27,750 nucleotides of DNA from a virus: IMG/VR virus record IMGVR_UViG_3300032164_000058, positions 1 to 27,750 of that record; one strand, given 5' to 3'. Shown here one piece after another: positions 1 through 27,750 of the stretch. A model generated the notes under the pieces. The model was not told the DNA's origin, ran no database searches, and saw nothing but the letters and a program-made list of their open reading frames with translations. A program made the position numbers and the translations under genes. How positions within the stretch are numbered: position 1 is the first letter of the stretch; every line of letters begins with the position of its first letter.

Positions 1-617
1 AGAGATGCAAAATTCTTGTCAATCTTTGGTGCGATTGTCTGAATTTCAGCAATACTGCGCTGAAACTTGAGCGATTCCGACACTGCTTCGTGAAGGGCAT
101 CCCGAATCTGTGACAAGACGCGAACAACCATTTGTGTCATTACGACACGACCGAGTGTTCCCCACGATGCCGTCATGGTATTGGTTGCGGCTGCCGCCTG
201 TTGAGCGCTCTTGGCTGCGTTCTGACTGGCTGTTGTAGCGGCTGCACCCGTTGCCGTAGCCGCTGCACCGGCTGCCTTGGACGCCTGCGCGTATGCGTTG
301 ACAGAACTGGTTGCCGTACTATAATCCGGCGGCACCCATAATTTTGAGACAGGAGCAGCAGCGGCGGCAACCGGAGTCGCCGCCCCCATCGCCGAAGTAT
401 TGACTCGCGCCATTGCTGACGCCGCCCGACCAGCCTGTGTTGCCATGTCGCGCAGAATGTTGACAGTCTGCTCGGCCTTACTGTTCCAAGCAGACATCGC
501 GGCCCCAGAACTCGACAATGCACTCGTAATACCTTGAAGCGCACCATCTAACTTCGCCAGCGCATCGAGCGCTTGGGACACATCAAAGCCAAGTTTATTG
601 AGAATTTCGTCGGCCAT
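1..617 (-). CDS. Tail tape measure protein, N-terminal part (runs off window)
   Basis: An open frame starts at ATG 617 and continues past base 1, so at least 205 codons are present and the C-terminus is missing. The start has GGAG five bases upstream and follows the preceding stop by 10 bases. The protein begins MADEILNKLGFDVSQ and is rich in Ala, Ser, Thr and Gln with long predicted helices, including a run of alternating Ala-rich segments at about residues 90-150. This composition, the position directly after the chaperone and gp10-like genes, and the lack of a stop fit a tape measure protein, which sets tail length and is threaded inside the tail tube. No peptidase or hydrophobic segment is visible in the part present. 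The assignment rests on gene order and composition more than on motifs. Confidence 0.7.
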   Translation of the reverse strand, partial: MADEILNKLGFDVSQALDALAKLDGALQGITSALSSSGAAMSAWNSKAEQTVNILRDMATQAGRAASAMARVNTSAMGAATPVAAAAAPVSKLWVPPDYSTATSSVNAYAQASKAAGAAATATGAAATTASQNAAKSAQQAAAATNTMTASWGTLGRVVMTQMVVRVLSQIRDALHEAVSESLKFQRSIAEIQTIAPKIDKNFAS

Positions 618-627
618 AAAGGCTCCA

Positions 628-1128
628 CTACACCTTGACTCGCACGGCCTGAATATGCGGTGCGACGGGTGGTAAATCCACTGTGGATGCAAAACTACGG
701 AACGCCTGGAAACCTTTCATCTGAAAGTTGTATGGACCTTCCTTTAACACACGATAGAAGAGTGTTGGGTCAGGATCGACATTCGCATTATGATATTCGT
801 TCCAAATCAGCCACGGTAATGATGTACTGTAACTGAAAACATACCGTCCTTTGCCGTCGTCCGCCTCCAATCCACCGGCCCCTTCACCAATGCCTGTGCC
901 AACTCGACTTTGCGTTGCGGGTGCAATTGGAATGTTGTAATGAATCACTTGTGCCAGGTGCATAAATGTTGCACGCGATGCACCACTCCATACCGGAATC
1001 TCCATCAACACAGCCTCAAGCCACACACTAATTGCTTGAGATACAATATCCATCATGTGTCGATGAAGGGCCTTCCGATAAGAAGACAAATTCAAGCGAG
1101 GCGCGACGAACTTTGGCACAAACTTCAT
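628..1128 (-). CDS. HK97 gp10-like head-tail/tail completion protein (probable)
   Basis: A protein of 166 residues beginning MKFVPKFVAPRL. The frame is open upstream, but ATG 1128 lies two bases after the stop of the frameshifted chaperone extension (1131-1133), so it is the natural start; an AAAGG lies nine bases before it. Near residue 48 it reads IPVWSGASRATFMHL, close to the 'PV.tG.lR.s' signature of HK97 gp10-like neck or tail-completion proteins, and the Gly-rich and aromatic C-terminal half fits that fold. Such proteins sit at the head-tail joint or act in tail completion. The location between chaperone and tape measure is later than usual for gp10, so a minor tail protein is the main alternative. 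Confidence 0.45.
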   Translation of the reverse strand: MKFVPKFVAPRLNLSSYRKALHRHMMDIVSQAISVWLEAVLMEIPVWSGASRATFMHLAQVIHYNIPIAPATQSRVGTGIGEGAGGLEADDGKGRYVFSYSTSLPWLIWNEYHNANVDPDPTLFYRVLKEGPYNFQMKGFQAFRSFASTVDLPPVAPHIQAVRVKV

Positions 1129-1130
1129 GG

Positions 1131-1828
1131 TCAGGAACCTTTCGGCACTGGGGCAACCCCAAAAGGCGTCCGTGCCCCAGCCAATTGAGCCTCCCACTCT
1201 GCCTCGTCATGGCTACAAATCTGATTGTAAGCAATAACGAGTGCTTGCGTCTCAACACCACAGTCATCCCATGAGTCTTTGACGCCAGGTGGTCGTATGC
1301 CTAGCCGTTCACAGGCTCGCCAGACAGCGTACTCGCCGGTTCGTTCTGGGGGCCAGAGTATTCGGCGGGCATTGGTCCCTGACCAGCAAGAAAAACCTCG
1401 CGGGCCTTTGCCAGTTTATCGTCGTCAAGTGCATTTGCCTCCAAGACAAGAGCCAACACACGGTTGGATTCAACCTGTGTTAGCATCGCCGCACTCAAAT
1501 CCTTTTCCCAATTCGACCAGGTACGGGGATCACCCTCCTTGACTGTATCCCATTCAATCTCGGATGGAGTCAGAGACTTGACGACCATGTAGCCAAGTCG
1601 CTTCTTTGCCCACTCACCGAGAATCTGTTGATAGGTAGGATCGTTTACATTAGCAACCCAACCGTCCTTGGTAAGTTTTCCTGGCGGTTTCGGCGTCGGG
1701 CACAGTGCCGTAAACTCGTCCATATTCGGCAGACCCTTGGCACGAAACACGAGGTTCTGTTCACCACGCGGTAGCACCAAGATGATTTCTGTACTCAGAG
1801 ACTTAGGATCAACACCAGCGATCTTCAT
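1131..1828 (-). CDS. Tail assembly chaperone, long form made by -1 frameshift (gpGT-like)
   Basis: From about 1349 to the TGA at 1131 the -1 frame is open and reads as sensible protein: PPERTGEYAVWRACERLG, then a helical ALVIAYNQICSHDEAEWEAQ segment, ending VPKGS. This segment has no ATG, GTG or TTG from well before the shift region, so it needs the upstream frame. A run of five C on the coding strand (1352-1348, codons GGC CCC CAG) allows a Pro-tRNA to slip back one base onto CCC; a run of five T a little upstream (codons GTT TTT CTT) is a second candidate. Slippage at the C run would give about 160 residues of short form plus 72 of extension, 232 in all. The next gene starts two bases after this stop, which supports it as a real gene end. 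Confidence 0.65.
1301..1828 (-). CDS. Tail assembly chaperone, short form (gpG-like)
   Basis: A protein of 175 residues starting MKIAGVDPKSL. ATG 1828 is preferred over ATG 1834 because the GAGGG site lies about seven bases upstream of it, whereas it touches the earlier ATG. The gene sits between the tail tube gene and the tape measure, where tail phages encode the chaperone pair that coats the tape measure during tail assembly. The C-terminal third is helical and charged. The stop at 1301 is followed by an open -1 frame that codes for a well-formed second domain, which is the classical gpG/gpGT arrangement. Function is assigned from this arrangement and position; the sequence itself was not recognised as a named family. 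Confidence 0.7.
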   Translation of the reverse strand: MKIAGVDPKSLSTEIILVLPRGEQNLVFRAKGLPNMDEFTALCPTPKPPGKLTKDGWVANVNDPTYQQILGEWAKKRLGYMVVKSLTPSEIEWDTVKEGDPRTWSNWEKDLSAAMLTQVESNRVLALVLEANALDDDKLAKAREVFLAGQGPMPAEYSGPQNEPASTLSGEPVNG

Positions 1829-1902
1829 GTTCATTTCCCTCGCGGAGAAAGAAAGGTAAGGTTGACATCGTGCCAACCTTACCGTATTCAGCGTTCACAG
1901 GA

Positions 1903-2958
1903 CTATTCCACGTCCCGCTCCACAATCGGTTCAGTCACGTTGCATTTGCCCGTAACCGAAATCGACGCTTCCTTGAAATTCACTTCCTTCGTGTCGGCGC
2001 GGAAGTCCGGGAATGTGGTTCGCTCATTCTCAGACGTGCCACACGGCGGCGTGTGAAGAACAATCAGGTCGATGGCATAGGGTTCACACTGATCGGTGGA
2101 TGCGCTGACCCACTCAGCCGCACCGCCAATACCCTTCAACGCATCCATCGGACTGACTGGTTCACTCGTTCCTTGAGTGATGTGTTCGTAAACAGCCTCC
2201 ATCTTCACGTCCATCGGCACTTGATTCCCTTCCCTGACGGTATCCAAGTCGCCTCGGTCCAACAGGTATTCGTGAGTCTTGTGCTCGGTGTAAGTGATAT
2301 TGCCGTCACCCACTTTGATGTCCAACTGTTGTGGCAAGAAAGTCACGACGCCATCATCGACATACGTGCCTGCTCCAAGAGCGGGAGTGAAAGCAATGTT
2401 GGTTGTCGCCAAAGGCACGACACCAGCCTGCGTAGTCGCCACGGTTACAACCGTGGTTCCACCAGTAAGAGCCGAACCGTCGCCGACCAAGAGAGGTTGG
2501 GGTGTTGCACCCAAGACACCCTTGAACTCGACGACCCACGCTCCGGCTGTGCCAGTAACAGCCCAGTCGTCAGTCGTGTAACCATCTTCCATTGCCACGA
2601 GAGCCGTCTTAACGGCTGCCACATCGGCCTCAAAGGTAATGGCATCAGTCGTCTTACCACCCCATGTCAAATGGAAATGGCCGCCAGTCGCCGAGATGCC
2701 GACTGACTGCTTAGCGTTGACACCACCAGATGGGGCGGCAGTGCGCGCGGTGACGACGTGAATCGTGTCGGCTGTCTCGCCGTCCACGGTAAAACGAGCA
2801 CCCAGGGGCACTTTATCAGTGTCCACGGTGTTCAAGACAACAGAGTCGATGTCCAAATCCGTATCGGTTGCCACAGGCGGGGAAGCCGTCAATGCTCCCA
2901 CCCCCGCGAGACCGTCTTGGAAAATGACATCGCAATCGCGTAGTTCAATGCGAGCCAT
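1903..2958 (-). CDS. Major tail tube protein with inserted surface domains
   Basis: A protein of 351 residues with AGGAG nine bases before ATG 2958. The termini look like one tube domain: MARIELRDCDVIFQDG at the start and, from about residue 210, a run including LDIKVGDGNITYTEH, MDVKMEAVYEHIT, FRADTKEVNFKEASISVTGKCN, typical of tail tube beta barrels. Residues about 25-85 and 88-176 are an insertion. The second inserted block has the pattern GHFHLTWGGKTTDAI..., AAVKTALVAM, VTGTAGAWVVEFKG, LTGGTTVV, a beta-sandwich repeat I recognise as common in surface proteins of large phages and some bacteria. The tube protein forms the tail lumen; the insert probably decorates its outside. Position before the chaperones supports the call. 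Confidence 0.75.
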   Translation of the reverse strand: MARIELRDCDVIFQDGLAGVGALTASPPVATDTDLDIDSVVLNTVDTDKVPLGARFTVDGETADTIHVVTARTAAPSGGVNAKQSVGISATGGHFHLTWGGKTTDAITFEADVAAVKTALVAMEDGYTTDDWAVTGTAGAWVVEFKGVLGATPQPLLVGDGSALTGGTTVVTVATTQAGVVPLATTNIAFTPALGAGTYVDDGVVTFLPQQLDIKVGDGNITYTEHKTHEYLLDRGDLDTVREGNQVPMDVKMEAVYEHITQGTSEPVSPMDALKGIGGAAEWVSASTDQCEPYAIDLIVLHTPPCGTSENERTTFPDFRADTKEVNFKEASISVTGKCNVTEPIVERDVE

Positions 2959-2973
2959 GTTCAGTTTCTCCTG

Positions 2974-3471
2974 TTATTCGTTGTTGGAAAGTTCCATCAC
3001 GTAGCGAGCGTCAACCATTGACTGCTTCAACTTGTTGGTCGGATCAACTTGCCCAAAGTGCATGACGCGAATGGTGTCATTGCGTCCCTGCGCTGGCGAC
3101 AAACAACCAACCAATTCATGCTCGTCGTCACCAGGTTCATTTCCATACTTGAAGATTGCGATGGAGCCATCCATTGCTTCGTGAAACACGCCAACCTTCT
3201 TGATGATGTCGTACTGATTCTTGCCCTCGTCGTTACGACTTTGGAACAAGACGTTCACAATTACTTCAACACGGAAATAATTGCGACTCAGTTCCTTCGT
3301 AAAAGGCCCTGTAATGCGCACTTCACACCGATCCGTGGCGTGTGTAAATGCAGTCGTGCGCTCATGCAGACCCTCCACCAAAACTGGAAGAGTCTGACTG
3401 TCCGCGATACCTTTCAAGTAGGTGGCTACGGATGCGAAAACCCAGCGTGCCCAATTAGGATTGGCAGACAT
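2974..3471 (-). CDS. Tail terminator/tail completion protein (probable)
   Basis: A protein of 165 residues. The start codon overlaps the previous stop as TAATG, and a strong AAGGAGG lies five bases upstream. It contains EVRITGPFTKELSRNYFRVEVIVNVLFQS around residues 48-78, an alternating beta pattern, and a later charged helix. Size, fold pattern and position between the neck protein and the tail tube gene match tail terminator proteins, which cap the finished tube and join it to the head. No motif fixes the family, so the call relies largely on gene order. Confidence 0.55.
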   Translation of the reverse strand: MSANPNWARWVFASVATYLKGIADSQTLPVLVEGLHERTTAFTHATDRCEVRITGPFTKELSRNYFRVEVIVNVLFQSRNDEGKNQYDIIKKVGVFHEAMDGSIAIFKYGNEPGDDEHELVGCLSPAQGRNDTIRVMHFGQVDPTNKLKQSMVDARYVMELSNNE

Positions 3472-3980
3472 TATATCCTCCTTGCAACCGAGTTAAGAGC
3501 AAGATCATCGTCAGCATTGATCTCCATAACGGAGCCTTCAATACCAAGTGGTTCACCGGGCATTTCTTTCCCGGTAACGACGTATGCCGTATCAAACTCG
3601 TACTCCTCAAAATTCTCAATGGCATACTTCCTGCTGTTGTAACCAATCCAATCACACTCTTGTAACGCGAGATTGGGAGCATCGCGGCGTTCGATGATGA
3701 ACAACCGTTTTCCAACCTCAAAATATCCACCCGTCACCGTCATCTTATTGGCAGAAATCACCGAAATGCTCTGCTTCAATTCTCGACTGATCGTAACAGG
3801 CAGAACGACCGCTCGATGAATCCGGGTTGCCGTCTTCGTTCGAGTCACTTCACCGGTTTTCGTATCCGTAGTCACCGTGCCATTCTGGTATACGGTAATC
3901 GCACCCCCGTACTGCCGCTTCAAGGCGTACAATACGTGACGAATCTGTTGATTCAAGCTGTAGTTAGCGGGATACGTCAT
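3471..3980 (-). CDS. Head-tail connector/neck protein (probable)
   Basis: A protein of 169 residues starting MTYPANYSLNQQIRHVLYAL. The frame is open further upstream, but ATG 3980 overlaps the stop of the preceding gene as TAATG and is the likely start. The centre carries ISANKMTVTGGYFEVGKRLFIIERRD and then DWIGYNSRKYAIENFEEYE, the pattern seen in phage neck proteins that carry a short beta domain with an 'r.fiI...D' segment. It would sit between portal ring and tail. It ends in TAATG coupling with the tail terminator gene. Confidence 0.5.
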   Translation of the reverse strand: MTYPANYSLNQQIRHVLYALKRQYGGAITVYQNGTVTTDTKTGEVTRTKTATRIHRAVVLPVTISRELKQSISVISANKMTVTGGYFEVGKRLFIIERRDAPNLALQECDWIGYNSRKYAIENFEEYEFDTAYVVTGKEMPGEPLGIEGSVMEINADDDLALNSVARRI

Positions 3981-4213
3981 TACTTTTCCAGAGCCTTCTC
4001 CAATCGTTCCATCATCATCGTGTTTTGAGCAATCACGTCTGCGCATCGTTCGACAAGCGGCATCAACACGTTTCGCTGCTCGTCTTCCAATTTCTCGATG
4101 CGCTTAGTCATACGGCACTCACGGACCCAGTTTTGCCAAAGAAAGAAGGCAACAACCAGAACCAGAGGGCCATATTGCTTGAGCAATGAAATGGCGTCGA
4201 TAAACACGTCCAT
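3980..4213 (-). CDS. Small single-span membrane protein with coiled coil (holin-like?)
   Basis: A protein of 77 residues if started at ATG 4213, which has GGAG six bases upstream; ATG 4225 in the same frame has a poorer site. It begins MDVFIDAISLLKQYG, followed by a hydrophobic segment PLVLVVAFFLWQNWV, then a basic patch and a charged coiled coil (RMTKRIEKLEDEQRN). One membrane helix plus a soluble coiled coil is a layout found in some holins and in small phage membrane proteins. Being located inside the head-tail block, not next to a lysin, makes holin only one possibility. It is separated from the capsid gene by a GC-rich hairpin. Confidence 0.55.
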   Translation of the reverse strand: MDVFIDAISLLKQYGPLVLVVAFFLWQNWVRECRMTKRIEKLEDEQRNVLMPLVERCADVIAQNTMMMERLEKALEK

Positions 4214-4245
4214 TGGTGTCTCCATTCACCGCAGTTGATGGTAAA

Positions 4246-4276
4246 GCCGCCCGGTCGGTAGGTCCGGCCGGGCGGC
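4246..4276 (-). terminator. GC-rich hairpin after the capsid gene
   Basis: A 9-bp perfect stem (GCCGCCCGG with CCGGGCGGC) with three further inner pairs after one mismatch lies 22 bases after the capsid stop. On the transcribed strand it is followed only by TTTAC, so the U tract is short. It may act as a partial terminator or as a 3' stabiliser that sets capsid mRNA above the downstream tail genes. Confidence 0.5.
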
Positions 4277-4297
4277 CGGAAACTCGCTCAGACAGGA

Positions 4298-5627
4298 TTA
4301 GCCGAGCACCGGAACGCAGAGGGCAGCGTTCAGAACCGCCACACCCGCGAGGATGTCGCAGTTGACCACGGTGCCACCGGCGTTGATGTCGTACTGCATG
4401 AGCACGCGCATCCCGATGCCGTTGTGAGGAACCACGGCGGCCATGACACCCATGCGGCTGTCGGGCAGAGCCAACGGCCGGGTGATGAGCGCCAGGGCGT
4501 CCCGATGGAACGCCAGGTTCAACGCACCGTATGGGCCGGGGTATGCGGCGTCCGTGTTGACCACCGCAATCTCCAATGGCCGATCCAGGTACACCGTGCA
4601 AGTCGTACCAGCGTCCTCAGACTCGATGACCGTATAGGTATGCCGCCCATTGAGGGTTACCCCAAAGGAGAGCAACTGGCCAACTTGCGGAGCCTTGGCC
4701 GTGGTGTAGGTATCAAGGACGATACCCTTGCTCCAACCCTTGGCGTAATCAGCCGCTACACCAATCTTCTTGTAGCGCGTGACTACCGCACTGGTCAGCA
4801 CGGTATTCTTGAGGGGTTCGTTGAGAACAACCGCGCCGGAAGTCTTATCGAGCATCCAGGTGGGTTGATCGTTGCCAGCGATATTCAGATACTCGCCAGC
4901 GAACCCAGTGACCACGATATTGAAAGCCCCGGCGTAACCGGCATCCTGACCAGCAACGAGTGTCAGGGGGCCTGCGTCAACATCCGCACCCGTCAGGACG
5001 TTGTTCACGTTCTGATCCATGTAGGTGTCGAAACCGAGGATACGGCCGAGGATGGCGTTTTCCAACGCTGATCCACCATCACCACGCTGATCGGCCCTGA
5101 TGAACAGTTCCGTCTTGAGCATGGCAGTCTCGCTACCCGGAGCCAGGACGAGCCGACGCCCATCCACGGGAGCCTTGTTGACGTTCAACCGCTCACGAGC
5201 ATCCAGGCAGTAGTCCCTGGCCGTCGCAGCCGCCAAGCCACCCAACCGACCCACACGACCAGCGGCAGGAGTGCCGAGGTAAGCGTGAACGCGACCGAGC
5301 AAGGCGCGGTCGATGCCACGGCTGATGGACAGCATGGCGGGTCGGAGGTAAATGTCGGTCAATTCTTGGAAGGACTTGCTGCCTTCCCCGTCACGGATCA
5401 CGAAACTCTGATAGAACCACTGGTCCAAAGTCACCGGCACATTGGTCGCGGTGGCGTCTTGCTGGACGAGGGTGGTCCCATCGGTCTTCCGGCGAATCTT
5501 GAACTCACCCGGACGACGGGTGTTCACGACATCGCCGAACTTGGCGATTTCGTTCTCAAAGTCACGATGGACGAGGTTAGCCATGACCATGTTCTCTTCG
5601 AGAATGGCCAAGCCTTCCTGTGCCCAA
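4298..5627 (-). CDS. Major capsid protein, exon 2 (P22 coat-like)
   Basis: Exon 2 encodes 442 residues of a 467-residue protein plus the last base of the junction codon. It opens WAQEGLAILEENMVMANLVHRDFENE, followed by FGDVVNTRRPGEF, the signature of P22 coat-like capsid proteins (IPE.W..E.l..l...lv...lv.rd...e...GDtV...rp). The family has an HK97-type fold and builds the icosahedral shell. The reading frame is open back to an ATG at 5692, but that ATG and the residues before WAQEGL lie inside the group I intron and are not part of the capsid protein. The scaffold gene is just upstream of exon 1. The central region from about residue 215 probably includes an extra surface domain (a stretch with AGYAGAFNIVVTGFAGEYLN and DQPTWMLDKTSGAVVLNEP). 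Confidence 0.85.
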
Positions 5628-6300
5628 CAATCTGTTACCAACTCTTTCGAGTCGGGCGGATCATTTCTGTCCGCCTCCTTGCATCGCTGCAAGGTTCAGA
5701 CTATATCTTCACCCGATCTTTGATAAATCTTACACAACACTCCAACCGTTGAAGATGTTCTGTTGATTCATCCCGTAAAAGATGATTGCACGTTAAACAT
5801 ATCACGCCGCGAACAACTCCATCAACATGGTGGATATGTTTATGTTGTTGATTCTTGAATCCTGAACCACAACATTCACACTGACCAATCGCGTACAGTC
5901 GCACAACTTCATCTCGCGTCATTGAATACCGAGACATTGCTTTATGCAACCGTTGACAAACTTTACAGTAATGATACGGACAATCCTTAACACTGCAAAA
6001 CTCTGTCACCAATTTCCACGTCGAACAATCCGTACACCACGCTCGTCCATCCTTGATTGTGCGCTTCCAACCTCTTGTCGGAATGTCATAGTGGAAACCT
6101 TCGCTAATCTTCGTTGCAACTCTCTTTCGTTTCGGGGCAGGGCGTTCAGTCGTTGAGGGTTCCCTTTCGGGTCTTCCCTGCTGATTGACCGCAGCACTCA
6201 GATTTTCACGCATCGCGTACTGGTGCATACTCGGTGTTTCCAGCATATAGCCCTGTTGTTTCATTGATTGTCACCAACCAAAGGAGCCTTGGGTTAATCA
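5628..6300 (-). other. Group I intron in the major capsid gene
   Basis: A 673-nt intron. The 5' site follows the U of exon sequence GAGCU, which pairs with the intron guide GGCUC (P1, with the conserved U-G wobble); the neighbouring intron CCCAA pairs with the first bases of exon 2, UUGGG (P10). The intron ends in G (5628). Core elements are visible: CAACGACUGAAC (6144-6155, P7 5' strand) and AAGAUAUAGUCUGAACC (5693-5709, P7 3' strand), close to the classical R and S boxes. Three hairpins follow: CCUUGCA-GCGA-UGCAAGG (GNRA loop), GGCGGA...UCCGCC and ACUC-GAAA-GAGU. Precise splicing joins ...IPE-L to WAQEGL in frame. Without splicing, translation stops at a UAA five bases into the intron. Confidence 0.9.
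5701..6264 (-). CDS. Intron-encoded HNH homing endonuclease (endonuclease VII-like)
   Basis: An open frame of 187 residues inside the group I intron. It has an N-terminal zinc knuckle (C77, C80, C100, C103) and an endonuclease VII-type HNH core: CECCG near 129-133, HIHHVDGVVRG at 143-153, CLTCN at 156-160. Such enzymes cut intron-less alleles and spread the intron. ATG 6264 has GGTGA six bases upstream, but from this start the frame runs across the P7 5' strand of the ribozyme, and its UAG stop lies within the P7 3' strand, so the true start could be later, at a non-ATG codon before the first zinc knuckle. No ATG lies between residue 18 and the zinc knuckle. Confidence 0.85.
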   Translation of the reverse strand: MKQQGYMLETPSMHQYAMRENLSAAVNQQGRPEREPSTTERPAPKRKRVATKISEGFHYDIPTRGWKRTIKDGRAWCTDCSTWKLVTEFCSVKDCPYHYCKVCQRLHKAMSRYSMTRDEVVRLYAIGQCECCGSGFKNQQHKHIHHVDGVVRGVICLTCNHLLRDESTEHLQRLECCVRFIKDRVKI

Positions 6301-6374
6301 AGCTCAGGAATGTAGGCATCCAGGACGTTCTCGTAGCAAGCCACGAAAGCCCGGTTTTGGTACAGACGATTCAT
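6301..6374 (-). CDS. Major capsid protein, exon 1
   Basis: ATG 6374 has a perfect AAGGAG six bases upstream. It encodes 24 residues, MNRLYQNRAFVACYENVLDA then YIPE, plus the first two bases (CU) of a Leu codon completed by exon 2. The IPE-L-W junction matches the N-terminal 'FIPE.W' segment of P22 coat-like proteins. Read without splicing, this frame gives only a 26-residue peptide ending at UAA. It lies 47 bases after the scaffold stop, in the expected scaffold-capsid order. Confidence 0.85.
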
Positions 6375-6421
6375 GTGAATCTCCTTGTTTTGTTTGACTC
6401 AGTTCACCACTCCCCTGGGGA

Positions 6422-7255
6422 CTAGCGGCGCTTGGGAGCGAGTCCGAGCAATTCAGGGTTCTTGCTTCGGATTTCACGATACTGTTGCGGAGTCAATTTC
6501 CGCACGTCGATCTTGCCGCCTTGACCCGGTATGAGGCCACCGGTAGCCGAACTCGAACCGATCCCCGAAACCACCCCGGACTTGAAGAGGTTGGCCCACT
6601 CGGGCAACTCCTTCATACGCTTCACGGCTTCCTCGGGTGAGCGGGTCATAATCACTTGCTCGTTCGTGGTGGCATCCACGTCCGGCATGTCAACCACGGG
6701 CTTATACTTGCCCGTGCCTTTACCCGTCTTCTCCTCCATGACCTCAATGAGACGGGTCCACGGCCGCAATTGTGTAATCATCTGCGCCGTATTGAAAGCC
6801 TCATGCTTCACAGCCGCATCCTGCAATGAACGGTCGATAGTGGAATCTCGATACAAAGACTCCCACACACGGGCCTTCTCGTCAGCCTCAGTCATCTTGG
6901 CTGCGTGCGCCTCTTCCATCTGACGCTTTTCCAACTGAGCCTGTTGTTCCTTGGTACGCAACTGACCGGCGATGGCGTCCAGATTCTCCTTCAAGGTCGC
7001 TCGCTCCTGATCGGTCAAACTCTTGCTCTTCGTCAATTCCGTCAGTTGCAACTCCATCTTTTGCAACTGCACCTGATGCTTGCGCTTATCCTCGGCAAGA
7101 ATACGATTCAGGTCATCCTGGGTAAAGGTCGTGCCGCCAGTAACGGCACCAGCAGTGGCAGCAACAGCAGCGGCAGCAGCAACGGCAGCGGCAGCGGCAG
7201 CGGCGGCAGCATCTTCACCCTCAAAACAAGACTCCCACGGACGAGACTGATACAT
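6422..7255 (-). CDS. Capsid scaffolding protein (probable)
   Basis: A protein of 277 residues, with GGAG seven bases before ATG 7255. It has a short N-terminal peptide, a poly-alanine tract at about residues 16-35 encoded by GCN repeats, then a charged coiled coil (about 50-130: LQKMELQLTELTKS, QLEKRQMEEAHAAKM), a mixed region, and a basic C-terminus ending GLAPKRR. High Gln, Glu, Lys content, coiled coil and position directly before the capsid gene are standard for scaffolds, whose basic C-terminal helix binds coat protein. No protease domain is visible. Confidence 0.75.
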   Translation of the reverse strand: MYQSRPWESCFEGEDAAAAAAAAAVAAAAAVAATAGAVTGGTTFTQDDLNRILAEDKRKHQVQLQKMELQLTELTKSKSLTDQERATLKENLDAIAGQLRTKEQQAQLEKRQMEEAHAAKMTEADEKARVWESLYRDSTIDRSLQDAAVKHEAFNTAQMITQLRPWTRLIEVMEEKTGKGTGKYKPVVDMPDVDATTNEQVIMTRSPEEAVKRMKELPEWANLFKSGVVSGIGSSSATGGLIPGQGGKIDVRKLTPQQYREIRSKNPELLGLAPKRR

Positions 7256-7351
7256 AGCATTTCTCCAAACCCTCGAATGATTCTAGCAGGTATCCCGCCG
7301 ATTCGAGTCTCGGTGGCCCTGACCCAGCGAAAGCTGGTAACGAACACTCAG

Positions 7352-7987
7352 TCACGATAAGTAAGCCCAACCCGTAGGAAAGGAACCAGACTTTTCGTAA
7401 CGTCGAAACCTCTTATGCAATGACGAGTAGGATAGTCCATTTTGACTCGCCGCTATTTTCATGGAGGGATACGCCACATTATCAACAAGCACACAACGAC
7501 TCATTAACTGCCTTGCCGCATCACGTTGTCGTTGATAACCTGGATGCCCTCGATGAATCTCTGATAATCGTTGCCGCACGCCAATTGTTCGTTTACGCCC
7601 TTTGTTAATTGCAGCCATCCGCTCCCCGAAACCTGCAACTCGTTTCTTTCCACGATTTGACGCCGCCCGTCGAGCCACAATCTCTACCGATGGTTTTACA
7701 CCTTTTGGTGCGCCGCCTCCACCAGAATTGCGATTGTATCCAAATGGTGCCTCAGTCTTTAACTCGGCAATCGCCTGTTGTTCCATCCATTTCACACACT
7801 CTCCGTCGCAACTCTGATAGATCACAGTAAAGCGGAAATTTTCAATACCATATTTGGCAATCGCCGCTTTTACAAGATATGAACCATGTCCATTTCGATG
7901 CTTACACCATCGCAATGCTGGATTAGTCGTGATGCCAACGTACATCTTCCAATTGACAAGGTTCGTGACAATGTAAAGACAGTGCAT
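7352..7987 (-). CDS. GIY-YIG homing endonuclease
   Basis: A protein of 211 residues. The N-terminal domain carries the GIY-YIG motif in the form LYIVTN...KMYVGIT, with R26 in ALRWCKHR and the later Glu in WMEQQAI, followed by the linker 'LKTEAPFGYNRNSGGGG' typical of phage GIY-YIG (SegA-like) enzymes. The C-terminal half has basic helices (NUMOD3-like GRKRTIGVRQRLSEIH and a helix-turn-helix-like YPSMKIAASQNGLSYSSL) for DNA binding. ATG 7987 overlaps the upstream stop as TAATG. It is freestanding between a head gene and the scaffold; 96 non-coding bases follow it and contain a small CCAGC/GCTGG hairpin but no intron core that I could recognise. Confidence 0.9.
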   Translation of the reverse strand: MHCLYIVTNLVNWKMYVGITTNPALRWCKHRNGHGSYLVKAAIAKYGIENFRFTVIYQSCDGECVKWMEQQAIAELKTEAPFGYNRNSGGGGAPKGVKPSVEIVARRAASNRGKKRVAGFGERMAAINKGRKRTIGVRQRLSEIHRGHPGYQRQRDAARQLMSRCVLVDNVAYPSMKIAASQNGLSYSSLHKRFRRYEKSGSFPTGWAYLS

Positions 7988-8505
7988 TACGACAACCGAC
8001 TCATCTTGAGCGCGTCACTGTCTCTTAAAAATGGTCTGAGAAGTCGCCAAGCCGATGACGAGGGGCAAAGATTTATCACATGCTCAATTGGCAGTTGTGA
8101 CCGCTCGTAGCTGGTCTTCACCGCCCCGTACCCCATCGCACTGACCGCCAGATTCTCCAACTCCAACTCAGGGTCTTTACCGTCAAGCAGCGCGTACGCA
8201 ATCTCATACGCTGCAATGCGGATGGCTTCCGGGACTACTGCGTCAGCGCCCCTTGGAAACTCCAATGGTTGAGCCGCTTCGGCGGTCTGAATCTCCGTCT
8301 GCGTTGCAGACGGATTTGCCTGCAAGAGTGTGTAAACGGTTGCTTTGTATCCCTTGTAATTCAAGGCGTCAATGACGCATCGGGCCGCGAACAACGCCTT
8401 GGTGTGATTGGCAGCAGACGCATCCGTCCAAGCCGTCTCATGGAGACGGTGGGCGAAGTAATCATCCGCTTCAAGCAGCGTACCGTAGAAGGTCGAGTCG
8501 ATCAT
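7987..8505 (-). CDS. DnaT-like (DnaT_2) head protein
   Basis: A protein of 172 residues from ATG 8505, which overlaps the glycosyltransferase stop as ATGA. The sequence [72 protein letters not shown] and AWRLLRPFLRD follows a family often annotated in phages as 'putative DnaT-like ssDNA-binding protein'. Members occur beside capsid and connector genes, so a structural role as a head-tail connector is more likely than replication here. The family match is by pattern recognition. Confidence 0.7.
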   Translation of the reverse strand: MIDSTFYGTLLEADDYFAHRLHETAWTDASAANHTKALFAARCVIDALNYKGYKATVYTLLQANPSATQTEIQTAEAAQPLEFPRGADAVVPEAIRIAAYEIAYALLDGKDPELELENLAVSAMGYGAVKTSYERSQLPIEHVINLCPSSSAWRLLRPFLRDSDALKMSRLS

Positions 8506-9533
8506 GCCTTCACCAACCAATCCAATTCAGTTCGTTTGCGTTCCGTGTACCACCCTTTGTCCCACAGGTCAAAAAGCATCTTGAAGTATTCGTCGTACAT
8601 CCAACGAACCCGATCCAGACTGTAATTCGCAATGGCTCGTTGTCGAATGTACTCTGGGTTCAGTTCTTGTACGTGTTGGGCCGCCCACATGAATTGTTCC
8701 AACGTCCGGCAACGGTATCCTGTCTTACCGTGTTCAACTAATTCAGGATAACTTCCCCAGTCAGTCGAGATAACTGGCGTACCAGTCATCTGTGCTTCCA
8801 GCACCGTCATGTTAAAAGGCTCGACATACAAGGTTGGAGCAAAAGTTGCAATTGCACCTTGATATAAACGAAGCCGTTCTGCTCCCGTCACAAACCCAAC
8901 GTGTTCAGCATCGTATCGTTCACCCAACCCGGCCAATTTCAGTCCGAGTCCAAGGCGCTTGCAGGTTTCAACTGCGATGTCAACACCTTTCCGATGTGTC
9001 AAACGTCCAATGTAAAGGTAATAATCCCCCTTCTCTCCCATCGGGTATGCGGCCGGGTCCAGATAATGTGGAATCGACACGTCATAGAATTTACCGTCAG
9101 GATCAAAACTACCTTCGGCACCCCAAACCTTGTGCATGTGTGCGTATGACGCGAATACGCGATACTTGGCAAAAGTGCCATTGTAACCTATGGCGTATTC
9201 GACAACCATCACGTCAGCAATCGAAGCCAATACTTGATTCAATCGACCATTGATGACGCAAACAAAGTCGCCTCGTTGTTTTCGTTTATTGATCTCAGTT
9301 GCCACAGCCTTGTTAAATACTGGCCAGTAAGCAAACTTCCCGGTCCAATCCATCGGCACCGCTTGTCCAAGCACAACATCCTCGTCACAGACTTCATCAC
9401 ATCCCATACCATAGTGAATGACTTGATGCCCCAAGGACTTCATCATCCGAATGAAGTTGCCCGTCAATGCTGTAAACTGACATTCACTTTGTCCTGATGT
9501 CCGCGTACTCGGCAACCCGACGACATGAAACAT
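8502..9533 (-). CDS. GT4-type glycosyltransferase
   Basis: A protein of 343 residues with AAAGGA five bases upstream of ATG 9533. The C-terminal Rossmann-like half shows the GT4/GT1 hallmarks: [18 protein letters not shown] near residue 185 and the E-x7-E nucleotide-sugar motif in [19 protein letters not shown] near 255. The N-terminal half ([19 protein letters not shown]) fits the acceptor-binding domain. It has no membrane segment, so it is cytosolic. It lies directly after the two collagen-like genes and before head genes, so its likely substrates are virion proteins, with the Ser-rich collagen stalks the first candidates; modification of the host envelope is the alternative. Confidence 0.85.
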
Positions 9534-9544
9534 AGGCGTCCTTT

Positions 9545-9576
9545 AGGCGGCCGGAGTATACATACTCCGGCCGCCT
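9545..9576 (-). terminator. 14-bp perfect hairpin between collagen-like gene and glycosyltransferase
   Basis: A perfect 14-bp inverted repeat (AGGCGGCCGGAGTA with TACTCCGGCCGCCT) has a four-base loop. It lies in the 53-base gap after the collagen-like gene. No U run follows on the transcribed strand (the next bases are AAAGGACG, the ribosome site of the next gene), so it is more likely an RNA-stability or attenuating element than a simple terminator. Confidence 0.45.
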
Positions 9577-9586
9577 CTCTGATTGT

Positions 9587-10873
9587 TTACGTATGTGCGA
9601 CCCAAGTTGCCACACCACTGGTGACATTCAACATCCAATCCCCATCACCCAAACCCGAAGAATCAGGAACATTTGCTGGACCACTCGGACCACTGGGGCC
9701 AGTCGGGCCATCAGGACCGCTCGGACCACTGGGACCAGTCGGACCATCGGGACCACTCGGACCTGTTGGCCCGCCACTTGGACCTTCCGGGCCACTTGGT
9801 CCGCTGGGTCCGTCTGGGCCACTTGGACCACTCACAAACGAATCCGCACCACTCGGGCCACTCGGGCCACTCGGGCCACTCGGGCCATCCGGGCCGCTAG
9901 GACCGCTGGGTCCATCGGGACCGCTCGGGCCATCCGGGCCACTCGGGCCATCCGGGCCGCTCGGGCCATCCGGGCCACTCGGGCCATCCGGGCCGCTCGG
10001 GCCATCCGGGCCGCTAGGACCGCTGGGTCCATCGGGACCGCTCGGGCCATCCGGGCCACTCGGGCCATCCGGGCCGCTAGGACCATCGGGACCGCTGGGT
10101 CCATCCGGGCCGCTGGGTCCATCCGGGCCGCTGGGTCCATCAGGACCGCTAGGACCGCTCGGGCCATCAGGACCGCTAGGACCATCGGGACCGCTCGGGC
10201 CATCAGGACCGCTGGGTCCATCCGGGCCGTCCGGGCCGCTAGGACCGCTAGGGCCACTCGGACCATCGGGACCGCTCGGGCCATCCGGGCCACTCGGGCC
10301 ATCAGGACCGCTGGGTCCATCCGGGCCGCTAGGACCACTGGGTCCATCGGGACCACTCGGGCCGTCCGGGCCGCTGGGGCCATCGGGACCACTCGGGCCG
10401 TCCGGGCCGCTGGGGCCATCGGGACCGCTCGGGCCATCCGGGCCGCTCGGGCCATCCGGGCCGCTCGGGCCATCCGGGCCGCTCGGGCCATCCGGGCCGC
10501 TAGGACCGCTCACAGATGAATCTGCACCACTCGGGCCGCTCGGACCTGTTGGACCACTAGGACCGCTCACAGATGAATCCGCACCACTCGGACCACTGGG
10601 GCCATCGGGACCGCTGGGACCATTGGGACCACTGGGACCATTGGGACCACTAGGGCCAGTCGGGCCACTCGGGCCACTTGGACCCGTCGCAAATTCCCCA
10701 ACCTCTCCGGCTGCAAGTTCCAATACCTTCGTCTGCGTGGCACGTACTTCTGCCACAATCTGATCCCAGTCTTGTGAATTGGGATCACGGTCACTTATTG
10801 TGCCCTGACGTTCAGGATTGATGGAATTACCATCCCAAACCTGATCGGGGAATTGTGGTGTCGTGTATGCCAT
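9587..10873 (-). CDS. Collagen-like fibre protein, long
   Basis: A protein of 428 residues. Residues 1-62 form an N-terminal domain ([24 protein letters not shown]) shared with the next gene upstream. Residues about 63-400 are roughly 110 Gly-X-Y triplets, mostly alternating GPS and GPD, broken by three short ADSSVS/ADSFVS interruptions. A 25-residue C-terminal cap follows ([18 protein letters not shown]). Collagen repeats form rigid triple helices; at about 0.29 nm per residue the stalk would be close to 95 nm if continuous. In phages such stalks occur in tail or head fibres; placed beside the portal gene, this one may decorate head or neck. The opposite strand also has a long open frame, but it is an artefact of the repeat. 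Confidence 0.85.
9650..10690 (-). repeat. Coding tandem repeat of Gly-X-Y triplets
   Basis: About 1 kb made of 9-bp units in higher-order 18-bp pairs (GPS-GPD), with variant copies using GGT/GGC/GGA glycine codons in patches. The copies are not identical, so the array has diverged or been shuffled. It is a coding repeat and not a CRISPR array: there are no unique spacers. Confidence 0.85.
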
Positions 10874-10885
10874 TATATTTGTTCC

Positions 10886-11587
10886 TTAACCGATTGCTTC
10901 CCAACGAACAATGAACGCAGTATTCACCACTGTAAAATTGAGGGTGAATCCATCTGCATCCATCGAAACAAAACCACCTGTCACTTGTGAGTTACCGGAC
11001 GAATTGATCGTGTAGATGCACAAATCAATTCGACTATCTCCCTTAAAAATGTTGCTGAATACGCCCGCCCATGACATGGAGTTTTGATTCCCGGCAGCAT
11101 CCATCATACCTTGACAACAACAAAAATGTGTCTGGACGCCTGGTCCCTTCGACACCCAAAACTTCACTGCCTTCGGCCGAAAACCAAGTCCGGTAACTAA
11201 GTAGTTTCCTGTGGCAGCCGGACACGTAAAACAACCGATCCGAACTTGATTTGTTGCATTTGACCCACTCGGACCACTGGGGCCATCGAGACCACTCGAA
11301 CCACTCGAACCACTCGAACCACTCGGACCACTCGGACCACTCGGACCACTCGGACCACTCGGACCAATTAGACCTATTGGACCACTCGGACCTATTGAAC
11401 TGGTCTGACCAAATATTTCCTCTTGATCCCGCTGTAACAATACTGCCTGAATTGCACAGACTTCGGACACCACCTGATCCCAGTCTTGCGAATTGGGATC
11501 ACGAATATCTGACCGGTGATGTCTTTCCGTATTGGAACTTGTACCATCCCAAACTTGGACAGGAAATTGTGGTTTTGCGTAGGCCAT
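10886..11587 (-). CDS. Collagen-like fibre protein, short, with C-terminal head
   Basis: A protein of 233 residues starting two bases after the portal stop. Residues 1-60 resemble the start of the next collagen-like protein (both have MAY..PQFP.QVWDG and DPNSQDWDQ), so the two are paralogues. About 14 Gly-X-Y triplets follow, including Ser-rich GSSGSSGSSG units. The C-terminal domain (about 115-233: VRIGCFTCPAATGNYLVTG, FRPKAVKFWVSKG, DADGFTLNFTV, FIVRWEAIG) is a beta-rich head with a cysteine cluster (HFCCCQGM), similar in layout to knob domains of trimeric fibres that bind receptors. The pair likely assemble separately on the same virion anchor. Confidence 0.8.
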   Translation of the reverse strand: MAYAKPQFPVQVWDGTSSNTERHHRSDIRDPNSQDWDQVVSEVCAIQAVLLQRDQEEIFGQTSSIGPSGPIGLIGPSGPSGPSGPSGPSGSSGSSGSSGLDGPSGPSGSNATNQVRIGCFTCPAATGNYLVTGLGFRPKAVKFWVSKGPGVQTHFCCCQGMMDAAGNQNSMSWAGVFSNIFKGDSRIDLCIYTINSSGNSQVTGGFVSMDADGFTLNFTVVNTAFIVRWEAIG

Positions 11588-11589
11588 AC

Positions 11590-13365
11590 TTACACCAACT
11601 TTGGTTTGCCTGCGCCACGCACACGCGGAGCGACGGACCCTTGCAATGTGGTGTCACGGCTGGCTGCCTTCTCTTCCTCCCCGGCCTTGGGATTGGCTGA
11701 CAGATCACCGATGCCGCGTGCTCCCATATCCCCTTTCGCGCCTTGTGACTCAGCAATCCGTGCCAAACGTGCCGCATGGTCGTCCCGTGCTTTCTTGTAT
11801 TCATCCTCGTCAAAACCAAGTGCAACCGATGCCGTTTGTTCACCAACCAGTCCAGCTTCCACCGCAGCCGTTATCGTCACTGGGTCACTGGTTGTATAAT
11901 GTGCTGCATCAATCTCTTTATGGATGGCGTCCAAATCATCAACACTGATCTTCCCACCCAATAACGCCTGAACCACACCCTTCGCCAACTCACGTTTCAC
12001 TCTGCGACCTGGTACGGCCGACATCAGTTTCGTCAGGTCTTGAGCCTCCTTGACCCGATCTGCGTCTGACTTCAAGCTGTACCGATCCGGGTACTTGATT
12101 GTTGCAATTTCGCGTTTACTTGGTTGCCGTTCCTCATAAGCCGACCAGTACCCAGCGACCTGTCGTTCGGCACTTTCCAATAACAGACCGATATATGACA
12201 ACCCGGCTTCAAGACCTTGGTTGTCCATCTGTTTTGATTCAGCCGACACCCGCACGGCCAATGCCGAAACCGCCAAATTAACCAATTCGCGGATGTCCCC
12301 TTTGAGTCGTGCTTGTAACTCTAAACTCGCCCTCAACGGTTCAGAGGATGGATTGATGAATGACGGCGTATTCATTCCCTTATCATAGGCTCGACCGTGG
12401 GTTGCACCAACCTTGATGTCAGTCTCAGCCGCGCCTTGGCCACCTGTGGTGGCCGTACCATCGGCTGTCGCTACTTGTTTCAAGTGTGAACCAACCGCTC
12501 GTAAATCCTTTTGTTCAACGTAGAACGGAAAGTTTGACCGCAACGCATAACTTACATCACTTGAACCCAAATTCAAGAGTGCAATCTGTTGTTGGCATAC
12601 GTCCTTAATCAATCCACTGCCAATATCCAACAATACGAATGGGATGCGCGTCAATTCCAACTGAATTGGGCCGCCCGGCGCGTCAAATTGATTGACAGTT
12701 TCACCTTTCGGGTTGTAGAATTGCAAATTGACCTTGCTATTCTCGATCCAAAGATGCCGATACCGTTTGACTTCCAATGTCGGAAGCAACGTTGCCTGGT
12801 CATATTGCATGACTGTATCACGCAATAGGACCGCTTGAAACTCACTCGGTTCATCCGGTTTGTTGCACGTCCACGAGAGGATGTCTTCAATGTCATATTT
12901 GTAAAGATACGGCAACGCCGCGCCAACATCCGCTAAGGTTGCCACTGCCGGAACTGGCGGGGAATCCACGAAAATCCCAACCCGTCCCATGACCAACAGT
13001 TCAGTCAAAACCTTAACACCGACAAATGCGTTCATGGTCGCACCCCGGCGGTCTACACCAAGGTCCAACCCGTTGACTGCGTTCTGGTATGTCTTGCTGC
13101 CGCCCTTACGTGTGATGTCTCGCATCCGTTGATAGATCGCGTTCCGAATATCGTTGATGGCAGCACCAGCAAACTTCGGCACCGGCGTCATGTTCTTGCG
13201 CGTGGCATAATCAGTCGGGTCTTCCCGCCCGGAGAACTTTTCCAGGTACGTTTCCCGGAACATATCCCCGCCTTCATAAGTCAACCGCCACTTGGCCCAA
13301 TCCGTCATCCCACTGATGTAGCCGGGATGTCGGCTGTCTACCAGATTGACTGTTTGATTCGCCAT
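11590..13365 (-). CDS. Portal protein
   Basis: A protein of 591 residues directly after the large terminase and the small zinc-knuckle gene, with GAGGG upstream of ATG 13365. Size and position fit the portal, the twelve-subunit ring through which DNA enters the capsid. Segments such as AAINDIRNAIYQRMRDITR, LVMGRVGIFVDSP, RIPFVLLDIGSGL and a later helical LELQARLKGDIRELVNLA resemble the DUF4055-type portals: an early wing, a stem near the centre and an acidic, helical C-terminus ending with Ala, Lys and Glu-rich residues. There is no fused protease or head-morphogenesis domain. Confidence 0.78.
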   Translation of the reverse strand: MANQTVNLVDSRHPGYISGMTDWAKWRLTYEGGDMFRETYLEKFSGREDPTDYATRKNMTPVPKFAGAAINDIRNAIYQRMRDITRKGGSKTYQNAVNGLDLGVDRRGATMNAFVGVKVLTELLVMGRVGIFVDSPPVPAVATLADVGAALPYLYKYDIEDILSWTCNKPDEPSEFQAVLLRDTVMQYDQATLLPTLEVKRYRHLWIENSKVNLQFYNPKGETVNQFDAPGGPIQLELTRIPFVLLDIGSGLIKDVCQQQIALLNLGSSDVSYALRSNFPFYVEQKDLRAVGSHLKQVATADGTATTGGQGAAETDIKVGATHGRAYDKGMNTPSFINPSSEPLRASLELQARLKGDIRELVNLAVSALAVRVSAESKQMDNQGLEAGLSYIGLLLESAERQVAGYWSAYEERQPSKREIATIKYPDRYSLKSDADRVKEAQDLTKLMSAVPGRRVKRELAKGVVQALLGGKISVDDLDAIHKEIDAAHYTTSDPVTITAAVEAGLVGEQTASVALGFDEDEYKKARDDHAARLARIAESQGAKGDMGARGIGDLSANPKAGEEEKAASRDTTLQGSVAPRVRGAGKPKLV

Positions 13366-13408
13366 CGTTTATTCCCTCTTGAACGCGCGAAGATACCGGG
13401 CAGCAACT

Positions 13409-13594
13409 TCAAGTCGTTGAATCTGTCTCACACTCACGTTGTCGGTATTTCTCAGACAATGGTTGCCGCTGACGTTTGTATGTCAATTGACAACTCTTAC
13501 AGTATCGTTGAAAACCATCCTGTTGATTTGATGCCCGGTGAAACTCACTCAACAACTTCTCAGTATCACACTTCGCGCACCACTTAAGACTCAT
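13409..13594 (-). CDS. Truncated endonuclease VII-like zinc-knuckle protein
   Basis: A 61-residue frame whose ATG overlaps the terminase stop as ATGA. It has a zinc knuckle, CAKC at 6-9 and CKSC at 32-35 (SEFHRASNQQDGFQRYCKSC), as in the N-terminus of endonuclease VII-like HNH enzymes, but no HNH core follows. The annotated frame ends ECETDSTT. The neighbouring frame (+1) continues as a clean amphipathic helix, RQIQRLEVAARYLRAFKRE, and stops at TAA just before the portal start, which suggests that a frameshift separated a natural C-terminus. It is probably a decayed or minimal homing enzyme. Confidence 0.55.
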   Translation of the reverse strand: MSLKWCAKCDTEKLLSEFHRASNQQDGFQRYCKSCQLTYKRQRQPLSEKYRQRECETDSTT

Positions 13595-15267
13595 GTTACC
13601 TTGCCGATGTCTTCCCCACCAGGCGTGACAGCCGCTAACACCAAACCAATATCAGCGTACACCAATGAATGGGCAAAGTGATCCGGGCCAGTATTTACGT
13701 ACACTGCGGCCGGGTTGCCAGTGTCATCCTTCTCGTAAGTCCGCACCAAGTTCTTAATGTGTTCTCGGTATTCGAGTGTAATATCACGAGGCAACAAGAT
13801 TCGAGGGGGATTCGTCTTAAAGCGCCCAAGTGAACACGACAACCAACTGGTTCGATCTACGATGGCGAATGGTGCCCCTGATTCTTCCTCCTGAATCGAG
13901 ATTTCCTTCGCTGTAATTCCACGTCGGTATCGTGTCAACCACGCATAGCCATGAAACTTCCGAGCAAACCGGCGAGCGTCATTAACATTCGGGTCCGCAT
14001 CCGCCACAGCCGCCAATACCTGCCACTCCCGCATCAACTCCCCAACATAACCCCAGTCATCCTCCTGAAATTTGCCAAACCACAACAACTTACCGATGGC
14101 TGCCGCACTAATGTCTGCACCCGGATGTTGGTCAAACAACCATTCCACAACCGAAATGAATCCTGTCTTTCCTTGATCCACGCCCATCGTTATCAAGCGG
14201 TGGCCACCAATCATTGGCCGCTGATCGTTGATTGTATGTCCCCGAACACAGGCATCAATCATTGCATCCGTAACTTGCGCGCCTTCCCCAACAAATGGAA
14301 GTCCCAACTTGCTATTGTTAAACTCCTTACTTGCCGCTTCGTCACCCAACCCACGGTGATAGGCGATCACCAACTCACCCGGCGACACAGTTGACGAATA
14401 CATCTGATTGATGTAGAAGCCCCGTGCTTCATCCGCTGATGTCGTGTGTTCAGTTGCTTTCCATTCACCTGTTGCCAGAAAGATCGGTTTCTCTTTGTGT
14501 TCAAGTCGGACCTTACATTCCCGACATTTCAAGAACGACTCATAACACCGTGGATCATTGACGGACTCCCCAATGATCTCAATGCAATCCGGCCAAGTGA
14601 ACTCTGTCCATCGGTTACAGTGCGGACATTGGAAGTAAAAGTGTTCTTGCGTACTTGTCAGAAAGAGTTTGTGAACACCATACTTCGGAACAGTCGGTGT
14701 GGAGATTGCAACAACGTGTTTCTCAATCTGCCCTGAAAGTCGTTCCAGGGCCAACCACACCGCATGAGTATCCATCTCGTCCAATTCATCCAAGATCAAC
14801 TCGGACACCGGGATGGATTTCAGGTTACTATCGCCTCGACTCCCACGGATATACAGGACATTCGTACCCGTCGATTTCAACCCCACCGTATTCGTGTCCA
14901 CAAACAGATTTTTTAAGTGGGGACTCAACTTCAATGCAGTCGTGAACCTCGCCTTGGAAAAATCACTCGCATTGATCGTTGTCGGCAAGACGTAAAGCAC
15001 ATCCCTCTTTGACTGGTCGAGTGTAAAAAATGCCCGATTGATTCCTACTTCCGTGATTCCCAACTGTGCCGCCTTCATCGCAATCGTGTACGCCGCATGG
15101 CTGTCATGGATTGCACGGCACCACGGATGCCACTTGAAACTATACGGCCCCTCAAATGGTGATCCCATCACGCGACGATTTTCAGCCCACCGACTACAAG
15201 ACGTAAGAGTCTTGCTTTTCAACCCCTCGGCAATACTCTGTTTCAATTCATCCAGAAGATTGCTCAT
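13591..15267 (-). CDS. terL: Terminase large subunit (GpA-like)
   Basis: A protein of 558 residues. The ATPase half has AYTIAMKAAQLGITE in the Walker A position (a deviant P loop, normal for this family) and ELILDELDEMD as Walker B. Next comes a zinc-ribbon-like CPHC...CREC segment, then the nuclease half with GVDQGK and a late acidic residue in a SLVYADI segment. This layout matches lambda gpA-type terminases, which translocate DNA into the prohead and cut the concatemer. It overlaps the preceding gene by 20 bases and has no obvious ribosome site, so translation is probably coupled. No clear small subunit was identified. Confidence 0.9.
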   Translation of the reverse strand: MSNLLDELKQSIAEGLKSKTLTSCSRWAENRRVMGSPFEGPYSFKWHPWCRAIHDSHAAYTIAMKAAQLGITEVGINRAFFTLDQSKRDVLYVLPTTINASDFSKARFTTALKLSPHLKNLFVDTNTVGLKSTGTNVLYIRGSRGDSNLKSIPVSELILDELDEMDTHAVWLALERLSGQIEKHVVAISTPTVPKYGVHKLFLTSTQEHFYFQCPHCNRWTEFTWPDCIEIIGESVNDPRCYESFLKCRECKVRLEHKEKPIFLATGEWKATEHTTSADEARGFYINQMYSSTVSPGELVIAYHRGLGDEAASKEFNNSKLGLPFVGEGAQVTDAMIDACVRGHTINDQRPMIGGHRLITMGVDQGKTGFISVVEWLFDQHPGADISAAAIGKLLWFGKFQEDDWGYVGELMREWQVLAAVADADPNVNDARRFARKFHGYAWLTRYRRGITAKEISIQEEESGAPFAIVDRTSWLSCSLGRFKTNPPRILLPRDITLEYREHIKNLVRTYEKDDTGNPAAVYVNTGPDHFAHSLVYADIGLVLAAVTPGGEDIGKVT

Positions 15268-15598
15268 GGTTTAAGAGGCCGTTTGGGTTCGCGTTGGTCA
15301 GCGGCGGCGATGCGGCTGGTTGCTTGGCGTTCGCCCCATCGGCCTCACTTTGCGACTTGCAAGTCACAATAGTCTCTTGTAATTTTGTCACCAGCCGTTG
15401 CATTTGCGACACCGGTGCGCCCGGTACGCCGACCGTCGCGTAATTTCCGAGCATATCAATTGTCGCATTGCATCCCATGATGGCTTGTTGCCAAAGTCGT
15501 TTACTCTCCGTCTCCAAGAAGCTGGCAGACACCACCGGATCGGGTTTCACTGGTTCTGGTTTCTCAGGACAATTGCGACAACGACGTTTGCGTCTCAT
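15248..15598 (-). CDS. Hypothetical protein before terminase
   Basis: A protein of 116 residues with a basic, CRNC-containing N-terminus (MRRKRRCRNC), a Pro/Lys linker, a central helical region (about 28-85) and a disordered Ser/Asn-rich tail. It precedes and overlaps terL by 20 bases. The position would suit a small terminase subunit, but no helix-turn-helix is visible and I do not recognise the family. Confidence 0.5.
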   Translation of the reverse strand: MRRKRRCRNCPEKPEPVKPDPVVSASFLETESKRLWQQAIMGCNATIDMLGNYATVGVPGAPVSQMQRLVTKLQETIVTCKSQSEADGANAKQPAASPPLTNANPNGLLNHEQSSG

Positions 15599-15600
15599 AG

Positions 15601-15972
15601 TTACCGCCGCACGATGTTGACCACCACCGATATGTCATTCGTCCGTTGAACATTGCGACCGCCAACATAGACGAAATAAGTCGGCACACTGGTCACACCA
15701 TACTTTCGTGCTAAATCAGGGCGTGCGTCGATGTCAACGACTTGAACTTCAACGCCCATCGCCGCCACTTGAACCAAGACCGCCTTATCACGTTGGCATG
15801 GGGCACACCATGACGCTGAAAACACAAGCACTTTGACCTGCGCACACCTATTATCAATCGGTATTGGAGCCACAGGAGACGGCCGGATACAACCACCTGC
15901 CCACAACACGGCTGCCAACACAAAACACATTGGCAATACAAACAAACAAGTGAATGTTCGGAATTGTTTCAT
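15601..15972 (-). CDS. Thioredoxin-fold lipoprotein with CAPC active site
   Basis: A protein of 123 residues with GGAG six bases upstream. It starts with a signal peptide (FVLPMCFVLAAVLW) ending in an AGGC lipobox, with C28 the likely lipidated residue. A compact thioredoxin domain follows: VKVLVFSASWCAPCQRDK with the redox pair C56/C59, VVDIDARPDLARKYGV, and SVPTYFVYVGG with the cis-proline. The mature protein would be tethered on the outer face of a membrane and reduce or oxidise disulphides there. Phage thioredoxins are usually cytosolic polymerase or reductase partners, so an exported, lipid-anchored form is unusual. Confidence 0.85.
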   Translation of the reverse strand: MKQFRTFTCLFVLPMCFVLAAVLWAGGCIRPSPVAPIPIDNRCAQVKVLVFSASWCAPCQRDKAVLVQVAAMGVEVQVVDIDARPDLARKYGVTSVPTYFVYVGGRNVQRTNDISVVVNIVRR

Positions 15973-16024
15973 TGGAATCTCCTACCGTTTTCTCTGGACT
16001 TGCTTTCGGAAGTCAAGAGAGAAC

Positions 16025-16052
16025 GTCCCGGCACAATTTCTTGTGCCGGGAC
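16025..16052 (-). terminator. 12-bp perfect hairpin after membrane-protein gene
   Basis: A perfect 12-bp inverted repeat (GTCCCGGCACAA with TTGTGCCGGGAC) around a four-base loop lies 18 bases after the stop of the membrane-protein gene. No U run follows on the minus strand. Together with the hairpins after the capsid and collagen-like genes it forms a set of GC-rich intergenic hairpins. Confidence 0.45.
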
Positions 16053-16070
16053 GAAGATGCTTTGAGTCGC

Positions 16071-16481
16071 TTACGAAACCTTGGCGACCGGCGCGGTTTG
16101 GACCGCAGTCGGATCACTCGGTTTCACGGCGTCGGCCAACTTCGCGGCGATCAATGCACGACCGGCTTCGGTCTGCAACTTCTTGACCAACACGCGCTCG
16201 AACACCTGGTCAAATTCCTTGACCACGGCGTCTTCACCAGTCAGAAACATCTTGGCAAGCTGCTTCATCTTTTCAGCCATGCCAGAGTAGTCGCCGACCG
16301 AATAGTCGATCAGAAAGTTCGGAATCTGCACGAGACCGTAATTGGTCAGAGCGGCAGCCAGATGGGCTGCACCGCGCCGACGATCCTCGACTTCGGTGTC
16401 CTTCTGAAAGAACCACTTGGCAGCCAGAAAGCCCACAGCCACGACGAGAACAAGAATGACAAGATGCACGAGAGAGATCAT
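16071..16481 (-). CDS. Single-span membrane protein, unknown function
   Basis: A protein of 136 residues with TGAGG upstream of ATG 16481. A hydrophobic segment at residues 2-25 (ISLVHLVILVLVVAVGFLAA) is followed by a mostly helical, charged soluble domain (about 35-120) and a Pro/Ala/Val tail. It may expose the soluble part either side of the membrane. I do not recognise the family. It lies among secreted and lipid-anchored proteins, so an envelope role is likely. Confidence 0.65.
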   Translation of the reverse strand: MISLVHLVILVLVVAVGFLAAKWFFQKDTEVEDRRRGAAHLAAALTNYGLVQIPNFLIDYSVGDYSGMAEKMKQLAKMFLTGEDAVVKEFDQVFERVLVKKLQTEAGRALIAAKLADAVKPSDPTAVQTAPVAKVS

Positions 16482-16547
16482 GTTTGTACCTCAGTTTGTT
16501 TCGGACAGTTGAAAGGAACGTGGAGACACGGGACCGGCAGCAGTGGA

Positions 16548-17234
16548 CTACTTCTTCGCGTAAGTTTTCTTCCACTGATACGCCACGCCCGCGCCAACCC
16601 CGGCAACGAGCATGAGAACAATCAGCCAAACAGGCGGTAGGTCGGATTCCACTTCGGGAACGTCCGGCGCATCGGGCGGTCCAATCGGTTGCGGTTCAGG
16701 ATCAGGATCAGGATTGGGATTGGGATTGGGATTCGGTTGCGGACACGGGCAACGTCGTTCCATCTCTCGCCGCCACGGCAGAATAGGGAAGATACCTTCC
16801 GACATCTGGACACCGTTAGCAAGCGCACCGTAAAGGCCCTGTGAAGTCATCGGGATATTCTTACCACAAGCCTGATAAACCACGGAGCCGTCCGAACGTT
16901 GCAAACGCACGCAAGGCAGAGCCGTAATCTTGTACAAGCCAGTGGTCATCGCATACCGTTCGCGGTAAATGGCCGTATCCGTAGCGACCGGGCAAAAATG
17001 AACGGTGTCACGCAATTTCTTCATCTTGGCGTCGGTATTGAACCACCCCAGCACGCGCTGGTAGTTGGCATCACCGATGGCACCAACCACACTGATATAC
17101 CATCCACCCTGGTCTTGGGGCAGATTGATGACGCGCTCTTCGCAGATCACACCATTCACACCATCCGCAACACACGGATAGACGCTCGCAAACGAAGCGA
17201 GCAACACACACACAAGCAGAATCAGTCGATTCAT
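16548..17234 (-). CDS. Secreted, C-terminally anchored thioredoxin-fold-like protein
   Basis: A protein of 228 residues with GAGGAAAACCC before ATG 17234. It has an N-terminal signal peptide (LILLVCVLLASFASVYP), a globular domain at about 25-150, an Asn/Pro/Asp-rich linker (tandem PN and PD dipeptides, about 163-180), and a C-terminal hydrophobic span (LPPVWLIVLMLVAGVGAGVA) followed by lysines, giving a type I anchor. The globular domain has a thioredoxin-like pattern (WYISVVGAIGDANYQRVLGW, HFCPVATDTAIYRERY, and a proline in ITALPCVRLQ where cis-Pro would be) but lacks CxxC. Function is unknown; similarity to the thioredoxin fold is my inference. Confidence 0.65.
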   Translation of the reverse strand: MNRLILLVCVLLASFASVYPCVADGVNGVICEERVINLPQDQGGWYISVVGAIGDANYQRVLGWFNTDAKMKKLRDTVHFCPVATDTAIYRERYAMTTGLYKITALPCVRLQRSDGSVVYQACGKNIPMTSQGLYGALANGVQMSEGIFPILPWRREMERRCPCPQPNPNPNPNPDPDPEPQPIGPPDAPDVPEVESDLPPVWLIVLMLVAGVGAGVAYQWKKTYAKK

Positions 17235-17264
17235 GGGTTTTCCTCTTTGTTAGGAGTTTAACTG

Positions 17265-17822
17265 TTACTGTGAGAGTGGAGCCGCCGGAGTATAGATCGG
17301 CGTCACGGCCCAACCGTGGCTGGCTTTCCACTCAGCTATCAGGGTTTCACGCGGAACCCAGCGGTACTTGGAGACATTGTTATTATCCAAAATTGCAGCC
17401 CACTTTGCGTCCAGGTGGACAAGAGCGATCATGTGGGCACCCCCCATGACCGTGATTCCGCAACCTCGGCGTGTTTGACAGGCCCATTCCAGGAACCTCA
17501 CGTCTCCATTGATCGTGTATGCGTAACGGATTTTTTCGTGGTCAAACTTGGCGGCCAAATCATCCGGCCACTCACCATTCCCCTGCGTCTGCCGCCAGCG
17601 ATCAGCCGTCTTATAGCGACCTTGCCAGCGAAAGAGTGAGATCATTGTGGCATGGACGCATGAACCCTCACCTTGACTCCCGAGCCAATTGCTCTGTCGC
17701 ATACCAAGAGGCACATTGACTGTGGGATACTCCTTCGTGACCGGACGAGATACCCCGGATAACATCCCGTCGCATCCTATTAAGGACACAAACAGGAAAA
17801 AAGCTACAATGAATTTAGACAT
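17265..17822 (-). CDS. C39-like cysteine peptidase lipoprotein
   Basis: A protein of 185 residues. The signal peptide (KFIVAFFLFVSLIGC) ends in a good lipobox, LIGC, with C17 lipidated. A papain-like domain follows: SQGEGSCVHATMISLFRWQGRY with C55 as candidate nucleophile, GGAHMIALVHLDAKWAAILDNNN with H130 and D146/N147. The order Cys, His, Asp and the 'C.h.....L.w.gr' pattern resemble peptidase C39-like domains of bacterial toxins and transporters. It probably acts on the outside of the cytoplasmic membrane. The ATG overlaps the end of the endonuclease pseudogene by 19 bases. Confidence 0.7.
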   Translation of the reverse strand: MSKFIVAFFLFVSLIGCDGMLSGVSRPVTKEYPTVNVPLGMRQSNWLGSQGEGSCVHATMISLFRWQGRYKTADRWRQTQGNGEWPDDLAAKFDHEKIRYAYTINGDVRFLEWACQTRRGCGITVMGGAHMIALVHLDAKWAAILDNNNVSKYRWVPRETLIAEWKASHGWAVTPIYTPAAPLSQ

Positions 17823-18292
17823 GCAAATTCTCCGTAATGTTTCAAGGCAGCTTCGTTATAGGCTCTTGCGGCAGCCTGTGGATCGTCAAAGTAGCCAAAA
17901 TATTGTCGGTGGCCATCAACACCTATTTGTGCGACCCATTTATTCACGGTACTGTGCGGATACACACCCTTGTAACCTGACGTATTTGTGTCCGGCTTAT
18001 TTGAATTCACATTATTCTGTGACCGCGTTGCAACACGCAAGTTACAAAATTGATTGTTCAACCCATTGCCATCCACATGATCCACGTCCACACCCTGAAC
18101 ATTTAAGCCACGCCGTTCAACAATAAGTCGGTGCATGAAAATATGCCGACGTACTTTACCCGTTTATTGGATTCGCTCAGCGTAACCCGTTCGTCGGCGA
18201 CGGTGAAATTGCCATTTCCATTGTGACAAATCTGCATAGTCACAATCATCAACTAACACGGTCTCGCCACCGACCAATTGGACTGTCTTCAC
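17804..18292 (-). pseudogene. HNH-AP2 homing endonuclease broken by a nonsense codon
   Basis: The intact frame would start at GTG 18292, overlapping the upstream stop as TAGTG: VKTVQLVGGETVLVDDCDYA, then SQWKWQFHRRRRTGYAERIQ, the N-terminal domain typical of AP2-HNH enzymes. After 42 codons an in-frame TAA (18166-18164) interrupts it, and the frame resumes TGKVRRHIFMHRLIV, VDVDHVDGNGLNNQFCNLR (HNH core) and an AP2 domain (SGYKGVYPHSTVNKWVAQIG, AARAYNEAALKHYG). ATG 18136 could restart a 110-residue piece that keeps the HNH core and AP2 domain but lacks the N-terminal third. Either a recent nonsense mutation or suppression would explain it. Confidence 0.75.
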
Positions 18293-18915
18293 TACTTCAG
18301 TCTCCGACGTTTTCGCAAAATCTCATGGTGACGTAAATGTCGAACCAGTCGATTAGGCGACCAACGCGAAACATTATCCGTCGCACACAAACCCACGACC
18401 GAATATGCCGCCATTACCATTTCGGAACAAAAAATCGAAGTCAAATCCTGCTCTCGCAAAAGACCCTCGATCCATGACAAACCAACACCGGCCGAACGAA
18501 ATGCGCCCATTTCATCGTATGGTGTGTGAAGTGTGTCCAACAAAAACTTATTAAGCCGCACACGCTCAAAATCATAGAGTGGCCGGTAAAGTGGATAGTG
18601 CCAAACCTTCCCTCGGTATTCCTGTAATCGAGGGCCAATATGAAACGCCTGTGACCCGCGAAATGGTTTACCGTTGATTGCACATGGCAAGTCGGATGTT
18701 GATTCAGTAGACTCAAAGAGCAAAAGTTCAGGATCGGTTTTACCTGGAAATGTGTACTCTCCAACAATCCCGATATGACTCAAACCCCACCACGGCACGC
18801 CATACGTCGCAATGTTGATTATCCAACTCAACCAATGGTCGCCCGAGTACCCAACAATGTCACCCGGAGCGAGTTGGTCGATGCTTGCGAGTTGTGGGCG
18901 GTATCGAAAGATCAT
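18292..18915 (-). CDS. Permuted NlpC/P60-like papain-fold hydrolase
   Basis: A protein of 207 residues. It has the circularly permuted NlpC/P60 (YiiX-type) order: an early GDIVGYSG segment, catalytic His in SHIGIVGEY (H47), an acidic residue in LLFEST (E68), and the nucleophile in IFCSEMVMAAY (C163). There is no signal peptide and no membrane helix. In phages such proteins cleave peptidoglycan peptides or act on lipids or amides. It may be an endolysin, a virion-associated enzyme or a partner of the neighbouring exported proteins; the lack of a cell-wall-binding domain leaves this open. Confidence 0.7.
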   Translation of the reverse strand: MIFRYRPQLASIDQLAPGDIVGYSGDHWLSWIINIATYGVPWWGLSHIGIVGEYTFPGKTDPELLLFESTESTSDLPCAINGKPFRGSQAFHIGPRLQEYRGKVWHYPLYRPLYDFERVRLNKFLLDTLHTPYDEMGAFRSAGVGLSWIEGLLREQDLTSIFCSEMVMAAYSVVGLCATDNVSRWSPNRLVRHLRHHEILRKRRRLK

Positions 18916-19072
18916 TCGTCACTCGACTCGATTGAACCAGTGTATTGATGTTGGCAACACGCCTTTTATCACTCACAGCTTGATCGGATGCCCAACAATC
19001 CTCACAACGTCGCTCATTGAACATTGCCGGATGGATGGTACAAATCTCACACCAAACCGGATTCAATGACAT
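18860..19072 (-). CDS. Small zinc-knuckle protein
   Basis: A 70-residue frame with CEIC at 8-11 and CEDC at 23-26 (AMFNERRCEDC), which would bind one zinc. ATG 19072 lies three bases after the upstream stop. The last 56 bases overlap the start of the permuted NlpC/P60-like gene. The C-terminal part (Ser/Thr/Arg-rich) has no clear fold. It could be a small regulator, or the remnant of an endonuclease N-terminus. Confidence 0.4.
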   Translation of the reverse strand: MSLNPVWCEICTIHPAMFNERRCEDCWASDQAVSDKRRVANINTLVQSSRVTNDLSIPPTTRKHRPTRSG

Positions 19073-19075
19073 TCT

Positions 19076-19645
19076 TTACTCAATTGGTGCGGACAAAGCG
19101 CGGGGTGTTGAAGTCTCAGTGTTGCCCGCGTGTTGAATCGTTGCAATGATGTCAAGAATAATCGTGTCCACCAACTGTTCGTAATTCGGGACGCCTTCCA
19201 ACCGATCCACGATGATCTGACAAATTTGTTGACCTAATCGAAGCACGGATTGACGAGCCAAAAGAGCACCAAGACTTTGCTCGATGGCGTGAGCGGACTT
19301 GACGAGGCGTTCAACCGTAATGAAAAGTTGGTTAAGTGAGCCACAAGCATTGAGTAAGTCGGCGTCTGTTTGGATCAAGTTGAAACGTCGTTCAATCAAC
19401 ATCCGAGCAAGTGCGATCTCGTCCCGGAGTGACTTGACATCCTCGTGTTCAGCAAACTGAGCCAACCGCGTTCGATCATCAGCCTTGGCGAGAAGATACT
19501 GTCGCAGACTACGACTAGGTGCCCGGTCTACCCCTGAATGTAGTACACAAAATTCTGACCCATCCGGGGCCACGCACACACATTGCCCGGCACGAGTGCC
19601 TGCCTTACAACGCCGGGGGTCAGCTAAGTCGGTAACGTGGTCCAC
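19076..19645 (-). CDS. Hypothetical helical protein with N-terminal Cys/His motif
   Basis: A protein of 189 residues starting at GTG 19645, with GAGAGG seven bases upstream; an ATG just before it is in another frame with no long reading. The N-terminus has the motif CKAGTRAGQCVCVAPDGSEFCVLH (C13, C22, C33, H36), like the small 'C..t..g..C...a..g...C..H' element that precedes helical domains in many phage proteins, some of them near packaging genes. The rest is helical (EHEDVKSLRDEIALARMLIE, with long leucine-rich segments to about 165). Function is unknown; a small terminase is possible but unproven. Confidence 0.6.
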   Translation of the reverse strand: MDHVTDLADPRRCKAGTRAGQCVCVAPDGSEFCVLHSGVDRAPSRSLRQYLLAKADDRTRLAQFAEHEDVKSLRDEIALARMLIERRFNLIQTDADLLNACGSLNQLFITVERLVKSAHAIEQSLGALLARQSVLRLGQQICQIIVDRLEGVPNYEQLVDTIILDIIATIQHAGNTETSTPRALSAPIE

Positions 19646-19779
19646 ACATAATCCTCTCTACATACAATATCGGCCAAAAGCGTCAAAACCTGCATCGAAT
19701 CTAGCAAAATCGCGCTGGTTTATACGCCATCCAAGAAATACCCATCTAATGGGTTAAGAGATGGCAAAAGAAGATGCGT
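19646..19779 (-). promoter_or_regulatory. Intergenic region with weak terminator-like hairpin and possible promoter
   Basis: This 134-base gap follows the 78-residue gene and precedes the helical-protein gene. It has a 6-bp hairpin (ACCCAT-TAG-ATGGGT as read on the minus strand, 19740-19754) followed by ATTTC, and nearer the gene a TTGACG hexamer with a TATGTA sixteen bases downstream. Both signals are weak; the -10 is a poor match. It is the likeliest place for a break between the early and the structural transcripts. Confidence 0.3.
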
Positions 19780-20016
19780 TTACACGCACTGAGTATCGCG
19801 GTCAAAGCCTTGAACCACGATGATCCGGCCGCCCAACTCAAAGTAAGCGTGCTCGAACTCGTCCCCGCCGTCAAGACGGCCAAGGGTACTGTGCCCATCC
19901 ACATGGACACGGGTGCCCAGTGGCAAACGCTTCCGAACGTCCCCACGCGGCACGAAACGAAAGATAATCTCAGAATGATCGTCTTTGTAGAAAGCCGAAT
20001 AGACTCTCACCGGCAT
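19780..20016 (-). CDS. Hypothetical small protein
   Basis: A protein of 78 residues, MPVRVYSAFYKDDHSEIIFR and then FVPRGDVRKRLPLGTRVHVDG, ending DRDTQCV. It is beta-rich with a central basic turn, resembling small phage accessory proteins. AGGAG lies just inside the preceding gene, and the start overlaps that gene by ten bases. Family unknown. Confidence 0.6.
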   Translation of the reverse strand: MPVRVYSAFYKDDHSEIIFRFVPRGDVRKRLPLGTRVHVDGHSTLGRLDGGDEFEHAYFELGGRIIVVQGFDRDTQCV

Positions 20017-20312
20017 AACTCCTCGTCCAACTCAGCCTGCCAGCGCCGTACCGCCAACCGATATGGGTCCACAGCACTATACCCGCTGGCATAAATCAAG
20101 ACACCAACGAAAAGAGCCGTCGTCGGGTATCCAGCACACCACACCAACAACGCGATGCTCGCGGCCACAATACGGCAACCTAACCGCCATCGGTCATGGC
20201 GTTCCTGTGTCTCCAAATCCATCCGTTGACGCAGGTAACGGCGCAAATCCTGAACCCGTTTCACGCCTTGCAGATTATTGTGGCGGGCTACCGCATCTCG
20301 TATCGTATCCAT
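20007..20312 (-). CDS. Small membrane protein with two hydrophobic segments
   Basis: A protein of 101 residues from ATG 20312, which overlaps the upstream stop as TAATG; the frame is open further upstream but this overlap fixes the start. A basic, helical N-terminal half (VKRVQDLRRYLRQRMDLETQ) is followed by two adjacent hydrophobic segments (IVAASIALLVWCAGY and ALFVGVLIYASGY), then an acidic end. The hairpin-like topology is seen in some small phage membrane proteins. Function unknown. Confidence 0.6.
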   Translation of the reverse strand: MDTIRDAVARHNNLQGVKRVQDLRRYLRQRMDLETQERHDRWRLGCRIVAASIALLVWCAGYPTTALFVGVLIYASGYSAVDPYRLAVRRWQAELDEELCR

Positions 20313-20632
20313 TATGGTGCTCTCAGTGAAGGTTGAAGTCTCGTGGTTGTCCCATCCTTGTGCCGCACAAAGTTGTATACCATGCACGCATAATGCCCAT
20401 TGACATCACGCGGGCCGTCAAATGGGTCCGGCCGCCGCGCCCGCATAGCATTGTCACGTTGCAACCGCTCAATTCGCGTCAGCCACTCGGGCTTGAACCC
20501 AAAGGTCGCCACGGTACTGATGTCAATTCCCTGCGCCTGCACCGCCGCCCACAGGTCCAACTCGGCAAGCAACTTCGCTTGTTCGGCCCGTTTCGCTTTG
20601 ATTGACTCAAGTAGTTCTTGGGCGGGTGTCAT
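20312..20632 (-). CDS. Hypothetical protein
   Basis: A protein of 106 residues: helical start MTPAQELLESIKAKRAEQAK, then FGFKPEWLTRIERLQRD and a Tyr/Asn/Arg C-terminal part (GHYACMVYNFVRHKDGTTTR). Starts 17 bases after the tRNA-like element. I do not recognise it. Confidence 0.55.
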   Translation of the reverse strand: MTPAQELLESIKAKRAEQAKLLAELDLWAAVQAQGIDISTVATFGFKPEWLTRIERLQRDNAMRARRPDPFDGPRDVNGHYACMVYNFVRHKDGTTTRLQPSLRAP

Positions 20633-20649
20633 TGGTTTCTTTCAAGAAA

Positions 20650-20720
20650 GGGGTCAGGTGAGACTCGAACTCACACTGGACTGCATTGTCTGCGCGCCTC
20701 TACATTGGGCTACTGACCCC
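20650..20720 (-). tRNA. tRNA-like element, anticodon not resolved (possible tRNA pseudogene)
   Basis: The 71-nt element has a perfect 8-bp acceptor stem (GGGGTCAG with CTGACCCC; seven pairs plus a terminal G-C as in tRNA-His) and a perfect T arm (GTGAG-TTCGAGT-CTCAC). The D arm has only a 3-bp stem (GCC/GGC, as in tRNA-Gln and -Cys) with CAATGTAGA as the loop, lacking a GG pair. The stretch that should hold the anticodon arm (GCGCAGACAATGCAGTCCAGT) is one or two bases short and forms no 5-bp stem with a 7-base loop; the best is GAC/GTC around AATGCA. No CCA is encoded. Its first 11 bases overlap the end of the HNH gene. Confidence 0.5.
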
Positions 20721-21216
20721 GTGAACGTTTAGTTCCTAAAAGTCCGTTACTCCGACGATTCTTATTTGATTGTGAACGTGTCGCCCACCGACAATTTGAT
20801 GGTTTGTAATCCCCGTCATTATTGATGTGATCCAACAGGAATTTGCTTTCCACGTATCCATTAGCCATCGCCCATTGATAAAATGACACGAAATCCCACC
20901 ACACTTTAGCGACCCTTATTCCACGGCCGCCATAATCCTTAAACTGCTTAAAGTTTGGATTATAGCAACGTGTGAACATATCTTGCCAAAGTCGATACAA
21001 CTTTGTGTGCGACCGACCATGTGTACGAGTTGTCTTACCCAATCGTCGGCACGCCAAACCGCCACATGAAACAATCTTCCCACACCGCAAGTCACTTGCC
21101 CACACGTCTTTAACCACACCACACGCACACCGAACTTTCACTTTATAGTGAACACCTGGAACCCAATAGGGTTTAGCAAGCACGGTCAAACGTCCAAACT
21201 GGTCGCCTTGCGTCAC
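20710..21216 (-). CDS. HNH homing endonuclease
   Basis: A protein of 168 residues from GTG 21216, which overlaps the ATPase stop as GTGA. N-terminal segment GDQFGRLTVLAKPYW, cysteine cluster CACGVVKDVW...CGGLACR, then LYRLWQDMFTRCYNP, DYGGRGIRVAKVWWDF and the HNH core LDHINNDGDYKPSNCRWAT. This is the pattern of a widespread phage HNH family. It is freestanding between the GHKL-type ATPase gene and the tRNA-like element, whose 5' end it overlaps. No intron signature was found nearby. Confidence 0.85.
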   Translation of the reverse strand: MTQGDQFGRLTVLAKPYWVPGVHYKVKVRCACGVVKDVWASDLRCGKIVSCGGLACRRLGKTTRTHGRSHTKLYRLWQDMFTRCYNPNFKQFKDYGGRGIRVAKVWWDFVSFYQWAMANGYVESKFLLDHINNDGDYKPSNCRWATRSQSNKNRRSNGLLGTKRSRGQ

Positions 21217-22628
21217 AATGCAATCTCCACCACCATCCGCAGTAAAAAGTCTTGAAAATCCCGACTACAATCTGTCGCTTTTGTACACCAATGCACACAC
21301 TCTTCAAGGGCCGTCTTCACCAGCGTCTTGCTCATGCCGCTCGCGTGGTCGTCCGCCAGGTAGACTCCTGTGCTGTCACAGAACCCAAACACTCGGCTGC
21401 CTGCATCCATAATATCTCGGAAACAACCCACCGGCGGTTTCGTTTTGCCGTTTGTCAGATTCAAACCTTCCAACCAGCCCCACGCCATGTCAACGGCGTG
21501 CTGAGCATAGTCGGTCGCGGGCAGAATCTCGCGGCCCTTCTGTTCGTTCTCAGAGAGAAGGCGCTTGGCAGTCGGCAACTCGAAGCGTTCAGCGACCTCA
21601 GCCCAACCAGGGGCCTTGACCACAGCGGCCGGGCGTCCCTTGCGTTGCACGAAGTCAATCTGCCCCACATCACGCACCAGTACGGCGTCCCCAGCCGTTA
21701 CCTGCCAGGCTTGCTGCCAGGCTTTCTTCTGTTCGGGTTTCGGTGTCTGCCACGACGGGCAGATGTAGTAAGGGTCCAACTCAGCCTCGAACGTCTCTTC
21801 ACCATCCGTCAGACTCTTGAAAACGGCCGCCAAGAGACCCGAATCAGCCCCGGCCATGAGTCGGGAACAAGCCGCCTTGACCTCGTACTCACTACTGTTG
21901 CGACTCTCGTCGATGTGCAACTCTGACGCCCGGAAATTGTAGTCGAACAAAGATCGCTTCTTGCACTCGCCAACCTCGCGCACCAAGACGCCCTCGCGGT
22001 AGATCATCGCTGTCTGACCGTCCCCGATATTACGGTTGGTCTTCGGCAGAATCGACTTCTTGACTTGCGAAGGATCAGACGAAAAATGCAAGAACCGCCG
22101 AGGCAGTTCACCATAATAGCGTTGCACGTCTTCATTGACTTGCACGTAGACTCGCGTGTAGCCGTCGCGTGCCCGTGGTTCATCAACCAAGGACACTCGC
22201 AAATCCTCACTCAATATGGCTGGTCCGATGTCGCCCTTCTCGCGGATCGTTCGGTCGATGGCGTTGCTGACAAACTCCCGCAAGGCCATCGCCAGGTTCG
22301 TCCAGTCGAGTGCCCCAAAGTCCAAGACCCAACCAGTATCAACCGTCCGGGTACTGGTGCCACCCAGCTTACAGTACACTCGTTTGATCGGCGTCTTCAC
22401 CAGGCCATCGTCAATCACTTCATCGCGCGTCTGGAAGTCCAACTTCGTCTTACCGCAGTAAATCGTCACCGTCAACCCAGCCCGAAGCAACGTGTTGATG
22501 GCGTGCTTCGCCCCGCTGCCGAATTGTCCGATTGTACCGGATACTCCACAGTCACGGGTTGTGCTAACACCCAGTAATATGAAACCCTCGACACACGCAA
22601 TCCCAGGATTTTGGACCATCAGATACAT
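21213..22628 (-). CDS. GHKL-type ATPase with permuted motif order
   Basis: A protein of 471 residues. A glycine-rich G2/lid-type motif comes first, GTIGQFGSGAKHAINTLLRA at 31-50, and the N-box type motif ALREFVSNAID comes later (E118, N122, D125). In ordinary GHKL proteins (gyrase B, Hsp90, Top6B, MutL) the order is N-box then lid, so the ATP-binding fold appears circularly permuted. The middle and C-terminal parts are not recognised; the end has HWCTKATDCSRDFQDFLLR. GGAG lies eight bases before ATG 22628, and a strong promoter lies upstream. The nearby Top6A-like gene suggests, by inference only, a DNA-topology role. Confidence 0.65.
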   Translation of the reverse strand: MYLMVQNPGIACVEGFILLGVSTTRDCGVSGTIGQFGSGAKHAINTLLRAGLTVTIYCGKTKLDFQTRDEVIDDGLVKTPIKRVYCKLGGTSTRTVDTGWVLDFGALDWTNLAMALREFVSNAIDRTIREKGDIGPAILSEDLRVSLVDEPRARDGYTRVYVQVNEDVQRYYGELPRRFLHFSSDPSQVKKSILPKTNRNIGDGQTAMIYREGVLVREVGECKKRSLFDYNFRASELHIDESRNSSEYEVKAACSRLMAGADSGLLAAVFKSLTDGEETFEAELDPYYICPSWQTPKPEQKKAWQQAWQVTAGDAVLVRDVGQIDFVQRKGRPAAVVKAPGWAEVAERFELPTAKRLLSENEQKGREILPATDYAQHAVDMAWGWLEGLNLTNGKTKPPVGCFRDIMDAGSRVFGFCDSTGVYLADDHASGMSKTLVKTALEECVHWCTKATDCSRDFQDFLLRMVVEIAL

Positions 22629-22662
22629 CGTTTGTTCTCCGGTTTGTTCTTGAACCTACTCA

Positions 22663-22690
22663 ATCATACCATGTGTTTCGGAGAAGTCAA
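22663..22690 (-). promoter_or_regulatory. Sigma70-like promoter for the ATPase gene
   Basis: TTGACT (22690-22685), a 16-base spacer and TATGAT (22668-22663) give five of six matches at both boxes. It lies about 35 bases before ATG 22628, with no gene between. It would drive the GHKL ATPase and downstream genes, overlapping the end of the previous gene slightly. Confidence 0.6.
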
Positions 22691-22983
22691 ATCAATTTTG
22701 CCCCGCACCCAGGGCAATCCGTAATCAGGCCAGGATTCCGATGCCACGGATGATCGCACTCCACCGGCCGCTTTGCCCACTGGGCAAAAGACGAGAGGTA
22801 GAGGGTGTACTGTTTCCCCTTCTGCTCGAAAAGGACGCCCGGTTCATCCGGCGGTTTGGTCCCCCACGCCCCGAGCCAATGCGGCGGCCGATGCTCGTCA
22901 CCAATCGCCAGAACGGTGCGCTGCGTGCGCCCGGCCCCACGATTCACGTATGTCACGCCAACTTGAATTTCAACTGGACTCAT
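22687..22983 (-). CDS. Hypothetical protein with C-terminal zinc motif
   Basis: A protein of 98 residues with GGGAG five bases before ATG 22983. A beta-rich N-terminal part (VEIQVGVTYVNRGAGRTQRT, VLFEQKGKQYTLYLSSFAQW) is followed by a Cys/His knuckle, CDHPWHRN...CPGCG. It overlaps the preceding gene as ATGA. Family unknown. Confidence 0.6.
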   Translation of the reverse strand: MSPVEIQVGVTYVNRGAGRTQRTVLAIGDEHRPPHWLGAWGTKPPDEPGVLFEQKGKQYTLYLSSFAQWAKRPVECDHPWHRNPGLITDCPGCGAKLI

Positions 22984-23183
22984 TGTTTCTCCCGTGGCGG
23001 GTCCACTGTAAAGTAACCCGGTTCGTCATAATGTTCATAAAACCGCTCCATGCCGTGCATGTCATCTTCTGCGTCCGCCTTCGTGCCGTAAGGACCACAA
23101 CCTTCAGGGTCCATCTCAGGCACACCAAGTATCCACCACTCACCGTCTCGCTTCTTGCAGCGCATCTTAGGCACGTCAGCCAT
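22980..23183 (-). CDS. Hypothetical small acidic protein
   Basis: A protein of 67 residues (MADVPKMRCKKRDGEWWILG, then YGTKADAEDDMHGMERFY), the pattern of small phage proteins with a WW..lG....GP..t..eA.. segment. It overlaps both neighbours by a few bases. Function unknown. Confidence 0.55.
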   Translation of the reverse strand: MADVPKMRCKKRDGEWWILGVPEMDPEGCGPYGTKADAEDDMHGMERFYEHYDEPGYFTVDPPREKQ

Positions 23184-24069
23184 TTAGAAACTCCGTTACA
23201 TCATCCCATCGTTTTGACACCTTCTCCAATTGATCGCGTCCGAGTTGTTGTCGGGCGACTGCCGCCTCCCACAGATCAGTGTCGATCAAGTCGTCAATGT
23301 TGTCCTGAATCAAGGCAACAATGACGCGCGGTTCCAAAGCATCCAACTCGAACGACTCGTCACCATACAACGCCCGGTATCCCTCGTAGCGGGAGTCCGT
23401 GACTTTGGCAGGATTCGGTGGCAAATTCTCAATCTGATCGAAGTTCAACGCAATGCGTCTGACAGAGACCGTCGAACCAAACAGATTCAAGCGATCCTGG
23501 ATGTCGCGCGACATGTCGATACCACTTGGGTCGTGGTCGCCAAGATGAATGATGATCGTCCGTTTGCCCGCCTCTTCGCGCCCAATCAGGCGTTGAGATG
23601 CTCCCCACATCTCACTCTGGCTCACATATCCACGACAAGAAAAGTATGGTACATCCATCTGAGTACAGACGCCTTCAATCACACCGATCAAAGCGTCCTT
23701 CTCAATGAAAACTTCCACATAATTTTCTTGACCGGCCCACAAATCCTCGGTGTACTGATTCGCACAAGCACGTATGATGTTGCGTGGACTGGACCAATGT
23801 GACAAACCACGTAAGTTCCGTGTGCGGTCTTCAATCGCATCCCAGTCAATCAAACCCGCCAAACGACCATCGTTGATGATCTCACCAAGACCCTTGTACG
23901 ATTGCACGGTGTTGGGAATCAAGTCTCTCGAAACAAATTGGTAAAAAAGTTGGCGTAAAGTCAACTTGAATCCTTGTGCCTGGTACTCAACAATAATCTT
24001 GTTGGCTTGAGCGATGCGTTCCAACGCGACCGCACGAAACGACTTCGGAACATAACAAATCTTAGTCAT
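23176..24069 (-). CDS. TOPRIM protein related to Spo11/Top6A (mini-A type)
   Basis: A protein of 297 residues. The N-terminal half has LTLRQLFYQFVSRDLI (Y43 sits where the Spo11/Top6A nucleophile tyrosine would be), followed by LGEIINDGRLAGLIDWDAIE and DRTR. The C-terminal half is a TOPRIM domain: VFIEKDALIG (E123) and IIHLGDHDPSGIDMSRD (D178, D180). This matches the small bacterial and phage Top6A relatives described as mini-A, which lack a fused B subunit. Its likely role is DNA cleavage or strand passage, although nuclease activity is also possible. A GHKL ATPase is encoded 548 bases downstream in the same direction. Confidence 0.75.
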   Translation of the reverse strand: MTKICYVPKSFRAVALERIAQANKIIVEYQAQGFKLTLRQLFYQFVSRDLIPNTVQSYKGLGEIINDGRLAGLIDWDAIEDRTRNLRGLSHWSSPRNIIRACANQYTEDLWAGQENYVEVFIEKDALIGVIEGVCTQMDVPYFSCRGYVSQSEMWGASQRLIGREEAGKRTIIIHLGDHDPSGIDMSRDIQDRLNLFGSTVSVRRIALNFDQIENLPPNPAKVTDSRYEGYRALYGDESFELDALEPRVIVALIQDNIDDLIDTDLWEAAVARQQLGRDQLEKVSKRWDDVTEFLNG

Positions 24070-24589
24070 TGATGAACTCCCAAGTAAACCCCTTACATTG
24101 TTTCAGGCGGCCATGAAGTACGTGAGTGATATTCTGCGGACAAGCGCCTATGTCTCTTGCTGCTTCATCAATGCTATCATACTCCTTCCCGTCCGAACGG
24201 CGGACGGGTTTATTTATACCCGTCCCATCTCGACGACAATCACGCATATTCTGTGAATGTGTCCCATAGGAAAGATTCCGCAAATGGTTATCACCCTGCC
24301 CTTGCGGCCCGTGGCAAACCTCTTTACCTATTGGTTTCAAGCCTACAAACGCCGAAAGTACCAAATCGTGAACATACCGTGTGCGCCGTTGTTTGCCTCG
24401 CCACAAATTGACCACAGCATAATCCCGACGCGACCCAGCCATTCGTTGACGTAAAATGCGTCCGGCCAAGAATGGAACACGCCCGTCAACGTATTCAACG
24501 ACCCTATCAACACTGCGAACACGTCCCTTGTCTGAGACCTGATACAAACCCTCGTAACCCGGAACATCCTTCCACCGTTCGATCTTCAT
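24062..24589 (-). CDS. NUMOD4-HNH homing endonuclease
   Basis: A protein of 175 residues. The N-terminus is a NUMOD4 motif (WKDVPGYEGLYQVSDKGRVR), then an HNH core with VHDLVLSAFVGLKPIGKEVC, HGPQGQGDNHLRNLSYGT and NMRDCRRDG, and a C-terminal NUMOD1-like segment (DSIDEAARDIGACPQNITHVL) that binds DNA. ATG 24589 overlaps the upstream stop as ATGA, and the stop overlaps the start of the TOPRIM gene by eight bases. It is freestanding. Confidence 0.85.
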   Translation of the reverse strand: MKIERWKDVPGYEGLYQVSDKGRVRSVDRVVEYVDGRVPFLAGRILRQRMAGSRRDYAVVNLWRGKQRRTRYVHDLVLSAFVGLKPIGKEVCHGPQGQGDNHLRNLSYGTHSQNMRDCRRDGTGINKPVRRSDGKEYDSIDEAARDIGACPQNITHVLHGRLKQCKGFTWEFIND

Positions 24590-24735
24590 TTCAAGTCTCG
24601 AATCAAGTCAAGGATCAACTCCCGCACGTTCTCCAACGAGTCCAACGTTTGCTCCCGTGAGACCGAAGTATCAGCATGGAGTCGGCTGATCGCCGCCTCG
24701 GCTTCCTTCACCAATCGTTCATGCGTGGTTGCCAC
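24586..24735 (-). CDS. Hypothetical small helical protein
   Basis: About 49 residues if begun at GTG 24735 (VATTHERLVKEAEAAISRLH, ending LENVRELILDLIRDLK), overlapping the upstream stop by 16 bases. The reading frame extends further upstream, but that part is antisense to a better-supported gene. Charged helical protein; start uncertain. Confidence 0.5.
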   Translation of the reverse strand: MATTHERLVKEAEAAISRLHADTSVSREQTLDSLENVRELILDLIRDLK

Positions 24736-25003
24736 AGTTGAATACCTGGTCCCGTAGATCGGCGACGTACTCGCCCTTGAAGTTGTGTGCATAATGATCC
24801 GGGCCGCCGCAACCACGCCGCAGGTAGACAGTGTGCGTGCGCTTGCAGCCGTGAGTGCATTGCAGCCGCACGCAAATCGCCCACCCGCCATCTTTGATGA
24901 TGACCAGTGTACCGATTCCGGCGGCGTAGGTCTCAACCTTCTGGCCGAGTCGGTTAGCAATCCACTGCTTCGAGCGGCCTTGCAAGTCTTCACTATGAAG
25001 CAT
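24719..25003 (-). CDS. Hypothetical protein with Cys/His motif
   Basis: A protein of 94 residues. It has VIIKDGGWAICVRLQCTHGC and then RGCGGPDHYAHNFKG, a metal-binding pattern (C, H and D residues), and a hydrophobic beta core. ATG 25003 overlaps the preceding gene by eleven bases. No family recognised. Confidence 0.6.
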   Translation of the reverse strand: MLHSEDLQGRSKQWIANRLGQKVETYAAGIGTLVIIKDGGWAICVRLQCTHGCKRTHTVYLRRGCGGPDHYAHNFKGEYVADLRDQVFNCGNHA

Positions 25004-25178
25004 TTGCCGCCTCGCGTGCTAATGCCAGGAAAGTTTCCCGCTCGTTGCCGTCGATCTTGACGAGCCACTGCGACGACAACTTGCAGTTGCACTCAATGCC
25101 CAAATCCTTGGCGGTCTGCAAGACACCCATCAATGCCTTGTCCCAGTTCTCATGCACTTCGGTCGGCCGGATAATCAT
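24993..25178 (-). CDS. Hypothetical small protein
   Basis: A protein of 61 residues from ATG 25178 (MIIRPTEVHENWDKALMGVL), overlapping the upstream stop as ATGA; the open frame extends further upstream but the overlap favours this start. Mixed alpha/beta, ending LAREAANAS. Function unknown. Confidence 0.55.
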   Translation of the reverse strand: MIIRPTEVHENWDKALMGVLQTAKDLGIECNCKLSSQWLVKIDGNERETFLALAREAANAS

Positions 25179-25438
25179 GGTTGCACCGCCAACTCCGCGC
25201 AATACAGCGCGAACTTCTGTGTGTAGTCGATATGCCCCATCGCACATCGTTCTGCCTTGCCCACGTCCACCACGGCTGGCAGACCCCGACGAAAACGCTC
25301 AGCGTTGACCACATCCAGCATAATCTTGCGCTCGTAGATGATCCACTCCAACTCGTCACCGATCCATTTGGATTTCTGTGGCCGGAGTTTCTGAGCCTCC
25401 ATGAGCACTTTCTGGAAGATAGCAACCAGACTATTCAT
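25175..25438 (-). CDS. Hypothetical protein
   Basis: A protein of 87 residues (MNSLVAIFQKVLMEAQKLRP; WIIYERKIMLDVVNAERFRRG), predominantly helical. The start overlaps the upstream stop as TGATG. I do not recognise the family. Confidence 0.55.
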   Translation of the reverse strand: MNSLVAIFQKVLMEAQKLRPQKSKWIGDELEWIIYERKIMLDVVNAERFRRGLPAVVDVGKAERCAMGHIDYTQKFALYCAELAVQP

Positions 25439-25761
25439 CAGTCATTCTCCAAAACTGCAACCAAACAAATGAGTTTCTTCGTACTGAACGCCCGCAAGTC
25501 ATTGATGTTCCCAGTCTTCGCCAGGATAACATTGATGCACTGCCGCCTGTGGATTTCCTCCTTCACTTGAGCAACATCAATCTCTGTTGCAATCCGTGCG
25601 TGCGTATAGTCCCATTTCTGTCGCGGGGTCAACCTCCCTTGTCGATTGAACTTCGTGCTCCCGCAACACACTAACGTCTTAGTTGTCTTGGTCACTGTGG
25701 ACAGATACGGGTTACTGCCACCAACCAATAACACGTCCCCAACCTTTGCGTCAGTCAGCAT
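25438..25761 (-). CDS. Hypothetical protein with small beta-barrel-like start
   Basis: A protein of 107 residues from ATG 25761; a GAGGGTGA site lies five to eight bases upstream, and an in-frame ATG at 25767 is less well placed. It begins MLTDAKVGDVLLVGGSNPYL, then STVTKTTKTLVCCGSTKF and RQGRLTPRQKWDYTHARIAT, which suggests an SH3- or Tudor-like barrel followed by a helix. It overlaps the SprT-like gene by eleven bases. Function unknown. Confidence 0.6.
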   Translation of the reverse strand: MLTDAKVGDVLLVGGSNPYLSTVTKTTKTLVCCGSTKFNRQGRLTPRQKWDYTHARIATEIDVAQVKEEIHRRQCINVILAKTGNINDLRAFSTKKLICLVAVLEND

Positions 25762-26335
25762 CGCCATCACCCTCAACCATCTCGCCGCCACAAGCGCAAG
25801 TCGGTGCGCCTGCTTCTTCAAGCCACTTGCGCGTCATGCGAACAACGCATCCACACTCTTTGCAGGTGACTTTCAACATGCGGGTAGTCTGTGTCTTTGG
25901 CCGATTGCTGGCGACAAGCCGGGCATGTGGATACTCCCCGATCTCGTCCGTCAACACTTGAAGTTTGATCTTCAACTCGTCACCGACCGTCGTAGCCGTC
26001 ATCTTGCCTTCAAGACCGACTGACTTTGCCAGTTGCTTGAACGCGCCCCGATGACCGCACTCAAGACCGACTGCAACGTGAACCAACTCGTGAACCACGA
26101 CACCGCCGACCTCGATAGGGTCTTTCAGCAACGGGCTGATAAAAACCTCAAAAGTCTGATCTTCGCTGTTCTTGTCGCTCCACGCTTCGCCGATTCGCTT
26201 GTTCTTGTTGGCGAGAGCCATCTTCGACGGAAAACTGCACGACGCACGAATCTTTGCAGGTAGGGTTGCACCCTTCCCCTCAAAGACCGGCCGCAACTTT
26301 TCAATCAGCGTCAGTAACCACTGTTCTCTTAACAT
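25751..26335 (-). CDS. SprT-like metalloprotease
   Basis: A protein of 194 residues with AGAAAGG before ATG 26335. It has the zinc-protease motif HELVH (82-86), the third ligand likely H95 in LECGHRGAFKQL, and a C-terminal zinc ribbon (C158, C161, C180, C182: VTCKECGC...CACGG). Cellular SprT/Spartan proteins cut DNA-bound proteins; the phage role is unclear. A promoter lies just upstream. Confidence 0.85.
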   Translation of the reverse strand: MLREQWLLTLIEKLRPVFEGKGATLPAKIRASCSFPSKMALANKNKRIGEAWSDKNSEDQTFEVFISPLLKDPIEVGGVVVHELVHVAVGLECGHRGAFKQLAKSVGLEGKMTATTVGDELKIKLQVLTDEIGEYPHARLVASNRPKTQTTRMLKVTCKECGCVVRMTRKWLEEAGAPTCACGGEMVEGDGDAD

Positions 26336-26354
26336 CAGTGTCCCTTTCTATTCA

Positions 26355-26382
26355 ACTATACATCACAGGCGTAGAAAGTCAA
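26355..26382 (-). promoter_or_regulatory. Sigma70-like promoter for the SprT-like gene
   Basis: TTGACT (26382-26377), a 16-base spacer and TATAGT (26360-26355). The hexamers each match five of six consensus bases and the layout is the same as the promoter before the ATPase gene. The start codon is about 20 bases downstream of the -10 box. Confidence 0.6.
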
Positions 26383-26383
26383 G

Positions 26384-26965
26384 TCAACGGTCGAGATTTT
26401 CGCCCGCCTTCTCACAGATCGCGCCCGCAAGATTGTTCCAACCCCGATCCTGTGCAGCCATCTTGCACAGGTCCGAGTAGCCCTTGTCCAAGACGGGGCA
26501 CTCCGTCGTCTCAACCCCGACAACTTGAGCGACCCGTGCCATCGAAACCCGAAGTCCTTCCAGTTCCTTGCGTGTGTCCACCACAGCCTCTACGGTACAA
26601 AATTCATGGTCGCCAGTCTGGAACGGTGAATCGAATTGCACAAAGGGGCCACCCTCGGGTCTATCGTGCCAGGCTTTACAATGCCGAAGCACTTGGAGAA
26701 TGTCGTAAGCCATCCGATAGGTTTGTGGCACGTCACGATTGTTGATACTGTAACCGACGCCCCGTTCAAGCGGGAGTAATGACTGTTTGATTGCGTCCAA
26801 CGTCCAACCAATGTCCACCTTATCCGCGCCCTCGCGCTTGCGCGAATCAAACTGAAAGAGACGCCGGATTTCATCAAACTGGCCGCAACCAATCCGCGAA
26901 TACAGGTCCAAGGCGTGAAGAATCGTGCGAACCTGTGCATCGTCAATAGTCAAAGTGTACTTCAT
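26384..26965 (-). CDS. Conserved phage hypothetical protein
   Basis: A protein of 193 residues: MKYTLTIDDAQVRTILHALD followed by LYSRIGCGQFDEIRRLF, LERGVGYSINNRDVPQTYR, and AYDILQVLRHCKAWHD, then a distinct C-terminal half (about 120-193). The first half follows a family I associate with many phage genomes, without known function. GAGGAAG lies just before ATG 26965. Confidence 0.65.
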   Translation of the reverse strand: MKYTLTIDDAQVRTILHALDLYSRIGCGQFDEIRRLFQFDSRKREGADKVDIGWTLDAIKQSLLPLERGVGYSINNRDVPQTYRMAYDILQVLRHCKAWHDRPEGGPFVQFDSPFQTGDHEFCTVEAVVDTRKELEGLRVSMARVAQVVGVETTECPVLDKGYSDLCKMAAQDRGWNNLAGAICEKAGENLDR

Positions 26966-26976
26966 GTCTTCCTCAT

Positions 26977-26985
26977 ATTATATCA
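26977..26985 (-). promoter_or_regulatory. Possible extended -10 promoter
   Basis: TGATATAAT reads as an extended -10 (TGN-TATAAT) upstream of the conserved hypothetical gene. No good -35 box is seen, and the predicted start would leave only about five bases of leader, so confidence is low. Confidence 0.3.
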
Positions 26986-26988
26986 GTA

Positions 26989-27696
26989 TTACTTGTTTAG
27001 AAGCATGTCCCAATCAAAAGTTCCGCGCCGCTCCAATTTTACTCGCTTTTGTTTCTTACGTCGATCCCTCAAACTATTGAGTGTGACATACGGATCACTA
27101 TGTTGTTTCACGTATACATCCCGAACCCAAGCCGCTGAGAAAGAATCAACAAAACGTCCAAGACGTTTTCGATTAGCATAGGCTGAATATAAAGTCTCAC
27201 CCACACATCGACAGACACCAAGATAGGGTGTTGACATTCCACGTCGTTTTCGTCGGCTTTGGGACTGTTGCTTGTATGTTGCCCACCGACAATTTGATGG
27301 ACAATAATTTCGATTTGTCCGTTTACGATCCAATGTTAATTCATCATTGTATCCATTCGCAAACGCCCAGTAAGCAAAAACGTCAAATGACTGCCATTCC
27401 CGACAGACACATATCCCTCGGCCACCATAATTATGCCAACCGGCGGCCCGAGGATTGCTACATCGGTACTTCATACTTTTCCAGCAAGCATAAAGTCTTG
27501 AACCTGTGAGACAATGCCGCCGATTCACAGCACCTATCTTTTCATTTCTCAAACAACCACATGAACGAGTATGCCCGGTCACAAGTTTATCACAATTAAC
27601 CACTTTACAGACACCACAAGAACACACCACAGAAACAGCGCGTCCTTGTGGTGTCACAACAACAGTCAACCGTCCAAACCTGTCGCCCTTCTTCAT
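26989..27696 (-). CDS. HNH-AP2 homing endonuclease
   Basis: A protein of 235 residues. It shares the family layout of the HNH gene at 20710: GDRFGRLTVVV, cysteine pairs CSCGVCK...SCGCLRNE, LYACWKSMKYRCSNP, NYGGRGICVCREW and an HNH core LDRKRTNRNYCPSNCRWAT (the first His position is Arg, as in many members). A degenerate AP2-like segment follows (YLGVCRCVGETLYSAYANRK, LGRFVDSFSAAWVRDVY), then a basic tail. ATG 27696 overlaps the upstream stop as ATGA. Confidence 0.85.
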   Translation of the reverse strand: MKKGDRFGRLTVVVTPQGRAVSVVCSCGVCKVVNCDKLVTGHTRSCGCLRNEKIGAVNRRHCLTGSRLYACWKSMKYRCSNPRAAGWHNYGGRGICVCREWQSFDVFAYWAFANGYNDELTLDRKRTNRNYCPSNCRWATYKQQSQSRRKRRGMSTPYLGVCRCVGETLYSAYANRKRLGRFVDSFSAAWVRDVYVKQHSDPYVTLNSLRDRRKKQKRVKLERRGTFDWDMLLNK

Positions 27697-27750
27697 GCTT
27701 TCCTCACGCGCTTCAAGACGGTTTGTGGTGTGCCCTTGTAGTCGTCGTGC
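27693..27750 (-). CDS. C-terminal end of an unidentified gene (partial)
   Basis: Only the last 18 codons are present (HDDYKGTPQTVLKRVRKA, then TGA). The TGA overlaps the HNH-AP2 start as ATGA. The segment looks like a real C-terminus, but the family cannot be assigned from so little sequence. Confidence 0.5.
   Translation of the reverse strand, partial: HDDYKGTPQTVLKRVRKA

Follow-up and report, generated by a model that had tools for sequence, protein, structure and literature searches.

The window (the whole stretch of 27,750 bases that we analysed) is a metagenomic viral contig from IMG/VR, and its minus strand encodes a P22-like head module: terminase, portal, scaffold, capsid, and a putative major tail protein. 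The major capsid gene lies in two pieces (these, and all features described below, are on the minus strand). Exon 1 (6301..6374) comprises 24 codons plus CU, and its peptide begins MNRLYQNRAF; it is preceded by a Shine-Dalgarno sequence (AAGGAG at 6386-6381) upstream of the start codon (ATG 6374), and relatives of the capsid protein begin with the exon 1 peptide, uninterrupted. Exon 2 (4298..5627) is identified by its open frame and by a profile match. Between the exons lies a group I intron of 673 nt (5628..6300). Once these 673 nt are removed, the exons join into an open frame of 467 amino acids, whose product matches phrog_283 ("major head protein", 1e-60) and P22_CoatProtein in Pfam (PF11651, 5e-31).

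The original prediction proposed an intron with exactly these boundaries, and they hold to the base: the match to the Rfam group I intron model (RF00028, 51.8 bits), the P1 and P10 pairings, the terminal G, and the intronless relatives all agree. In the intronless relatives, the insertion site falls between GAGCU and UUGGGC. Splicing had also been predicted to yield IPELWAQEGL, as at a normal capsid junction. This claim passed an independent test: a scan of viral contigs found 80 relatives of the capsid, and IPELWAQEGL or a close variant is contiguous at the predicted junction in 74 of them. We consider it confirmed from sequence that the P22-like major capsid gene is interrupted by a group I intron at 6300-5628, whose splicing is predicted. 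As foreseen, a simple gene caller would begin the capsid at TTG 5692, inside the intron, and we found the open reading frame that starts there. Simple gene calling misses both exon 1 and the intron, which leads to wrong annotations for the capsid genes of this uncultured group.

Neither the intron nor its open reading frame (ORF) has a DNA or protein relative in named phage genomes, and megablast with the first 20 kb of the window gave no match at all; therefore we can name no cultured relative and no sure host. (Anaerolinea was considered as the host. The best capsid relative from a bacterial genome, which is on a 63-kb contig binned as Anaerolinea, reaches only 53%, which is too weak.)

The ribozyme

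RF00028 matches 6305-5677 across the whole model (51.8 bits, E = 1.3e-10; the gathering cut-off is 50 bits), and this is the sole RNA match at the gathering threshold in the window. The margin over the cut-off is narrow, and the long ORF insertion is the probable reason. P1 is formed by the exon strand GAGCU (6301..6305, with the splice after the U) and the internal guide sequence GGCUC (6284..6288), and P10 by CCCAA in the intron (6289..6293) and UUGGG at the start of exon 2 (5623..5627). There is a U.G pair at the P1 splice site and the last base of the intron is G. All three of these elements (P1, P10, and the terminal G) are where the original prediction had put them. Furthermore, P1 covaries in a relative (GGAACU/GGUUCC in L085; we use L numbers for related loci). 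Because P1 plus P10 alone occur in about 1% of shuffled sequences, we give more weight to the core and to the restoration of the exons.

The 5' part of the core (6130..6255) contains P3, P4, P5, P6, the 5' strand of P7, the 3' strand of P3, and the 5' strand of P8. The 3' part (5674..5717) contains the 3' strands of P8 and P7 as well as P9, as placed by RF00028, our sequence profile, and covariation, and the P9.1 and P9.2 hairpins (5636..5673) were placed by core alignment and covariation. For the analysis of covariation, we aligned the cores of 15 related introns with their ORFs removed. In this alignment, 95.7% of the core cells are paired, versus 80.0% after shuffling, and there are 117 double changes, versus 32.6 in shuffles (none of 500 shuffles had as many). 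A control with slid partners gave pairing of only 30-41%. P3 is 100% paired, with 4 of its 6 pairs doubly changed. The proposed P7 strands are also 100% paired, with 2 of 4 pairs doubly changed, and the three predicted hairpins at the 3' end are real and covarying; they are P9, P9.1, and P9.2. The gap between the 5' strand of P7 and the 3' strand of P3 is just 4 nt, which leaves no room for P7.1/P7.2 and hence speaks against subgroup IA. Finally, nucleotides 5-7 of the intron are a UAA stop codon in frame with exon 1 (6294..6296), and an in-frame stop is found at the same place in all 7 of the capsid-site introns examined.

The intron-encoded nuclease

The original prediction described the intron as making the capsid mRNA dependent on splicing. 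The intron is probably mobile and not just such a requirement, as it contains an endonuclease VII-like gene. This ORF of 187 amino acids (5701..6264), which fills most of the intron, had been overlooked. (A conserved alternative start, ATG 6246, would give 181 amino acids.) Its product matches phrog_2633 (4.5e-8) and, at 22.5 bits, falls under the cut-off of 23.6 for PF02945 in Pfam. Roughly the first 40 codons overlap the ribozyme core, and the nuclease domain lies in the P8 loop.

Across six diverged copies of the nuclease, the motifs CxxC, HIHH, and CxxCN are invariant, and all six have the zinc CxxC pairs and the Asn after the second CxxC. Relative to T4 endonuclease VII, D40 is replaced by His (HIHH versus DHDH), and the position of R54 is Arg only in the window and in L102; it is Leu or Ile in the other four copies. 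With His for the first Asp and an Arg position that varies, the nuclease is outside the strict definition of the DHHRN family of endonuclease VII-type homing endonucleases (PMC6083498). The dN values of the nuclease part are 0.07-0.44 and dS is mostly saturated; for the comparisons in which dS could be estimated, dN/dS is 0.12-0.31. In the codons that overlap the core, dS is merely 0.04-0.45. The low dN/dS implies protein constraint on the nuclease, and the low dS of the core codons implies RNA constraint on the core. The substitution pattern shows that the nuclease part is under purifying selection.

The predicted structure has a mean pLDDT of 65.9, with low confidence in the part that is read from the core; at the HIHH-CxxCN motif, it has two strands and a helix. 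With this mediocre model, Foldseek found nothing at E < 0.001 and the best VIA-align match has a Z score of 4.2; the VIA-align matches include beta-beta-alpha-Me/HNH enzymes (Hpy99I, PacI, and Gme HNH) among unrelated zinc proteins. A profile search of PDB sequences with the nuclease gave no match. The product is presumably an active beta-beta-alpha-metal homing nuclease.

Related introns in capsid, portal, and tail genes

We searched for relatives of the intron with a DNA pattern, with the nuclease, and with a sequence profile. In the 13 loci that were scanned with Rfam, 13 matches in 12 loci were above the cut-off, and there are further introns elsewhere. These appear to be one intron lineage, present within one phage group at seven or more sites that are spread over the capsid, portal, and putative major tail genes. 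At the position of the window's intron (site a), introns occur in L002-L004 and L048, which are four contigs of one population with identical introns, and also in L023, L075, L083 (partial), L084, L085, L096, and L102, whose capsids are diverged. Most of the introns at this site other than L023's have endonuclease VII-like ORFs. (In L023, at 3164-3637, a LAGLIDADG-type ORF (38.7 bits) in the P5-P6 region replaces the endonuclease VII type in P8; P7 of this intron covaries, GAUC/GAUC.) Site b is 7 nt further on in the capsid gene (L102). Site c is in the putative major tail gene after MARIEL (L042/L043, L064, L088, and L096) and site d is 5 nt beyond it (L073/L074). Sites e-g are in the portal gene (L089 and two sites in L105).

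For every intron that is fully sequenced, P1 and the terminal G are consistent with the restored frame; the exception is the capsid intron of L096, whose P1 is weak. (That intron, at 123-819, has a P1 of 3 bp plus a mismatch and may splice poorly.) The frame of L043 is restored only with a 3' splice site taken from the P9.2-to-end spacing that it shares with L088, and this 3' splice base is less certain than any other in the set. For L074, we rejected a splice site 5 nt earlier, which gave a broken frame; P1 pairing gives the site 5 nt further on.

Two loci, each represented by one contig, have two introns in one gene. In L102 (IMGVR_UViG_3300031772_001801, 1796-3399), the capsid gene has an exon of just 7 nt between two group I introns: the order is GAGCU, intron, UUGGGCU, intron, CAAGAAGG, and the joined exons encode ELWAQEG. 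The second intron has a P1 of 4 bp and a P10 of 4 bp, scores 40.1 with Rfam, which is below the cut-off, and contains a single frame of 257 codons; this encodes an endonuclease VII-like domain twice, in the P5 region and again in P8. In the literature that we searched, whose coverage was partial, no exon of 7 nt between group I introns is reported. In L105 (IMGVR_UViG_3300037225_000282, 2968-3505), two portal introns surround an exon of 25 nt; their cores are identical and their guide (P1-P2) regions are different. (L104 has a single portal intron at 2968-3225, which we rejected as an allele: the 25-nt exon is missing and splicing would break the frame. It is probably an assembly collapse of two identical introns.)

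Several comparisons link the introns of different genes. The capsid and tail introns have a common exon target (GAGCU) and guide (GGCUC). The tail intron of L088 (510-764) matches the capsid intron of L102, which is from the same metagenome, at 33 of 33 nt from the guide to P3 and at 68 of 72 nt from P3 to P5. From P7 to P9.2, it matches the tail intron of L043 at 70 of 77 nt and the capsid intron at just 54 of 77. By these matches, the L088 tail intron is a mosaic, with a 5' half of the capsid type and a 3' half of the tail type. Also, the second capsid intron of L102 clusters with the tail introns of L064 and L096 (100/100 support, in an intron tree that is mostly unresolved). The movement of introns between genes may have occurred by reverse splicing or by recombination.

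All of the tail and portal introns that we found are without an ORF of their own. Instead, a free-standing GIY-YIG gene is directly upstream of the intron-bearing tail gene in L043, L064, L074, and L088. (L096 has the putative major tail protein gene twice, as tandem paralogues at 4328-6007; there, the GIY-YIG gene is before the first paralogue and the second has the intron.) Of the intronless loci, just L015, L016, L022, and L058 have a GIY-YIG gene upstream of the tail gene, and 39 dereplicated loci do not; the association between the GIY-YIG gene and the tail intron has p = 4e-4 by Fisher's test, with populations dereplicated by hand and relatedness ignored. Similarly, an endonuclease VII gene whose DHDH/DHNH motif is intact lies directly upstream of the intron-bearing portal gene in L089 (12037-12837) and L105 (2612-2926). 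Two intronless portals (L112 and L113) lack such a gene, which is too few relatives for a test. The tail and portal arrangement is the one that has been called collaborative homing (PMC6083498, PMC10448857).

Splicing, homing, and known systems

We are highly confident in a reading in which the capsid-gene intron is spliced to restore the capsid mRNA, its nuclease most likely acts in homing, and related introns have moved between genes. In the late transcript, the guide sequence would pair with exon 1 to form P1, and an exogenous G would attack after GAGCU; exon 1, held by P10, would then attack after the terminal G of the intron, which would restore the mRNA for the 467-amino-acid capsid. We infer these steps from the intron's anatomy and from the intronless relatives. 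The early in-frame stop would prevent ribosomes that come from exon 1 from entering the ribozyme core. The intron is most likely a mobile homing intron because it contains an endonuclease VII-like gene whose nuclease part is under purifying selection. The nuclease most likely cuts the conserved site in the intronless capsid genes of co-infecting relatives, and homing would copy the intron in. Occupancy of the capsid site among relatives is patchy. Within the phage group, related introns have moved from gene to gene, among those for capsid, portal, and tail.

The nuclease might instead be a weapon of interference, which cuts the capsid gene of intronless competitors with homing as a by-product. 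The PhiPA3 phage has such a layout, with an HNH nuclease (gp210) in an intron of an essential gene, and gp210 disables PhiKZ by cutting (PMC11620839). The target in our case is also a conserved essential gene with intronless relatives. This proposal is by analogy, and it is compatible with homing rather than exclusive of it; we consider it possible, if on the doubtful side. An intron that is spliced and immobile, with vertical inheritance and a nuclease that is inactive or has another role (such as a splicing helper), seems a little less likely still. The replacement of D40 by His, the lack of conservation of R54, and the identical introns in four contigs of one population would fit, but the invariant CxxC, HH, and CxxCN motifs in six diverged copies and the purifying selection argue against an inactive nuclease; the patchy occupancy and the LAGLIDADG ORF that L023 has at the capsid site fit recurrent invasion; and the ORF-less relatives are accompanied by homing-type genes. 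Finally, it is very improbable that the intron is degenerate and unspliced, with a capsid made from exon 2 from a start inside the intron (TTG 5692, whose frame is indeed open, or a downstream ATG), as the core pairs are intact, and so are P1, P10, and the terminal G; in addition, exon 1 has a Shine-Dalgarno sequence and a start of its own, and its peptide is contiguous and conserved in relatives.

Returning to the mobile homing intron, we lean towards a broader picture in which a single lineage at seven or more sites has its nuclease either inside (in the capsid gene) or, for ORF-less introns, in a free-standing gene beside it, and has diversified by changes of guide, recombination between genes, swaps of nuclease, and stacking around the 7-nt and 25-nt exons. 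The origin of collaborative homing has been stated to be unclear (PMC10448857). If the broader picture is correct, then this lineage would be a natural series that shows how collaborative homing can arise and how introns change their target. Known cases of collaborative homing (cyanophage psbA, T7-like phages, and the ICP1 terminase; PMC6083498, PMC10448857) involve ORF-less introns near a free-standing nuclease, and the tail and portal introns are likewise ORF-less and directly downstream of a free-standing homing-type gene. The difference is that in this lineage, the nuclease is inside or next door, both within one phage group, and that cleavage is proposed from the layout.

The original prediction overstated the rarity of capsid introns: they have been reported in LittleE, Tuc2009, and crAss-like phages, and the site described here has been occupied repeatedly. 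The LittleE intron (PMC3706429) is a close counterpart. Like ours, it is a probable group I intron in a major capsid gene, with U before it and G at its end, a homing endonuclease ORF, and a patchy distribution, and related intron sequence is found in tail genes of the same cluster (BAKA and Optimus). However, LittleE has a capsid of the HK97 type and an insertion of 819 bp, and its ORF is LAGLIDADG-like and lies on the opposite strand; its splicing was shown experimentally, by RT-PCR and N-terminal sequencing, while splicing in the window is predicted from sequence. Tuc2009 has a group I intron in a capsid gene, as cited in PMC3706429. The delta and zeta crAss-like phages have group I introns in major capsid protein (MCP) genes, in one case several per gene, according to the account of them in PMC7886860; these are other phages, and in that account the introns were identified by signature protein domains, without analysis of splice sites or of the family. 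The nuclease resembles F-CphI and its intron-encoded relatives (PMC6083498), which share the endonuclease VII-like motif, the zinc sites (CxxC), and the Asn that follows the second of these. In that family, some nuclease genes lie within group I introns that interrupt phage polymerase genes, whereas ours is in a capsid gene, and F-CphI's family is DHHRN, whereas ours has HIHH for DHDH and the Arg is not conserved.

Although capsid introns were already known, the series of sites and arrangements within one lineage may be new. Close relatives in three virion genes of one phage group make the spread of the introns traceable, and the family provides many intron-bearing and intronless alleles of these genes. 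A recent survey of Bastillevirinae found introns only in genes for nucleotide or DNA metabolism and in terminases (PMC11878797). The family bears on this range of genes as well as on the origin of collaborative homing (PMC10448857). The 7-nt exon of L102 offers a testable lower limit for the exon between two adjacent self-splicing introns.

Elsewhere in the window, there are three free-standing homing-type endonuclease genes (7352-7987, 24062-24589, and 26989-27696): a GIY-YIG gene upstream of the scaffold gene, a NUMOD4/HNH gene, and an HNH gene. The structural module also encodes a long collagen-like protein with GPSGPD repeats (9587-10873) and its shorter sibling (10886-11587).
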